Part shown: positions 1-64,000 of the stretch, in pieces
How the letters are laid out: every line of letters starts with the position of its first letter
Numbering within the stretch: the stretch's first letter is position 1
Assembly: GCA_015228815.1 (NCBI GenBank)
Contig: JADGCV010000007.1
Span: 65,583 to 129,582 of the forward strand
Source of the DNA: Magnetococcales bacterium
GTDB lineage: Bacteria > Pseudomonadota > Magnetococcia > Magnetococcales > UBA8363
Direction: 5' to 3'
Length of the DNA stretch: 64,000 bases
Notes under the pieces: model-generated
Databases searched by the model: none
Told to the model about the DNA's origin: nothing
The model's input: the letters and a program-made list of their open reading frames with translations, nothing else
Program-made: the position numbers and the translations under genes

Positions 1-2
1 AC

Positions 3-110
3 GTGCGCCATTTTTATCGCAACCCCCATGAGGTGGGGGCGAAGGGGTTGGTGACGATATTGGAGGGGATCGGTGGGGAAAAAATAGACGGAGCGGATGA
101 AAGTTCTTGA
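3..110 (+). CDS. C-terminal fragment of an unidentified protein
   Basis: An open frame enters from the left edge and ends at a TGA at 108-110, giving about 35 residues that end in GEKIDGADESS. It has no recognisable domain and I cannot name it. It may be the tail of the gene upstream of the tRNA cluster, or a chance open frame. No terminator is visible between it and the tRNA-Tyr gene. Confidence 0.3.
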   Translation: MRHFYRNPHEVGAKGLVTILEGIGGEKIDGADESS

Positions 111-153
111 CAAGAGGTGGTCTCATGGCCGAGACTCCCTGGTTCCTTATTAT

Positions 154-238
<85 letters not shown>

Positions 239-370
239 TCGAAATCCGGGATGTCCCGGAACAATGGTGCGCAATCTGGACGATTTCCAAGAAGAACGGA
301 CGCCACGGATTGCGCAAGGGGGGCATCTTCTGATATTCTGCGACGACTCACGATTTTGGTTCGTCCGCAT

Positions 371-444
371 GCGGGTATAGTTCAATGGTAGAACGTCAGC
401 CTTCCAAGCTGAACACGGGGGTTCGATTCCCCCTACCCGCTCCA
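371..444 (+). tRNA. tRNA-Gly (anticodon TCC)
   Basis: A 74-nt cloverleaf with acceptor GCGGGTA/TACCCGC, T-arm GGTTCGATTCC, encoded CCA end and anticodon TCC at 403-405. It lies 132 nt after tRNA-Tyr and 62 nt before tRNA-Thr, probably in one precursor transcript. Confidence 0.97.
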
Positions 445-506
445 GGCTGGTCCGAAGCGGTCCCGGAGTGTCAGGCTTGGATATGTAAGGCGGGCCATCA
501 TGTCAA

Positions 507-582
507 GCCCATGTAGCTCAGTGGCAGCAGCACTTCCTTGGTAAGGAAGAGGTCATCGGTTCAATCCCGATCATGGGCTCCA
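507..582 (+). tRNA. tRNA-Thr (anticodon GGT)
   Basis: A 76-nt cloverleaf with acceptor GCCCATG/CATGGGC, T-arm GGTTCAATCC, encoded CCA and anticodon GGT at 540-542. It lies 78 nt before the tuf start codon, as in the classical tRNA-tufB operon. Confidence 0.97.
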
Positions 583-660
583 AGATTTTTACGGCAGGGA
601 ATCAAGCGGGAGCCTGAGCTTTCGTGCAATTAATCTGAAGCCTCTTAAGGAGGAAGTGGC

Positions 661-1851
<1,191 letters not shown>

Positions 1852-1865
1852 TCGTGAATCAAGAG

Positions 1866-1908
1866 ACGCATCGGCAGCCGGTTTCTGTTTGAATGGTTGC
1901 CGATGCGT
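1866..1908 (+). terminator. Stem-loop after tuf copy 1
   Basis: A 14-bp stem (1866-1879 with 1895-1908, one G-T pair) with a 15-nt loop, 14 nt after the tuf stop. No T-run follows, so it may be a processing or mRNA-stability hairpin, or a weak attenuator, and not a true intrinsic terminator. Confidence 0.5.
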
Positions 1909-1956
1909 GTTGTATTTCAGGGATTGACCGAGGACAGTGATTGCTGGAGCCAGTTG

Positions 1957-2112
1957 ATGCGAGACCTGATCAGCCTTTGTTGCGAGGAATGCAAACGGCG
2001 CAACTACACGACCGACAAGAACAAACGCAATACCCCGGACAAATTGGCCTTCCGGAAATACTGTTCTTCTTGCCACAAACACACCCTTCACAAGGAGGGC
2101 AAGATCAAGTAA
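1957..2112 (+). CDS. rpmG: 50S ribosomal protein L33
   Basis: A 51-residue protein ([17 protein letters not shown] at the start) with two CxxC pairs (CEEC and CSSC), so it is the zinc-binding L33 form. The ATG at 1957 is chosen because it gives the family length; GGAG about 8 nt upstream can serve as ribosome binding site. The frame is open a further 20 codons upstream, but that part is unlike L33. The order tuf-rpmG-tRNA-Trp-secE-nusG is widely conserved. Confidence 0.94.
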
Positions 2113-2141
2113 ACCTTCCGCCTGAACGGAAACGGGAATGT

Positions 2142-2217
2142 AGGACAGTAGCTCAATTGGCAGAGCATCGGTCTCCAAAACCGAGGGTTGGGGGTTCGAT
2201 TCCCTCCTGTCCTGCCA
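2142..2217 (+). tRNA. tRNA-Trp (anticodon CCA)
   Basis: A 76-nt cloverleaf with acceptor AGGACAG/CTGTCCT, T-arm GGTTCGATTCC, discriminator G, encoded CCA and anticodon CCA at 2175-2177. It is placed between rpmG and secE, the usual position. Confidence 0.97.
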
Positions 2218-2510
2218 TGTTCGGGTGGTCTGGTTCGGAATCGTTCCGGGACCCTATCCGTAAATCCCGATTTCTTGACAGGCCCGCGATTGCATGGGGG
2301 ACCGAAGGGATGCCCCGATCATGTTTGATTTCGAGAAGCCGACGATCAAGGGCAACCTCGGGAGGGACCGGATACGGGTTTCATTCCGGGTTGTCGGATC
2401 GGAGCGTTGAACGTTCCGTTTCAGGGTGGACCTCGAAATTGATAACGATAAAACATTGGTTTGATCGAGTGGCCTGAACCGCCGGCGTTCGGACGAAGGA
2501 AAGATGTTCG

Positions 2511-2702
2511 ATGGAACGTGTAGCCCAATTCAAGGCGTATCTTTTGGATGTTCGCGCGGAGGTCCGAAAGGTGATCTGGCCGACGCGCAAGGACACGACG
2601 CAGACCACGGTCGTGGTTTTTGGCATGGTGATCCTGGTGTCCCTGTTTCTATGGATGGTGGATGCCATCCTGGCCTTGGTGGTTCAATCGATCATCGGTT
2701 GA
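2511..2702 (+). CDS. secE: Preprotein translocase subunit SecE
   Basis: A 63-residue inner-membrane protein of the SecYEG channel. It has an amphipathic N-terminal part containing EVRKVIWPTRKDT, the conserved cytoplasmic SecE motif, followed by one transmembrane helix at about residues 34-60. This is the short single-helix form and not the three-helix enterobacterial type. The 293 nt upstream, after tRNA-Trp, hold no gene; a TTGACA at 2275 has no matching -10 box. Confidence 0.95.
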   Translation: MERVAQFKAYLLDVRAEVRKVIWPTRKDTTQTTVVVFGMVILVSLFLWMVDAILALVVQSIIG

Positions 2703-2783
2703 TGGGAGGGGGAGCGCCGGTTGGCGGTCGTATTCTCTCCAGCGGTTGGGTACGCATCGGGCCAATCCACGAAAGAGTTTTCA

Positions 2784-3314
2784 ATGGCCAAGAAGTGGTA
2801 CGTCATTCACGCTTATTCGGGTTTCGAGAAGCGGGTCAAGTCATCCCTGGAAGAGCGGGTACGTCTGGCCGGGGTGGGTCATTTGTTCGATGAGATTTTG
2901 ATTCCTTCCGAGGATGTCGTCGAGTTGCGGCAGGGGCGGAAGATCACTTCGGAACGCAAGTTTTTTCCCGGCTATGTCCTGGTCAAGATGGAGTTGAACG
3001 ACGAGACCTGGCACATGGTCAACTCCATTCCCAAGGTGAGCGGATTTCTTGGAGGTGGCGGGCGTCCGCATCCGTTGACCGACAAGGATGTGGAAAAGAT
3101 CATGCGTCAGGTGGAAGTGGGGATGGAGAAACCCAAACCCAAGATTGCCTTCTTTGTGGGCGAGAATGTGCGGGTGACCGACGGACCGTTTGTCTCTTTC
3201 AACGGGGTGGTGGAAGAGGTGGACGAGGACAAGAGCCGGTTGAAGGTATCGGTGAGTATTTTCGGCAGGGCGACGCCGGTGGAGCTGGACTTTATCCAGG
3301 TTGAAAAGCTGTAG
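2784..3314 (+). CDS. nusG: Transcription termination/antitermination protein NusG
   Basis: A 176-residue transcription elongation factor. It has an N-terminal NGN domain ([18 protein letters not shown]) and a C-terminal KOW domain ([20 protein letters not shown]). The ATG at 2784 is chosen because it matches the family start; the same frame is open 21 codons further upstream. A GAAAGAG ribosome binding site lies about 7 nt before it. It is paired with secE as usual. Confidence 0.97.
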
Positions 3315-3361
3315 GTGGTTCGGGGATGTAGGCGGGTAACGGATTGCGGGTGACGGTGGGT

Positions 3362-3388
3362 GGATCTGGCGTGAGGACGCGGTGATCC
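3362..3388 (+). promoter_or_regulatory. Candidate L1-binding leader hairpin upstream of rplK
   Basis: GGATC (3362-3366) pairs with GATCC (3384-3388). Inside, GCGT pairs with ACGC across a GAGG loop, leaving an asymmetric TG/GGT internal loop. A two-part stem with a GGTGAT-containing internal loop resembles the ribosomal L1 site used for feedback control of rplKA. This is inference from shape and position only. Confidence 0.35.
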
Positions 3389-3424
3389 GTCGGGGATGGA
3401 TGTTCAGGCGAGGATGGTTGCGAG

Positions 3425-3853
3425 ATGGCGAAGAAAATAACGGCCTATATCAAGTTGGAGGTGGCGGCGGGCCAGGCGAAACCCAGTCCACCGGTTGGAC
3501 CCGCGCTGGGTCAGCATGGTTTGAACATCATGGAATTTTGCAAAACGTTCAATGCGCAAACGCAGAAGCTCGAACCCGGGTCGCCGGTGCCGGTGGTGAT
3601 TTCGGTCTACCAGGATCGGACGTTCAGCTTTGTCATGAAGACGCCGCCGGCGGCGTTTCTGCTCAAGAAGGCGGCAGGTTTGAGCAAGGGGAGCGCGACG
3701 CCGGGGCGTGGCGAGAAGGCGGGTCGGGTGACGTGGCAGCAGGTGGAGGAGATCGCCCGCGTCAAACTGCCCGACATGAATGCGATGGATATCGAGGGGG
3801 CCAAACAAAGCATTGCGGGCTCGGCGCGTTCCATGGGACTGGAAGTGGTCTGA
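3425..3853 (+). CDS. rplK: 50S ribosomal protein L11
   Basis: A 142-residue protein of the GTPase-associated centre. It binds 23S rRNA near the factor site. The N-terminal proline-rich segment ([16 protein letters not shown]) and the C-terminal RNA-binding domain are complete. It is followed 17 nt later by rplA, forming the L11-L1 pair. Confidence 0.98.
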
Positions 3854-3870
3854 AGGGAAGGTAAAGGGAT

Positions 3871-4560
3871 ATGGCAAAGCGTGGAAAACGGATGCGGGAA
3901 ATCCGGGAGCAGGTGGTGCGGACCGATCTCTATCCCCTTCCCGAGGCGGTGGAGTTGCTCAAGAAGGTGAGCCGGGTCAAGTTTGACGAGACCGTGGATC
4001 TTGCGGTCAATCTGACGGTCGATCCGCGTCATGCCGACCAGATGGTGCGTGGCACGGTGGCGCTGCCGCATGGGGTGGGCAAGACGGTTCGGGTATTGGT
4101 ATTCGCCAAGGGGGAAAAGGCCAAGGAAGCGATGGCCGCCGGGGCGGACCATGTGGGGGCTGAGGAACTGGTGGACAAGATCCAGGGCGGCTGGCTCGAA
4201 TTCGATCGGGTGGTGGCGTGTCCGGACGTGATGGGGGTGGTGGGACGATTGGGTCGTGTCCTTGGCCCCCGTGGTCTGATGCCAAATCCGAAACTGGGGA
4301 CGGTGACCTTTGACGTCGCCAAGGTGGTCGGAGACATCAAGGCGGGGCAGGTGGCGTTTCGGGTCGAGAAGGCGGGGATCATCCATGCCGGGATCGGCAA
4401 GGTTTCGTTTGATGCGGTGAAGCTGGTAGAGAATATTCGGGCGTTGATCGAGCAGTTGCGCAAGTTGCGCCCGGCATCTTCCAAGGGTTCCTACATGAAA
4501 CGAGTCACGTTGAGTTCCACGATGGGACCTGGCATCCAGGTCGATCTGAACACCGTTTGA
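3871..4560 (+). CDS. rplA: 50S ribosomal protein L1
   Basis: A 229-residue protein of the L1 stalk that also acts in other bacteria as translational repressor of the L11-L1 mRNA. The conserved segment [13 protein letters not shown] and the C-terminal TMGPGIQVD are present. Length is normal. A gap of 317 nt with no gene separates it from rplJ. Confidence 0.98.
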
Positions 4561-4870
4561 AAGCATCATTTTCGTCCATGACTCAGGTGGAACGGTGGAT
4601 TGTCGATCGACCGTTCTTTAATTGGGCGCAGCCTTGCCTGCCGAGACTAAGAGGATGACGCGATTTAGGCACTCCTTTTGGGATGGACGTTGTCTGTCGG
4701 CATTGTCCGACGCCGCACTGCCTGCCTGGGGTTTTTGTTTTCCTTGGAACGATCGCCTTGGTAACGATTGAGATACAAGCGCGAAACACGAGGATTGTCC
4801 TTGGACTTTGGGACAGTCCGGATCGATGGAACCTGGAGACGGGAACAGGCCTGGGAGGATCGAAAGGAGG
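4561..4870 (+). promoter_or_regulatory. rplJ leader region (candidate L10-binding leader)
   Basis: About 310 nt without an open reading frame before rplJ. It holds several pairing segments, for example GATTGTCC (4793-4800) with GGACAGTC (4811-4818), and a G/C-rich segment around 4620-4730. The long leader before rplJ is the place where the L10-L7/L12 complex represses its own translation in proteobacteria. I see structure and position but have not proved a family match. Confidence 0.5.
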
Positions 4871-4877
4871 ATGATTG

Positions 4878-5402
4878 GTGAAACAAAATGAGAAGGAAGT
4901 CATTGTTGATGAAGTACGTCAACTGATGGATCGATCGGCCATCGTCGTGGCGACGCACTATCGCGGGTTGACGGTTTCGCAGATGGGGACGTTGCGCAAG
5001 CGGTTGCATGACAATGGCTGTCAGTATCGGGTGGTCAAGAACACGCTGGCCCGGAGGGCCTCGGAGGGGACTCCGTTTGCGAATCTGACGGAATTGTTGC
5101 GTGGCCCGACGGGGTTGGCGTTTTCTGCCGATCCGGTGGCGCCGGCGAAGGTTTTGTCCGGTTTTGTGAAGGATTTTCCGACGCTGGTCATTCGCGGGGC
5201 CGTGATGAACGGTCAGGTTCTGGATGACCAGAATGTTGCGAAACTGGCGACGATGCCGTCGCGCGAGGTGCTGTTGGCGAAACTTCTTGGGACCATGAAC
5301 GCGCCGATTCAGAATTTTGTCGGGGTCCTTGCGGCGGTGCCGGCGGGGCTGGTGCGGGTCCTGGATCAGATTCGCAAATCCAAGGAAACGGCGGCGGTCT
5401 GA
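4878..5402 (+). CDS. rplJ: 50S ribosomal protein L10
   Basis: A 174-residue base of the L7/L12 stalk. The start is taken as GTG at 4878, 7 nt after AAAGGAGG (4863-4870); an in-frame TTG at 4875 would leave only 4 nt. N-terminal rRNA-binding residues (VVATHYRGLTVSQM, NTLARRA) and the C-terminal helix that binds L7/L12 dimers are present. It is probably translationally linked to rplL, 69 nt downstream. Confidence 0.95.
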   Translation: MKQNEKEVIVDEVRQLMDRSAIVVATHYRGLTVSQMGTLRKRLHDNGCQYRVVKNTLARRASEGTPFANLTELLRGPTGLAFSADPVAPAKVLSGFVKDFPTLVIRGAVMNGQVLDDQNVAKLATMPSREVLLAKLLGTMNAPIQNFVGVLAAVPAGLVRVLDQIRKSKETAAV

Positions 5403-5471
5403 GCAGTGTCGGAGAATGAACATTGTCAGGCGTTACGCCTGTATCGAAAATGATTTGGAGGGAAACAATCC

Positions 5472-5855
5472 ATGGGAATGTCGAAGAGTGAGTTGGTTGC
5501 GGCGATCGAGGGGATGACGGTTCTGGAACTGTCGGAACTGGTGAAGGCGCTGGAGGAGCGGTTTGGGGTTTCGGCGGCGGCACCGGTGGCGGTGGCAGCG
5601 GCGGCGCCATCGGAGGCGGCAGCCGCCGCTCCGGCGGAGGAGCAGACGGAATTCACGGTGGTCCTGGCCGATGCGGGTGACAAGAAGATTCACGTCATCA
5701 AGGCGGTGCGGACGATCACGGGTCTTGGGTTGAAGGAAGCCAAGGATCTGGTCGAGGGGGCGCCGAAGACGGTCAAGGAAGGGGTTTCCAAGGAAGATGC
5801 GGCGAAGTTCCGCAAGGAATTGGAGGAGGCGGGCGCCAAGGTGGAAATCAAGTAA
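5472..5855 (+). CDS. rplL: 50S ribosomal protein L7/L12
   Basis: A 127-residue stalk protein that recruits translation GTPases. It has an N-terminal dimerisation domain, an Ala/Pro-rich hinge (about residues 33-57) and a C-terminal domain with the conserved [19 protein letters not shown] 5472 is preferred over ATG 5478 because it is nearer the GGAGG at 5458. It is the last gene before the rplL-rpoB hairpin. Confidence 0.97.
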
Positions 5856-5887
5856 CCTGTCTTTCAAGGTTGCATATTGGTCCGTTG

Positions 5888-5925
5888 AGCCCCTGGGCGG
5901 GACAAGGCTTCCCGTGCCAGGGGCT
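5888..5925 (+). terminator. rplL-rpoB intergenic attenuator hairpin
   Basis: AGCCCCTGG (5888-5896) pairs perfectly with CCAGGGGCT (5917-5925); inside, CGGGA pairs with TCCCG. There is no long T-run. A partial terminator or RNase site at this place lowers rpoBC output relative to ribosomal protein genes in other bacteria, which is the likely role here. Confidence 0.65.
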
Positions 5926-6040
5926 TTGGCACAGGCAATACCCGATGGGAACGCCGATGGCTGGCCGTTTTCCACGTCCGCCATCCCGGCCCGGCATGCG
6001 GTAGAAAAAGCCTCCTTAACGCGACGTCCGAGGAGATCCG

Positions 6041-9000
6041 ATGGCCCTCACCTTCACCGAAAAGAAACGGCTCCGTAAAAATTTTGGTCAGATTCCGACC
6101 ATCATCGACATTCCCAACCTGATTGCCATCCAGAAGCAATCCTTCTCCCGTTTTCTTCAGGAAGAGACGCCGTTGGAGAAGCGCGATGACATGGGTTTGC
6201 ACGGGGTATTCCGGTCGGTATTTCCGATTCAGGATTATGCGGGGACCATCAGCCTTGAGTATGTCAATTACAGCCTGGGCGAACCCAAGTACGACATGGA
6301 AGAATGTCTGCAACGGGGGATGACCTTTTCGGCGCCGTTGAAGGTGGTTTTTCGTCTGGTGATCTGGGAGGAGAATCCCGATACCGGGGCGACGACGGTA
6401 CAGGAGATCAAGGAGCAGGACGTCTATCTGGGCGAGATGCCCTTGATGACGCCGACGGGTACGTTCATCGTCAATGGGACGGAGCGGGTGATCGTATCGC
6501 AGATGCACCGTTCGCCGGGGGTGTTTTTCGATCACGACAAGGGAAAGTCGCACAGTTCGGGAAAATTTTTGTTTTCGGCGCGGATCATCCCCTATCGTGG
6601 TTCGTGGCTTGATTTTGAATTCGATCCGAAGGATTACCTGTTTGCCCGGATCGACCGGAGACGCAAGTTGCCGGTGACGACGCTGCTGCGGGCGATGGGG
6701 ATGACCTCGGAACAGATTCTGGCGCGGTTCTACGATCTTGAATCCTACCGCAAGACGGGGGTGATCTGGGAAAAGAAACTGGACGCCGATCGTCTGATCG
6801 GGAGCCGGCCCAATTTTGCCATTGTCGATCCAAACAATGGGGAGGAGCTGGTCAAGCCCAAGCGCAAGGTGACGGCGCGGGCGGTACGCAAGATCAAGGA
6901 GTTGGGACTGGAGTGGATTCAGGTTCCGGCGGAGGATCTGGTGGGGCGGCACATTGCGGTCGATCTGAAGGATTCGGCGGGACGGCTGTTGCTGGAGGCG
7001 GGCAAGGAAATTTCGGAGGAGGTCCTGGTCGAAATCGATCAGGCGGGGCTGACCGGCATTGACGTTTTGTATGTTGATCATGTCAATATCGGCGCCTATC
7101 TGGTCGCGACGCTCAATATTGACAAGAATCAGGGGCAGGAAGAGGCGCTGATCGACATTTACCGGATGATGCGTCCTGGGGAACCGCCGACGGTGGAGGC
7201 GGCGACCAATCTGTTCAACAACCTGTTTTTCAATCCGGACCGTTACGATCTGTCGGCGGTTGGCCGGATGAAGATGAACAAGCGGTTGAACGTGGAGTGT
7301 CCGCTGGAGACCCGGGTGCTGCGCCAGGACGACATTTTGAGCGTGGTGGATGTCCTTTTGAAATTGAAGGATGGCCATGGGCGTGTGGACGACATTGACC
7401 ATCTGGGAAACCGGCGTGTCCGTTCGGTTGGAGAGTTGTTGGAAAACCAGGTGCGCATTGGACTGGTGCGCATGGAGCGGGCGATTCGCGAGCGGATGTC
7501 CTCGGCGGACACGGAAAGCCTGATGCCGCACGACATCATGAACTCCAAGCCGTTTTCGGCGGTGATTCGGGAGTTTTTCGGCTCGTCGCAACTGTCGCAG
7601 TTCATGGACCAGACCAATCCGTTGTCGGAGATCACCCACAAGCGCCGCCTTTCGGCGTTGGGACCGGGGGGGATGACCCGTGAGCGGGCGGGATTCGAGG
7701 TGCGTGACGTCCATCCGACCCATTATGGCCGGATCTGTCCGATCGAGACTCCGGAAGGACCGAACATTGGCCTGATCAACAGCCTTTCGACCTATGCCCG
7801 GATCAACGAGTTCGGGTTTATCGAGAGTCCCTACCGTCGGGTGGAGGGGGGGCAGGTGCGGGGTGAAGTGGCCTATCTTTCCGCCATCGAGGAAGAGAAC
7901 TATGTCATTGCCCAGGCCAACGCCCTGCTGGACGAGGAAGGCCGGTTCAAGGGTGAATTGATTCAATGCCGGCACAAGCTGGAGTTTTCGGCGGCCAGTC
8001 CCGACCGGATCCAATATATGGATGTGTCGCCCAAACAGATTGTATCGGTGGCGGCGGCGCTGATTCCATTCCTGGAGAACGATGACGCCAACCGGGCGCT
8101 GATGGGGTCGAACATGCAGCGACAGGCGGTGCCGCTGATCAAGACCGATGCGCCGTTGGTGGGGACGGGCATGGAGGGGGTGGTGGCCCGCGATTCCGGG
8201 GTGACGATCGTGTGTCGCCGGACGGGAGTGGTGGAGGAGGTCGAGGCGTCACGGATTGTCGTCAAGGCGGACGAGGAGCCGGGATCGACCGAGCCGGGGG
8301 TCGATATTTACAATCTGATCAAGTTTTCCCGTTCCAACCAGAACACCTGTATCAACCAGACACCGCTGGTTCGGGCCGGGGAACGGGTCAACAAGGGGGA
8401 CATCATCGCCGATGGTCCCAGTACCGAGTGGGGCGAGTTGGCCCTGGGACGCAACGTTCTGGTGGCGTTCATGCCCTGGAACGGCTACAACTTCGAAGAT
8501 TCGATCCTGATTTCCGAGCGGTTGGTGCAGGATGACGTGTTTACGTCGATCCACATCGACGAATTCGAGGTGATGGCCCGTGACACCAAGTTGGGGGCCG
8601 AGGAGATTACTCGCGACATGCCCAATGTCGGCGAGGATGCCCTGAGGAACCTTGATGAGTCAGGGATCATCTATGTCGGGGCGGAGGTCAAGGCGGGTGA
8701 TATTCTGGTGGGCAAGGTGACCCCCAAGGGGGAAACCCAATTGACTCCGGAAGAAAAGCTGCTGCGGGCGATTTTTGGTGAAAAGGCTTCGGATGTTCGT
8801 GACACGTCGTTGAGGCTGCCACCCGGGGTATCGGGAACGGTGGTGGATGTGCGGGTTTTCTCCCGGAGAGGGCTGGAAAAGGATGATCGGGCCAAGTTGA
8901 TCGACCAGGAGGAGATTGCCCGTCTGCGCAAGGACATGGTGGCGGAACGACGGATCATCGAGAAGGATGCCGATGCCCGGATCCGTGCCATGCTCGTTGG

Positions 9001-10126
9001 CAAGACGGTTCGTGGCGGGAGTGGATTTGTTCCGGGGGCGGTGTTGACCGAGGAGATTCTGGACCGGCTGGGCCCCAAGAAGTGGGACAGCCTGGTGCTT
9101 GAGGACGACGCGATCACGCAGCAGATCGAGGGAATCCGCAATCATGTGGAAAAGGTTGCCAATCATTTGCAGAAGCGGTTTGACGGCAAGGTGGAGAAAC
9201 TGGAACGTGGGGATGATCTGCCGCCGGGTGGGCTGAAGATGGTGAAGGTGTATATCGCGGTGAAGCGCAAGCTGCAACCGGGTGACAAGATGGCGGGGCG
9301 GCATGGCAACAAGGGGGTGATTTCCAAGATCAATCCGATCGAGGACATGCCGCATCTGGAGGATGGCACGCCGGTGGATATTGTGCTTAATCCCCTGGGC
9401 GTCCCTTCGCGGATGAACGTGGGGCAGATTCTCGAAACCCATTTGGGATGGGCGGCGAAGGGGATGGGACGGAAGATTGGCGAAGTGATGGACCAATATG
9501 CCCGGTCGGGGGAGAATGCTCCGATGCGGGGGTTCATGGAGAAGGTGTTCGATGGACATCGGGAAAAGGACGACATCAAGCTTTTGACCGATGAGGAACT
9601 GGTGGTGATGGGTGAAAATTTGCGCCATGGGGTTCCGACCGCGTCGCCGGTATTCGATGGCGCCATCGAGAGCGAGATCGTCAAATGGTTGAAGATGTCG
9701 GGCCTTCCGGAGTCGGGGCAGGTGCGTCTGATCGATGGTCGGACGGGAGAATATTTCGACCGACCGGTGACGGTGGGTTACATCTACATGTTGAAGCTGC
9801 ACCATCTGGTCGATGACAAGATTCATGCGCGTTCCATTGGTCCTTATTCGCTGGTGACGCAACAGCCGTTGGGCGGCAAGGCGCAGTTTGGTGGGCAACG
9901 GTTTGGGGAGATGGAGGTGTGGGCGCTCGAGGCCTATGGTGCCGCCTATACGTTGCAGGAAATGTTGACGGTGAAGTCGGATGATGTTGCGGGACGGACG
10001 AAGATTTACGAAGCGATCGTCAAGGGGGATGACACGTTCGAGGCGGGAATTCCCGAATCGTTCAACGTTTTGATCAAGGAGTTGCAATCCCTGGCGTTGG
10101 ATGTCGAGTTGAAGCCGACCGAGTGA
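6041..10126 (+). CDS. rpoB: DNA-directed RNA polymerase subunit beta
   Basis: A 1361-residue catalytic core subunit of RNA polymerase. It starts [16 protein letters not shown] and carries the rifampicin-binding segment ([20 protein letters not shown], then [10 protein letters not shown]) without changes known to give resistance. The C-terminal motifs [17 protein letters not shown] and [20 protein letters not shown] are intact. Length is close to the proteobacterial norm. It precedes rpoC by 113 nt and is in the rplL transcription unit downstream of the attenuator hairpin. Confidence 0.99.
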
Positions 10127-10239
10127 TGAATCACCATGGCGGGTCCAGGGGTGAAGCCTTGGAGCGCTTGATCCGTTCGGTGCGGTACGTTCTCGGATTT
10201 TCGACAAGATGACGGTATCGGATCATTGGGGAGCTTGAT

Positions 10240-13200
10240 GTGAGTCAAAATCCACAGCAGAACATTTTCAAGATTTTTTCACGCCCGAGTCTGGGGCAGA
10301 ATTTTGATGGCATTCGCATATCCATAGCCTCTCCGGAAAAGATTCGCGCTTGGTCCTTTGGCGAGGTGCGAAAACCGGAGACGATCAACTATCGGACGTT
10401 CAAACCGGAACGGGACGGTCTTTTTTGCGCGAAAATTTTCGGGCCGGTGAAGGATTATGAGTGTCTGTGTGGCAAGTACAAGCGGTTGAAGCATCGGGGT
10501 GTCGTTTGCGAAAAATGTGGCGTGGAGGTGATCCAGTCGAAAGTGCGGCGGGAACGGGTGGGGCATATCGAACTGGCCTCGCCGGTGGCGCATATCTGGT
10601 TTCTGAAATCGTTGCCGAGCCGGATCGGGTTGTTGCTGGACATGACCCTGAAGGATCTGGAACGGGTATTGTATTTTGAAAATTTTGTGATTCTCGAAGG
10701 CGGAATGACTCCGTTGAAGAAGGGGGAACTGCTGACGGAGGAACGTTATCACCAGTTGCAGGAGGAATTCGGCGACGAATTCAAGGCGGGGATCGGCGCC
10801 GAGGCGATTCGGGAAATGCTGGCGGGGATGAACATACCGGGGCAGATCGATTCGCTCCGCGAGGAGTTGACGGCGACCAGTTCCGAGGCCAGGCGCAAGA
10901 AGATCGTCAAGAGGCTGCATACCCTGGAATCATTTCAGGAATCGGGGAACCGTCCCGAATGGATGATCCTGGAGGTGATTCCGGTGATCCCGCCCGAACT
11001 GCGACCGCTGGTTCCGCTGGATGGGGGGCGGTTTGCGACTTCCGATCTCAACGATCTTTACCGGCGGGTGATCAACCGCAACAACCGACTCAAAAGGTTG
11101 CACGAATTGCGCGCCCCCGACATCATCATCCGCAACGAGAAGCGTATGTTGCAGGAGAGCGTCGATGCCCTGTTCGACAATGGACGGCGTGGACGGGTGA
11201 TCACCGGAACGAACAAGCGTCCCTTGAAGTCGCTGTCGGAGATGCTCAAGGGGAAGCAGGGGCGTTTTCGGTTGAATCTTCTGGGCAAGCGTGTCGATTA
11301 TTCAGGGCGTTCGGTCATCGTGGTGGGGCCAGAATTGAAGTTGCATGAGTGCGGATTGCCGAAGAAAATGGCGCTCGAACTGTTCAAGCCCTTCATTTAC
11401 AACCGGTTGGAGGAGAAGGGGTTGTCCACGACCATCAAGGCGGCCAAGCGGATGGTTGAGAAGGAACGGCCCGAGGTTTGGGATATTCTGGAAGAGGTCA
11501 TCCGCGAGCATCCGGTTTTGTTGAACCGTGCGCCGACCTTGCATCGGCTGGGGATTCAGGCATTCGAGCCCAAGCTGATCGAGGGTAAGGCCATTCAACT
11601 GCATCCTCTGGTGTGTACCGCCTTCAACGCCGATTTCGACGGCGACCAGATGGCGGTGCATGTACCGTTGTCGGTGGAGGCGCAGATCGAGGCGCGGGTG
11701 TTGATGATGTCCACCAACAATATTCTGTCGCCCGCCAACGGCAAGCCGATCATCGTGCCGACGCAGGACATCATTCTCGGGTTGTATTACATGACCTCGG
11801 AAAGGATCAATGTTCGCGGGGAAGGGATGGTGTTTTCGTCGCCCCTGGAGGTGCGGCAGGCGTATGATTCCGGAGTGGTGGACCTGCATGCGCGGATTAC
11901 GTGCCGTTATCGCGGCGAGCGGGTATCGGCGACGGTTGGCCGGATCCTGTTGACCGAGATTCTGCCGGCGCAGTTGCCGTTTTCCCGGATCAACCGCCTT
12001 CAGACCAAGAAGGATGTGGCGTCGCTGATTGATCAGGTGTACCGCCTGTGCGGCACCAAGGAAACGTGCATCTTTGCCGACCGGTTGATGAATGTCGGTT
12101 TTGCGATGGCCGCCAAGGCGGGAATATCGTTTGGCAAGGATGATCTGGTGATTCCCGAGTCGAAGAAGACGTTGGTGGATGAATCGCAGAACAAGGTCAA
12201 GGAGATCGAACAGCAGTATACCGACGGTCTGATTACCGAGGGGGAAAAGTACAACAAGGTTGTCGATATCTGGTCTCAGTGTACCGAGCGGGTTGCCGAG
12301 GAGATGATGCGTGCCATTTCATCGGAGGAGGTGAAGGACAAGAGTGGCAAGAGCGTGGAGCAACCCTCCTTCAACTCGATCTTCATGATGGCCAATTCGG
12401 GGGCGCGGGGTTCGGCGGCGCAGATGCGGCAGTTGGCGGGGATGCGTGGTCTGATGGCCAAACCCTCGGGAGAAATCATCGAAGCCCCGATCACGGCCAA
12501 CTTTCGCGAGGGGTTGACGGTGTTGCAATACTTCATCTCGACCCATGGCGCGCGCAAGGGGCTGGCCGATACGGCGTTGAAGACGGCAAACTCGGGATAT
12601 CTGACGCGACGTCTGGTGGACGTGGCCCAGGACTGCATCGTTCGGGAGATTAATTGCGGGACCGATGAAGGGTTGACTGCCTCGGCACTGCTGGAAGGCA
12701 ATGATGTGGTCGAGTCTCTGGGTGATCGGATTTTGGGGCGGGTCCCGGTGGCGGACGTGGTCGATCCGGTGACGGATACCCTGATGGTCCGGGCGGGGGA
12801 GATCATGGATGAGGAGATTGTCGCCCGGATCGAGCAGTCGAACATCGAAACGGTCGTGATCCGTTCGCCATTGACCTGTCAGACCAAACGTGGCGTGTGC
12901 ATCAAGTGCTACGGACGGGATCTGGCACGGGGGACGCCGGTTGCCATTGGCGAAGCGGTGGGGGTGATCGCCGCGCAATCGATCGGCGAACCGGGAACCC
13001 AGTTGACGATGAGAACGTTCCATATCGGTGGGACGGCCTCGCGGACGGTGGAGCAATCGACCATCGAGTCGGTCAAGGGGGGGGTGGTTCGTTACCATGG
13101 CCTGATCACGGTGGTGGACCGCAATGGACAGAACGTGGTGTTGTCGCGCAACGGTGAAATATCGATTCACGAGGTGCGTCATGTGGAAGAGGGGGGAAAC

Positions 13201-14403
13201 GACGATCGTCGCGAGCATGGCCGGGAGCGTGAACGGTATCGGATCCCTTACGGATCACGGTTGACGGTGGCGGACGGGGGGGTGATCGAGGCGCGGCGAA
13301 AACTGGCCGAATGGGATCCCTTCGCGTCGCCGATCATCACCGAGATGGAAGGACAGGTGCGTTTTGGCGATCTTCAGGAAGGGGTGACCCTGCGCGAGGT
13401 GATGGACGAAACGACGGGATTGACGTCGCTGGAGGTCATGGAATGGAAGAGCCAGGGCCGCAAGACCGACATGAGACCGCGGATTGCCTTGATGAATCCG
13501 GAGACGGGGGAACCGTTGATTTCGGCCAATGGCATGGATGTGCAGTATTATCTGCCGGTCGGAGCGGTGATCGTTACGCGGGAGGGTGAACGTGTCAAGG
13601 CGGGAGACATTGTGGCCAAGATGCCGCGGCAGATTTCCAAGACGCGCGACATCACCGGCGGTCTGCCACGGGTGGTCGAATTGTTCGAGGCCCGCAAGCC
13701 CAAGGAATTCGCCATCATCTGCGAGAACGACGGTATTGTGACCTTTGGCAAGGACCTCAAGGGAAAACGCCGGATCGTCGTGACCCCGGAAGGGGGGGCG
13801 GCCAAGGAATATCTGATCCCGAAGGGGAAGCAACTCGCGGTCAACGATGGCGACTATGTTCGTCGCGGCGAACCGTTGATGGAAGGGGCGCTGGTACCCC
13901 AGGATATTCTGAAGGTATTGGGGTTGGAGGCGTTGTGCCGGTTCATGGTGAACGAGATTCAGGAAGTGTACCGGTTGCAGGGGGTGAAGATCAACGACAA
14001 GCACATCGAGGTGATTGTGCGGCAGATGTTGCAGAAGGTGTCGATCCGTTCGCCGGGCGACACAACCTTTGTCGCGGGAGAGGCTGTGGAACGGACGGCG
14101 TTCGACATTGAAAACCAGCGTGTCCGCAAGCGGGGCGGAAATCCGGCATCAGCGACGCCGTTGTTGCTGGGGATCACCAAGGCATCCTTGTCCACGCCAT
14201 CGTTTATTTCCGCGGCGTCGTTCCAGGAGACGACCCGGGTTCTGACCGAGGCGACGATCTCGGGACGGGTGGATACGCTGACCGGACTGAAGGAGAACGT
14301 TATTGTCGGTCGGTTGGTCCCGGCAGGGACAGGCAAGGCCAAGGAGGTCCTGGCACGTGGGGCCATGATGGAGGAGACCGTGCTGTCGGTGACAGAGAAT
14401 TGA
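10240..14403 (+). CDS. rpoC: DNA-directed RNA polymerase subunit beta'
   Basis: A 1387-residue subunit holding the active-site magnesium: [12 protein letters not shown] is present. The N-terminal zinc ribbon ([20 protein letters not shown]) and the second cysteine cluster ([13 protein letters not shown]) are intact. The start is GTG at 10240 after GGGGA; an ATG overlaps it at 10238 in another frame. No obvious terminator follows, but a new promoter lies before rpsL. Confidence 0.99.
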
Positions 14404-14444
14404 AGAAATTTTCAGGTTTTTTAGGAAATCTTGTGACGAAGTGC

Positions 14445-14472
14445 TTGACACCTGGGAATTTAAGGTTAATAT
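14445..14472 (+). promoter_or_regulatory. Sigma70-type promoter for rpsL operon
   Basis: TTGACA (14445-14450), a 16-nt A/T-rich spacer, then TAATAT (14467-14472), placed 67 nt before the rpsL start. This is a near-consensus housekeeping promoter and should restart transcription for the str operon. Confidence 0.8.
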
Positions 14473-14538
14473 GAGGGGCTTTTCTGCCATAGGCTAAGTC
14501 TACGGAAGGTTCCGAGGGACCTTGGAGTGAATTGAGCA

Positions 14539-14910
14539 ATGCCAACTTTCAACCAACTCGTCCGTCAAGGACGCAAGGCGATCAAGAAGAAAACCAACGT
14601 TCCGGCGATGGGTGCCTGTCCGCAGCGCCGCGGGGTGTGTACCCGGGTCTATACCACCACCCCCAAGAAACCGAACTCTGCCTTGCGCAAGGTGGCCCGC
14701 GTTCGCTTGACCAACGGCCATGAAGTGACGGTCTATATTCCGGGTGAAAGCCATAATCTCCAGGAACATTCGGTGGTTCTGGTCCGTGGCGGTCGTGTGA
14801 AGGATTTGCCGGGTGTACGGTACCACATCATCCGTGGCAGCCTGGACACGCAAGGGGTCCAGAATCGCCGGCAGGGACGGTCCAAATATGGTGCGAAGAG
14901 GCCAAAGTAG
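14539..14910 (+). CDS. rpsL: 30S ribosomal protein S12
   Basis: A 123-residue decoding-centre protein. Conserved segments [18 protein letters not shown] and [17 protein letters not shown] carry the two lysines that contact the A site, both in the streptomycin-sensitive state. It follows the promoter at 14445-14472 and is first in the rpsL-rpsG-fusA-tuf operon. Confidence 0.98.
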
Positions 14911-14949
14911 TCTCTTGGTTCGAGGTTTCAAGCCAAGATCAGGATGTAA

Positions 14950-15468
<519 letters not shown>

Positions 15469-15546
15469 GTTCCGCGGGAATGTGATTCAAAGGCGGTTTG
15501 GCTTGGCAGGCAGGTAGCGCTTACGCTCAAGATTCAGGGGAAGATC

Positions 15547-17625
15547 GTGGCTCGTGAAATACCACTGAACAGGGTTCGCAACATAGGCATCATGGCGCAT
15601 ATCGATGCGGGCAAGACGACCGTAACGGAGCGTATTCTGTATTATACAGGGAAGTCGCACAAACTTGGTGAAGTCCACGATGGGACTGCCACCATGGACT
15701 GGATGGAACAGGAGCAGGAACGGGGGATCACCATCACCTCTGCCGCCACGACCTGTTTTTGGCAGGAGCATCGGATCAATATCATCGATACCCCGGGGCA
15801 TGTCGATTTTACGATCGAGGTGGAACGCTCATTGAGGGTTCTTGACGGGGCTGTCGCGGTTTTTTGTTCCGTAGGTGGGGTTCAGCCGCAATCGGAAACG
15901 GTCTGGCGCCAGGCGGACCGGTACAAGGTTCCCCGTTTGGCGTTCGTCAACAAGATGGATCGCCTTGGGGCCAATTTCAAGCGCGTCCTCAAGATGATGG
16001 AGGATCGGCTCAAGACAAAGCCTCTGCCATTGCAGTTGCCGATCGGCGAGGAAGAGAAATTTGTTGGCATGGTCGATCTGGTGACCCGGAAGGCGTTGAT
16101 TTTCAAGGATGAGACGCTCGGGGCCAAGTATGAGGTGACGGAACCGCCGGCGGACATGATGGAAGAGGTGGAGATCTACCGCGAACGGCTTCTGGAAGGG
16201 GCACTGGAGACGGATGATGCCCTCATGGAGCGGTATCTTGAGGGGGAGGAGATCACGGAAGAGGAATTCCGTTCGTGCATTCGCAAAGGGGTTCTGTCGA
16301 GTGCCTTCGTCCCTGTGTTATGCGGGTCCGCCTTCAAGAACAAGGGGGTGCAGCCGTTGCTTGATGCGGTGGTTTCCTACTTTCCCGCGCCTGTGGATAC
16401 GCCGCCTGTGGAAGGGGAACTGGCGAATTCCGGTGAGAAGGTGGAACGGCAACACGGAGACGGCGAGCCGTTTTCGGCACTTGCCTTCAAGATCATGTCC
16501 GATCCCTTTGTCGGATCGCTGACCTTTTTCCGGGTTTATTCGGGGATTCTCGAATCGGGTTCCTACGTATACAATTCGGGCAAGGACAAGAAGGAACGGA
16601 TCGGACGGTTGATGTTGATGCACGCCAACAAGCGTGAGGACATCAAGGAGGTTCGTACCGGAGACATTGCGGCGGCGGTAGGGTTGAAGTATACCACGAC
16701 AGGCGATACGCTGTGTACCGACAAGAATCCGATCATTCTGGAGCGGATGAAGTTTCCCGAACCCGTGATTGCGATTGCCATCGAACCGAAGACCAAGGCG
16801 GATCAGGAAAAGATGGGGATTGCCCTGGGGCGGCTCGCGATGGAAGACCCGTCTTTTCGTGTGGCAGTGGATCACGAGACCAATCAGACCATCATTTCCG
16901 GGATGGGCGAGTTGCATCTGGAAATTTTGGTGGACCGGATGCTGCGCGAGTTCAAGGTCGAGGCCAATGTCGGCAAGCCGCAGGTCGCCTATCGCGAGAC
17001 CATTACCAAGTCGGTCGAGCAGGAAGGGCGGTTTGTCCGGCAATCTGGTGGACGTGGCCAGTTTGGCCATGTCTGGATCAAATTGGAACCTTTGGAGCCG
17101 GGGAAAGGGTTTGAGTTTGTCGATGCCATCAAAGGTGGTATTGTCCCCAGGGAATACATTCCGGCGGTGGAAAAGGGGATTGCCGAGGCGATGACCAGCG
17201 GCGTTCGCGCCGGGTATCCGATGGTTGATTTTCGGGCAACGTTGTTCGATGGCTCGTACCATGAGGTGGACTCGTCGGAAATGGCCTTCAAGGTTGCCGG
17301 CTCGATGGCGTTCAAGGATGGATGCCGCAAGGCGGTCCCGATTCTTCTGGAGCCGGTGATGTTTGTCGAGGTTGAAGTTCCCGAGGATTATATGGGTGAT
17401 GTGATCGGCAACCTGAACTCACGTCGTGGGCAGATTCAGGGAATGGAAAGCGTTGCGGGGCATCAGGTGGTCTCGGCGATGGTTCCCTTGGCCAACATGT
17501 TTGGATATGCGACCGATTTGCGGTCGATGACTCAGGGACGGGCGACGTTCACCATGGAATTTCATCACTATGAGCAGGTTCCCGAAGGGATCGCCGATGA
17601 AATCGTGGCCAAGGTGAAAAGTTGA
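15547..17625 (+). CDS. fusA: Elongation factor G
   Basis: A 692-residue translocation GTPase. G1 AHIDAGKTT, switch [12 protein letters not shown]3 DTPGHVDFT and G4 NKMDR are present, followed by domains II-V. The start is GTG at 15547. It precedes the second tuf by only 10 nt, so the two elongation factors are probably coexpressed. Confidence 0.98.
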
Positions 17626-17635
17626 GGGGACGGCA

Positions 17636-18826
17636 ATGGCCAAGGAAAAGTTTGAGCGCACCAAGCCTCATGTGAATATTGGCACGATTGGGCATGTGGA
17701 TCATGGCAAGACGACGCTGACGGCGGCGATTACCAAGACACTGGCTCGAAAGGGTGGCGCACGGTTCATGGCCTATGATCAAATCGATTCGGCCCCCGAG
17801 GAGAAGGAACGGGGGATTACGATTTCGACGGCGCATGTTGAATATGAGACGGAAGCGCGGCATTACGCCCACGTCGATTGTCCGGGCCATGCCGATTATA
17901 TCAAGAACATGATCACTGGCGCAGCGCAGATGGATGGTGCTATACTGGTTGTTTCCGCTGCCGATGGACCGATGCCGCAGACGAGAGAGCACATATTGCT
18001 GGCGCGTCAGGTTGGTGTTCCCGCACTGGTCGTCTATCTCAACAAGGTGGACCAGGTGGATGATCCGGAGCTGCTGGAATTGGTTGAACTGGAAGTACGG
18101 GAACTTTTGAGCCAATATGAGTTTCCCGGGGATGACATACCGATTGTCGCGGGGTCGGCATTGAAGGCCCTTGAAGAGGACGAGGGAGAGATGGGGCATG
18201 GCTCCATCGTGAAACTGCTGGAAGAAGTCGATGCCTACATTCCGCAGCCGGACCGTCCTCTGGATGGGAAGTTTTTGATGCCGATCGAGGATGTGTTTAC
18301 GATTTCGGGTCGGGGCACGGTCGTGACGGGACGAATCGAGCGTGGTGTGATCAACGTCGGCGATTCGGTAGCGATTGTTGGTTTGCGGGAGACACAGAAT
18401 ACGACGTGTACCGGCGTGGAAATGTTTCGCAAGCTGCTGGATCAGGGGCAGGCGGGTGATAATGTCGGAGTGCTACTGCGCGGGACGAAACGGGAAGATG
18501 TGGAGCGGGGGCAGGTACTGGCTGCGCCGAATTCCATCACACCGCATACAAGGTTCAAGGCGGAGTGTTATATTCTGACGAAAGAGGAGGGTGGACGGCA
18601 TACCCCGTTCTTCTCCAATTACAGGCCGCAGTTTTATTTCCGGACGACCGATGTTACGGGTGTTCTGGAACTTCCCAAGGATATCGAGATGGTGATGCCA
18701 GGGGACAACATTGCGCTTGAGGTGACGTTGATTGCCCCGATCGCCATGGAGAAGGGATTAAGGTTTGCCATCCGGGAAGGTGGACGGACGGTGGGAGCGG
18801 GAGTTGTGAGCGAGATTGTTCAATAG
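17636..18826 (+). CDS. tuf: Elongation factor Tu, copy 2
   Basis: 396 residues, same length as copy 1 at 661-1851, with all GTPase motifs ([17 protein letters not shown]). Most of its differences from copy 1 lie in the G domain around residues 44-50 and 180-205 and at the C terminus. It lies 10 nt after fusA and leads into rpsJ after 52 nt, linking the str and S10 operons. Confidence 0.98.
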
Positions 18827-18878
18827 CTTTCGCGGTAATCGTGTCGATTCAGGAAACGATCGATTAAAGGTGCCAAAG

Positions 18879-19187
18879 ATGGAAAACCAAAAGATACGAA
18901 TCAGACTGAAGGCTTTTGACCATCGAATCCTGGATCAGTCCACGGGCGAGATTGTGCAAACGGCACGGCGGACGGGAGCGGAGATTCGTGGACCGATTCC
19001 GCTGCCGACAAAGATTAACCGTTATACGGTGCTGCGTTCACCGCATGTGGACAAGAAGTCGCGGGAGCAGTTTGAAATCCGCACCCACAAGCGTCTGATC
19101 GACATTGTCAATCCCACGCCGCAGACGGTGGATGCGTTGATGAAGCTTGATCTGGCGGCAGGGGTGAATGTCGAGATCAAATTGTGA
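18879..19187 (+). CDS. rpsJ: 30S ribosomal protein S10
   Basis: A 102-residue protein of the 30S head and of the NusB antitermination complex. ATG 18879 gives the family start ([19 protein letters not shown]), preceded by AAAGGTG. The conserved loop [20 protein letters not shown] and HKRLIDI segment are intact. It is the first gene of the S10 operon. Confidence 0.97.
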
Positions 19188-19260
19188 GGCTGGCGAATCG
19201 ACGTGGCGAAAGCGTTGATGAAGCGATGAATGACGGGAAGCGGGAAGAAAGGATGGACTC

Positions 19261-19896
19261 ATGGCCCCGGGATTGATTGGCCGAAAAATTGGGATGACCC
19301 GTATTTTCACCGAGGAGGGGCTTTCCCAGCCGGTGACTTTGATCAAAGCTGGTCCGTGTCCAGTGGTTGCGATCAAGGATACGAGCAAGGACGGGTACAG
19401 TGCGGTTCAGGTTGGATTCGACGAAGTCAAGCCGTCGCGCCTGAGCAAGGCGGTTCGCGGAATATTTTCCAAGGCCAATGTTCCGGTCAAGAAGGTATTG
19501 CGGGAGTTTCGCGTTGACGATAGCGGAAGTTATTCGGTCGGTCAGACGCTGACGGTGGAACAGTTCACGGTGAATGGATATGTGGACGTGACGGGGACGA
19601 GTGTTGGAAAGGGATTTGCAGGTGTGATGAAGCGGTGGGGTTTTGCGGGAGGAAACGCGACCCATGGCGCCCACCGGATCCATCGCTCTCCGGGATCCAT
19701 TGGCCAGAACCAGTCGCCGGGACGGGTTTTCAAGAACAAGAAGATGGCGGGGCATATGGGTCATGCGACGGTGACGATGCAAAACCTGAAGGTTGCCTCG
19801 GTGGATCCCGAGAACAATCTGATCGTGATCAAGGGCAGCATCCCGGGTGCAAAAGGATCGGTGGTTTTGATACGACCCGCCGCAAAGAAAACCTGA
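19261..19896 (+). CDS. rplC: 50S ribosomal protein L3
   Basis: A 211-residue early-assembly protein reaching the peptidyl-transferase centre. The signature segment around residues 122-160 (KRWGFAGGNATHGAHRIHR, then GSIGQNQSPGRVFKNKKMAGHMG split) is present. Length is typical. It lies 73 nt after rpsJ. Confidence 0.97.
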   Translation: MAPGLIGRKIGMTRIFTEEGLSQPVTLIKAGPCPVVAIKDTSKDGYSAVQVGFDEVKPSRLSKAVRGIFSKANVPVKKVLREFRVDDSGSYSVGQTLTVEQFTVNGYVDVTGTSVGKGFAGVMKRWGFAGGNATHGAHRIHRSPGSIGQNQSPGRVFKNKKMAGHMGHATVTMQNLKVASVDPENNLIVIKGSIPGAKGSVVLIRPAAKKT

Positions 19897-19923
19897 AATT
19901 GAGTTCAAACGCCGGGGCGGACG

Positions 19924-20544
19924 ATGGAATTATCCCTTAAAGATACACAGAACAATCATTTGCGGACCATTGAAGTTTCCGAGTCCTTGTTTGGCCGCAA
20001 GGTCAGAAAGGATTTGCTGGCACGAATGGTCAATTATCAGTTGGCCAAACGGCGGTCAGGAACGGCGTCCACGAAGGGCCGTTCCGATGTGCGGGGTGGA
20101 GGACGGAAACCTTATCGTCAGAAGGGGACCGGGAATGCCAGACAGGGAACGATTCGGGCACCGCAATTTCGCACGGGTGGGATTGTATTTGGTCCGCTGC
20201 CGCGCAGTTATGCCCACAAGATGGACAAGAAGGAGCGGCGTCTGGCTCTGATGACGGCCCTGTCCGCCAAGCATGCGGCAGGGGAGATGGTCATCATTGA
20301 GCAAATGGCGTTGACGGAGATCAAAACCAAGGCGATCAAGGCGATTCTGGCGGCGTTGGATGCGGGGCAATCGGCGCTGATCGTGGTGGCGGAGGAGAAT
20401 CGCAACGTCGAACTGTCGGCGCGGAATCTGCCTGGTGTCAAGGTGTTGCGCCTTGAGGGGATCAATACCTACGACCTGCTGGCGCATGAAAAACTCATCA
20501 TTACCGAGGATGCCGTGAAAAGGCTGGAGGAGAGGCTGTCGTGA
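19924..20544 (+). CDS. rplD: 50S ribosomal protein L4
   Basis: A 206-residue exit-tunnel protein, in other bacteria the repressor of its own S10 operon. The tunnel loop region (KGRSDVRGGGRKPYRQKGTG) and the FGPLPRSYAHKM segment are present. The stop overlaps the GTG of rplW by 4 nt, which indicates translational coupling. Confidence 0.97.
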   Translation: MELSLKDTQNNHLRTIEVSESLFGRKVRKDLLARMVNYQLAKRRSGTASTKGRSDVRGGGRKPYRQKGTGNARQGTIRAPQFRTGGIVFGPLPRSYAHKMDKKERRLALMTALSAKHAAGEMVIIEQMALTEIKTKAIKAILAALDAGQSALIVVAEENRNVELSARNLPGVKVLRLEGINTYDLLAHEKLIITEDAVKRLEERLS

Positions 20545-20840
20545 GCGATCCGTATACCCTGTACACCATCCTTGACGCTCCGAGGATTACCGAGAAGGCG
20601 ACCCTGTGTCAGGAAAAGGACGACCAGGTGATCTTCAAGGTCCAGCGGAGCGCCAACAAGGCCGAGATCAAAGCGGCCGTGGAAAAGATGTTCGGCGTCA
20701 AGGTGATCGGAGTCCAGACGAGCAACGTCAAGGGCAAGATCAAGCGGTTCGGCAGGACCGTGGGGCGGCGGAAGGATTGGAAAAAAGCGGTTGTCCGGCT
20801 TGAAGCAGGGCAGGGGATCGATTTTTTCCAGAACAAATAA
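20541..20840 (+). CDS. rplW: 50S ribosomal protein L23
   Basis: A 99-residue protein at the tunnel exit, docking site for trigger factor and SRP. The core IKAAVEKMFGVKVIGVQTSN and GRTVGRRKDWKKAVVRL is intact. The GTG start at 20541 overlaps the rplD stop (GTGA). Confidence 0.96.
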   Translation: MSDPYTLYTILDAPRITEKATLCQEKDDQVIFKVQRSANKAEIKAAVEKMFGVKVIGVQTSNVKGKIKRFGRTVGRRKDWKKAVVRLEAGQGIDFFQNK

Positions 20841-20876
20841 GTCGGATGCGAACATAGGATCGCCGGAGCACAGGTC

Positions 20877-21701
20877 ATGGCATTGAGGACGTACAAACCG
20901 ACATCGAATGGCAGGCGGGGCTTGGTCACGGTAGACTATTCGGAGCTTTCCACCGAGAAGCCCGAGAGCTCCCTGGTGCGCGGCATGGTCGGCAAGGGAG
21001 GGAGAAATTCCCAGGGACGGCTGACGGTTCGTTACCAGGGGGGTGGTCACAAGCGCCGTTATCGCATGGTTGATTTCAAGCGGAACAAGGCCGATGTGCC
21101 GGCCAAGGTTGCCCGTCTTGAATATGATCCCAACCGGACGGCGTTCATCGCTCTTTTGCACTATGCAGATGGGGAAAAGCGCTATATTCTGGCACCCCAG
21201 CGTCTGAAGGTGGGGGATGAGGTGGTTTCCGGCGGTCAGGTGGAGGTCAAACCGGGCAATGCCATGCCGCTTCGCGGCATGCCGATTGGCACCATCATCC
21301 ACAATGTCGAGATGAAGCCCGGCAAAGGGGGGCAGATTGGTCGCTCGGCAGGAAACTCGATTCAACTCATGGGCAAGGAAGGTAAATATGCCCAGTTGAA
21401 ACTTCCTTCGGGTGAAATGCGGATGGTGTTGCTGGACTGCATGGCGACCGTGGGGCTGGTATCCAATCCGGACCATGGGAACATCAAGATTGGCAAGGCG
21501 GGTCGCAAGCGGTGGATGGGGATACGTCCACACGTTCGCGGTGTTGCGATGAACCCTGTGGACCATCCGCATGGCGGCGGTGAAGGGCGGACCTCGGGCG
21601 GTCGTCATCCATGCACACCATGGGGCGTACCGACGAAGGGGAAGAAGACTCGAGGCAAAGGAAAGAACTCGGACCGTCTGATCATGAGGCGTCGCAAATA
21701 G
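20877..21701 (+). CDS. rplB: 50S ribosomal protein L2
   Basis: A 274-residue protein needed for subunit joining and peptidyl-transferase assembly. The conserved C-terminal segment [19 protein letters not shown], including the functional histidine, is present, and the N-terminal [15 protein letters not shown] also. Length matches the family. Confidence 0.98.
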
Positions 21702-21771
21702 TTTTTCAGTTGGCCAAGGCGTCAGGCCACTGAAAGTCGGAAATCATGGTAATTTGATCAAGGGGTGACAG

Positions 21772-22047
21772 GTGTCTCGGTCAATCAAGAAGGGTCCTTT
21801 TTTCGACGATTATCTGCTGAAGAAGGTGCAGCATCTCCGGAGCGACGGACGCAAGGAGATGATCAAAACCTGGTCACGCCGATCGACGATCATCCCGGAT
21901 TTTGTGGGATTCACGTTTGGCGTTCACAACGGCAGAAAGTTTGTGCCGGTGCTGGTGACGGAGAACATGGTTGGCCACAAGTTTGGCGAGTTCAGTCCGA
22001 CGCGCACCTATCATGGGCACACCGCCGACAAGAAGACAAGCCGGTAA
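21772..22047 (+). CDS. rpsS: 30S ribosomal protein S19
   Basis: A 91-residue 30S head protein with [18 protein letters not shown] at the start and [16 protein letters not shown] near the end. The start is GTG at 21772 after AAGGGGTGA. Small gap to rplV. Confidence 0.97.
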
Positions 22048-22075
22048 GACGGACAGGTTGCGTGAAGGAGAGGCA

Positions 22076-22411
22076 ATGGAAGCTGTAGCCAGAGCAAGGA
22101 ACCTCAGGGTGGCCCCGACCCGTGTCCGCCTTGTGATTGATCAGATACGGGGCAAGGATGTGCAGTCGGCGATGAACGTCTTGGAGTTCTCGCGCAAGCG
22201 GATTGCCAAGGCGGTCAAGGAGGCATTGAAGTCGGCGATCGCCAACGCGGAGAATAATCATGGATTGGATGTGGATACGTTGTATGTGTCGCGTGTCCAC
22301 GTCGATCAGGGACCGATGCTGAAACGGTTTCTCCCAAGGGCGCGGGGACGTGCGTCGCGGATACTGAAACGGACATCTCATCTGACGGTTGCGGTCAGCG
22401 AACGGGAATGA
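22076..22411 (+). CDS. rplV: 50S ribosomal protein L22
   Basis: A 111-residue tunnel-lining protein. ATG 22076 follows GAAGGAGAGG and gives the family start MEAVARARNLRVAPTRVRL; the frame is open 35 codons upstream but that part overlaps rpsS. The C-terminal loop region PRARGRASRILKRTSHLTV is present. Confidence 0.96.
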   Translation: MEAVARARNLRVAPTRVRLVIDQIRGKDVQSAMNVLEFSRKRIAKAVKEALKSAIANAENNHGLDVDTLYVSRVHVDQGPMLKRFLPRARGRASRILKRTSHLTVAVSERE

Positions 22412-22483
22412 CGCACGACCGGGACCAATCGACGAGATGATCATGCGGGGCCCATGGGGCCGCATTTGCTGGAGAGAAAGATA

Positions 22484-23119
22484 ATGGGGCAAAAGGTTCA
22501 TCCTACCGGATTCAGACTGGGTATTACGAAGACCTGGGACAATCGTTGGTATGCCGACAAAGAGTACGCTGCTCTGCTTCTGGAGGATGACAAACTCAGG
22601 ACGTGGCTTAAAAAGCGTCTTGAGCATGCGAGTGTCTCCAAGATTGTGATCGAGCGGCCCGCGAAGAAAGCGCGGATCAACATACACTCGGCCCGTCCAG
22701 GCATTATCATCGGCAAGAAGGGGACCGACATCGAAAAGTTGAAGGAGGACCTGCGCAAGATTTCGAGCACCGAGGTCCAGATCAACATTGTCGAGGTTCG
22801 GAAACCAGAGGCGGAAGCGCAGTTGATCGCCGAGAATGTGGCCCAACAGTTGGTTCGACGTGTTGCGTTTCGGCGTGCGATGAAGCGTGCGGTGACCTCG
22901 GCAATGCGATTGGGGGCCCAGGGGATCAGGATCAACTGTTCGGGGCGGCTTGGTGGTGGAGAGATTGCACGGACCGAGTGGTATCGCGAGGGAAGGGTAC
23001 CGCTGCATACCTTGCGCGCCGATATCGACTATGGTTTTGCCTCGGCACTGACGACCTACGGGATCATTGGGGTCAAGGTCTGGGTTTTCAAGGGTGAAGT
23101 GATCGAACGGGAGAAGTGA
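22484..23119 (+). CDS. rpsC: 30S ribosomal protein S3
   Basis: A 211-residue protein at the mRNA entry site. It has an N-terminal KH domain with the [10 protein letters not shown] loop and the C-terminal domain [11 protein letters not shown]-like segment ([20 protein letters not shown]). ATG 22484 gives [19 protein letters not shown]; ten extra upstream codons in frame are not family-like. Confidence 0.97.
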
Positions 23120-23204
23120 TCGGACGAAGTGAAAAACGTGGCCCGGGGTCAGGCACAAAGCATCCGGCCACAACGGAAACCGGACCAGGAAAAGGTATTT
23201 TTCA

Positions 23205-23624
23205 ATGCTGTTACAACCCAGAAAGACCAAATACAGGAAGGCCCACAAGGGAAGGGTTCATGGACTGGCCTATAAATGTTCGGAGTTGAACTTTGGACAG
23301 TATGGTCTTAAGGCCCTGACGGCAGGCCGTCTGACGGCACGGCAGATCGAGGCGGGTCGGCGGGCGATGACACGGCATATCAAGAGGGGCGGAAGAATCT
23401 GGATTCGAATGTTTCCCAACATTCCCGTCTCGAAGAAGCCAGCCGAGGTACGCCAGGGGAAAGGCAAGGGCAACCCGGAATTCTGGATTGCCCGGATCAA
23501 GGCGGGACGAATTCTCTATGAGATGGAAGGGGTGACCGAGGCGCTGGCTCTGGAGGCCATGTCCCGGGCTGCGGCCAAGCTGCCGGTTCCCACCAAATTT
23601 GTCGTTCGCGGGAGGATCAGCTGA
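23205..23624 (+). CDS. rplP: 50S ribosomal protein L16
   Basis: A 139-residue protein near the A-site tRNA elbow ([20 protein letters not shown]). The segment [20 protein letters not shown] with the functional Arg is intact. The stop overlaps the rpmC start by one base (TGATG). Confidence 0.97.
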
Positions 23625-23830
23625 TGAAGGCATCCGAGTTGCGTCAACTGGGTCCTGAAGAGATTGGAAACAAGTTGCAGGGGCTGTACAAGGAAGCGTT
23701 CAATCTTCGCTTTCGCCATGCCACGGCACAATTGGAAAACTCTTCCGAAATCAAGAAAGTGCGTCGTAATATCGCCCGGATCAAAACAATCGTCGCCGAA
23801 ACGAAACGGGCCGAGGTCAAGGAGAATTAG
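23624..23830 (+). CDS. rpmC: 50S ribosomal protein L29
   Basis: A 68-residue helical hairpin protein near the tunnel exit ([36 protein letters not shown]). It shares one base with the rplP stop, so coupled translation is likely, and rpsQ starts 2 nt after it. Confidence 0.95.
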
Positions 23831-23832
23831 GC

Positions 23833-24072
23833 ATGCCACCACGGGTTCTTCAGGGGGTTGTTGTCAGTGACAAGATGGACAAGACTGTCGTGGTCCTGGT
23901 GGAAAGGCGTGTACGGCATCCGTTATACGGCAAGATTGTGCGCCGCTCCAAGAAGTACAAGGCGCACGATCCAGAGAATAAATGTGCCATCGGGGACGTC
24001 GTCAGGATCCGTGAATGCCCGCCGGTGAGCAAGGACAAGCATTGGACGGTGATTGAGGAGGCGGTGGCATGA
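23833..24072 (+). CDS. rpsQ: 30S ribosomal protein S17
   Basis: A 79-residue OB-fold primary 16S-binding protein. Conserved [38 protein letters not shown] and [13 protein letters not shown] segments are present. Its TGA overlaps the rplN ATG (ATGA). Confidence 0.96.
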
Positions 24073-24437
24073 TTCAAGTACAGACGATGCTGGACGTCGC
24101 CGACAATTCAGGCGCCAAGAAAGTCCAATGCATCAAGGTTCTGGGCGGATCGAAAAGGCGATATGCACGGGTGGGCGATGTCATCACCGTGGCGATCAAA
24201 TCGGCGATCCCTCGCGGGAAGGTGCAAAAGGGAGAAGTTGCGCAGGCTGTGGTGGTGCGCACCAAGAAGGCGATCATTCGTGAGGATGGCAGCTATATCC
24301 GATTTGATACCAATGCCGCGGTGTTGATCAACAAGCAGGGTGAACCGATTGGGACACGCATTTTTGGTCCGGTGACGCGCGAACTGAGAAGCAAGAACTA
24401 CATGAAAATCGTTTCCCTGGCACCCGAGGTTCTGTAG
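24069..24437 (+). CDS. rplN: 50S ribosomal protein L14
   Basis: A 122-residue interface protein ([19 protein letters not shown]). Conserved [14 protein letters not shown] and [13 protein letters not shown] are present. It starts inside the rpsQ stop and is followed by rplX after 39 nt. Confidence 0.97.
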
Positions 24438-24476
24438 TGGATGCCGCTTGTCATGAAGGAATGAAGGTGAACATTG

Positions 24477-24800
24477 ATGAAGAACCAATTCAAGACCCGA
24501 TTGAAAAAGGGTGATCAGGTAATCGTCCTTACCGGAAAGGACAAGGGCAAGCGGGGGCAAATTCTTCAGGTTCTTCCAAAGAAGGAATCGGTCCTGGTCG
24601 AAAAGGTCAACATGATCAAGCGACACACCAAGGCGGACAAGACCAGTGGTGGAGGGATTGTCGAGAAGGAAGCCCCGATTCATTGTTCCAATGTTCAGTA
24701 CTTCGATCCGATTGCCGGCAGGGGATCGGGAATCCGTATGAAGACCTTGGAAGATGGAAAGCGGATCCGGATTTCCAAAAAGTCGGGTGAAGCAGTCTAG
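24477..24800 (+). CDS. rplX: 50S ribosomal protein L24
   Basis: A 107-residue assembly-initiator protein with an N-terminal KOW motif (KKGDQVIVLTGKDKGKRG). ATG 24477 is preferred over the in-frame TTG at 24474 because it sits 7 nt from AAGGTG. NMIKRHTKADKTSGGGIVEKE is the family segment. Confidence 0.95.
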   Translation: MKNQFKTRLKKGDQVIVLTGKDKGKRGQILQVLPKKESVLVEKVNMIKRHTKADKTSGGGIVEKEAPIHCSNVQYFDPIAGRGSGIRMKTLEDGKRIRISKKSGEAV

Positions 24801-24857
24801 GCTGGTTGACCAGCAGTTCGCGCTGAATGGCGCAAATTTTCGCCGGGAAAGTGAACC

Positions 24858-25397
24858 ATGGCAAGGTTGAAGGAACATTACCAAAAGAAGGTTGTCGCTG
24901 CCCTGATCAAGGAGTTCGGCTACAAGAACCCCATGCAGGTTCCAAGGATCGAAAAGATTGTCCTGAACATGGGTGTTGGCGAGGCGATTGCCGATCGAAA
25001 CGCTTTGAATGGAGCGGTGAGCGACATGACTGCCATCGCCGGGCAAAAGCCGGTGATCACCCATGCGAAGCGATCGGTCGCAGGTTTTAAACTTCGTGAG
25101 GGACAGCCGATCGGATGTCGGGTGACCCTGAGATCGGAACGGATGTACGAATTTCTCGACCGTCTGATCAACATGGCTCTGCCACGGGTTCGTGACTTCC
25201 GTGGCGTATCGGGAAAATCGTTCGATGGCAGGGGCAACTTTGCCATGGGGGTCAAGGAACAGATCATTTTTCCCGAGATTGATTATGACAAGGTGGATGC
25301 GGTACGGGGCATGGATGTCGTCATCGTGACCTCGGCAAAGACCGACGCGGAGGCGAAAGCTCTGCTTCGCGGATTCAACATGCCGTTTGTGAATTGA
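24858..25397 (+). CDS. rplE: 50S ribosomal protein L5
   Basis: A 179-residue 5S rRNA-binding protein. Conserved [31 protein letters not shown] and the family C terminus ([20 protein letters not shown]) are present. The ribosome binding site (GGGAAAGTGAA) is weak. Confidence 0.97.
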
Positions 25398-25418
25398 CTG
25401 TTAGGAAGCAGAAGTCCC

Positions 25419-25604
25419 ATGGCCAAGAAATCAATGGTGGAAAAGTGGAAACGCAAGCCCAAATTCGCGGTGCGGGCCTATAATCGGTGTGCCCGTTGCG
25501 GTCGGTCTCGCGGTTATTATCGGAAATTCTCATTGTGTCGCCTGTGCCTGAGGTCCATGGCATCGCGAGGGGAAGTGCCCGGAGTCATCAAGGCTTCCTG
25601 GTAG
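25419..25604 (+). CDS. rpsN: 30S ribosomal protein S14, short zinc-binding type
   Basis: A 61-residue 30S head protein with CARCG and CRLCL pairs that bind zinc, and the C-terminal [17 protein letters not shown]. This is the short C+ form; alpha-, beta- and gammaproteobacteria usually have the 101-residue form without cysteines. It is in its normal place between rplE and rpsH. Confidence 0.96.
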
Positions 25605-25672
25605 GATCTGCCTGTCGCCTTGACGTGCGTTTTTGTTTGGAACCATAATTAATTGCATTGGAGTGGCAATCG

Positions 25673-26071
25673 ATGGGAATGACCGACCCAGTCAGTGATA
25701 TGTTGACACGAATCCGTAATGCCCAGATGGCGGGCAAGAAGTTCGTGGATATACCCAGATCCCGGATCAAGGTCAGGATTGGCGAGATACTGGCTGCGGA
25801 GGGGTATGTTGGCGCAGTTGAGGAAATGGGGCCGGAAGGTGATGGACGGAGTTTTCGTCTTCTTCTCAAGTATCATCTTGGCAGGCCGGTGATCGAAGAG
25901 ATCAAAAGAATCTCCCGCCCAGGTAGAAGGCACTATGTTCGTCATGATAAACTTCCGCGGGTCTATCAGGGACTCGGGGTGGCCATCGTATCGACCAGCA
26001 AAGGTGTCATGACCAGCAAGGAAGCGGGAAAGCAGGGGATCGGTGGTGAGCTCCTTTGTACCGTTTTTTGA
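25673..26071 (+). CDS. rpsH: 30S ribosomal protein S8
   Basis: A 132-residue primary 16S-binding protein and, in other bacteria, repressor of the spc operon. ATG 25673 is 9 nt after GGAG; a TTG at 25658 and an ATG at 25679 are alternatives. TDPVSDMLTRIRNAQMAGKK and the C-terminal STSKGVMTSKEAGKQGIGGE are typical. Confidence 0.96.
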   Translation: MGMTDPVSDMLTRIRNAQMAGKKFVDIPRSRIKVRIGEILAAEGYVGAVEEMGPEGDGRSFRLLLKYHLGRPVIEEIKRISRPGRRHYVRHDKLPRVYQGLGVAIVSTSKGVMTSKEAGKQGIGGELLCTVF

Positions 26072-26094
26072 TGTAACGGAAGGATTCGATTGCG

Positions 26095-26628
26095 ATGTCC
26101 AGAATTGGAAAGAAACCGGTACCGGTCCCCAATGGGGTTGAAGTGAAGATTTCGAATTGCAGTGTCGAGGTCAAGGGAAAACTTGGAACGTTGAAGCAGG
26201 ACTTTTCTCCCTTGATTGAAATTCGACACGAGGGGGGTGAACTCTTGCTTAATCTTCGGGGCAAGGATAAAAAAGCGGACGCATTGTGGGGATTGACGCG
26301 ATCGCTCCTCTTCAACATGGTTCGCGGTGTATCGGAAGGATTTACCAAGGTATTGGAGATTCAGGGGGTTGGCTATCGCGCTGCGGTTGGTGGAGGGGCG
26401 ATTCAGCTGAGCCTTGGGTTTTCGCATCCGGTTGAAATGGCGCTTCCTGAGGGTGTCAACGCCAAGGTTGAAAAAAATACCGTGATCACCTTTACCGGCA
26501 TTGACAAGCAGCAGCTTGGTCAGGTTTGCGCTGAAATACGGGAATTGCGCCCTCCTGAGCCGTACAAGGGTAAAGGGATCCGCTACCTTGGGGAACACAT
26601 TCTTCGCAAGGAAGGCAAGAAAAAGTAA
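26095..26628 (+). CDS. rplF: 50S ribosomal protein L6
   Basis: A 177-residue protein near the sarcin-ricin loop (MSRIGKKPVPVPNGVEVKI). The C-terminal signature RPPEPYKGKGIRYLGEHILR is present. GGAAGGA precedes the ATG. Confidence 0.97.
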   Translation: MSRIGKKPVPVPNGVEVKISNCSVEVKGKLGTLKQDFSPLIEIRHEGGELLLNLRGKDKKADALWGLTRSLLFNMVRGVSEGFTKVLEIQGVGYRAAVGGGAIQLSLGFSHPVEMALPEGVNAKVEKNTVITFTGIDKQQLGQVCAEIRELRPPEPYKGKGIRYLGEHILRKEGKKK

Positions 26629-26649
26629 TAACCTGAAGAGGGTACATCG

Positions 26650-27015
26650 ATGGCAAAGGATCGGCATCAGGCCAGGTGGAAGCGTGGACGGAGAATTCGC
26701 AACAGGATCAGCCATGTTCGCAAGGACCGGTTCAGGTTGTCCGTGTTTCGCAGTTCGACAAATATCTACGCTCAGATCATTGATGACACCAAGGGTCAGA
26801 CCTTGGTTGCCGCTTCGACTCTTGAGAAGGGTGTTCGTGAGGGGTTGAAGAGCAGTGGCAATATCGAGGCTGCAATCGCGGTGGGAAAAGTCCTTGCTGG
26901 AAAGGCGATGGAGGCCAACATCAAGCGGGTTGTGTTTGATCGCGGTGGGTATCTTTATCATGGAAGGGTCAAGGCGCTTGCGGATGCGGCAAGAGAAGCT
27001 GGCCTCGAATTTTAG
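26650..27015 (+). CDS. rplR: 50S ribosomal protein L18
   Basis: A 121-residue 5S rRNA-binding protein with an arginine-rich N terminus ([20 protein letters not shown]) and a C-terminal [20 protein letters not shown]. It is followed by a 117-nt gap before rpsE in which I see no gene. Confidence 0.97.
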
Positions 27016-27132
27016 GACATGCGGTCGCCCGTTGGGATTGCAATGGCCGGACCTGAGATGATCGCTTCAAGGAAAGTTTAGAAACAATGGCTTCTGGATT
27101 GCCTGGGATACTGTAATTGATTAGGAGAAAAA

Positions 27133-27660
27133 ATGTCGAAACCCCGCCGGGCCTCAGCAGAGGAAAAAGTTGAGAACAGGCCAAGTGATGACCTGATTGA
27201 AAAGTTGGTCGCCATCAAACGGACTGCGAAGGTTGTGAAAGGCGGAAGCCGGTTTAATTTTTCCGCCATCGTGGTTGTCGGGGATGGAAATGGCAAGGTA
27301 GGGTATGGGCTGGGAAAAGCCAAGGAAGTTCCGGAGTCGATCCGCAAGGCGACGGAACAGGCGCGGAAAAATATGAAGAAGGTGGCGATCAAGGACGGTC
27401 GAACCCTGTTTCATGAAATTCAGGGGCGCTATGGTGCGGGTCGCGTTGTTGTCCGCCCGGCTGCCCAGGGGACTGGAATCATTGCCGGTGGGGCCATGAG
27501 GCCGATCTTTGAAGCGGTAGGGGTCACGGATGTCCTGGCCAAGTCGCTCGGGACTTCCAATCCACACAACTTGATTAAGGCGACCTTTGACGCTCTTGAG
27601 GCGATCAAGTCGCCGGCCATGATACTTGCCAAGCGTGGATTGTCTGGCGACGCACTGTAA
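27133..27660 (+). CDS. rpsE: 30S ribosomal protein S5
   Basis: A 175-residue fidelity and mRNA-helicase protein. The RNA-binding [20 protein letters not shown] and the C-terminal [15 protein letters not shown]-like segment ([19 protein letters not shown]) are intact. TTAGGAG lies 8 nt before the ATG. Confidence 0.97.
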
Positions 27661-27678
27661 TGGAAAGGGGCTTCGGAG

Positions 27679-27861
27679 ATGTCGGGTACCATCAAGGTTG
27701 AGAAAATCAGATCGGTCATTGGTCGGCCGGAGAAGCATCGGAGAATCATGCTGGCCCTGGGTTTGAGAAAGACTCATCACGTGGCGGAGCTGCCCGACAA
27801 TCCTGCGGTTCGCGGTATGGTCGCCAAGGTGATCCATTTGGTTCGGGTGTTGGAAGAATAG
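27679..27861 (+). CDS. rpmD: 50S ribosomal protein L30
   Basis: A 60-residue protein (IKVEKIRSVIGRPEKHRRIM, LGLRKTHH, then DNPAVRGMVAKVIHLVRV). Length and sequence are typical. It sits between rpsE and rplO. Confidence 0.96.
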   Translation: MSGTIKVEKIRSVIGRPEKHRRIMLALGLRKTHHVAELPDNPAVRGMVAKVIHLVRVLEE

Positions 27862-27876
27862 AGGGTGTGAAAGAAG

Positions 27877-28338
27877 ATGAAACTGAACGAACTTCCTCCC
27901 CGTCAGGCGGACCGGAAACAGGCCAAAAGGGTTGCCCGCGGCCTTGGGTGCGGCACAGGAAAGACAGCGGGCCGAGGCGTCAAGGGTCAGAAAGCGCGAT
28001 CGGGAGGCTACCACAAGATCGGGTTTGAAGGAGGGCAAATGCCCCTTCAGCGCCGCCTGCCCAAAGGTGGATTCAAGAACCCCTTTCGCAAGGAGTACGC
28101 GATTATCAGTATTGGCGATCTTGAAGTTTTTTCCGCCAACGCTGAAATCAGGCTTGCCGATTTACAGGAAAAGGGGTTGGTTCGCAAGAAGATCGGTGAT
28201 GGCATCAAGCTTCTGGCGGATGGTGAATTGACAAAGCCGGTACAGATCTTTGTTCACAAGGCTTCGAGGAGTGCCATTGAGAAGGTCGAGGGAATCGGTG
28301 GCAAGGTTCACTTCATTGGCGGTGAAACGGACAGGTAG
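27877..28338 (+). CDS. rplO: 50S ribosomal protein L15
   Basis: A 153-residue late-assembly protein with the glycine-rich N-terminal extension (RVARGLGCGTGKTAGRGVKG then QKARSGGYHKIGFEGGQMPL). Length is typical. It is followed 9 nt later by secY. Confidence 0.97.
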   Translation: MKLNELPPRQADRKQAKRVARGLGCGTGKTAGRGVKGQKARSGGYHKIGFEGGQMPLQRRLPKGGFKNPFRKEYAIISIGDLEVFSANAEIRLADLQEKGLVRKKIGDGIKLLADGELTKPVQIFVHKASRSAIEKVEGIGGKVHFIGGETDR

Positions 28339-28347
28339 TATCATTTA

Positions 28348-29682
28348 ATGGCTACGACGGACGTTCAGTCACCATTTGCAGGACTTGCCAATCTGGGGCG
28401 GATTCCGGAATTGCGTAAACGGATTGTGTTTACGCTGGGCATGCTCATTGTTTATCGCATCGGCGCGCATGTTCCGACGCCCGGAATTGACCCGAATGCA
28501 TTGGCTGTCTTCTTTTCGCAGCAACAGGGGACGTTGCTGGGAATGTTTAACATGTTTTCGGGTGGGGCTCTTTCCAGGTTGACTGTCTTCGCTCTTGGGA
28601 TCATGCCCTATATTTCCGCCTCCATCATTCTCCAATTGATGACATCGGTGTTTCCAAAGCTGGAAGCGATCAAGAAGGAGGGGGAATCGGGTCGGAGGAA
28701 AATCAACCAGTATACCCGATATGGAACGGTCCTTCTGTCGATCTTTCAGGGGTTTGGGATTGCCTACGGGCTTGAGTCGATGCAGGCTGGCGGAATGAGC
28801 GTCGTTGTCGATCCAGGGTGGTCATTTCGCATGATGACCGTGATCACCTTGACGTCGGGGACTGCTTTTATCATGTGGGTCGGCGAGCAGATTACGTCTC
28901 GGGGTATTGGGAATGGGATTTCACTGATCATCTATGCTGGAATCGTGGCCAATCTGCCTATTGCTCTGGTGCAAACGCTTCAACTGGCTCGTACTGGTGA
29001 TCTGCAACCGTTGTTCGTCCTTTTTTTGCTGGTCATGGCGGTTGCGGTGACGGCGTTCATCATCTTCATGGAGCGTGCTCAAAGGCGGATCACTGTTCAA
29101 TATGCCAGGCGTCAGGTCAGTGGACGAAGGATGGTTGGTGGAGAGAGTTCGCACCTGCCGCTGAAGGTTAATACAGCAGGAGTGATCCCTCCGATTTTTG
29201 CAAGTTCGATTATCCTGTTTCCTGTGACTCTGGCGAACTTTGCGCCATGGGACCAGGTCAAGGTATTGGCTGGATATTTTTCGCCTGGGCAGATTCCATA
29301 CATGCTTATGTATGCAGTCGCGATTTTGTTTTTTTCTTTTTTCTATACGGCGATTGTTTTCAATCCCGAGGAAACGGCGGATAACCTTAGGAAATATGGG
29401 GGGTTTGTTCCAGGGATTCGTCCGGGAGTCAAAACAGCGGAATACCTGGATACGATTTTGACGCGATTGACTCTGATTGGGGCCCTTTATATCGCTGCGG
29501 TTTGTCTGTTGCCTGAGCTGTTGATCGCCAATTACAATGTGCCGTTTTATTTTGGCGGCACATCCATGTTGATTGTCGTTGGCGTCACCATGGATACTGC
29601 GGCACAGATTCAGTCATTTTTGATCAGCCGGCAATATGAAGGGCTTATGAAAAAAGCCCGGATTCGTGGACGTCGCAATTGA
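28348..29682 (+). CDS. secY: Preprotein translocase subunit SecY
   Basis: A 444-residue pore subunit of the Sec channel with ten predicted membrane helices. Conserved segments are [20 protein letters not shown] (helix 2), the loop [10 protein letters not shown] and the cytoplasmic [16 protein letters not shown]. Together with SecE at 2511-2702 it gives the core translocon. It is followed by rpmJ. Confidence 0.98.
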
Positions 29683-29722
29683 TATTGGAATGCCTTGGGC
29701 ATGAGGCAAAACGGAGGAAGTC

Positions 29723-29839
29723 ATGAAAGTCAGGGCGTCGGTCAAGAAGATTTGCAAGGATTGCAAGATGATCAAACGCAAGGGTGTTCAAAGGATCATT
29801 TGCACCAAAAGTCCCAAGCACAAGCAGCGCCAGGGCTGA
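29723..29839 (+). CDS. rpmJ: 50S ribosomal protein L36
   Basis: A 38-residue protein, [20 protein letters not shown] at the start, with zinc ligands Cys11, Cys14, Cys27 and His33. ACGGAGGAAG precedes the ATG. It lies between secY and rpsM as in many bacteria; no adk, map or infA genes intervene. Confidence 0.96.
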
Positions 29840-29883
29840 TACCATAATCATTTTTTGATGGAAAATCGTCTGGAGGTTACAAG

Positions 29884-30252
29884 GTGGCTCGTATCGCTGG
29901 TGTCAACATTCCTGTCAATAAACGGCTTGTCGTAGCCCTGACCTATATCTATGGGATCGGCAGAAATGCTGCCGAGGAGATCATGGGCAAGGCTGGGATT
30001 GACATGGCAACCCGGACCAAGGACCTTTCAGAGGCAGAGGTTGCAAGGATTCGTAGTGTGATTGACGAAGGGTATCAGGTCGAGGGTGACTTGCGTCGTC
30101 AGGTAGCGATGAACACCAAACGTCTTATGGATCTTGGGTGTTATCGTGGGCTGAGGCATCGGCGTGGACTTCCCGTCCGTGGTCAGAGGACCCACACGAA
30201 CGCCCGTACAAGAAAGGGACCGCGCAAGGCCATTGCCGGCAAGGTTCGGTAG
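29884..30252 (+). CDS. rpsM: 30S ribosomal protein S13
   Basis: A 122-residue 30S head protein contacting the P-site t[23 protein letters not shown] and the basic C terminus ([20 protein letters not shown]) are typical. The start is GTG at 29884 after GGAGG. It is the first gene of the alpha operon. Confidence 0.97.
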
Positions 30253-30362
30253 CATATATTGTTTTCAGTTTCCTGTTTTTCTTGTCATGGGAGATGAGCA
30301 GGGAACAGAAGATCTGTTTTTGAGACCGCAACACGATTGAGGCCAATCAAGAAGGAGATGAC

Positions 30363-30755
30363 ATGGCGAAAGGGCAGAAGACCAAGGGCAAGAAGAAGGA
30401 AAAGAAGAATATTGCTTCAGGCATTGCCTATATTCGGTCAACATTCAACAACACCCTTATCACCATTACGGACAGCGTGGGTAACGTGATCTCTTGGGGA
30501 TCGGCTGGTTCTCAGGGATTCAAGGGGTCACGGAAGTCTACGCCGTTCGCCGCTCAAATGGCCGCTGAGGATGCCGGACGTCGCGCTCAAGAACATGGCA
30601 TGAAAAATTTGGAAGTGCGGCTCAAGGGCCCTGGTTCAGGCCGAGAATCGGCACTCCGCGCTTTGGCAAGCATTGGGTTTGCCATATCATTGGTCCAGGA
30701 TGTGACGCCCATCCCGCATAACGGGTGCAGACCGCCCAAACGCCGTCGTGTTTGA
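30363..30755 (+). CDS. rpsK: 30S ribosomal protein S11
   Basis: A 130-residue platform protein with [20 protein letters not shown] and the C-terminal [30 protein letters not shown] precedes the ATG. A 110-nt gap with a weak stem separates it from rpsM. Confidence 0.97.
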
Positions 30756-30794
30756 TACACATTCAATGCTCTGAGCAGGGGAACAGGAAGAGAC

Positions 30795-31421
30795 ATGTCC
30801 CGATATTTCGGTTCCAAGTGCCGCATGTGCCGGCGCGAAAGCACAAAACTTTTCCTAAAAGGGGAAAAGTGCTTCTCCGATAAGTGTGCCATCGAAAAAA
30901 GAAACTATGCTCCTGGGATGCATGGGCAAAGGCGCAGAAAGATTTCCGATTACGGAATGCATCTCAGGGAGAAACAAAAGATTAAACGCGCCTATGGGCT
31001 GTTGGAATCGCAATTCCGAAACTATTTCATGAAAGCAGAGCGTATGAAGGGGGTTACGGGCGAAAACCTGCTGATTCTCCTTGAGCGCAGGTTGGATAAC
31101 TGTGTTTACCGCCTGGGCTTTTCTGCGTCACGGTCGGAAGCACGGCAGATTGTCACGCATAAACAAATTGTGGTGAACGATAAGGTGGTCAACCTTCCCT
31201 CCTTTTTGGTTCGTCCTGGCGACAAGATTGAAGTTCGTGAAAAGGCCAAGACCCACTTACGCATCAAGGGGGCGGTCGAAACCTCTCACAAGTCACAATC
31301 GGTGCCATGGATGGAGGTTGATGCCGCGACACTGACTGGAAGGTTTGTATCTTATCCTGACCGGTCGGATCTCCCGGCGGAGTACAATGAAAACCTGATT
31401 GTCGAGCTGTATTCCAAATAA
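30795..31421 (+). CDS. rpsD: 30S ribosomal protein S4
   Basis: A 208-residue 16S assembly-initiator with an S4 RNA-binding domain (about residues 98-160). The N-terminal segment holds cysteines (CRMCRR, CFSDKC) as in the zinc-binding form of S4. LEWRLDNCVYRLGF-like core (LERRLDNCVYRLGFSASRSE) is present. It is the known repressor of the alpha operon in other bacteria. Confidence 0.97.
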   Translation: MSRYFGSKCRMCRRESTKLFLKGEKCFSDKCAIEKRNYAPGMHGQRRRKISDYGMHLREKQKIKRAYGLLESQFRNYFMKAERMKGVTGENLLILLERRLDNCVYRLGFSASRSEARQIVTHKQIVVNDKVVNLPSFLVRPGDKIEVREKAKTHLRIKGAVETSHKSQSVPWMEVDAATLTGRFVSYPDRSDLPAEYNENLIVELYSK

Positions 31422-31442
31422 ATAACCCGCTGGAGGCGCTGG

Positions 31443-32465
31443 ATGTATCGGAATTGGACGGAGCTGATAAAGCCTCGGAAGGTGGAACTGGTCAGTGAAG
31501 GCGATGCACAACGCAAGGCGACCCTTGTCGCCGAGCCGCTTGAGCGTGGTTTTGGTACGACGCTTGGAAATGCCCTGCGGCGGGTACTTCTTTCTTCACT
31601 TCAGGGGGCGGCAGTCTCTTCGGTACGGATCGAAGGTGTTTTGCACGAGTTCTCAAGCATTCCTGGTGTCATGGAAGATGTCACCGAGATCATTCTTAAT
31701 TTGAAGGAACTCGCGATCCGCGTCAACGGCTCTGGAACCAAGAGAATGAGGCTTTTCGCCGACAAGGAGGGAATTGTTACCGCGGGAATGATCGAAACGG
31801 GTGCCGATATTGATATTTTGAACCCGAAGCATCATATCGCAACTCTGAACAAGAGTGGCCGTCTGGATATGACCATGACGGTTACAACCGGGAAGGGGTA
31901 TGTCCGGGCGGCACAGGGGGGCGATGATGATTCGCCTTCCCCTATTGGTGAAATTCCCATGGATTGTAGTTATAATCCAGTCAAAAAAGTTTCGTACAAG
32001 GTCGAGAATGCTCGTGTCGGGCAACAAACGGACCATGACAAGCTGATTATTGACATTGAAACCAATGGGGTCGTTTCGCCTGAGGATGCCTTGGCGCTGG
32101 CGGCCAAGATCTTGCAAGATCAGTTGAGCTTGTTTATCAATTTCGACGACGTTCCCATGCATGAAGCTGGTGACGCAGAGTCGGGACCAAGATGGAATCC
32201 TCATCTTTTCCGCAAGGTTGACGAGCTTGAATTGTCGGTGCGGTCCGCCAACTGTCTCAAAAACGATGACATTGTCTATATCGGGGATCTGGTCCAGAAA
32301 ACCGAGGCCGAGATGCTCAAGACTCCTAATTTTGGCAGGAAATCCTTGAATGAAATCAAGGAAGTCTTGGAGGAAATGAATCTGAGTCTGGGGATGCATC
32401 TGGAGAACTGGCCACCAGAAAATATCGAGGAACTGGCCAAGCAGTTCGAAGAAGAAAATTTTTAG
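31443..32465 (+). CDS. rpoA: DNA-directed RNA polymerase subunit alpha
   Basis: A 340-residue assembly subunit. The N-terminal dimerisation domain contains [20 protein letters not shown], and the C-terminal domain contains [20 protein letters not shown] and [12 protein letters not shown], the UP-element and activator-binding surface. Order rpsD-rpoA-rplQ is standard. Confidence 0.98.
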
Positions 32466-32480
32466 CCGGGGAACAGGTCC

Positions 32481-32858
32481 ATGAGACATCGAAAGAGTGG
32501 CCGCAAACTGGGGCGTGAGACGAGTCATCGAAAGGCTATGATAAGCAATCTGGCGATCAGTCTGTTTCGGCATGAGCGTATCGAAACGACTGTGACCCGG
32601 GCCAAGGAGTTGCGGATATTTGCTGAACGGATGGTAACCCTTGGAAAAACGGGCAGTCTTCATGCCCGCCGGCGTGCTCTGGGATTTCTCAGGGACAAGG
32701 ATGTCGTTCACAAGCTTTTTGCTGATATCGCTGTCAGAAACGCGAGCAGGAATGGTGGATATACGCGAATCATCAAGACCAGAAATCGATACGGAGACTG
32801 TGCTCCGATGTCATTTATCGAGTTGGTCGAGAAAGTTGCTGTGGCTCAAGATTCCTAG
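32481..32858 (+). CDS. rplQ: 50S ribosomal protein L17
   Basis: A 125-residue protein ([20 protein letters not shown]). It is the last gene of the alpha operon and of the long forward block. A strong terminator follows 25 nt after the stop. Confidence 0.97.
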
Positions 32859-32883
32859 GGAAGACAACCACTTCCTCCAATCG

Positions 32884-32908
32884 ACCGGCCATTGGCCGGT
32901 TTTTTTTT
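32884..32908 (+). terminator. Intrinsic terminator after rplQ
   Basis: ACCGGCC (32884-32890) and GGCCGGT (32894-32900) form a stem with a 3-nt loop, followed by eight T residues. The T-run reaches the stop codon of the convergent kinase gene at 32907. Confidence 0.93.
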
Positions 32909-34505
32909 ACCTGGGGATGGATTTGGAAGCATTGTGCTCGTCCTGGGAGTTCATTGGATGATTGAGGCGAAAGGGAATATTGAAGTGAAACGTGCTGCCA
33001 CTTGAGCCATCGCTTTCCACCCAAAGGGTTCCGCCTGATTTTTCGACCAGGTGTTTGCATATGGAGAGTCCCAATCCGGTTCCGCACCAATGGGAGGCAC
33101 TGGGCAGGAATGCGGTCTGAGACGATCCAAGAAAAATTGAACTTTGATTTTCTCTTGGAATGCCGATGCCGGTATCAATGACAATGAAATGGATTGGGAA
33201 ATAATCTGGTCCGAGGTTGTGTTTTGTTCCCGGCGTTTTGATGATGACGGCGATGAACCCTGACTGGGTAAATTTGATTGCATTATGGATCAGATTTATC
33301 AATATTTGCCGCAGGCGTCGTGGGTCACCAAACAAGGTCGAAGGGAGTGGCTCCTCAAATTCTCTGGTCATAATCAATCCCTTGTCCCTTGCCGACCGTT
33401 CCATGATATCGAGAACCTCTTCAGTGATCTGGCGGACGTTGAATTGGACGATGTCCAAAGTAAGGCTGTTTGATTCGAGAAGTGAAAAATCGTCGATATT
33501 CTCGATCAGGACAAGCATGGCTTGTGTCGTATGTTGTACCTGGGCCAGGAAGTTTGATTCTTCGGAAAGATGGGACTTTTGGACATGGGTTTGCGCAGTT
33601 TCCAAGATTGAATTGAGAGGGGATCTCAAGTCGCGGCTTATGTTTGACAACAAAATCCCTCGCGCATGGTTGGCAAAATTGGTTTTTTCCTGAGTTTTCG
33701 AAAGGGTGTCGGTGTGGATATGGAGTTGTACCCAGTATCCTGAGAGGATGGTGAAAATCAGGAAACAGATGGCACCTGAGAAAAATTCTGGACTCAATCC
33801 TGGAGTGAATTCAGCGATGGGAGGGGCGGGAATGAACAGGGATGCCTGCATTGCGGTATAATGGAGTCCACAAATCGCTGCGGCCATGATCATGCCACTG
33901 GTAAGTTTTTGAAGAAGGATATTTTGTCCCTTTTGTTGGATCATTCGAGATGTGAAAATCAACGAAATGAAGGAAGTGAGAACGGCAACCAGAATTGAAA
34001 AAATGAAAATGTCTGGCATGTATCGAATTTCCGCCGGTAATCGCATGGCGGACATACCGATATAGTGCATGGTCCCGATTCCAGTGCCCATGATCACACC
34101 GGCAAGGAATAATTGTGGCCATGTGGCGGTTTTTTTGATTGCCAGTTGCAGGGCAAGAAATGAACTGGCGATGGCGGGAACGATTGAAATAAATGTTGTC
34201 ATGAAGTCGTAAGAGATTCCGCATCTTAGATCATAGGCAAGTATTCCGATAAAGTGCATTGACCAGACTCCAATGCCCATGATCAGCGCTCCGACGCCAA
34301 TCCAGATGACTCTGGAGGATGGTGAAGTTTCTTTTTGTGATCGCATCAGTTCGATGCGAATGGCAATATCGATTGCAGTCAATGAAGTGATGGCTGCGAC
34401 TGCATAGGATAGAAGAACCAGGCGCCAGTCGTAATTTCCGCTGAGCACGTTGGCTGGCAAGGGGTCGGAGAGGAAAAATTCTGGATACATGATGTGGCTC
34501 GTCAT
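32907..34505 (-). CDS. MHYT-domain membrane sensor histidine kinase lacking the phospho-His
   Basis: A 532-residue inner-membrane sensor. Residues 25-265 hold about seven membrane helices with three MHYT-type motifs: MHFIG at 83-87, MHYIG at 146-150 and LHYTA at 214-218. In this family these are thought to bind copper and sense O2, CO or NO. The kinase core has an N-box (NLIHNAIKFT), DTGIGIP and GTGLGLSI, so ATP binding looks intact. The H-box reads SNISRDLRSPLN: the expected His is Arg291 (CGC, at 33633-33635). No receiver or output domain is attached and no regulator gene is adjacent. It may be a pseudokinase or phosphatase-type partner, or carry a sequence error. ATG at residue 6 is an alternative start. 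Confidence 0.85.
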   Translation of the reverse strand: MTSHIMYPEFFLSDPLPANVLSGNYDWRLVLLSYAVAAITSLTAIDIAIRIELMRSQKETSPSSRVIWIGVGALIMGIGVWSMHFIGILAYDLRCGISYDFMTTFISIVPAIASSFLALQLAIKKTATWPQLFLAGVIMGTGIGTMHYIGMSAMRLPAEIRYMPDIFIFSILVAVLTSFISLIFTSRMIQQKGQNILLQKLTSGMIMAAAICGLHYTAMQASLFIPAPPIAEFTPGLSPEFFSGAICFLIFTILSGYWVQLHIHTDTLSKTQEKTNFANHARGILLSNISRDLRSPLNSILETAQTHVQKSHLSEESNFLAQVQHTTQAMLVLIENIDDFSLLESNSLTLDIVQFNVRQITEEVLDIMERSARDKGLIMTREFEEPLPSTLFGDPRRLRQILINLIHNAIKFTQSGFIAVIIKTPGTKHNLGPDYFPIHFIVIDTGIGIPRENQSSIFLGSSQTAFLPSASHWCGTGLGLSICKHLVEKSGGTLWVESDGSSGSTFHFNIPFRLNHPMNSQDEHNASKSIPR

Positions 34506-34682
34506 GTGGAATCAAGGCAGCGTGTTTAACACAAGATGTGGTGTGTTAGCCTGTTGAATCTGTGAAGATGACATTGGGGTGTCGTCTTTCGAAAATAAAT
34601 CCTCTTTTTGTTTGTAGACTTTACTATCATTCTTTGAGTAGAGTTGGCAAACTTTTTCATGAAATAAGGAAGAATTGACTCC

Positions 34683-36665
34683 ATGGACCATAATGAGAAA
34701 TTGGAACGTCTTTCCTGTACGGCTTTGAGAATGTTGGCCGTTGATGCCATTGAAAGGGCCCGATCTGGACATCCTGGGGTGGCTTTGGGTGCAGCGACGA
34801 TGATGCATGTGTTGTGGGCAAGGGTTCTGAAACATGATCCCTGTGATCCCAGTTGGCTTGATCGTGATCGATTTGTGCTGGCGGTCGGTCATGCATCCAT
34901 TCTGTTGTATGGGTTGTTGCATCTGTCAGGGTACAAACTTTCGTTGGATGAATTGATTCGGTTTCGACAATTGGGTTCGTTGACGCCAGGTCATCCTGAG
35001 CGTGGGGTGACTCCTGGGGTGGAAGTGACAACCGGTCCTTTGGGACAGGGATTGGGTATGGCGGTTGGGCTGGCGATGGCCGAAAAACGCCTGGCGCGAA
35101 CATTCAACCAGGATGGTGTGGTTCCACTTGTGGATCATTTTACATATGTTTTGTTGTCTGATGGGGACATGATGGAAGGGGTGACCTATGAGGCGGCATC
35201 CCTGGCGGGTCACTTTAAACTGGGAAAATTGATTGCACTTTATGACGATAACAAAATATCGATTGAGGGTTCGACGGATTTGACGTTCAGCGAGGATATC
35301 GTGGGACGGTTTACCTCGATCGGTTGGCATACTGTGATCGTTAAAGATGGTGAATCAATGGTCGAAATTGAGAATGCACTTGGAAAAGCGCGTGCTGAAT
35401 TGGATCGACCGAGTTTGGTGATCGTCAATACACATATTGGATATGGAAGCCCGAAGCAGGATTCCGCCGAGTGCCATGGCGCCCCTTTGGGACCGCAAGC
35501 AGCAGCGGCTACCCGTGGTTTTTTTGGCTGGCCGGAGGAACTTTTTCATGTTCCTGAGGAAGTGCGTCACTATTGGCAGGAGGTTGGCAAGCGCGGTAGA
35601 CGGGAACGTGAGCGGTGGCAAATCCGCTTCACGGAGTGGCAACAGAAAAATCCCGTAGTGGGACGGCAATTTGTTGAACGGATGGAAATGAATCTTGGTC
35701 ACACCTGGCGGGAACACCTGCTTGCCATGACTTTCGTAAAGGGTGATCATGCCACACGGGCGATTTCAGGAAAAATCTTGAATATGCTGGCAGGGCAGAT
35801 TTCGGCATTGTGGGGAGGGGCCGCCGATCTGGGCTCTTCGGTTTGCACGGATTTGATCGATGAACCGGAACGGATCATTCATTTTGGGGTTCGAGAACAT
35901 GCCATGGGGGCGATTACCAATGGTTTGGCGGCCCATGGTGGATTTCTCCCTTATTGTGGAACATTCCTTTCATTTTTCAACTATATGATTCCCGCCATTC
36001 GACTGGCGGCGATGATGCGTTTGCGTGTCGTTTACATTTTTACGCATGACAGTATCGCTGTCGGCGAGGATGGGCCGACGCATCAACCTGTGGAACATCT
36101 TGCGCAATTACGTGCGATTCCCGGATTGGTCTCCATTCGCCCCGGGGATGTCTGGGAGACACGTTCCGCTTGGCGTCTGGCTTTAGAGTTGCCCGGTCCT
36201 GTCGCATTGATTTTGACACGGCAGAAGGTTGAGTGGGTGGACGAGGAACCGGTATTCGTTGAACGCGGAGCCTATGTCCGCAGGGACTGTATTGGGGAAC
36301 CCGAATTGATTTTGATCAGCAGCGGTAGTGAATTGGTCCTGGCCCAAAAATGTCATGCTCTATTGAATCAGGAGGGAATTCGGACAAGGTTGGTGTCGAT
36401 GCCGTCGTGGGAATTGTTTGAACAACAAACGGAAGAATATCGAGAGGAAATCCTTCCATTCCGGGTGGAACGTCGTCTTGCCATCGAAGCGGCAACGCCC
36501 ATGGGATGGCACCGGTGGGTTGGAATCAGGGGCAGGATCATTGGCGTGGAAGATTTTGGGGTTTCGGGTCCGTTTGAGGAAGTGATTGCAAGGTTTGGTT
36601 TCTCCATGCGAAACATCATGGAAGTCGCACGGTCAATGGTTGGGGGCATCGGGTGCCATGGTTGA
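34683..36665 (+). CDS. tkt: Transketolase
   Basis: A 660-residue thiamine-diphosphate enzyme that moves two-carbon units between sugar phosphates. Motifs seen are the thiamine-binding SDGDMMEGVTYEAASLAGH, the N-terminal substrate histidine region SGHPGVALGAATMM and the catalytic-Glu segment VGEDGPTHQPVEH. Full length, both halves in one protein. It can make sedoheptulose 7-phosphate, the substrate of GmhA-type isomerases such as the one encoded at 38847-39470, so it could be either the housekeeping enzyme or part of the sugar cluster that follows. GGAAG precedes the ATG. Confidence 0.95.
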   Translation: MDHNEKLERLSCTALRMLAVDAIERARSGHPGVALGAATMMHVLWARVLKHDPCDPSWLDRDRFVLAVGHASILLYGLLHLSGYKLSLDELIRFRQLGSLTPGHPERGVTPGVEVTTGPLGQGLGMAVGLAMAEKRLARTFNQDGVVPLVDHFTYVLLSDGDMMEGVTYEAASLAGHFKLGKLIALYDDNKISIEGSTDLTFSEDIVGRFTSIGWHTVIVKDGESMVEIENALGKARAELDRPSLVIVNTHIGYGSPKQDSAECHGAPLGPQAAAATRGFFGWPEELFHVPEEVRHYWQEVGKRGRRERERWQIRFTEWQQKNPVVGRQFVERMEMNLGHTWREHLLAMTFVKGDHATRAISGKILNMLAGQISALWGGAADLGSSVCTDLIDEPERIIHFGVREHAMGAITNGLAAHGGFLPYCGTFLSFFNYMIPAIRLAAMMRLRVVYIFTHDSIAVGEDGPTHQPVEHLAQLRAIPGLVSIRPGDVWETRSAWRLALELPGPVALILTRQKVEWVDEEPVFVERGAYVRRDCIGEPELILISSGSELVLAQKCHALLNQEGIRTRLVSMPSWELFEQQTEEYREEILPFRVERRLAIEAATPMGWHRWVGIRGRIIGVEDFGVSGPFEEVIARFGFSMRNIMEVARSMVGGIGCHG

Positions 36666-36830
36666 ATGGAAGGGATGGTCTTTCGTGGGCTGGCCGTGAT
36701 GGATCATGGTGAGAAGGCTGAGATTTCACATCTGCTGTCGGTCTTGACCTGTCCAGGGAAAGGCTTGGCTGCGTTTCTGATGGTATTGGTCACGCAGGGG
36801 GCATTTCCTTGTGATATTTCCGATTCATAA
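36666..36830 (+). CDS. Possible 54-residue ORF after transketolase
   Basis: An ATG directly after the transketolase stop (TGAATG) opens 54 codons ending at TAA 36828-36830. The product is unlike any family I recognise. It may be a chance frame or a remnant. The rest of the 383-nt gap (to 37048) is A/T-richer and holds only a candidate promoter. Confidence 0.2.
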   Translation: MEGMVFRGLAVMDHGEKAEISHLLSVLTCPGKGLAAFLMVLVTQGAFPCDISDS

Positions 36831-36905
36831 GAAACTTCAAACTTTCGAAAGCTGAAATTTAATTGAGGAAATGGATCGGAGGGGAAACTTGATAAAGAAA
36901 TACTC

Positions 36906-36933
36906 TTGACGTTGGATTGTTTTTCGTCATAGA
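36906..36933 (+). promoter_or_regulatory. Candidate promoter before the ulosonate-like cluster
   Basis: TTGACG (36906-36911), a 16-nt T-rich spacer and CATAGA (36928-36933), 115 nt before the next gene. The -10 box is a weak match. Confidence 0.3.
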
Positions 36934-37048
36934 AATTTCCACTTGACTCGCTGTTTTCATGAAAACCCGCTCTGCGACTTTCCGGAATGTTTTTCCGGTC
37001 GGTTGTGGTAGTCGAAGTCTTGACCAACTCCTGCAAGATTGGTGAATC

Positions 37049-37816
37049 ATGCCCGTCATTAACGCGATCATTCCGGCACGAATGGCATCGACTCGGTTTC
37101 CTGGGAAACCGATGGAGAAGATTCTTGGGCTTAGCATGATCGAACATGTCCGACGCCGTGTCAGTCGCTGCAAAATATTTCACAAGGTCATTGTGGCAAC
37201 CTGCGATGAGGTGATCATTGATGAAGTTACTCGTCATGGGGGAATTGCCGTGATGACCTCAGACAAACATGTCCGTTGCACGGAAAGGGTGGAAGAAGCG
37301 GCAAGGGACCTGACTGCGGAAATCGTGGTTAATGTCCAGGGGGATATGCCCTTGGTACTGCCTGAAATGTTGGAAAAATTGGTCGTTCCGCTTGTGGCTG
37401 ATTCCAGGTTACTTTGCACGGATCTGATGGCGCCGATTCGTCTTCAATCGGAATTCCTTTCCCGAAACGTTGTCAAGGTGGTATGCAATCGGAGGGGTGA
37501 TGCAATGTATTATTCTCGAAAGCCCATTCCTGATTCCGCTCATGGTGATGCTTCGTTCGGAACCCCTTTCAAGCAGCTTGGCGTGATCGCATTCCGGAAC
37601 AACTTTCTGCAACAGTTTGTGAGACTTCCACCGACTCCACTGGAAATTGCTGAATCTGTTGATATGTTGCGCCCGTTGGAGCATGGTTTTCCGGTGCGAA
37701 TGGTGACTACAGAGGAGATCGTTCTTGGAGTGGATGTTCCTGAAGATTTGATTCGTGCCGAAGTCTTGATGCAACAAGATCATCTGTTTGCTGAATATAG
37801 ACATCATCATGACTAA
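37049..37816 (+). CDS. Divergent CMP-Kdo synthetase-like cytidylyltransferase
   Basis: A 255-residue nucleotidyltransferase of the KdsB family, which activates 3-deoxy-2-ulosonic acids with CTP. The N-terminal PARMASTRFPGKP (residues 9-21) is canonical. Two substrate-site segments are not: NVQGDMP at 95-101 where KdsB has NVQGDEP, and HVRCTERVEEA at 74-84 where KdsB has HQTGTDRLAEV. A canonical KdsB is encoded at 42512-43258, so this copy probably uses another ulosonate. It overlaps the next gene by 8 nt, starting a likely operon with an oxidoreductase, isomerase and dehydrogenase. Confidence 0.8.
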   Translation: MPVINAIIPARMASTRFPGKPMEKILGLSMIEHVRRRVSRCKIFHKVIVATCDEVIIDEVTRHGGIAVMTSDKHVRCTERVEEAARDLTAEIVVNVQGDMPLVLPEMLEKLVVPLVADSRLLCTDLMAPIRLQSEFLSRNVVKVVCNRRGDAMYYSRKPIPDSAHGDASFGTPFKQLGVIAFRNNFLQQFVRLPPTPLEIAESVDMLRPLEHGFPVRMVTTEEIVLGVDVPEDLIRAEVLMQQDHLFAEYRHHHD

Positions 37817-38831
37817 AAAACTTGATGTCGCCATTATCGGTTATGGCAAAGTTGGGCGGATTCGTCGTCGATGCTCAGATGACCATCCTAATCTTAATTT
37901 GATCGCCCTTTGCGACCTGGGAGATCAATCTGAGAAGGAAATCCAGGGGGTATATTTTTCCAAGGATTGGCGAGAGATCGTAGCGCTTTGCCCTGATCTT
38001 GTCTTCGTGTGTACCACCAACGAGTCGATACCAGAAATCACGATTGAGGCGCTGAGACGAGGGATCAATGTCTTCTGCGAAAAACCTCCAGGTCGCACGG
38101 TAGTGGACGTGCAGCGGATGGCTGAGGCGGAAGCGAGTAGTCCTGGGGGGAAATTGTGTTTTGGCTTTAATCATCGTTACCACCAAGCGGTGTTGGATGC
38201 CAAGGCGTTGATCGATAAGGGACGGATGGGGGACATTCTTTGGATGCGTGGGGTATATGGCAAGGCGGGTGGACCCGCTTATGACCGCAACTGGCGGAAT
38301 GATCCGGTTCGTTCCGGAGGCGGAATTCTGATTGATCAAGGGATTCACATGATTGATCTGCTTCATTTTTTTTGCGGAACGTTTCCTGAGGTCAAAAGCA
38401 TGGTAGGACGGACCTATTGGAAGGTGCCGGTTGAGGACAATGCCATGGGGATCATGCGCAACGAATTGGGACAGATGGCCATGATCCACTCATCGGCCAC
38501 GCAGTGGCGACACAAGTTTATCCTTGATGTCTGTCTGGAACGTGGATATCTGTCACTGGATGGAATTCTTTCCTCGACCATGACCTATGGCGCGGAGTCC
38601 TTGAAGGTAGCGCACTGCGTTTACGATTCAGAGGGTTATCCATTGCCGAATCCTCAGGAAGCCATCTATTATTACACCGAGGATCGTTCATGGGCGAAGG
38701 AGGTGGATTATTTTGTGCGATGTATCCTGGAATCCCGCCCGGTCGAAAATTGCAACTCAATCCATGCGCTTGCTGCCATGGAAGCGGTACATCGTATTTA
38801 TTCCCAGGACAACGCAACATTCCAGTTATGA
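37809..38831 (+). CDS. Gfo/Idh/MocA family oxidoreductase
   Basis: A 340-residue NAD(P)-dependent sugar dehydrogenase. The Rossmann loop is GYGKVG at residues 11-16, and CEKPPGRT around Lys92 is the family's catalytic EKP motif. The C-terminal alpha/beta domain contains GGGILIDQGIHMIDLLHFF. ATG 37809 lies inside the end of the cytidylyltransferase gene; seven extra in-frame codons upstream are unlikely. The substrate is unknown; context suggests a sugar acid precursor. Confidence 0.85.
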   Translation: MTKKLDVAIIGYGKVGRIRRRCSDDHPNLNLIALCDLGDQSEKEIQGVYFSKDWREIVALCPDLVFVCTTNESIPEITIEALRRGINVFCEKPPGRTVVDVQRMAEAEASSPGGKLCFGFNHRYHQAVLDAKALIDKGRMGDILWMRGVYGKAGGPAYDRNWRNDPVRSGGGILIDQGIHMIDLLHFFCGTFPEVKSMVGRTYWKVPVEDNAMGIMRNELGQMAMIHSSATQWRHKFILDVCLERGYLSLDGILSSTMTYGAESLKVAHCVYDSEGYPLPNPQEAIYYYTEDRSWAKEVDYFVRCILESRPVENCNSIHALAAMEAVHRIYSQDNATFQL

Positions 38832-38846
38832 AGACGAAACGGGACA

Positions 38847-39470
38847 ATGAACACAACGACAATCGATTCAATGGCGCGTCTTTCCGTCCAGTCCAACACC
38901 CTTGCCGATTTTTATTCCGGGTATGCTTCCTATCTGCATCAATGCCTTGATTCCGTGGATCTAGGGCAGTTGGAGGCAGTTGCGGACAGGTTTCTACAGG
39001 CGAGGGATGAGAAAAAAACCATCTATTTTGCTGGGAATGGGGGAAGTGCTTCAACTTCCTCTCATTTCTGCCAGGATCTCGCCGAGGTCGGGCGTAAAAT
39101 TGGTGTGGAAGGTTTTCGAACTCTGAGTCTTACCGATAATGTTTCTTACATTACCGCAGCCGGCAATGATTATGGATATGAAAAGATCTTCGTCAATCAG
39201 ATGATGTATCTCTTTGAACCGGGAGATGTCCTTGTGGTCATCTCGGCGAGTGGTAACAGCGGCAATGTGGTCGAGGCGGCACGCCTTGCGCGGGAAAAGG
39301 GGGGGACGGTCATTGCCTTGGTGGGGTTTGACGGCGGCAAATTGAGTGAAATCGCCGATCTTGTTCTCAAGGTGAAGACCAATAAGGGAGAATATGGACC
39401 GGTGGAGGATGCCCATCTGATCATTGATCATGTAATTACCGGGTATCTGACCATAAAGATGAAGGCGTGA
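38847..39470 (+). CDS. SIS-domain sugar-phosphate isomerase (GmhA-like)
   Basis: A 207-residue protein with the SIS fold: FAGNGGSASTSSHFCQDL at residues 61-78 and ISASGNSGNVVEAA near 132. It resembles phosphoheptose isomerase, with VEDAHLIIDHV matching the catalytic-histidine helix near the C terminus. The GmhA glutamate position in the first helix appears as Asp (CQDL), so substrate may differ from sedoheptulose 7-phosphate. Gap to the previous gene is 15 nt. Confidence 0.82.
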   Translation: MNTTTIDSMARLSVQSNTLADFYSGYASYLHQCLDSVDLGQLEAVADRFLQARDEKKTIYFAGNGGSASTSSHFCQDLAEVGRKIGVEGFRTLSLTDNVSYITAAGNDYGYEKIFVNQMMYLFEPGDVLVVISASGNSGNVVEAARLAREKGGTVIALVGFDGGKLSEIADLVLKVKTNKGEYGPVEDAHLIIDHVITGYLTIKMKA

Positions 39471-39474
39471 TAGA

Positions 39475-40377
39475 ATGTCGAATCATAAGGTTCTCATAGG
39501 TACATCTTCGTTTGGCGCGACCAATCCCGCACCGCTGGACATGCTTCGGAATGCCGGGGTGAATTTTACGGTCAATCCCTTTGGCAGGAAGTTGACCAAG
39601 GAGGAATTGATTCATCTGTTGGCAGGGATGGATGGACTCATCGCCGGTCTTGAGACGGTTGATCGTGAGGTCTTGGAAGGTTCAACTCTTAAGGTTGTTT
39701 CTCGTTGTGGTTCGGGGATGTCCAATGTGGATATCGATGCTGCCAAGGGACTTGGAATTATGGTGTACGGTGTCCCCGATGGTCCAACGTTGGCGGTTGC
39801 GGAATTGACGGTCGGTTGTCTGATTACTCTAATCCGTCAGGTTGTTCCCATGGACCGATCCCTGCATCGAAACAAGTGGGACAAGCGGACTGGTCGGCAG
39901 TTACAGGGAATGAAGGTTTTGATCGTCGGATATGGGCGGATTGGAAGGACCACGAGTCGGCTTCTCAAGGCCTTGGGGGCTGAGGTGCAAGCCTTCGATC
40001 CTGGGATTGATGATGCGGAAGTTCCTTTGGTGACTGATTTCTCCAGGGCGTTGGCGGTAACTGACTGTGTGGTACTGCATCATAGCGGCGAGGCTGAAAT
40101 TCTCGACCGCGAAGCCTTTGGAAAAATGAAAAAAGGGATGTTCGTCCTGAACGCTTCCCGGGGACAGGCGGTTAACGAAGCAGCGTTAATGGAATCACTT
40201 GACAACGGCACCGTTGCCGGAGCATGGCTGGACACATTTGTCCAGGAGCCCTATGACGGTCCACTTTCCCGTTATGAACAGGTAATATTAACTCCGCATA
40301 TTGCGTCGTATACGCATGAAGGGCGGGTGCGGATGGAGTGCGAGACGGTTACAAATTTGCTGCGTGGGTTGCTGTAG
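39475..40377 (+). CDS. D-isomer-specific 2-hydroxyacid dehydrogenase
   Basis: A 300-residue NAD-dependent dehydrogenase of the SerA/LdhA group. It shows GYGRIG at residues 152-157 with Asp175 following as NAD ribose ligand, NASRGQAVNEAAL, the catalytic-Glu segment FVQEPYDG and TPHIASYTHEG with the catalytic His. It lacks the ACT domain of true SerA, so phosphoglycerate dehydrogenase activity is not assured. It starts 4 nt after the isomerase gene. Confidence 0.87.
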   Translation: MSNHKVLIGTSSFGATNPAPLDMLRNAGVNFTVNPFGRKLTKEELIHLLAGMDGLIAGLETVDREVLEGSTLKVVSRCGSGMSNVDIDAAKGLGIMVYGVPDGPTLAVAELTVGCLITLIRQVVPMDRSLHRNKWDKRTGRQLQGMKVLIVGYGRIGRTTSRLLKALGAEVQAFDPGIDDAEVPLVTDFSRALAVTDCVVLHHSGEAEILDREAFGKMKKGMFVLNASRGQAVNEAALMESLDNGTVAGAWLDTFVQEPYDGPLSRYEQVILTPHIASYTHEGRVRMECETVTNLLRGLL

Positions 40378-40402
40378 CGATAAATGACCGTCTGAAACAT
40401 GT

Positions 40403-41164
40403 TTATCGAAAGTTATCGACGACCTTCATTCCATCGCGGCAACCTGCATCCATGATTCGAAAATCGACACTATAGGCGATGAATCGGTGCCCCTCTTCGA
40501 TACGTTGGCGTAGTTCGACAGGGTTGGGTTCAATGACATGAATTCCCCCGGGTTTACCCGCCGCCTTGCCTGCCGCCTGGATCCGTTCCAATACCGCCAG
40601 ATACTGAGGATGGTCGAATTGGCCGGTGATTCCCATGGATCCGGTCAAGTCATAAGGACCTACGAAGTAGGCATCGACTCCGTCAACATCAAGGATTTCC
40701 CGCAAATTCTCAACCGCATCGATATGTTCGATCTGAACGATGACCACGGCATGGTCCTCCAACCATTCCCTATAGGGGTGGAAGCGGCAACCGTATCCTT
40801 GGGCTCTGGCAAGACCGACGCTTCGCTTTCCCCGGGGGGGATAGCGGACTGCTTGAACTGCGGCTTCGGATTCCTCGGCGCTTTTGACCATGGGGACGAT
40901 GACGCCGTGGGCGCCGGCGTCCATGAGTCGTTTGATCTGGTTGGGATCATTGGATGTCAGCCGAACCAATGGGGTGACACCGCAAAGGTCGATGGTTCGG
41001 ATCATTGCCTCCGCTGTTTCGAGATCGATCACACTGTGTTCCATGTCCAGAGCAAGCCAGTCGAATCCGGCTCGAGCCATAATTTCCGCATGAGCGGACA
41101 GAGGAAGGGATAGCCAGGAACCGACACTCAGAATTCCACCCTGAAGTTTTTCTTTCAGGTTCAT
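40403..41164 (-). CDS. HpcH/HpaI family class II aldolase
   Basis: A 253-residue metal-dependent aldolase that splits or forms 2-oxo-4-hydroxy acids from pyruvate and an aldehyde. Family segments are FDWLALDMEHSVID, PLVRLTSNDPNQIKRLMDAG, GVIVPMVKSAEE, VQIEHIDAVEN and DAYFVGPYDLTGSMG with the metal-binding acidic residues. It is convergent with the dehydrogenase gene, 25 nt apart. In this context it could condense pyruvate with a sugar aldehyde to make a 3-deoxy-ulosonic acid. Confidence 0.88.
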   Translation of the reverse strand: MNLKEKLQGGILSVGSWLSLPLSAHAEIMARAGFDWLALDMEHSVIDLETAEAMIRTIDLCGVTPLVRLTSNDPNQIKRLMDAGAHGVIVPMVKSAEESEAAVQAVRYPPRGKRSVGLARAQGYGCRFHPYREWLEDHAVVIVQIEHIDAVENLREILDVDGVDAYFVGPYDLTGSMGITGQFDHPQYLAVLERIQAAGKAAGKPGGIHVIEPNPVELRQRIEEGHRFIAYSVDFRIMDAGCRDGMKVVDNFR

Positions 41165-41500
41165 TGATTTTCTCCGGCTTGGTGTGTTATCTGAAGGCTC
41201 TGGGATGGGGTCTGATTGATCACGGCGTGATCTTCTCTACGGATTTGGAAGACCTTCTCCTGTCATTTCTTCCCGGCACTATCGCCTTCCTTCAGGGCAA
41301 AGTCCAGGGATACAGCTTTCAAGATTCACGATTGTGGTCCTTGTATCTGTCTTTATCCCAGGTATTTGGAGTTCGGGACCAACTTTCATTCCAGCATTGA
41401 ATATGTGAGGGAAGTGGTTTCAAATCTCAAAGACGCCGCAAACCTTGGGCGACACTCTTAAGGTCTGATGATTCCACAATTTTCTGGAAGGTGACTGAGC
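41165..41500 (+). other. Divergent intergenic region, no clear gene
   Basis: 336 nt between the reverse aldolase gene and the forward methyltransferase gene. One 78-codon frame starting with TTG at 41164 is open but has no ribosome binding site and no recognisable domain. I expect two divergent promoters here but see no clear boxes. Confidence 0.4.
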
Positions 41501-42505
41501 GTGAGATCCGCCATCAATCTTGAACATCTGGAATCGTCCAACCTGGGAGCTGACCGGTTGTATGGCGAGTATGTCGCACGCTTGGAAAGGGACATCTCCG
41601 ATTTTTTTTCGGATCGATCCCGATTGCAGAATGTTGCCTGTCCAGGTTGCGGTGCCGGAGTGGCGCTGCCGGTCTATGAGAAGTTGGGTTTGACATATGA
41701 AAAATGCACCGCCTGCGGTTCCATTTTCGTCAATCCTCGTCCGCAGGCCGATTTTCTGGATATTTTCTATGAAAAATCATCCGCCTGTCGTTATTGGCGG
41801 TCGGAAGTTCAAAACCTTTCCGAAACTCACCTGAATCATTTGCATGGTCCCAACATTCAGTGGTTATCCGAGTTGGTCGATGAACGGTTCGATACAACAC
41901 CGACCTTGTTGGACTATGGCAGCAGTTCGCCCTATTTTCTTGCCCGACTTGTGGCAACCTTTACCTCGTCAGAGATCATCTCATTCAGACCGCAACTCTA
42001 CGAGTGTCAGGGATTGTCTCCCAAGGGTATTCATTTTTGGTCTTCATGGGAAGATTTGTCAACGAAGGCGGATATTATTTCCGCCTTTCATTCCGTAGAA
42101 CGGATGGTTGATTGCGGGAAGTTTATGCAGTGGGCGGGGAAGAACTGTCGCAAGGACGGTTTTCTGCTATTGACAACGACAACATGCAGCGGATTTGAAT
42201 ATCAGGTACTTGGAAAGTACGCTTCCACGCTCAATCCAATCAACCGGATGAATCTTCTCTCCCTGGAGGCGTTGACGGGTCTCATTGTCGGGGCGGGGTT
42301 CGAAATTGTCGAATTGAGTACCCCGGGTCGTCTTGATGTCGAAATTGTCCGTACCACCCTGGACCGGATGGGCGACGGAATCATCGAACCGTTTTGGGAA
42401 TATCTGTTTCGCCATCGCGACGAACATACCTGGAACAACCTGCAAACATTTCTACAGATGAACCGGTTAAGCTCTTATGTCCGGATCGCGGCCATCAGGA
42501 AGTGA
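41501..42505 (+). CDS. Zinc-ribbon class I SAM-dependent methyltransferase
   Basis: A 334-residue protein. The N-terminal zinc ribbon uses Cys47, Cys50, Cys69 and Cys72 (CPGCG, CTACG). The methyltransferase core follows with LLDYGSSSPYFLARL in place of motif I, a degenerate match. C-methyltransferases and other sugar-modifying enzymes often have this layout. The start is GTG at 41501 after GGAAGGTGA. It is convergent with kdsB, 6 nt apart, and may belong to the sugar cluster. Confidence 0.7.
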   Translation: MRSAINLEHLESSNLGADRLYGEYVARLERDISDFFSDRSRLQNVACPGCGAGVALPVYEKLGLTYEKCTACGSIFVNPRPQADFLDIFYEKSSACRYWRSEVQNLSETHLNHLHGPNIQWLSELVDERFDTTPTLLDYGSSSPYFLARLVATFTSSEIISFRPQLYECQGLSPKGIHFWSSWEDLSTKADIISAFHSVERMVDCGKFMQWAGKNCRKDGFLLLTTTTCSGFEYQVLGKYASTLNPINRMNLLSLEALTGLIVGAGFEIVELSTPGRLDVEIVRTTLDRMGDGIIEPFWEYLFRHRDEHTWNNLQTFLQMNRLSSYVRIAAIRK

Positions 42506-42511
42506 TTCCTG

Positions 42512-43258
42512 TCATCGTGGGGAGTGGTGCAGGATCGCCTCTACCCGGGCAATGTCTTCCGGGTGATCGACGCCGATCGATCCGGCCTGGACCGGGACGC
42601 AGGCAATGCGTTGGCCGTATTCCAGAAAGCGAATCAGTTCAAGGCTTTCGGCCCGCTCGACCGGGCCACGGGGCCATGTTGCGAATCGAAGGAGCGCCTG
42701 GCGGGTGAAGGCATGCAATCCGACGTGCAGGTTGCGTTGGAACGGTTCACTGAAACTCATCGGGATGGGAAGGCGGGAAAAGGCGAGGACACAACGGTCC
42801 AGGGTCGGGACCAACTGGACCGAGGATGGGGAGGACTCCTGCTCGGGGGTGGTCCCTTCGATGTAGCCTGTCGCCACCTCGATTCCTTTTTCCCGTGCCG
42901 CCAGGAGGCAATGGACCACGGCATCGATCGATCTGGGATCGATGATCGGTTCGTCGCCCTGGACATTGACCAGAATGTCGGCAGGATGCCGGCTGGCCAC
43001 CTCCGCCAGGCGATCGGTTCCCGTCTGATGGGCGGGCGAGGTCATCTCGCAGGCCATGTCGTGGTCGCGGCAGACTGCGGCGATGCGTTCATCATCGGTG
43101 GCAATGACGGTCCGATGGATCAAGGTCGCCCGGGATACCTGGCGCCAGACGCGGACAATCATCGGAACCCCCGCGATCAGGGCCAGGGGTTTTCCGGGAA
43201 AACGGTGCGATTGCCAACGGGCGGGAATGATTGCCATCACATCCTTGCCGTGAAACAT
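42512..43258 (-). CDS. kdsB: 3-deoxy-manno-octulosonate cytidylyltransferase (CMP-Kdo synthetase)
   Basis: A 248-residue enzyme that makes CMP-Kdo for lipopolysaccharide core. It shows IIPARWQSHRFPGKPL, HQTGTDRLAEVASR and NVQGDEPIIDP, all canonical. The ATG at 43258 follows GGAAGGA and gives normal length; the frame is open 23 codons further upstream. It confirms an LPS-type outer membrane. Confidence 0.93.
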   Translation of the reverse strand: MFHGKDVMAIIPARWQSHRFPGKPLALIAGVPMIVRVWRQVSRATLIHRTVIATDDERIAAVCRDHDMACEMTSPAHQTGTDRLAEVASRHPADILVNVQGDEPIIDPRSIDAVVHCLLAAREKGIEVATGYIEGTTPEQESSPSSVQLVPTLDRCVLAFSRLPIPMSFSEPFQRNLHVGLHAFTRQALLRFATWPRGPVERAESLELIRFLEYGQRIACVPVQAGSIGVDHPEDIARVEAILHHSPR

Positions 43259-43596
43259 TGAAGATCCTTCCTTCTGACGCAGAAAAGCCGCAAACAGCAA
43301 ACGATAATTCTTTCTCATGGCAACCATCGACGAACGACTCCAAGGGCTCGCATCCGTCCGATCGTGAGTTTATGGACAGGGAATCTTCTTTTCCAGGAAA
43401 AAAACTGTCGCCAAATCGATGAAAGGGGTCGGTGACCACGAGAAGGTTTGGCGAAAAAAAACGATGCGACGTGCGGTGCGATCAAACAAGTTTCCTTCCG
43501 TTCATCGGATGGCATGGACAGTTGCACGGGATTTGTTTAACATTTCCTGGTCGATTATCGAAACGAAAGGATTGCGTTTTCTTTGTGGAGCGGGTT
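43259..43596 (+). other. Divergent intergenic region kdsB/yebC
   Basis: 338 nt between divergent genes. I see no gene and no near-consensus promoter, only A-rich runs around 43400 and 43455. The yebC frame is open through part of it but lacks family similarity. Confidence 0.4.
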
Positions 43597-44346
43597 ATGT
43601 CTGGACATAGTAAATGGGCGAACATCAAACATCGCAAGGGGGCGCAGGATGCCAAAAGAGGCAAGATTTTCACCAAGTTGATCCGCGAGATCACCGTATC
43701 CGCCCGCATGGGGGGCGGCGATCAAAATTCCAATCCCCGTTTGCGTGCCGCTTTGCTCGCGGCCCGAGGACAGAATATGTCCAAGGATACCATGGAAAAG
43801 GCCATAAAGCGGGGGATCGGCGAAATGGATGGGGCCGAATATCAGGAGGTGCGATTCGAAGGCTATGGTCCCGGGGGGGTGGCGGTCATCGTCGATACCC
43901 TGACCGATAACAACAATCGCACGGTTGCCGATGTTCGGCATATTTTCAGTCGCTATGGTGGTAACCTGGGAACATCGGGGTGTGTTTCCTACATGTTCGA
44001 TCGCCGGGGGCAAATCCTGTTTTCCGGGTTCGACGAAGATCGGCTGATGGAAGCAGCCCTGGAGTCGGGGGCGTTGGATGTGGTGGTCGATGGGGACACC
44101 TGCGAAGTGATCACCGAACCGGATGATCTGGAAATGATTCGCGAAGCGCTGGTGGCCCGGAATGTGGGAACGGTACACGAGTCCGGAGTGGTCATGCGTC
44201 CCCAGAATACGATCACCCTCGACGAGAAAAATGCCCAGTCGATGGTGAAAATGATGGATCGCCTGGAAGACAATGACGATGTGCAACGGGTTTCGGCCAA
44301 CTTTGATATTCCCGATGAGATCATGGAACGATTGGCGGTCGATTGA
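43597..44346 (+). CDS. yebC: YebC/PmpR family transcriptional/translation-related regulator
   Basis: A 249-residue protein starting MSGHSKWANIKHRKGAQDAK. Conserved segments GGGDQNSNPRLRAALLAAR, YEGYGPGGVA-like FEGYGPGGVAVIVDTLTDNN are present. The family has been linked to gene regulation and to translation of proline stretches. ATG 43597 is the family start; 55 more upstream codons are open. Its TGA overlaps the ruvC TTG. Confidence 0.95.
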   Translation: MSGHSKWANIKHRKGAQDAKRGKIFTKLIREITVSARMGGGDQNSNPRLRAALLAARGQNMSKDTMEKAIKRGIGEMDGAEYQEVRFEGYGPGGVAVIVDTLTDNNNRTVADVRHIFSRYGGNLGTSGCVSYMFDRRGQILFSGFDEDRLMEAALESGALDVVVDGDTCEVITEPDDLEMIREALVARNVGTVHESGVVMRPQNTITLDEKNAQSMVKMMDRLEDNDDVQRVSANFDIPDEIMERLAVD

Positions 44347-44852
44347 AACAGGAACTGCGCGTATTGGGTATCGATCCGGGATTGTCGGCAACCGGATGGG
44401 GGGTCGTGGCGTCGAACGGCAACAGTTTTCGCGCCGTGGCCCATGGGGCCATCCGTTCCCGAACCGACCGATCGTTGCCGGAGCGGCTGGATGAAATTTT
44501 TACCGGACTGTCTCTGGTGATCGCGCAACATCGTCCGCAACTGGCGGTGGTGGAGGAGATCTTCGTCGCCCGCAATCCTGCGAGCGCCCTTAAACTGGGG
44601 CACGCCCGAGGTGTCGCCATTGCTGCCGCGTGTCATGGTGGACTGTCGGTTTTCGAGTATTCCGCCCTTCAGGTCAAGAAGGCGGTCGTCGGCTATGGTC
44701 GGGCGGAAAAGCATCAGGTTCAGGAGATGGTTCGCATGCTGCTCGCGATGCCAAAACAGGCGCCAATGGATGCCGCCGATGCCTTGGCGGCGGCGGTTTG
44801 CCATTTGAATCAGGCGCCGTTATTGCGTCTGACAGGGCAGAGGGCCTCATGA
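44343..44852 (+). CDS. ruvC: Holliday junction endonuclease RuvC
   Basis: A 169-residue resolvase. Catalytic acidic residues fit Asp11 (GIDPGLSATGWG), Glu71 (VVEEIF), and Asp143 and Asp146 (PMDAADALAAA). The start is TTG at 44343, overlapping the yebC stop, with no strong ribosome binding site, so translation is probably coupled. Its TGA overlaps the ruvA ATG. Confidence 0.94.
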   Translation: MKQELRVLGIDPGLSATGWGVVASNGNSFRAVAHGAIRSRTDRSLPERLDEIFTGLSLVIAQHRPQLAVVEEIFVARNPASALKLGHARGVAIAAACHGGLSVFEYSALQVKKAVVGYGRAEKHQVQEMVRMLLAMPKQAPMDAADALAAAVCHLNQAPLLRLTGQRAS

Positions 44853-45481
44853 TCGCCCATTTGCAGGGAATCGTCCTGGAGAAGCGTCCCGAAGAGACGG
44901 TGATCGACGTCCATGGCGTAGGGTATCGGGTGCTGATTTCCCTGCATACGTTCGAGCAATTGCCCGAACCAGGGGCCTCCTGTCGTCTGCTGATCCACAC
45001 CCTGGTCCGGGAAGATGCCTTCCATCTGTATGGATTCACACGCGACGATGAACGGAATCTCTTTAAACATCTGAACAATGTCAACGGGATCGGTCCGCGG
45101 CTGGCGCTGGCGGTCCTGTCAGCCATGTCGCCACGATCCCTGGTGACCGCGATCGTGACCGAGGATGTCTCTTCACTGGTCCGGATTCCCGGAATCGGCA
45201 AGAAGATTGCCCAGAGAATCGTCATCGAACTCAAGGAGCGACTGGCGCCGCTGGCGGGGGTGCCCGACGAAAACAGGGATGAAACTGAAAAAGAAAACGC
45301 GGATCGATCGGGCGAGCCTCGGGAAAAAGAATTGGCAGGGCGGCAGGCTTTGTTGTCGGCGCTGCTCAATCTGGGGTACCGGCGTGCCGACGCGGATCGG
45401 GCCATCCAGGAGCTGCCTCCCGAAGCGTGGACCGACTTTTCCCTGGGATTGCGCTCTGCCCTCAAGGTGCTGACTCGATGA
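44849..45481 (+). CDS. ruvA: Holliday junction branch migration protein RuvA
   Basis: A 210-residue junction-binding protein. It has the N-terminal OB domain ([20 protein letters not shown]), two helix-hairpin-helix motifs ([38 protein letters not shown]) and the C-terminal RuvB-contact domain after a charged linker. Overlaps both neighbours by ATGA. Confidence 0.96.
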
Positions 45482-46497
45482 TCGAGGATTTCCCGGATCG
45501 CCTTGTGGCCGCCGCTTCGTCGCCGGAGGAAGGGGCGGGCGAGGGGTCCATTCGTCCGTTGCGGCTGGATGAATTTATCGGTCAGGGGCGATTGAAGGCC
45601 AATCTGCTCGTATTTCTCCACGCAGCCCGCGGACGCGGCGAACCTTTGGATCATCTGTTGCTTCATGGTCCTCCAGGATTGGGCAAGACAACCCTGGCCC
45701 GCATCATCGCCTCCGAAATGGCGGTCAATCTGCGGGCCACCTCGGGGCCGGTCATCGAAAAGGCGGGCGATCTGGCCGCTCTGCTGACAAATCTGGAGCG
45801 GGGTGATGTCCTTTTCATTGACGAAATACATCGTTTGAGTCCAATGATCGAGGAGATCCTTTATCCCGCGATGGAAGACGGTCAACTGGATATCATGATC
45901 GGCGAAGGACCTTCGGCCCGTTCGGTCCGGATCGACCTTTCCCCTTTTACCCTGGTGGGGGCGACGACCCGGGCAGGTATGTTGACCAGCCCCTTGCGCG
46001 ATCGCTTTGGCATCCTGGCCCGGCTCGAATTCTATTCTCCCGATGATCTGGTGACCATCATTCGCCGTTCCAGCGACGTTCTACGGATTGGTATCGTGGA
46101 ATCGGGCGCCTGGGAGATCGCACGACGCTCCAGAGGGACCCCTCGGATTGCCAACCGCCTGCTGCGCCGGGTGCGGGATTTCGCCGAAGTCCTGGGAAAG
46201 AGGACGATCGATCAGGAGGTCGCCGACATGGCCCTGGGTCACCTTGAAGTCGATGCCTTGGGCCTGGATGGGATGGATCGGCGTCTGCTCGCGACCATCA
46301 TCGACAAGTTCAGTGGTGGACCGGTAGGATTGGATACCCTATCCGCCGCCATCGGCGAAACCCGGGATACCATCGAGGATATTATCGAACCCTATCTGCT
46401 GCAACAGGGTTTTCTGGATCGAACCCCACGAGGTCGCCGGGCAACCTTGGCGGCATGCAACCATCTGGGACGTCCGTTCCCGCAACGAATGGGATGA
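45478..46497 (+). CDS. ruvB: Holliday junction branch migration ATPase RuvB
   Basis: A 339-residue AAA+ motor. Walker [10 protein letters not shown] at residues 64-72, Walker [11 protein letters not shown], sensor [20 protein letters not shown] and the arginine-finger region are present; the winged-helix C terminus includes [12 protein letters not shown] 45478 overlaps the ruvA stop. Confidence 0.97.
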
Positions 46498-46504
46498 TCG
46501 TCAC

Positions 46505-46918
46505 ATGCCGCCTGTATTCGAATGGCCCGTGCGGGTCTATTATGAGGATACCGATTCGGGAGGCGTGGTCTACCATTCGGTGTACCTCAATTTCATGGAA
46601 CGGGCCCGAACCGAATGGTTGCGCAGCCTTGGATTCGACCAGTCCCGTTTGGCCCGGGAGCGTGGGCTCGTGTTTGCCGTCAGTCGTCTGAGCGTTCATT
46701 TTCTTGCCCCGGCCCGGATGGATGATTTGCTCTTGATTACATTAACACTGGCCAAAAGGGGTGGGGCGAGCTTAAACTTGCAGCAGAGGATCGTGCATCA
46801 ATCAATGCATCGTCCCTTGATTCAGGCCGAGGTCAGGATTGGTCTGCTCGACCGGGCCTTCAAGCCGGTCCGGTTGCCAAACGACCTGGTCGAGGTTCTG
46901 GAAAAATTGGATCGGTAG
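46505..46918 (+). CDS. ybgC: YbgC-type acyl-CoA thioesterase
   Basis: A 137-residue hotdog-fold thioesterase. YYEDTDSGGVVYHSVYLNFM (residues 12-31) holds the catalytic Asp and substrate residues. It is the usual first gene of the tol-pal cluster; here 169 nt separate it from tolQ, without a visible gene. Confidence 0.94.
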   Translation: MPPVFEWPVRVYYEDTDSGGVVYHSVYLNFMERARTEWLRSLGFDQSRLARERGLVFAVSRLSVHFLAPARMDDLLLITLTLAKRGGASLNLQQRIVHQSMHRPLIQAEVRIGLLDRAFKPVRLPNDLVEVLEKLDR

Positions 46919-47087
46919 GGCCTGCGGCGGAAAAATCGTCTTGATGATGCAAGGAAGGGCTTGCGATGGCCTCCCGGATTCTGGTCCATGAGCGTAATCT
47001 GTGTGAACATTTCCCGGTATCGGCGGGGGATGAAGTGGCTTGGCTTTTCCTTTCTGGATCCATTCGTAACGAGGACAGTGACCACAC

Positions 47088-47801
47088 ATGAATGAAACGA
47101 TCGCCTCGCATGGCATTTTGGACCTGGTCTCCCAGGCGGGACCGGTTGTAAAGCTGGTGATGCTGATGCTGATGATGTCCTCGGTAGTCTCCTGGGCCAT
47201 CATTTTCGACAAATGGCGCCGGTTTCGCAGGATCGCCCGTGACTCGGAATCCTTCGAGGAACGGTTCTGGAGTGGCGGCAGCGTTGGCAAACTGTATCAG
47301 ACCGCGGGCGACGAATGGCCGGGAAGTCCCATGGTGGCGGTATTTTTGGCGGGATTTCGCGAATGGAAACGCTGGGAAGGGGGGGGGACGCCCGCTCGGG
47401 ACCCGGAGGTGGGTGATCTCTTGACGAATGTCCGAAGGTCCATGACCGTCACGCTCAATCGGGAACTGGACAATATCGGGCACGGATTGACTTTCCTGGC
47501 GACGGTCGGATCGACCAGTCCGTTCATTGGTCTGTTCGGAACGGTCTGGGGAATCATGAATTCCTTTCGCGGACTGGCGGGGGCCAAGACCACGACCCTG
47601 ACCATGGTGGCCCCAGGCATCGCCGAGGCGTTGATCGCCACGGCGATGGGACTGGTGGCGGCCATTCCCGCGGTGATCGCCTACAACAAATATGCCGCCG
47701 ATCTGCGTCGTCTGCATCAGAGCATGGATAATTTCGGCGCCGAATTTTTGAACATTCTCGAACGCCAGGCGGCCCGGCGCGTGGGGAGGACGACGTCATG
47801 A
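47088..47801 (+). CDS. tolQ: Tol-Pal system proton channel TolQ
   Basis: A 237-residue MotA/ExbB-family inner-membrane protein with helices at about 16-40, 140-165 and 175-200. FLATVGSTSPFIGLFGTVWG and GIAEALIATAMGLVAAIPAV are the conserved channel helices. It forms the motor with TolR, whose gene overlaps its stop. Confidence 0.95.
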   Translation: MNETIASHGILDLVSQAGPVVKLVMLMLMMSSVVSWAIIFDKWRRFRRIARDSESFEERFWSGGSVGKLYQTAGDEWPGSPMVAVFLAGFREWKRWEGGGTPARDPEVGDLLTNVRRSMTVTLNRELDNIGHGLTFLATVGSTSPFIGLFGTVWGIMNSFRGLAGAKTTTLTMVAPGIAEALIATAMGLVAAIPAVIAYNKYAADLRRLHQSMDNFGAEFLNILERQAARRVGRTTS

Positions 47802-48226
47802 GCATGGGGGTCAATCTGAACGGGGGGCGGGACGGCCTGTCGGCGATGAGTGACATCAACGTCACGCCGATGGTCGATATCATGCTGGTGTTGCTGATCA
47901 TCTTCATGGTGACCGCGCCGCTTATGACCCAGGGGGTCGAAGTCGATCTGCCGAAGGAGGATTCCCAGGCAATCTCTACCGATACCGAACCCCTGGTCAT
48001 CTCGGTTCGCTCCGATGGGAGCACTTATATCGAGGAACGGGCCATCGATCTTGACGAACTGGGCGAGAAGGTGCGGGGCATCCGTCTGGCCAATCCCAAG
48101 CTGCCGGTGTATGTCCGTGGGGACAAGGCGGCTGACTATGGTTTCGTGATCCGAGTCATGACCGCGCTGCAACGGTCGGGGGTTGACAAGGTAGGGCTGA
48201 TCACGGAATTGCCCGATACGTTATGA
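47798..48226 (+). CDS. tolR: Tol-Pal system protein TolR
   Basis: A 142-residue ExbD-family protein with one membrane helix (SDINVTPMVDIMLVLLIIFM) holding the proton-carrying Asp27. The periplasmic domain follows. It overlaps tolQ and tolA by 4 nt each. Confidence 0.95.
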   Translation: MSMGVNLNGGRDGLSAMSDINVTPMVDIMLVLLIIFMVTAPLMTQGVEVDLPKEDSQAISTDTEPLVISVRSDGSTYIEERAIDLDELGEKVRGIRLANPKLPVYVRGDKAADYGFVIRVMTALQRSGVDKVGLITELPDTL

Positions 48227-49353
48227 TGTCGAGCAGAACCCCTCTGATCTGGTCGGTCGTTCTTCATCTGACCCTGGTGATGGCGGCCTATTTCCTGCCC
48301 ATGGCCAGTTTCGAACCAGCCAAGCCTCCTGTTCTGGCGGTGAATCTGATTCAATTGCCAACCGAGCTTTCTTCCAGGACGGGCCAGACGCTACCCAGGC
48401 AACAACCGCCCCAGGCGCGGGCGGCCCCTGTTTTGCCTCCGGCAAAGGAACCGCCTCCTCCATCCCCACCCAAACAGTCTTTGCCGGAACCTCGGCCTCC
48501 GGAGGTCGTCAAGCCGGTCGAAAAGCCGCGTCCGAAACCGGAACCCAAGCCGGAACCCAAGCCGGAACCCAAGCCCGAACCCAAACCGGAACCCAAGCCG
48601 GAACCCAAGCCCGAACCCAAACCGGAACCCAAGCCGGAACCCAAGCCGGAACCCAAGCCGGAACCCAAACCGGAGCGCAAACCGGAGCCCAAACCCGAAA
48701 AAGTACCCGAACCTGTGAAGGAGGTTCCAAAGGAAAAGCCCAAGGCGGTCGAACCCGAACCCAAGCCCATGGTCAAAGCCAAGCCGGTTGTTGAACCGGG
48801 GCCGAAGAAGAAGCCACCGGACAAGGTGGAGAAGACCGACAAGGTGGATAAGGCCGAGACGGCGGAAAAGCCCGAAAAGACCGAAGCCAAGGGACCTGCA
48901 AAAGCGGAGGAGACCAAAAAGGCCGAAGTTGCGGCGGGGAACGACAAGAAAAAGCCTGCTCTTGATTTTTCCAAGGCGATTGCCAAATATCAGGACAAGG
49001 TGGAGAAGGAGGACAAGGGGGATCGGGAAGCCAGCGAAGGAGCGGAGGATGCATCGCCGACGGTTTCGCCGACGGTTCTGGCGATGTGGCAACGCAACAT
49101 CACCATGACGGTTCGCAACAACTGGAGCAAACCGAATGGATTGATCAACGAAACGCAATTGGAGGTGCGGGTGCGGGTGCGGGTGGGACCGGACGGATCG
49201 TTGCAGGATGCCCAGGTGGAGCATTCGTCGGGGAACAAGGGGTTTGATGGTTCGGTGTTGCGTGCGATCTGGAAGACGAGGGTCGTTGATCCTCCGCCAG
49301 CAGGTTGCGATGAATGTCGGGAGTTGGAATTTTCCTTCAAACCGGTGGATTAG
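48223..49353 (+). CDS. tolA: TolA-like periplasm-spanning protein with EPKP repeats
   Basis: A 376-residue TolA/TonB-family protein. An N-terminal membrane helix (about residues 8-25) is followed by a proline-rich linker with about 13 EPKP repeats (residues 107-158), a Lys/Glu-rich helix-type segment (to about 270), and a C-terminal TonB/TolA-type domain containing VRVGPDGSLQDAQVEHSSGN. It transmits TolQR energy to outer-membrane partners. No tolB or pal follows, unlike the usual cluster. The C-terminal domain has two close Cys (CDEC). The TonB group is an alternative assignment. Confidence 0.85.
   Translation: MMSSRTPLIWSVVLHLTLVMAAYFLPMASFEPAKPPVLAVNLIQLPTELSSRTGQTLPRQQPPQARAAPVLPPAKEPPPPSPPKQSLPEPRPPEVVKPVEKPRPKPEPKPEPKPEPKPEPKPEPKPEPKPEPKPEPKPEPKPEPKPEPKPERKPEPKPEKVPEPVKEVPKEKPKAVEPEPKPMVKAKPVVEPGPKKKPPDKVEKTDKVDKAETAEKPEKTEAKGPAKAEETKKAEVAAGNDKKKPALDFSKAIAKYQDKVEKEDKGDREASEGAEDASPTVSPTVLAMWQRNITMTVRNNWSKPNGLINETQLEVRVRVRVGPDGSLQDAQVEHSSGNKGFDGSVLRAIWKTRVVDPPPAGCDECRELEFSFKPVD
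48541..48696 (+). repeat. 12-bp tandem repeat in tolA (EPKP codons)
   Basis: Thirteen 12-bp units of GAACCCAAGCCG and variants, the last two degenerate. Units differ only at third codon positions. Units 2-4 (48553-48588) and 5-7 (48589-48624) are an exact 36-bp duplication, a sign of recent slippage or unequal exchange. Confidence 0.95.
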
Positions 49354-49359
49354 GGGCGG

Positions 49360-50685
49360 ATGGCACAGGAGCAGGAGAAGCGGTTGGGGGACTTTCGAAA
49401 ACTGGAACAAGCCCGGTTGTGTACCCATTGTGGGTTTTGTCTTCCGGTTTGTCCCACCTACCGCGCCCATAACGAGGAAATGCAATCACCTCGGGGTCGG
49501 GTATCGGTGATTCTTGCCTTCATGAACGGTTTGATGACGAAGGAGGAAGCGGGACAGACGCTCTCTTTTTGTCTTTCATGCCGGGCCTGTCATGCCGCCT
49601 GCCCGGCGGGTGTGCGGGTGGGAAAACTGGTGATGCTTGCCCGTTCCCTGATGTCGGTATCGAAACCATGGCGGACGCGATTGTTTCACGGAATTACCGA
49701 TCGTGCGTGGCTTTCCCGTCCCGTGGCCTGGATGGTGCGGTGGTATCAAGGGTCGATGGTGCGCAAGGTATTGCATCGCTGGCCATCGGGGGGGGGGCAT
49801 CGGTGGGACCGGTTGATTCCCACATATCGGGAATCGTTCCGGGGATGTAGGCCGTCGGGAATGAAAGGGATGAAGGGAGACCGTTTTTCCGTGATTCACG
49901 GGTGGGTCACCGGGGAAAAACCGTTGCGGGCGGCGTTGTTGTGTGGCTGCATGGGGCGTATGTTTTATCCTGGGGTGGCGACATCGACCGCTTCTCTGTT
50001 GGCGCGGTTGGGGGTGCGGGTCGAATTTCTGGAAGGTTTTGGCTGCTGTGGCGCCCCGCATCGGGAAGGGGGAGACCGCAAGCGTTTTCTCAAGCAGGCA
50101 AAAAAGGTATTGGACCGGTTTCGTCCTGTGGCGGATCGGGTCGATGTGGTTTTGTGTGATTCGGCGGCATGCAGGGTGACGGTTGGTGGTTACGCCCGGG
50201 CCTTGGCGCACGATGCCGAATATGAACTTCTGGCGCGGCGGTTTGTCGAAAAAGTGATCGATTTTTCCGACCTGATTGCCAATCGTTGTCTTGATCCCGA
50301 GACCTTTTTCGCGGAAAAAATTGCAAAAAGGGTGGTATTCATGGATCATTGTCAGACGCGCAATTCCCTGGGGGTGATGGATCGACCCCGGCAACTGCTC
50401 GATGCCGTTGCGGGTGACCGGGTGGAATTGTCCGGGGGCGGGGCATGTTGCGGCGCCGGGGGGGACACCCTGCTGTCGCATCCGCGGCATTGCGAACCGA
50501 TTCGCGATGGCAGAATCAATGCAATCATGGCCAGTGGCGCCAGTATCGTCACCGGAACCAATCCAGGCTGCCTGCTGAATGTGGAAGCGGGATTCGCGGC
50601 GGCGCGTCATCCGATCGTTGTCCGGCATCTGGCGGAACTTTTGTGGGAATCGTGTGCCGGTGAGGGGAGGACGGTGGATCGATGA
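49360..50685 (+). CDS. glcF: GlcF-like iron-sulfur subunit, CCG-domain protein
   Basis: A 441-residue protein of the glycolate oxidase iron-sulfur subunit/LutA type. Two [4Fe-4S] motifs are CTHCGFCLPVCPTY (Cys21, 24, 27, 31) and CLSCRACHAACPAG (Cys71, 74, 77, 81). Two CCG-type segments follow (GFGCCGAPHREGG and GGACCGAGG). No GlcD or GlcE gene is near, so the electron donor is unknown. It starts 6 nt after tolA, an unusual operon partner. Confidence 0.85.
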   Translation: MAQEQEKRLGDFRKLEQARLCTHCGFCLPVCPTYRAHNEEMQSPRGRVSVILAFMNGLMTKEEAGQTLSFCLSCRACHAACPAGVRVGKLVMLARSLMSVSKPWRTRLFHGITDRAWLSRPVAWMVRWYQGSMVRKVLHRWPSGGGHRWDRLIPTYRESFRGCRPSGMKGMKGDRFSVIHGWVTGEKPLRAALLCGCMGRMFYPGVATSTASLLARLGVRVEFLEGFGCCGAPHREGGDRKRFLKQAKKVLDRFRPVADRVDVVLCDSAACRVTVGGYARALAHDAEYELLARRFVEKVIDFSDLIANRCLDPETFFAEKIAKRVVFMDHCQTRNSLGVMDRPRQLLDAVAGDRVELSGGGACCGAGGDTLLSHPRHCEPIRDGRINAIMASGASIVTGTNPGCLLNVEAGFAAARHPIVVRHLAELLWESCAGEGRTVDR

Positions 50686-50692
50686 AAAAAGG

Positions 50693-50720
50693 TAACGGTC
50701 CAGGGCCCCCAGGACCGTTA
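50693..50720 (+). terminator. Stem-loop after glcF
   Basis: TAACGGTCC (50693-50701) pairs with GGACCGTTA (50712-50720), 10-nt loop, 8 nt after the stop. No T-run follows, so terminator strength is uncertain. Confidence 0.5.
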
Positions 50721-50829
50721 CACATGGGGGTTCACGGGTCTGTCATCGGGATCTGGATTGATTTGGGAACAAGCATATTTCAATATTCAATAAACCAACA
50801 CCTGACCTCAGTTCATAAGGGAGTAGGCC

Positions 50830-51900
50830 ATGAATAAAACGAAATGGATGGCAATCATGTCTTCGATGATTGTCGGAATCTTTGGTGTTTTTCTCATGCT
50901 TGCCGAGGAGTCCGAAGCCAAACGGATGGGTGGTGGCAGTTCCATCGGCGCTCGCGGGTCCAAGGGGTTTTCCGCACCGCAACCGGCGGCGCCGCGCAGT
51001 GGAATGAATCAATCCTCGTCCTCTTTTTCAACCACCCGTCCCGGCGCCGCGGCAACCGGGGGCATGTTTGGCGGCATGGGTTCCGGTCTTCTTGGCGGGA
51101 TCGGCGGATTCATGCTTGGTGGTTTCCTGGGCTCGATGCTTTTTGGTGGCGCGGGTGCGGGTATGGGGACCGGCGGTGGCATCGGCTTGTTGGAAATCCT
51201 GCTGATCGGCGGGCTTTTGTGGTTTGCCATTCGCTGGTTCAAACGGCAGCGCAGCCTGGCTCCGGCGGGCGGGGTGGACCTGCAACGCGGCGGCGAGGGG
51301 GTCTTGCGGAGTGGCCATGACCTGTCACGGCACGCCCGCTCCAATGACGGGATGAATTCCGAGGTGGTGCGCGGCGGTCAGGGGTTGCCGCAAACGTTCG
51401 ACATCGGTGGGGCATCCCAGGAAGTGGACGCGGTTTCCCAGGGGCTGCAACACATCGCCTCCATGGATCCTGGCTTCGATGAAGGGCGGTTCCTCAATGG
51501 CGCCCGGATCGCCTTTCAACAAATGCAAAAATCATGGTGCGAGGGTAACCTGGACAGTCTGCGTCCCCTGCTGACTCAGGCGATGTTCGAACGGATCCAG
51601 GGTGATCTTCAGGCGCGTCAGAATGCGGCGCTCAACGATGTCATCGAGAACATTCAATTCCAGAAGGCTCAAATCAGTGAGGCGTGGCAGGAATCGGGGG
51701 AAGACTGGATCACGGTTCATCTCCTGGTCTCCATGATCGAATATTCCACCGACAGTCGCGGGACGGTGGTTGAGGGCAATCGTTCGCTTCCTGTGACAAT
51801 CGAGGAATTCTGGACCTTTACCCGTCCTGTGGGTTCGAAGAATCCCAATTGGGCTTTGGCTGCCATCCAGCAACCGGGGCAGGGGGGGGAGGAGAATTGA
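50830..51900 (+). CDS. Tim44-like domain membrane protein
   Basis: A 356-residue protein. A signal-like N terminus (helix 7-25, SEA-KR) is followed by a Ser/Gly-rich segment, a Gly-rich hydrophobic region (about 78-120), a membrane helix (about 120-136) and a C-terminal Tim44-like domain from about residue 215. In bacteria this domain occurs in proteins of unclear role, thought to bind membranes. AGGGAGTAGGCC precedes the ATG. Confidence 0.8.
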   Translation: MNKTKWMAIMSSMIVGIFGVFLMLAEESEAKRMGGGSSIGARGSKGFSAPQPAAPRSGMNQSSSSFSTTRPGAAATGGMFGGMGSGLLGGIGGFMLGGFLGSMLFGGAGAGMGTGGGIGLLEILLIGGLLWFAIRWFKRQRSLAPAGGVDLQRGGEGVLRSGHDLSRHARSNDGMNSEVVRGGQGLPQTFDIGGASQEVDAVSQGLQHIASMDPGFDEGRFLNGARIAFQQMQKSWCEGNLDSLRPLLTQAMFERIQGDLQARQNAALNDVIENIQFQKAQISEAWQESGEDWITVHLLVSMIEYSTDSRGTVVEGNRSLPVTIEEFWTFTRPVGSKNPNWALAAIQQPGQGGEEN

Positions 51901-52035
51901 GTCCAAGGAAGGGGTTGGATCCTTCCTGGGGACTGTAACATCGGAGGCCACGCTCGATGGTTGTGTTGGATGGGATGGATGCCGGTTTTCAAAGGCGATG
52001 TCCCGGGGGGCGGGATGTTATTGAAGGGGTGAATC

Positions 52036-53298
52036 ATGGGGGAAGGAAGCGTGTTGTTTCCAGGATGGAGGGTTTTGTGTGCCATGGTGTGTGGGCTGAT
52101 GTTGGCCTCGTGTCAGCCGCCACCGGATGTTTCTCCCATCGAACCGGCGGCCCCCGAGCTGCCGGCTGAAGTCAAACCATCCAGCGAAACAAGCCTGAGA
52201 CCTGCTTCATGGGACGAGGTTCGTTCCGTGTTCGATCGTGATGGTCAACGAAATTCCTGGGCCGATGCGCTGGAACAAAGTGTGGTTTATTACCAACGAT
52301 TGCCGCCAACGGCACCGGTACGATTTGGACCTCGGGTGGTCGAGGCGGGACGGATGCTCGTGGCGCTGCGGAAACTGGCCGATGCGGCCCGGACGGCGAA
52401 CCGCGACTCTTTTGAACGGATACTGACGGACGAATATGAAATTTTTCGTTCGGTGGGATCCGACTCCGCCGGCAATGTCCTGGTGACTGCTTATTATGAA
52501 CCCTTGTTACGGGGATGTTTGAAAAAGACAAAAAAATGCCATGTGCCTTTGTATCGGAAACCGGGTGATCTGATCGAGGCGGATTTGGGGCATTGGTTTA
52601 CCGACCTCAAAGGGCGGCGTTTGGTGGCGCGCATGGAGGGGGGGCGACTTCTGCCCTATCATGACCGTGCCAGTATCGATCGCAAAGGGAAACTTGAAAA
52701 GCGTGGTTTGGAGCTGGTTTGGGTCGATGATGCCATCGACGCTTTTTTTCTCCAGATTCAGGGGTCGGGGCGGGTGATGTTGGAAAATGGTGCGATGATG
52801 CGCGTGGGTTATGATGGCGCCAATGGTCATCCCTATCGCGCCATCGGAAAACTGTTGATCGAGGAGAAGGAAATTTCCAGGGAGGATATGAGCCTTCCCG
52901 CCTTGCGTGAATGGTTGTCACGGCATCCCGATCAGGTTGAGCGGGTATTGGAATACAATCCGTCCTATGTTTTCTTCAAGGAAATTAAAGGGGCTCCGGT
53001 CGGAAACATCGCCGTTGCGTTGACGGCGGGTCGGTCCATTGCGACCGATCATCGGTTGTTTCCCAAGGGGGCGCCGGGAATTTTGCAGACCTCCCTTCCT
53101 GTTTTCCAGGAGGATGGAAAGCAGGTGTGGCAATGGCGTGAGGATATTCGTTTCGTTGTCAATCAGGACACGGGTGGGGCAATTCGTGGTCCGGGGCGGG
53201 TTGATTTGTTTACAGGATTTGGTGATGAGGCGGAACGGGTAGCGGGATTCATGAAAAGTGAGGGGTCGGCGCTTTATTTCATTGTCCCGAAGCTGTGA
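52036..53298 (+). CDS. mltA: Membrane-bound lytic murein transglycosylase A
   Basis: A 420-residue lipoprotein with lipobox LASC (Cys26), so attached to the outer membrane. The MltA barrel (VTAYYEPLLRGCLKKTKKC) and the 3D domain NQDTGGAIRGPGRVDLFTG near residues 376-394, holding the family's catalytic aspartate, are intact. It cleaves peptidoglycan glycan strands. AAGGGGTG precedes the ATG. Just after it comes the inverted-repeat element. Confidence 0.93.
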   Translation: MGEGSVLFPGWRVLCAMVCGLMLASCQPPPDVSPIEPAAPELPAEVKPSSETSLRPASWDEVRSVFDRDGQRNSWADALEQSVVYYQRLPPTAPVRFGPRVVEAGRMLVALRKLADAARTANRDSFERILTDEYEIFRSVGSDSAGNVLVTAYYEPLLRGCLKKTKKCHVPLYRKPGDLIEADLGHWFTDLKGRRLVARMEGGRLLPYHDRASIDRKGKLEKRGLELVWVDDAIDAFFLQIQGSGRVMLENGAMMRVGYDGANGHPYRAIGKLLIEEKEISREDMSLPALREWLSRHPDQVERVLEYNPSYVFFKEIKGAPVGNIAVALTAGRSIATDHRLFPKGAPGILQTSLPVFQEDGKQVWQWREDIRFVVNQDTGGAIRGPGRVDLFTGFGDEAERVAGFMKSEGSALYFIVPKL

Positions 53299-53376
53299 CT
53301 GATGGCACTTTCCGGTGAAAAAAATAGTAACTGCCCGGATACTCTTCGGGTTTAGTTATTGAGAGAAAAAAGGGGT

Positions 53377-53407
53377 CTGGGGGATTGCCCCCAGGGTTTT
53401 GTTTTTT
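53377..53407 (+). terminator. Terminator-like hairpin in left arm of the inverted repeat
   Basis: CTGGGGG (53377-53383) and CCCCCAG (53388-53394), loop ATTG, followed by GG and a T-rich tract with TTTT and TTTTTT. On the reverse strand the same hairpin is followed by ACCCCTTTTTT, so it can stop transcripts in both directions. Confidence 0.8.
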
Positions 53408-53450
53408 CTTTTGTTTTTGACTTTGTTTTTTACGCGCCATTTCACCCGAA

Positions 53451-53485
53451 GCAAGATTCCCGCATGGTTTTTGCGGGAATCTTGC
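53451..53485. repeat. Internal hairpin A of the inverted-repeat element
   Basis: GCAAGATTCCCGCA (53451-53464) pairs perfectly with TGCGGGAATCTTGC (53472-53485), 14 bp, 7-nt loop TGGTTTT. Confidence 0.93.
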
Positions 53486-53501
53486 GCAGGCGCGCGCCCT
53501 T

Positions 53502-53540
53502 GTCCTGGTCTTTTCGCGGTTTTTGCGAAAAGACCAGGAC
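53502..53540. repeat. Internal hairpin B of the inverted-repeat element
   Basis: GTCCTGGTCTTTTCGC (53502-53517) pairs perfectly with GCGAAAAGACCAGGAC (53525-53540), 16 bp, 7-nt loop GGTTTTT. The loop is nearly that of hairpin A. Confidence 0.95.
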
Positions 53541-53541
53541 A

Positions 53542-53577
53542 CATTGCAAGTTTCCAGGCCATACTACTCTTGCAATG
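53542..53577. repeat. Internal hairpin C of the inverted-repeat element
   Basis: CATTGCAAG (53542-53550) pairs with CTTGCAATG (53569-53577), 9 bp, 18-nt loop. A weaker fourth hairpin may form from GCGTTT (53577-53582) and AAACGC (53598-53603). Confidence 0.85.
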
Positions 53578-53657
53578 CGTTTGCCTTCCTTCGCAAAAAA
53601 CGCGGAAATTCGCTTCGGGTGAAATGGCGCGTAAAAAACAAAGTCAAAATCAAAACC

Positions 53658-53686
53658 CTGGGGGCAATCCCCCAGACCCCTTTTTT
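53658..53686 (+). terminator. Terminator-like hairpin in right arm of the inverted repeat
   Basis: CTGGGGG (53658-53664) and CCCCCAG (53669-53675), loop CAAT, then ACCCC and six T. It is the mirror of the left-arm hairpin and can also work on the reverse strand, where a T-rich tract follows. Confidence 0.8.
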
Positions 53687-53723
53687 CTTTCAATAATTCA
53701 GAACAGGGGGACTGACGATATAT

Positions 53724-55838
53724 TCAATAATTGGCTCTGGCCTGCTGCCGCCGGATCCCGACCATGCTTTCGGAAACCTTCAGAGCAAGGCCAAGGGTCG
53801 AGATTCCTTTCGAATTCAATAGTTTTATAAGCCTGAGAAAAACTTCCGCCGTCACCAGGGTATCGCCCATGGCCGTATGACGGCGCTGGACGGTCACCCC
53901 AAAACGCCGGGCAATGGCATCCAGGGTATGATCGACCTCCCCTTCATGCAGATAAACCGAAAGCAGCAGGGTGTCCAGTACCGGAAGTTCAAAACGGACG
54001 CCCGTGCGTTCCTCCAGAAGTTGCAGAAAACGCATGTCGAAGGCGGCATTATGGGCTACCAGCACTGAATCGCCGACAAACGCCTTGAATTGCGGCAGTA
54101 CCTCCTCGATCGTCGGCTGATTGAGGACATCTTCTTCGGTGATGCCATGAATGTGCGTCGATTCCAGAGGGATGGGACGGCGCGGATTGACAAGTCGCTC
54201 AAACGTCTCGCCCTTGAGAATGCGCCCGTTGACGACCCGTACCCCGGCGATGGCGATGATTTCATCACCCTTGGAGGGCTGAAGACCGGTGGTTTCGGTA
54301 TCGAAGACAACGAAATTCATCCCGGCAAGTCCCCGTGCCGCCACCTTGCCCAGGGATTTGATGGAGGTCATCAAGGAAAAGTCATAAAACTCGGGACGTT
54401 CCTGGATGAATTGTTCCTTCTGTCGCCACTGCCGCGGCGAAGGGGGGAGCGGCAGGCGCAACATCGACTGCCCCGGCTGGCGATGTTTGCGGCTCCACAG
54501 TTCGCTGCCATGCCCTTCCAGGATTTCCTCGATGTTGAAGGTGGCATCACCATCGGAAATCATCAGGCTGCGACAGGACTCCACCGTGGAGGCGGGAAGC
54601 GGCGTGCCGACCCAGATGAAATCCAGATAGATGCGGTGGTTGCCCATCAACGCCTGGACCTCGATGGTCAAGGGATGGGCATGATCCCGGATTTTGAGGG
54701 CCAATTGCTCCAGGGCCAGGACCAGAGAAGGGGCATCGACCAGGACCCACAAGGGTTCGCCAACCCGGACCAGACTGGGGCCGTTGTTTTTTTCCAGGCG
54801 TTGGGACAATCCTGAAATCAGGTCCGAGGTGAGGACATCCGCCAGGGACCAGTGTTCGGTAGCCAGGGCATTGGCGTGGGCGGCCATTTGCGCGACAAGT
54901 TCCGAAAGGTCTTCTCCTTCACTGTGAATGATGTGCATGAATTGATTGCGGCTGGAAGGTTCCATGTCGGGATTTCCTGTCAGGGTTTCCGCGGCGGCGT
55001 TCAGGTTGGCCATCGGACCGCGAATGTTTTCAAGAAACCGGCGGAGCATGCGGTCGCTGTGACGCAGGAGTGAAACCCGGCGTCTCTCTCCCTCGAAGGT
55101 GATCAGGAAATGATTTTGCACCGGGTGACCACCGGAAAAAAGGCGCATGGTGCAGGAGAGGATCAGGGCATCGTGAAGGGTGGTGCAGAAAAAATGCATC
55201 GACTCCTTGTTGTCTCCCTCCGTGGAATGGACGTTGCGTTCGAGGAGGTGCATGGTGGTTTCGATGGGATGACGGGGGCAGAGGTCATACAGGGAGCGTC
55301 CCAGTCCCAGGGAATCCAGGTGGTTGCGAAAGAGGGATTGAACGGCTTGGTTGTACAGGATCATGTGCCCCTGGGCATTGATGACGATCAAGCCGATGGG
55401 CATGGATTGGATCACCTGTTCCAATTGCTCCATCCCTTCGGCGCTGCGGATCAGTGCCTCGCCGACCTGTCGGCGGGCATGAAAGAGTGCTGTCCCCAAT
55501 TGTTGTGTCGCGGTGGGGAGGGATTCGAGCCAATGATCGCCATCGATGGCGATGGCATGCAAGGCATTGGCGTTGGCCATGATTTCCACCCCACGTTCCA
55601 GGTGGGTCAAGGGGCGAAACAATACCCGGTCCAGCCATGCCCAGATGTGTGCCAGGATTCCCCCCAGCAGAAAAAGACCAAACAGCAACCAGGCGCTGGT
55701 TTTTTTCAACCATGCGGCCAGGGGCGCGTCGATGGTGGGCATCTGGGCGAAGGAAAACCAGGCGGTTCCTCCAAGAGCGACTGCCGCCAGGAGCAGAAAC
55801 AAGGCCAGAATACCCCAGAATCGTGAACGAGCGTTCAT
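53724..55838 (-). CDS. Membrane PAS / degenerate-kinase / DnaQ-like exonuclease fusion
   Basis: A 704-residue inner-membrane protein. Two helices (about 9-30 and 49-68) are followed by a HAMP-like linker, a PAS-type domain (about 137-235), a kinase-like dimerisation and ATPase-like region (255-465), and a C-terminal DEDDh 3'-5' exonuclease domain (505-680). The exonuclease motifs are intact: FDTETTG (Asp513, Glu515), AHNAAFD (Asp601) and RRHTAMGD (His654, Asp659). In the kinase part ENIRGPM stands where HELRTPL is expected (Glu270 for His) and no N-box is seen, so phosphotransfer is unlikely. Its start overlaps the response-regulator stop by 4 nt. Such exonucleases are found beside acetate-permease and DUF294 genes. 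Confidence 0.85.
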
Positions 55839-56221
55839 GATGATGTGCGCTGATCCAATCGCAACATTTCTTTGACCTTTGCCACCAGTTCGCGCGTGGC
55901 GAAGGGCTTGGTGACATAGTCATCCGCTCCCAATGCCAATCCTTTTTCCTGTTCGACCTCGCGTCCCTTGGCGGTCAACATGATGATGCGGACATCGTTC
56001 CAGAGTGGATTGGCGCGAATGGTTTCACAGACCTCGAAACCATTGCGTTTGGGCATCATGACATCCAGAAGGATCAGATCGGGTTTTCTGGCGGCGACCG
56101 CGGCAAGGGCTTCTTCGCCATCAGCGACCGATCGCACCGAGAATCCCTCTTTTTTCATGAGGAATTCCAACGACAGGACGATATTGGGGGCATCATCGAC
56201 GATCAATATTTCCGCCGCCAT
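55835..56221 (-). CDS. Single-domain response regulator
   Basis: A 128-residue CheY-like receiver without output domain. The acidic pair Asp9-Asp10, phospho-acceptor Asp53 (LILLDVMMP), Thr83 (MLTAKG) and Lys105 (DDYVTKPF) are present. GGAG precedes the ATG. It overlaps the membrane exonuclease gene (ATGA), so the pair is cotranslated. As that partner looks phosphotransfer-dead, another kinase probably phosphorylates it. Confidence 0.92.
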
Positions 56222-56279
56222 TTCCGCTCTCCGGGTGGCGTCATGATGTGCCTGGGCTTCAGAATCGACCGCATCATGA

Positions 56280-57716
56280 CTATTGCAACATTCTTAACTG
56301 AAAATGATGGTTGATCAACTCCTTGAAGTGATCGACCCGAACAAGGCCGTGACGCAGGTGTTCCCGATCGATCCGGCCCAGAGTGTCAAGGGAGACATGG
56401 TCGGAAGGAGCCCGGGCATCCGACAGAGGAAGACCGGCGTTTTCCATGCGGGTTCGCAGTCGCAGGTGCAGGAAAAACGCGAAGGCTTCGAGCAGATCCT
56501 TGGCGAATGAAGGCTCCAGGACCCCCAGTCGCACCAATCCCTGAATCCGGCGCCTGGTGTTGGGATCCTTGAGGCGCCGTTCGAGCGCCAGACTCCGGAC
56601 GCCATGGACGATCGGAAAGATACCTCCCTTTTTTAGGTCGATTCGCCCCTGTTGGCTACCTTTTTCGACGATGAAGCGATGAAAAAATCCCAAAGGGGTT
56701 GCGAAGGCCAGTGTCGGCATGGCAAACCGGGCATGAAACCCCTGATCCTGGGGAAGATGGCCGAAATAGTTGCGTCGCAATGACCAGAAAAGATCAAAGT
56801 TTCCGGCGATGGGACGGGCATCGAAAAATACGGCAAGATGGAGCAGATTTTCAGGAGTTGGATCATCGATCCAGGAGCGGATGCGTGCCAGAAAGGATGC
56901 GACCGAACCGTTCCAGGCCGGATGATTCATCATGACGTTTCCGGGGCAGGGCGGATAACCCAGATCGAGGAGCGCTGATGCGAAGGCGGTGGCGAACCGT
57001 TCGACCTCCCGTGGGGTGAGCGAATCGTCGGCGACGAGGGCATTGTCCTGATCCGATGCGACAAGCTGTTCACCCCGGCCTTCACTGCCAAGCATGAGGA
57101 TGCAGAGGTGGGAATGAATATCCGGCGGCGCCACGAAAGCGGCGACCTTTTGAAAGATTTTACGGTCCAGTTCCTGAAGCAGACGACCCAGGTGATCGAT
57201 TCGGACACCGCGGTCCAGAAGGGTTCGAACCAGACATTCCCGATGCTTGAAAGATCGGGCCAGTTCGTCCAGGGAGGAGGCGTCACGGACATGCTCGATG
57301 GCCAGAATCGGATGGTGGGTCAGAAGCGACAGGAGTCGGTGCCATTCGAGGCTTCCCAGAAGGTTTCCGGAGCGTCCCACTGCCACACGCTTCAATCCTC
57401 GGCGGTCCATGAGGAGAAATGCCTTGAGCAGGGAAATATCGGGAGAGACGACCACCAGGTTCCAGGAGGTGATTTCGGCAACGGGGGTTTCGACCCCTTT
57501 GAGGTCCAGAGCCAGGGCGTCACGGATGTCGGAACTGGTGATCACCCCATGTTGGGTTCCTTTCGTAATGAATGCGGCATCTTGGTCATGACGCTGCATG
57601 TGACGGGCGGCTTCGCGGATGGTGGCGGTTGCCGGCAGTATCGGAAGATGAACGAGATCCAGTTCTCCGATGGATTGATTGGGTGTCATAGGGAGGGCGG
57701 TGGTTATCGAAGTCAT
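56280..57716 (-). CDS. CBS-domain DUF294 nucleotidyltransferase-like protein
   Basis: A 478-residue protein. A CBS-domain pair occupies about residues 20-135. The DUF294 nucleotidyltransferase core has LGSEGRGEQ (209-217) and SDQDNALVADD (221-231), the family's GS and DxD-type motifs, and an all-helical C-terminal domain follows. The family often flanks acetate permeases and is thought to signal or modify a nucleotide-linked target. Start is uncertain: ATG 57716 and ATG 57689 both lack a clear ribosome binding site; the frame is open to 57953, overlapping actP. Confidence 0.8.
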   Translation of the reverse strand: MTSITTALPMTPNQSIGELDLVHLPILPATATIREAARHMQRHDQDAAFITKGTQHGVITSSDIRDALALDLKGVETPVAEITSWNLVVVSPDISLLKAFLLMDRRGLKRVAVGRSGNLLGSLEWHRLLSLLTHHPILAIEHVRDASSLDELARSFKHRECLVRTLLDRGVRIDHLGRLLQELDRKIFQKVAAFVAPPDIHSHLCILMLGSEGRGEQLVASDQDNALVADDSLTPREVERFATAFASALLDLGYPPCPGNVMMNHPAWNGSVASFLARIRSWIDDPTPENLLHLAVFFDARPIAGNFDLFWSLRRNYFGHLPQDQGFHARFAMPTLAFATPLGFFHRFIVEKGSQQGRIDLKKGGIFPIVHGVRSLALERRLKDPNTRRRIQGLVRLGVLEPSFAKDLLEAFAFFLHLRLRTRMENAGLPLSDARAPSDHVSLDTLGRIDREHLRHGLVRVDHFKELINHHFQLRMLQ

Positions 57717-57903
57717 GGAGAGCGAAAAGGAAAGACGGCGCCTTCCATGGCGAGACGCGGTGCGACGTGATGGCCGACCGAGCGCCATCGCCTGTGTGAC
57801 GGCGGGTTCCGTGGAAGGGGCGCCATTGCCGCATCCCCTTCCACGGTATGCAAGAAACTTTTTTTCGACCTTGGGCCGATATTGTCTGTCCCAGAGCCGA
57901 CCG

Positions 57904-59604
57904 TCAGTGTCCCGAGGCTTCCACGGCCCCGATCCCTGTTTCGCAACGGACATTCTGGGGATCGAAAAGCGCCCGTTCCTTTTGCGCCTGGGAACTGTTG
58001 TCCATTTTCGAGAACAGCCAGCAGCCGAAGAAGGCCAGGGTCATGGAAAAGATGGCAGGGTCCTTGTAGGGAAACAACGGCGCCTTGTTGCCCAGGACCT
58101 CGACCCAGACCGTTTTCGACAGGATCACCATGGTGACGGTGGAAATCAATCCCAGGGAACCACCGATCAGGGCGCCGCGGGTGGTCAGATCTTTCCAATA
58201 GATGGAAAGAATCAGGATGGGAAAGTTGGCCGAAGCGGCGATGGCGAAGGCCAGTCCGACCATGAAGGCGACGTTTTGTTTTTCGAACTGGATGCCAAGG
58301 TAGATGGCGATGATCCCCAGGGCCAGGGCAGCGAATTTGGAGATGCGCATTTCCACCCGTTCGTCCACCTGACCGCCACGGATGGCGTTGGCGTAAATAT
58401 CATGGGACACGGCCGAGGCCCCCGCCAGCGTCAGGCCCGACACCACCGCCAGGATGGTCGCGAAGGCGACCGCCGAAATGAAGCCGAGGAACAGATCGCC
58501 ACCGGTGGCATGGGCCATGTGGATGGCGGCCATGTTGTTGCCACCATTGAGGGTTCCCTTGATGATATCGATGTAGTGGGGATTGGGGGCCACCAGGACC
58601 ACGGCGCCGAAGCCGATGATGAAGGTGAGAATGTAGAAATAGCCGATGAAACCCGTGGCGTAGAACACCGATTTGCGGGCCTCCTTGGCATTGGCGACGG
58701 TGAAAAAGCGCATCAGGATATGCGGCAGACCGGCGGTGCCGAACATCAGAGCCATCCCCAGGGAAATTGCCGAGATGGGGTCGGAGACGAGTCCGCCGGG
58801 GGCGAATATGTCCTTGTTTTCGGCGACCACTTTTTTGTGATCGGCCAGGCCACTGGCTTTGACGCCTTCCAGGGCGCTGCGGAAAAACGCCTCGAAATCG
58901 AACTGGACATGGTGGAGTGCCCCGAGGGCGATGAATGTGGCGCCGGTCAGGAGAAGAACCGCCTTGATGATCTGAACCCAGGTGGTTGCGATCATGCCGC
59001 CGAAGGCGACATAGAGAATCATCAGGGTGCCGACGATGATGACGGCGTATTCATAGGGCAGACCGAACAAGGTACGGATCAGTTGCCCGGCGCCGACCAT
59101 CTGCGCGATCAGATAGAGGATGACGGTGCAAAGGGTTCCCAGGGCCGAAAGGGTACGGATGGGAATGCGCGACAGCCGAAAGGAGACGATGTCGGCAAAG
59201 GTGTAGCGGCCCAGATTGCGCAACTGTTCCGCCATCAAAAACAGGATGACGGGCCAACCTACCAGGAAGCCGATGGAATAGATCAATCCGTCGTATCCCT
59301 TGGCGAACACCATGGCGGAAATGCCGAGAAAGGATGCGGCGGACATGTAATCGCCGGCGATGGCAAGGCCATTCTGAAAGCCGGTGATGCCGCCACCCGC
59401 GGCATAGAAATCCTTGGTGGTCTTGGTGCGCGATGCCGCCCAATAGGTGATGCCAAGCGTGACGGCGACAAAGACGAAAAACATCGCGATCGCGGTCATG
59501 TTCAGGGGCGCCTCGGTGCTGGCCGCCGCGGGATCGGCGGCCTGGGCGAGGGAAGACCACGAAATGGCGAAACCAAGAGACAGGGCAATGAGATGGCGCA
59601 TCAT
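57904..59604 (-). CDS. actP: Cation/acetate symporter ActP
   Basis: A 566-residue sodium:solute symporter with a cleavable-type N terminus ([11 protein letters not shown]) and about thirteen helices. [31 protein letters not shown] and [15 protein letters not shown] are ActP family segments. It takes up acetate and other short carboxylates. AAGGAGG lies 7 nt before the first ATG; the ATG overlaps the DUF485 gene stop. Confidence 0.95.
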
Positions 59605-59924
59605 TTCGTTTCCTCCTTGATGCGACGGGTCAGGTCGTCGAATTCACCATTGGCGCGGTAGACATAGATGCCGGTCAGGACGAAGGCGATGGCGATGATG
59701 AATACCCCCAGCGGGATTCCGACCGAGATGACGCTGTCGGGTGAAATCCTGGCGCCCAGGGACTGCGGCGCGAAGGCGACAACCAGAATGAAGGCGTAAT
59801 AGATCACCAACATGATGATGCTGAGTGTCCAGGCAAAGCGGGAACGCCGGGTCACCAGTGCCCGATAGTTCGGGTTTTTTTGAATTCTTTCAAAAAGGCG
59901 TTTGTCAACAGGGTCTGTGTTCAT
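59601..59924 (-). CDS. yjcH: DUF485 membrane protein (YjcH-like)
   Basis: A 107-residue protein with two membrane helices (about 31-53 and 66-90) and [20 protein letters not shown] at the start, typical of the small partner encoded with ActP. Its TGA overlaps the actP start, so expression is coupled. CCAAGGAGGATGG-type ribosome binding site precedes the ATG. Confidence 0.92.
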
Positions 59925-59969
59925 AATCCATCCTCCTTGGTGTCATTGTTGTTTTTATCGATATTCAGG

Positions 59970-59991
59970 CGGAGGCGCCGGAGCGCCTCCG
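59970..59991 (-). terminator. G/C-rich hairpin between ppk2 and the yjcH-actP operon
   Basis: CGGAGGCGC (59970-59978) pairs with GCGCCTCCG (59983-59991), 4-nt loop. It lies 71 nt downstream of the ppk2 stop and upstream of yjcH on the reverse strand. No T-run directly follows. Confidence 0.55.
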
Positions 59992-60061
59992 GGGATGATT
60001 CAGGCCATGTCGTGGTTGCAAGCGCTTGTCGGGATCGTGGGTCGGGGAGGTTCCCGGACCG

Positions 60062-61030
60062 TCAGTTTTCCTCCCTGCTTGTGTCGAGACCCGGTTGCAG
60101 GTGAAGGGGAACCGGCAGGGGATGATCCCCTTCGGGGGCATCGAAATCGGGGACAAACGTTTGGTCGGTGATGGGCGGGCGTACATAACCCTGGGATTTG
60201 ACCCGAGCTGGCAGGGGCATGGGCTTGGGAGTCAGGTCTTCGTAGGGAATGGCGTGCAGCAGGTGATGGATGCAGTTGAGCCGCGCCCGTTTCTTGTCGT
60301 CGGCGGTCACGACGAACCAGGGGGCCTGTTTGATGTCGGTATGGGCGAACATGGCATCCTTGGCGCGGGAATACTCTTCCCAGCGATTGCGCGACTCGAC
60401 ATCCATGGGTGAGAGTTTCCACCGTTTGGTCGGGTCCTTGATCCGGTCCTGGAACCGTTTTTCCTGAATTTCATCGTTCACCGAAAACCAGTATTTGATC
60501 AGGATGATTCCGGAACGGACCAGCATCCGTTCGAATTCGGGACAGGTTCGGAGAAATTCACGATATTCGTCCTGCGAGCAAAACCCCATCACATTTTCAA
60601 CCCCGGCCCGGTTGTACCAGCTGCGGTCGAAAAGGACCATCTCGCCGGCGGCGGGCAGTTGCGAGACGTAACGTTGGAAATACCACTGGGTTTTTTCTCG
60701 TTCGGTGGGGGTTCCCAGGGCAACCACCTTGACGATACGTGGATTGAGCCGCTCCATGATTCGCTTGATGACCCCTCCCTTGCCGGCGGCGTCGCGGCCC
60801 TCGAAAATGACCACCACCCGGAGTCCTTTGATCTTGATCCACTCCTGGAGCTTGACCAGTTCGATCTGAAGTCGGGTCATCTCATTGAGATAATCTTTTT
60901 CCGAAAGTTTTTTCCGTGTCGGACGATCTTCCGATTTCACGTTGGCCCCATTTTTTTTCGACTCGTCTTTTTTCTCTTTTTTTTCCTCTTTTTCTTCTTT
61001 TCTATCGTGTTTTGATTTCTTCTTGGACAT
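60062..61030 (-). CDS. ppk2: Polyphosphate kinase 2
   Basis: A 322-residue single-domain PPK2, which transfers phosphate between polyphosphate and nucleotides. Walker A is FEGRDAAGKGG (76-86), the catalytic/lid segment is FDRSWYNRAGVE (134-145) and the WEEYSRAKDAMFAHTD segment is present. The first 45 residues are an unusual Lys/Glu-rich tail. ATG 61030 after GGGG is chosen; 27 more upstream codons are open but lack support. Confidence 0.93.
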   Translation of the reverse strand: MSKKKSKHDRKEEKEEKKEKKDESKKNGANVKSEDRPTRKKLSEKDYLNEMTRLQIELVKLQEWIKIKGLRVVVIFEGRDAAGKGGVIKRIMERLNPRIVKVVALGTPTEREKTQWYFQRYVSQLPAAGEMVLFDRSWYNRAGVENVMGFCSQDEYREFLRTCPEFERMLVRSGIILIKYWFSVNDEIQEKRFQDRIKDPTKRWKLSPMDVESRNRWEEYSRAKDAMFAHTDIKQAPWFVVTADDKKRARLNCIHHLLHAIPYEDLTPKPMPLPARVKSQGYVRPPITDQTFVPDFDAPEGDHPLPVPLHLQPGLDTSREEN

Positions 61031-61193
61031 GAGATACCCCCATTTTATTATTGGTCCTGCATGAAAGTGGGCCGCCTGATTGAATCTGGCGCGAAGATGG
61101 TTCCGAAGCACACGGGCGGCGAATCTGGCATCGGGTTACCGGATTGTGAACGAACGATCGGTTTTCTCGGCGGCATGACGAATCCGGAATGGA

Positions 61194-61997
61194 TCATGAA
61201 GATGGCTCCGCGGTTGCATGTGGTGGCGCTCCCGATTCGACATGGTTGACTTTCCACAGGGCGATGGCCAGGCACAGGCCTGCCCAGAGAAGGGTAATGA
61301 CAAGTGCCGAATGGTATTGGCTCATGTCGAGAAGTTGCGTCCCCGGGTGATGGAAGGGGAGGCGAATGAGTTGCAGGGCGTGACTGACCGGGTTGAGGAG
61401 CATGAGAAGGTCGAGCCATTGCGGAAGATGTCCCATTGGGAAAAGGGCTCCCGAGAGCATCCAGAGCGGCAGCAGAAAAATGGACATGATGGCATGAAAG
61501 CCCGAGGTGCTTTCCATGTTCCAGGCGATGATGAATCCCAGGGTGGTGAATCCGAGGGCCGAGAGAACCAGCCCCAGGGCAAGAAGCATCCATCCGGTGG
61601 GGTCGATGGACAGGTTCAGGAAGGGGATGGCTGCCATCATGAGCAGGGCCTGGGCCAGACCGATGCCCATGGCCCCGGTGACTTTTCCCAGAACGATGGC
61701 GGTTCGGGAGATGGGGGCGACGAGGACTCCCTGGAGCAGCCCCCGGCTTCGGTCTTCGATGATGGTGATCGTCGAAAAGATTCCCGAAAACAGGACGACC
61801 ATCAGGAGAATTCCGGGGAAAAAATATTCCAGATAACGGATCGATTCCATTCCGGGGGGGCGAAAGGAGGAACTGAAGCCACTGCCGAGGAAAATCCAGA
61901 AGAGAAGGGGTTGCGCGATACTGCCGACGACACGCTGGGGTTGGCGGAAAAAGCGGATCCATTCTCGTTTGGCGAGGGCTGCGACGGCAAGGCTCAT
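61194..61997 (-). CDS. ABC-2 type transporter permease
   Basis: A 267-residue membrane protein with six helices. YLEYFFPGILLMVVLFSGIF, IIEDRSRGLLQGVLVAPISR and LLPLWMLSGALFPMGHLP are typical of ABC-2 exporters of the NatB/DrrB type. It overlaps the ATPase gene by 4 nt. The substrate is unknown. Confidence 0.9.
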   Translation of the reverse strand: MSLAVAALAKREWIRFFRQPQRVVGSIAQPLLFWIFLGSGFSSSFRPPGMESIRYLEYFFPGILLMVVLFSGIFSTITIIEDRSRGLLQGVLVAPISRTAIVLGKVTGAMGIGLAQALLMMAAIPFLNLSIDPTGWMLLALGLVLSALGFTTLGFIIAWNMESTSGFHAIMSIFLLPLWMLSGALFPMGHLPQWLDLLMLLNPVSHALQLIRLPFHHPGTQLLDMSQYHSALVITLLWAGLCLAIALWKVNHVESGAPPHATAEPSS

Positions 61998-62932
61998 GAC
62001 GAATGTTCCGGTGCTTTGGCGGTGACATGAATGAAAAAATCCTGGAGGGTCGGTCTTTTGATGGCAATATCGTGAAACTGGTCCTTTCGTTGTCGCAGGA
62101 GGGTATCGATGATTTCCTGGGAGGCCCCTTCGATGCGCAATTCCCGGCCAAAACGTTGCAGGACGAGTTGTGATGACGCGGAGAGTCGTTCCTGGACCAG
62201 GATGGCCGTTTCGGGGTCCTTGGCATGGAGAACGATCATTTCGTTGCCCATGTTCCGGACCAGTTCTTCCGGGGCGCCATGGGCGAGCATCCGTCCCTGG
62301 TGGAGGATGGCGACCTGATCGGCCTGTTCGGCCTCGTCGAACAGGTGGGTCGTGGTCAGGATGGTCAGGCCGAGGCGGTCGCGGAAGCGGAAGATGCCTT
62401 CCCAGAAGGATTTTCTGGCAACAGGATCCAGTCCGGTGGTCGGCTCGTCCATGAGGAGAAGTCGCGGTCGGTGGAGCAGGGCCTTGACCAGCTCGACCCG
62501 CCGTTGCTGTCCCCCCGAGAGGGTACCCACCCGTTCATGGAGGCGGTCCTTGAGTCCGGTCCATTCGAGGTCCTCGTCGAGGGATCGGTCGAGTTCCTTT
62601 TTTCCAATGGAGTAGAGTCGGGCATGTATGTGAACGTTTTCCAGCAGGGTCAGTTGGGCATCCAGGGCGGGATGCTGAAAGACAACGCCCATGAGTCGTC
62701 GAACTTCGAGGGGATGGGCGTGGAGGTCCATGCCGCCCAGGCGAACCGTGCCGCTGCCGGGGAGAAGGAGTCCTGTGAGTATGCGCAACAGGGTCGATTT
62801 GCCGCCACCGTTGGGACCGGTCAGGGCGCACAGGGTTTTCTCGGGAACGTGGAGGTGAATGTTGTCGAGGGCTTGGCGAACGGGACCCTTGCGGCGTTGG
62901 TAGTAGTGACGGACACCATGGATCTCGATCAT
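61994..62932 (-). CDS. ABC-2 type transporter ATPase
   Basis: A 312-residue ATPase with Walker A GPNGGGKST (39-47), Q-loop VVFQHPALDAQLT, signature LSGGQQRR (138-145) and Walker B LLLMDEPTTGLD (158-169). A C-terminal DUF4162-like extension follows. Forms an exporter with the permease downstream; both run away from the riboswitch unit. Confidence 0.93.
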   Translation of the reverse strand: MIEIHGVRHYYQRRKGPVRQALDNIHLHVPEKTLCALTGPNGGGKSTLLRILTGLLLPGSGTVRLGGMDLHAHPLEVRRLMGVVFQHPALDAQLTLLENVHIHARLYSIGKKELDRSLDEDLEWTGLKDRLHERVGTLSGGQQRRVELVKALLHRPRLLLMDEPTTGLDPVARKSFWEGIFRFRDRLGLTILTTTHLFDEAEQADQVAILHQGRMLAHGAPEELVRNMGNEMIVLHAKDPETAILVQERLSASSQLVLQRFGRELRIEGASQEIIDTLLRQRKDQFHDIAIKRPTLQDFFIHVTAKAPEHSS

Positions 62933-63137
62933 GACGATTCCACGTTGGAGGGGAATTGGTAAACGATCATTCTAACCGAAACATCTTCTGAAGGCGATGG
63001 TGCATTTGTCTTGAGAATCATACCTTGATGGGGAGACAGGACTTTCTTTTTCATGGCGGGTTCGAAGGGGCGTGTCAGTGTTCTTGTTGATGACTTTCAT
63101 GTTTCGTGCGAATGTGATGGCCCTGTCGGTCCGGTGG

Positions 63138-63166
63138 TTGACACATGGGTGGAGGTTTCGTAGGAT
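63138..63166 (+). promoter_or_regulatory. Promoter of the cobalamin-riboswitch unit
   Basis: TTGACA (63138-63143), 17-nt spacer, TAGGAT (63161-63166). Spacing is optimal and transcription should start near 63173, at the front of the riboswitch. Confidence 0.75.
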
Positions 63167-63172
63167 CGGGTC

Positions 63173-63378
63173 AACGGCATGTCGCGTGCGGCATCATCGA
63201 CACGGCGACATCGCAAGAGGGAACCCGGTGCGAATCCGGGACTGTCGCGCAGCGGTATGGGGGAACGAAGATCACACGGCGCATTCTTGAGCGCCATGCA
63301 CTGCCCAACGGGTGGGAAGCAGTGATCGTAGGGATGAGTGTCACAAGGCCCCCGAGTCCGAAAACCTGCCGGTGCATG
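63173..63378 (+). promoter_or_regulatory. Cobalamin (B12) riboswitch
   Basis: Conserved aptamer elements appear in order: GGGAACCCGGTGCGAATCCG, GGGACTGTCGCGCAGCGGT, GCACTGCCC, TGGGAAGCAGTG, GGATGAGTGTCAC and the B12 box CCGAAAACCTGCCGG (63358-63372). These match the cobalamin family closely. It should lower expression of downstream uptake or synthesis genes when adenosylcobalamin is plentiful. The switching part probably lies in 63379-63452, where the AAGGTGAT ribosome binding site of the next ORF sits. Confidence 0.95.
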
Positions 63379-63452
63379 TACGAACCCGATCATGGGCCCG
63401 ATCGTGGTGGTACCTGTCGATTGTCCAACCTTCGCGCTCAAGGTGATCGCCG

Positions 63453-63788
63453 ATGTCCTTCGGCCTGCCCGCTCCGGTTTCATTGCGGCGTTTCGTGCTG
63501 GTCGTTTGCCGCTTCATTTTTATTTTTGGAAAGAGCAGGGTATGGTCGCGGGGCCTTGTCCCCGCTGCGATCACGATCCTTCTGTTTCTGGTCGGCGTGT
63601 CGTTGTTGCCGTCTGGCAGGGTGGTGGCGGGCCAGGCGGTGGCGCAATGGCGAAACATGAAAGGGATCGCCGCGGTTCGGAATGATCGGATCCATGTATT
63701 TTCGGAGGATTATGTGGTCGTTCCCGGGCCACGGTTCATCCTGATCCTCGAAAAAATGGCCGAGGCCATTCATCCCGAGGGGGAATGA
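63453..63788 (+). CDS. Shortened BtuF-like protein (possible remnant)
   Basis: A 111-residue ORF with AAGGTGAT 5 nt before the ATG. The N-terminal part has a hydrophobic signal-like segment (PAAITILLFLVGVSLLPSG). The last 50 residues, with WRNMKGIAAVRNDRIHVFSE and VVPGPRFILILEKMAEAIHP, resemble only the C-terminal end of vitamin B12-binding proteins. The ligand-binding body of about 180 residues is missing. Riboswitch upstream and ABC ATPase downstream support a B12-uptake origin. It could be an internal-deletion remnant or a small working protein. Confidence 0.6.
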   Translation: MSFGLPAPVSLRRFVLVVCRFIFIFGKSRVWSRGLVPAAITILLFLVGVSLLPSGRVVAGQAVAQWRNMKGIAAVRNDRIHVFSEDYVVVPGPRFILILEKMAEAIHPEGE

Positions 63789-63791
63789 AAC

Positions 63792-64000
63792 GTGCCGCGC
63801 CAGCCAATCATTCGGATCGAGGGACTGTCGTTGCATCTTCGGGGTCGGGTTTTGCTTGGCGATCTTTCCCTGGACATTCACGAGGGGGAACATGTGGCCG
63901 TTGTCGGGCCGAACGGGGCGGGAAAAACGACCCTGCTCCGATGCATCAACCGGATTCTCGACCCGACCCGGGGAGAAATCCGGATCAGGGGGAAACTTCA
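63792..64000 (+). CDS. ABC transporter ATPase, N-terminal part (cut by window end)
   Basis: GTG at 63792 begins a frame open to the window edge (69 codons). It shows an ABC ATPase start with Walker A GPNGAGKTTLLR at about residue 41 and is of the iron-siderophore/B12 importer type (BtuD/FepC). No permease gene lies between it and the BtuF-like ORF; one may follow. It is presumably controlled by the cobalamin riboswitch. Confidence 0.85.
   Translation, partial: MPRQPIIRIEGLSLHLRGRVLLGDLSLDIHEGEHVAVVGPNGAGKTTLLRCINRILDPTRGEIRIRGKL

Follow-up and report, generated by a model that had tools for sequence, protein, structure and literature searches.

A palindrome between convergent genes of a Magnetococcales bacterium as a probable worn copy of a dispersed, MITE-like, terminator-bearing repeat

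In the 64,000-nucleotide stretch of Magnetococcales contig JADGCV010000007.1 that was analysed here (the window), two convergent genes point at a spacer that holds a large palindrome: mltA (MltA and 3D domains; 52036-53298, + strand) upstream, and a PAS plus RNase_T/DnaQ-type exonuclease gene (53724-55838, - strand) on the other side. The question is what this structure is and how it came to be there. The 341-bp palindrome that an earlier note had placed at 53356-53696 is indeed present, with inverted arms matching at 91% (53356-53421 with 53631-53696) and 92% (53409-53460 with 53604-53655), perfect hairpins of 14 bp (53451-53464/53472-53485) and 17 bp (53501-53517/53525-53541), and a centre hairpin at 92% (53539-53550/53569-53580). 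Folding, which the note had proposed as a check, gave -234.5 kcal/mol for the strand of the palindrome versus -108.5 +/- 5.2 for shuffled sequences (z = -24.3), which puts it far outside chance. That no ORF or transposase explains the palindrome holds locally; there is no plausible gene inside it. At a probability of roughly 70%, we read it as one worn member of a dispersed family of non-autonomous inverted-repeat elements, combining IS66-type mobility, terminator-like end hairpins and an older core with differing hairpin partners.

The true left start of the element lies at 53327 instead of 53356, with an outer segment (53327-53355, + strand) consisting of the IS66-like terminal inverted repeat GTAACTGCCCGGATACT and inner outer-arm sequence; this repeat has three mismatches to the family terminal repeat GTAACTGCCCAGGTACC, and its position matches that in other copies. 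The core follows on the + strand with the left core end TTATTGAGAGAAAAAA (53356-53371), conserved across the genus, the left end hairpin hp1 GGGGTCTGGGGGATTGCCCCCAGG (53372-53395), which has its T-rich tail inward and resembles an intrinsic terminator on the + strand, and a spacer of T-rich hexamers (units TTTTGA/TTTTGT/CTTTGT; 53396-53432), the length of which varies among copies. Further inward lie the conserved junction CGCGCCATTTCACCCGAAGC (53433-53452), being the left strand of the inner stem, hairpin A of type AAGATTCCC (53451-53485), the left strand GCGCAGGCGCGCGCCCTTG of a second stem (53484-53502) whose partner strand is deleted in this copy, hairpin B of class I (CCTGGTCTTTTCGC; 53501-53541), and the centre hairpin ACATTGCAAG...CTTGCAATGCG (53541-53578). 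On the right, comparison with full copies reveals a deletion junction (53579-53612, + strand), where hairpin C (class II) retains its left half only and runs directly into the right half of hairpin D (type GAATTTCC). It is followed on the + strand by the conserved junction GCTTCGGGTGAAATGGCGCG (53611-53630) and an A-rich spacer complementary to the left one (53631-53656), by the right end hairpin hp1 (53657-53680), terminator-like on the - strand, and by the right core end TTTTTCTTTCAATAATTC (53681-53699, + strand). The right end is worn, such that only the left terminal repeat remains; judging from other copies, 53700-53719 would be the outer segment in which the second repeat has become unrecognisable. 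Directly beyond, the exonuclease gene ends in AAT TAT TGA (53724-53732), the same letters as core end AATTATTGA, which may be chance or the trace of an older copy. The mltA orthologue of one sister species (G002) also carries a core copy on its 3' side (L212:2690-2829), with a different outer sequence (GTGTCACATTCATTAATC...).

Full copies of the element are approximately 415-463 bp long and run, from each end inward, through the terminal repeat, an A-rich end, the end hairpin (T-rich tail inward), the T-rich hexamer spacer and a CGCGCC-TTTCACCCGAAGC junction, and then through hairpin A (or D), a GC-rich stem, hairpin B (or C) and the centre hairpin. Compared to these, the window copy is a deletion derivative that lost ~65 bp from the loop of hairpin C to that of hairpin D, and a similar loop-to-loop deletion, between A and B, is found in other copies (L052, L054, L055). 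Near cores in two genomes (L055, L075) lies a further palindrome (CCAGGGG...CCCCTGGACCC).

The element is abundant, both here and in its relatives. The palindrome yields 106 BLAST matches in its own genome, although the true number of copies is lower because both strands of a palindrome match. The inner junction CTTCGGGTGAAANGGCGC occurs at 74 sites (0 control hits), and the end hairpin GTCTGGGGGATTGCCCCCAG, counted with up to 2 mismatches, occurs 121 times in the own genome and 14-326 times in seven sister species (G005 326, G004 279, G002 237, G003 82, G007 55, G006 15 and G001 14), again with 0 control hits. The suggestion of a newly spread, miniature inverted-repeat element was therefore right in kind, given the many copies, the inverted terminal repeats and the 8-bp target duplications (discussed below). 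Beyond the genus, many end hairpins in genus g7 (family f7) resemble those described here but have a different loop, and a comparable layout built from different stems occurs in family f10; among the matches listed with names, all hairpin-pattern matches are from Magnetococcales MAGs. Scanning genome contigs with the MltA protein recovered no relatives, and the names therefore rest on the hairpin pattern. A search of viral contigs, plasmids and phages gave no match, and a literature search, which mostly did not reach subscription papers, returned no description of this repeat. Assembly contigs frequently break off within copies (contig ends C3, C5, C17, C22, C25, C41 and C44), which the presence of such a repeat accounts for. 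An assembly artefact is an unlikely source of the repeats, considering that flanks differ among copies, that 8-bp duplications are present and that eight genomes are involved; it does remain a caveat for the pairing rule described further on.

How the element moved can be read from its ends. Full copies carry IS66-like terminal inverted repeats (GTAAC...GTTAC), and in the own genome 7 of 25 terminus pairs are flanked by exact 8-bp target duplications, versus 0 of 25 for lengths of 4-7 or 9-12 bp; the duplicated copies include lengths of 395, 415, 435 and 453 bp. GTAA ends and 8-bp duplications are features of the IS66 family. Members of this family elsewhere in Magnetococcales have GTAACTATTCA ends (L302, L305, L306), two of them with 8-bp duplications (GAAGCAGA at L305 and GTCTTTGC at L306), and at a further IS66 gene (L311) AGTACCTGGGCAGTTAC, the same terminal repeat as that of the element, directly follows the transposase stop. 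In the own 96-contig draft, the search for a complete IS66 element recovered only a fragment with different ends, and the partner is therefore either lost or unassembled; for a MITE, an autonomous partner within the same genome is usual without being strictly required. The terminal repeats and duplications make this a non-autonomous, MITE-like element in this genome. Most likely, an IS66-family transposase acting in trans would have moved the ~415-463 bp unit via its GTAAC...GTTAC ends, thereby generating the 8-bp duplications. Two side observations concern such ends. A 72-bp element (L047:1202-1273) has ends of the same type (GTAACCGTTCAG...GAACGGTTAC) and an 8-bp duplication (GAATATAT) without a palindromic core. 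At seven loci (L041, L049, L052, L053, L275, L282, L293) the terminal repeat of one element abuts the A-rich end of another in a recurrent junction ...TTATTGAAAGAAAAAAGGTAACTGCCC, which suggests repeated nested insertion or recombination at AAAAAAGG.

In sister species, the same core is found between other inverted ends, i.e. CAGGGCAATCGCATTT in G004, G005 and G007, TAATTCTACTTTGTTACATT in G002 and G003, and GGGCCTGTTGACATTC at L162, or without any outer inverted ends (L264, L266, L269). Many of the core copies there lack an outer terminal repeat or duplication, and IS66 can therefore not account for all of the spread. What lies between the IS66-like ends appears to be an older core that is common to the sister species, with identical end hairpins, four internal hairpins and the centre hairpin. 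Orthologous spacers in which the core is present in some species and absent in others point to gain or loss between species, the empty sites being too diverged to show exactly where core copies that lack outer repeats were inserted.

The location of the copies bears on what they might do. With genes called by a simple purpose-written gene caller, the own-genome copies lie in 22 co-directional, 10 convergent and 1 divergent spacers, and those at named Magnetococcales loci in 45, 16 and 6, respectively. Since a chromosome has roughly as many convergent as divergent spacers, the resulting 26:7 ratio of convergent to divergent sites (p = 0.0013) is a bias. Within co-directional spacers, the copy is nearer to the stop than to the start in 46 of 67 cases (p = 0.0013). 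Both end hairpins score as intrinsic terminators, each having a GC-rich hairpin and a T-rich tail that faces inward, and at one orthologous spacer, where four species have the core, L205 instead has an ordinary intrinsic terminator (GGGGTGCCGGAGG...GCACCCCTTTTTTT). Judged on sequence and location, a role of the element as a bidirectional transcription terminator is likely: copies would persist mainly behind genes, where the end hairpins would stop transcription coming from either side.

The 3'-side location by itself fits a tolerated parasite as well. The element could be a purely selfish MITE, with hairpins and location devoid of function and with survival behind genes simply because insertion is least harmful there. 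The terminal repeats, the duplications and the many deletion derivatives agree with this, as does the fact that MITEs are generally intergenic and have stable folds (PMC10969869), and in pneumococcus the spacers of convergent gene pairs are likewise enriched in RUP, BOX and IS elements (PMC3049150). It does not, however, explain why two-sided changes keep the structure across species, nor why the core occupies the place of an ordinary terminator at one orthologous site, and we consider it a doubtful, though not negligible, account.

These two-sided changes were quantified across five genomes of the genus, which together supplied 19 full copies. They occur at 42 of 120 pairs, in 174 cells versus 57.8 in shuffled and at most 33 in slid controls, a large gap even though the tested structure was derived from the same alignment, which favours structure. 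The four internal hairpins thus stay paired through many two-sided, compensatory substitutions. The claim that the symmetry looks selected therefore stands as far as compensatory changes go, but template-switch repair could give an equal pattern. According to that explanation, template switching between arms during replication copies one arm onto the other, perfecting the hairpins without selection for structure. Quasi-palindrome correction is an established mutation process, and the hairpin types are nearly all perfect despite their differing sequences. On the other hand, template switching should equally homogenise the larger palindrome across its two halves, whereas A and D, and likewise B and C, are unlike; as the cause it is rather improbable.

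The strong covariation and the fold energy would also suit a functional structured non-coding RNA or riboswitch. Against this, the Rfam covariance models gave no match above gathering score (only chance-level matches, mostly to miRNA models), and the element is symmetric and located mainly 3' of genes, with terminator-like hairpins on either side that would impede transcripts from reaching its middle, making such an RNA very unlikely. Least credible is a REP/BIME element mobilised by a REP-associated tyrosine transposase: the high copy number, the palindromic form, the 3' location and the core copies without target duplications recall it, but neither such hairpins nor the repeats flank the sole Y1 transposase gene that was found, the 8-bp duplications do not fit and the unit exceeds 400 bp versus 20-40 bp (although single end hairpins also occur), so that the REP identity was rejected and the REP-type binding site that had been put forward for the palindrome finds no support.

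To return to the reading of a mobile, terminator-bearing element, its hairpin partners follow a pattern of their own. The parsed full copies combine an inner hairpin of class I (type CTTTTCGC or TTTTTCGC) with one of class II (type GTTTGCC...TTCGC), and both orientations occur. Outer hairpins come in three versions, and within each of 14 own-genome copies A and D are of different versions (shuffle P 0.004-0.005, values that overstate independence since the copies are related by descent); short-read assembly may hide perfect palindromes, and for A and D a sister-species copy (L264) is an exception. Because a hairpin and its partner are nearly always of different versions, the palindrome is incomplete in the middle. 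The differing versions seen in the assembled copies would block pairing of the two halves through the middle, and this would in turn make cruciform extrusion and loss of the element less frequent.

Bacteria do not usually maintain long inverted repeats stably. In E. coli, SbcCD cuts a 246-bp interrupted palindrome at each replication (PMC3315005). None of the 8 genomes of the genus has an SbcD above the curated cut-off, the own genome containing a distant relative (433 aa frame). SbcC was likewise not found above its cut-off in the genus, which says little because just 1 of 14 control genomes passes this cut-off. Most g7 genomes have SbcD, and the cores seen in g7 are short; G016, however, has both SbcD and a long interrupted version of the element (L076), and the link between SbcD and the element is therefore suggestive at most. 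Tentatively, the core could be an old independent module that changes vehicles, using the ends of different insertion-sequence types with whichever transposase is present, while the rule that partners must differ would prevent so long an inverted repeat from turning into a full palindrome where, as apparently in this genus, canonical SbcCD is lacking; this combined scenario is speculative.

Several known systems resemble the element in part. SPRITE of Streptococcus pneumoniae, for which a bidirectional terminator role has been proposed, is likewise dispersed, resembles an intrinsic terminator and is found preferentially in convergent spacers and near 3' ends (PMC3049150), but it is likened here by description only: SPRITE consists of a plain 18-bp stem that ends in AAAA/TTTT, and no duplication has been demonstrated for it, whereas the element exceeds 400 bp and shows IS66-like ends, 8-bp duplications and four internal hairpins. 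MITEs derived from the IS66 family share matching GTAAC...GTTAC ends, 8-bp duplications, small size and the lack of a transposase gene, with related transposase genes present in the order, but differ in that our core also occurs between other ends, or none, in sister species, and that no complete partner was found in this assembly. BOX (S. pneumoniae) and BIMEs (E. coli) are modular, mosaic, structured repeats in many combinations too, while here each fixed position is occupied by one of several alternative hairpin versions, the two partners being different. CIR (Caulobacter, Brucella) also has inverted repeats and two arms, but is described as two linker-joined arms without end-to-end pairing (PMC2229807), in contrast to the paired ends, four inner hairpins and IS66-like ends found here. 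Overall, the element is a MITE-like, probably terminator-bearing repeat, known in kind, but unusual in its size, its conserved alternative hairpins and its changing outer ends.

What stands out is that a genus without SbcD above the cut-off maintains numerous inverted-repeat elements of more than 400 bp, in which hairpins co-vary and partners differ. If the terminator role holds true, a mobile element would be rewiring transcript ends across a genus of Magnetococcales.

Follow-up and report, generated by a model that had tools for sequence, protein, structure and literature searches.

In Caulobacter, the DivL-DivK pair provides the example of a histidine kinase (HK)-like protein that reads a phosphorylated response regulator (RR), an output domain having been turned into an input sensor (PMC4211667). 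In Pseudomonas, actP, a CBS-DUF294 gene and the exonuclease gene pp_0353 have been linked to the SLC5-kinase system MxtR/ErdR (CrbS/R), with PP_0353 and PP_0354 of P. putida forming an exonuclease-DUF294 operon (PMC9927547). Mutation of pp_0353 impairs growth on pyruvate, and the authors of that study speculated on a role in mRNA degradation (PMC9927547). The PA3232-PA3235 cluster of P. aeruginosa was found to be induced by propionate (PMC9765439).

The locus described here lies in a 64,000-nucleotide stretch of a Magnetococcales genome (hereafter the window), and its features are collected in Table 1. As the initial annotation had proposed, membrane helices, a PAS-type domain, a kinase-like core, and an exonuclease are joined in one protein, which the open reading frame, Pfam, and an AlphaFold2 model of the full-length protein all confirmed. 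This model (56-member alignment; mean pLDDT of 86.4) comprises two long N-terminal helices of the membrane type, a PAS-like domain, a DHp hairpin (residues 251 to 288 and 294 to 329), a CA-like sandwich (residues 333 to 464), and the exonuclease (residues 508 to 676), its pTM of 0.49 making the relative orientation of the domains unreliable. The loop between the two membrane helices is short, which argues against a large periplasmic sensor. In the 704-aa protein, the PAS Pfam match covers residues 137 to 188 (E = 1.7e-7), and the PAS motif LYN...GLGR is conserved among the best 80 of at least 582 relatives. In the same 80 sequences, R481, D486, and F487 of the linker between the kinase-like core and the exonuclease are each invariant (80/80), the family form being R-P-E-[FY]-Y-D-F, and a related motif, RP..YDFDL, persists even in forms devoid of DHp-CA.

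Table 1. Coordinates in the window of the exonuclease protein, its domains, and the neighboring genes
Feature	Window positions	Strand	Basis
Membrane pseudo-histidine-kinase exonuclease, 704 aa	53724..55838	(-)	ATG at 55838; ORF, Pfam, AlphaFold2 model
N-terminal helices, residues 3-89: membrane helix pair joined by a short loop	55572..55832	(-)	DSSP of model, translation
PAS domain, residues 137-249	55092..55430	(-)	Pfam PAS, model strands 149-249, motif
DHp-like hairpin, residues 251-329; E270 in place of the phosphoacceptor His	54852..55088	(-)	Model, alignments, similarity to SLC5-HK DHp
Degenerate CA (ATPase-like) domain, residues 333-464; W409 in place of the G1 Asp, N-box Asn absent	54447..54842	(-)	Profile and structure matches
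Linker motif RPEFYDF, residues 481-487, between kinase-like core and exonuclease	54378..54398	(-)	Invariant in relatives
DEDDh 3'-5' exonuclease, residues 508-676	53811..54317	(-)	D513, E515, D601, H654, D659; Pfam, fold
Single-domain RR, 128 aa; phosphoacceptor D53, K105	55835..56221	(-)	Pfam; bare receiver
CBS-DUF294 putative nucleotidyltransferase (approximate start)	56280..57716	(-)	Pfam
ActP cation/acetate symporter	57904..59604	(-)	NF006903, 905.8 bits (cut-off 750)
DUF485 (YjcH-like) small membrane protein	59601..59924	(-)	Pfam DUF485, E = 5.4e-33

In 84,980 species genomes scanned, at least 582 relatives were confirmed, far beyond chance. The best 80 of these match along most of the protein length and are spread over Magnetococcales, Alpha-, Beta-, and Gammaproteobacteria, Nitrospirota, Desulfobacterota, and further groups, with many of the sources being metagenome-assembled genomes. 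The fusion architecture is common in Proteobacteria and no one-off. The initial annotation had called the combination of a membrane sensor with a DnaQ-type nuclease unusual; the combination itself is real, but its supposed rarity is not, since hundreds of genomes carry the fusion. Our search of open-access papers found no description of a PAS/HK-exonuclease fusion; the architecture is widespread and, in that literature, undescribed, and what is new here is the probable role of the dead kinase, whose paralogous DHp connects the protein with an RR and an SLC5 kinase.

The kinase-like core escapes standard detection, the HisKA Pfam match in the 704-aa protein reaching only E = 0.26, under the cut-off. 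Modeled alone, DHp-CA nevertheless yielded a pLDDT of 90.4 and matched HK853, WalK, CusS, DivL, and the HK853-RR468 complexes (Foldseek, VIA-align), so that the structure prediction suggested by the initial annotation recovered a kinase-like fold, which is predicted to be present despite the lost kinase residues. The loss of the phosphoacceptor His noticed earlier turned out to be family-wide: among the best 80 of at least 582 relatives, the H-box position never holds His (0/80), is Glu in 52/80, and is never Tyr, the DivL residue. In these 80 sequences, Trp takes the place of the G1-box Asp in 79, and the N-box Asn is not conserved, occurring sporadically in 2. Loss of these residues together with the His argues that kinase death is ancestral to the family and did not arise by a local mutation. 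Other positions have been retained in the same set: R273 in 78/80, within the motif E-x-x-R-x-P-[LV]-A-N-[LI]-R-A-A-A-E, and W364, W409, G411, H443, W448, and R461, all invariant or nearly so. Beyond the initial annotation, the analysis thus brought out the loss of ATP-binding residues in CA, an RR gene directly upstream, and a separate SLC5 sensor kinase.

Of the own-genome HK loci compared, this kinase is the closest to the dead core. When a profile of the pseudo-HK core was compared with 23 own-genome HK loci (those closest to the SLC5 kinase plus one weaker), the SLC5 kinase stood apart, with 36.6 bits versus 5.7 for the runner-up on the DHp-only profile and 64.6 versus 14.5 bits on the whole core. 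Alignment of the pseudo-HK to the SLC5 kinase by hhalign gave 99.3% over 211 columns, and the DHp motifs of the two correspond. Being singled out in this way, the SLC5 kinase makes the pseudo-HK most simply a dead paralogue of its own core, from which we infer that the pseudo-HK should still offer a docking face to the regulator of the SLC5 kinase. DHp positions taken to be equivalent to the HK853-RR468 interface show higher conservation than the remainder of the DHp (3.17 versus 2.13 bits; permutation p = 0.0006).

On the minus strand of the window, the genes follow the order DUF485, ActP, CBS-DUF294, single-domain RR, and exonuclease, with the start of the exonuclease gene overlapping the end of the RR gene by 4 nt. 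Among the best 80 of at least 582 relatives, an RR adjoins the exonuclease gene in 73 loci, and its phosphorylation residues D53 and K105 are kept in 68/68. In 58 of the same 80 loci we found an SLC5-HK of ~917 aa, with an SLC5-like N terminus, intact HisKA/HATPase, and a canonical HELRTP box, the SSF domain lying under the E limit in some of these sequences. The own-genome SLC5 kinase (L085; 935 aa, canonical H-box) is encoded on another contig (G000:C11) and is 72% identical to the exonuclease-adjacent kinase of L007. Some genomes that carry the RR (e.g., G049 and G101) show no SLC5-HK, possibly owing to incomplete assembly. In genomes G085 and G246 (L101/L102), the RR stands directly beside the SLC5 kinase and an exonuclease of the window family was not found in the genome; the RR may therefore have other targets.

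Two further features of the window were noted. Directly downstream of the exonuclease gene, positions 53380 to 53672 hold an imperfect palindrome of ~290 bp with 52-nt arms that are 92% complementary. Its arm core, GCGCCATTTCACCCGAAGC, occurs 75 times in the genome (two mismatches at most) versus 0 times for the reversed control, and the copies of GCGCCATTTCACCCGAAGC often form inverted pairs ~180 to 230 bp apart, as a MITE-like repeat family. At positions 48223 to 49353, a TonB-like protein carries a long PEPK repeat that opens long antisense frames, which are probably not genes.

We propose, as the reading that we regard as reasonably probable, that an RR, once phosphorylated by an SLC5 kinase, binds the dead kinase and thereby switches the exonuclease, in a setting of ActP/DUF294 monocarboxylate use. 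The membrane SLC5-type HK would phosphorylate the dedicated single-domain RR encoded directly upstream of the exonuclease, and the phosphorylated RR would then dock on the DHp hairpin present in the exonuclease protein. As a copy of the SLC5 kinase DHp that has lost catalysis, this hairpin would work as a reader and not as a kinase. RR docking, together with the PAS domain, would shift the dead kinase core, and the shifted core, via the invariant RPE(F/Y)YDF linker, would turn the membrane-held 3'-5' exonuclease on or off. The target would probably be RNA or DNA 3' ends, upon a change in acetate- or pyruvate-type carbon sources. Phosphotransfer, docking, the direction of nuclease control, and the substrate are the conditional parts of this scheme.

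The connection between the DHp and the RR is best seen where both have disappeared. In Magnetococcales, L088 and L052 (the latter in the same genome as L089/G057) keep the DUF485-ActP-DUF294-exonuclease arrangement, with an exonuclease protein of 635 aa from which residues ~253 to 323, i.e., the DHp hairpin, are missing, and the RR is missing as well. A third congener, G145 (L096:3202-5316), has an 80-residue DHp segment of scrambled sequence and no RR, a generic hybrid kinase occupying the place where the RR would be. The remnants NVRPM and PDMAGRNRFG, legible in another frame, suggest a compensated frameshift in L096, an assembly error being possible. Careful realignment placed a DHp in L094 and L100 and left that of L096 scrambled. 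No SLC5 kinase was found in the genomes of L088, L052, and L096. In family f39, four genomes carry forms of 465 to 476 aa without DHp-CA, which retain the membrane helices, the PAS-like part, the linker, and the DEDDh motif, and two carry partial DHps; the RR is absent from all six, and the f39 genome G276 has both an intact DHp and an adjacent RR.

Among 40 exonuclease-bearing genomes out of 299 sampled, the RR was present in 30 of 31 with an intact DHp, a count that takes in the diverged adjacent RR of G261, seen in one search only, and in none of the 9 whose DHp is damaged (Fisher p = 3.7e-8, before kinship correction). Where the DHp is intact and the RR not adjacent (L016, L018, L036, and L039), an RR 60 to 63% identical lies elsewhere in the genome. 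The RR was not found despite a DHp in L030 (which also carries R273A), L031, and L095. On a tree of 93 exonucleases, damage to the DHp needs four changes, of which at least three are forced by well-supported branches. As far as sequences can tell, the co-loss of DHp and RR shows a functional linkage, short of direct binding.

The dead DHp-CA could instead be a mere scaffold for dimerization and signal transmission, the PAS and membrane part sensing the cue and driving the exonuclease, with the coexpressed RR acting elsewhere as a sink or on another protein. The conservation of the PAS and membrane parts fits this reading, as do the RR and SLC5-HK pairs that exist without the exonuclease and the short forms in which DEDDh persists without DHp-CA, indicating that the nuclease can do without a DHp. 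Joint loss of DHp and RR on at least three occasions speaks against it, however, as does the specific relationship of the DHp to that of the likely kinase of the RR, with the RR-facing positions being the conserved ones; we consider it rather unlikely.

Control by the RR, which we prefer, leaves room for different substrates, and here the genomic setting has to be considered. The neighboring ActP, DUF485, and CBS-DUF294 genes support the link to acetate genes made by the initial annotation. Among the best 80 of at least 582 relatives, DUF294 lies near the exonuclease in 50 loci, ActP-like symporter matches in 27, an SSF symporter cluster in 36, and a protein that on reading its sequence resembles an acetyl-CoA synthetase in 11. 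In genome G062, a PP_0353-like exonuclease belongs to a separate, soluble lineage of 208 aa that overlaps or abuts DUF294; it scores 239 bits on NF006601 (cut-off 189) and is ~35% identical to the window exonuclease. On the same model (PRK09145 soluble exonuclease), the window exonuclease reaches 100 bits, under the 189 cut-off. Orthology of the window exonuclease to PP_0353 is therefore unsupported, the apparent counterpart in G062 being this separate lineage, and P. sagittaria carries both lineages. In genome G216, L124:1008-3467 encodes an 819-aa protein that unites a DEDDh exonuclease with CBS and DUF294 domains in a natural fusion. The soluble lineage of G062 and the fusion of G216 suggest that different DEDDh exonucleases have repeatedly been drawn into a setting of DUF294 and monocarboxylate symporters.

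It could thus be argued that the exonuclease opposes its DUF294 neighbor, DUF294 attaching nucleotides to the 3' end of an RNA or to a protein, and DEDDh taking them off, as a reversible modification tuned by the carbon source. This reading concerns the substrate and could be compatible with control by the RR. In its favor are the frequency of DUF294 in the loci of the best 80 relatives, the distinct lineage next to DUF294 in G062, the fusion in G216, and the PP_0353/PP_0354 operon of P. putida (PMC9927547). On the other hand, the nucleotidyltransferase assignment of DUF294 is putative, and no DUF294 was found nearby in 30 of these 80 loci, some with short flanks. We also know of no DEDDh enzyme that removes nucleotidyl groups from proteins, and altogether this opposition seems to us quite improbable.

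The nuclease itself appears intact. The RNase_T Pfam match spans residues 510 to 667 (E = 1.1e-38), and D513, E515, D601, H654, and D659 are all present and each invariant (80/80) among the best 80 of at least 582 relatives, in agreement with the complete DEDDh set reported by the initial annotation; F512 is also invariant or nearly so in this set. The exonuclease model superimposes on PolC exo with a Z score of 24.9 (rmsd of 1.7 A over 193 aligned residues) and on E. coli epsilon with a Z score of 21.4. The domain is thus a predicted nuclease with an RNase H-like DnaQ fold and a complete DEDDh site. Among the matches listed, the solved folds closest to it are those of PolC exo, epsilon, ExoX, DinG, TREX, and RNase T, with Orn absent, and the nucleotide second messenger suggested earlier as a substrate is unsupported. 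An ordinary DNA repair or proofreading exonuclease, anchored to the membrane by happenstance, would agree with the fold being nearest to PolC exo and epsilon, but it is most improbable and the replicative proofreader was rejected, because the protein scores 127 bits on TIGR01406 (replicative DnaQ epsilon; cut-off 222.7), its own genome carries a proper epsilon at C55 (250.3 bits), and its neighbors are acetate and signaling genes, with none for repair.

If the RR-controlled model holds, a two-component pathway would end in a nuclease and not at a promoter. It would also provide a second, independent case of a dead HK reused as a reader of an RR, with an enzymatic output that can be assayed directly, and point to how the exonuclease gene targeted by MxtR/ErdR in the acetate-pyruvate regulon of Pseudomonas, so far unexplained, might work. 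More tentatively, with the balance leaning slightly against it, the family might define a class of two-component systems with a nuclease output, in which an SLC5 kinase acts through a bare receiver on a dead paralogue bearing a membrane exonuclease, so that a carbon signal leads directly to the degradation of RNA (or DNA) 3' ends at the membrane. The RR-controlled model would also make a testable set of hundreds of proteins for which general family models give only the exonuclease domain.

Set against the described systems, the window protein has the fold and the DEDDh active site of DnaQ epsilon and of the PolC exonuclease domain, but it is membrane anchored and pseudo-kinase linked, outside any polymerase. 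With PP_0353 of P. putida it has in common a DEDDh exonuclease in an acetate/DUF294 setting, whereas PP_0353 has been described without a sensor part such as the one present here (PMC9927547). The SLC5/STAC kinases CrbS/MxtR, CbrA, and RpuS (PMC5715377, PMC9927547, PMC9100948) have a counterpart in its own genome and in 58 of the loci of the best 80 relatives, and the MxtR/ErdR targets of Pseudomonas include ActP, DUF294, and an exonuclease. However, CrbS and MxtR have an extra C-terminal receiver that the ~917-aa kinases of the window family lack, and while the regulators CrbR/ErdR and CbrB bind DNA, the RR of the window is a bare 128-aa receiver next to a nuclease. A further parallel is DivL, and its structure (4q20) was recovered by both the fold and the profile comparisons of DHp-CA. 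DivL is a PAS-bearing, HK-like protein without the phosphoacceptor His that senses through its DHp whether a single-domain RR is phosphorylated (PMC4211667); the window protein likewise combines PAS with a dead HK, and its family joins an HK fold without kinase residues to a dedicated, phosphorylatable RR, putatively read by the DHp. In DivL the His position is taken by Tyr and the output goes to the CckA kinase pathway, whereas the window family has mostly Glu, and its putative RR binding would be coupled to a covalently attached nuclease.
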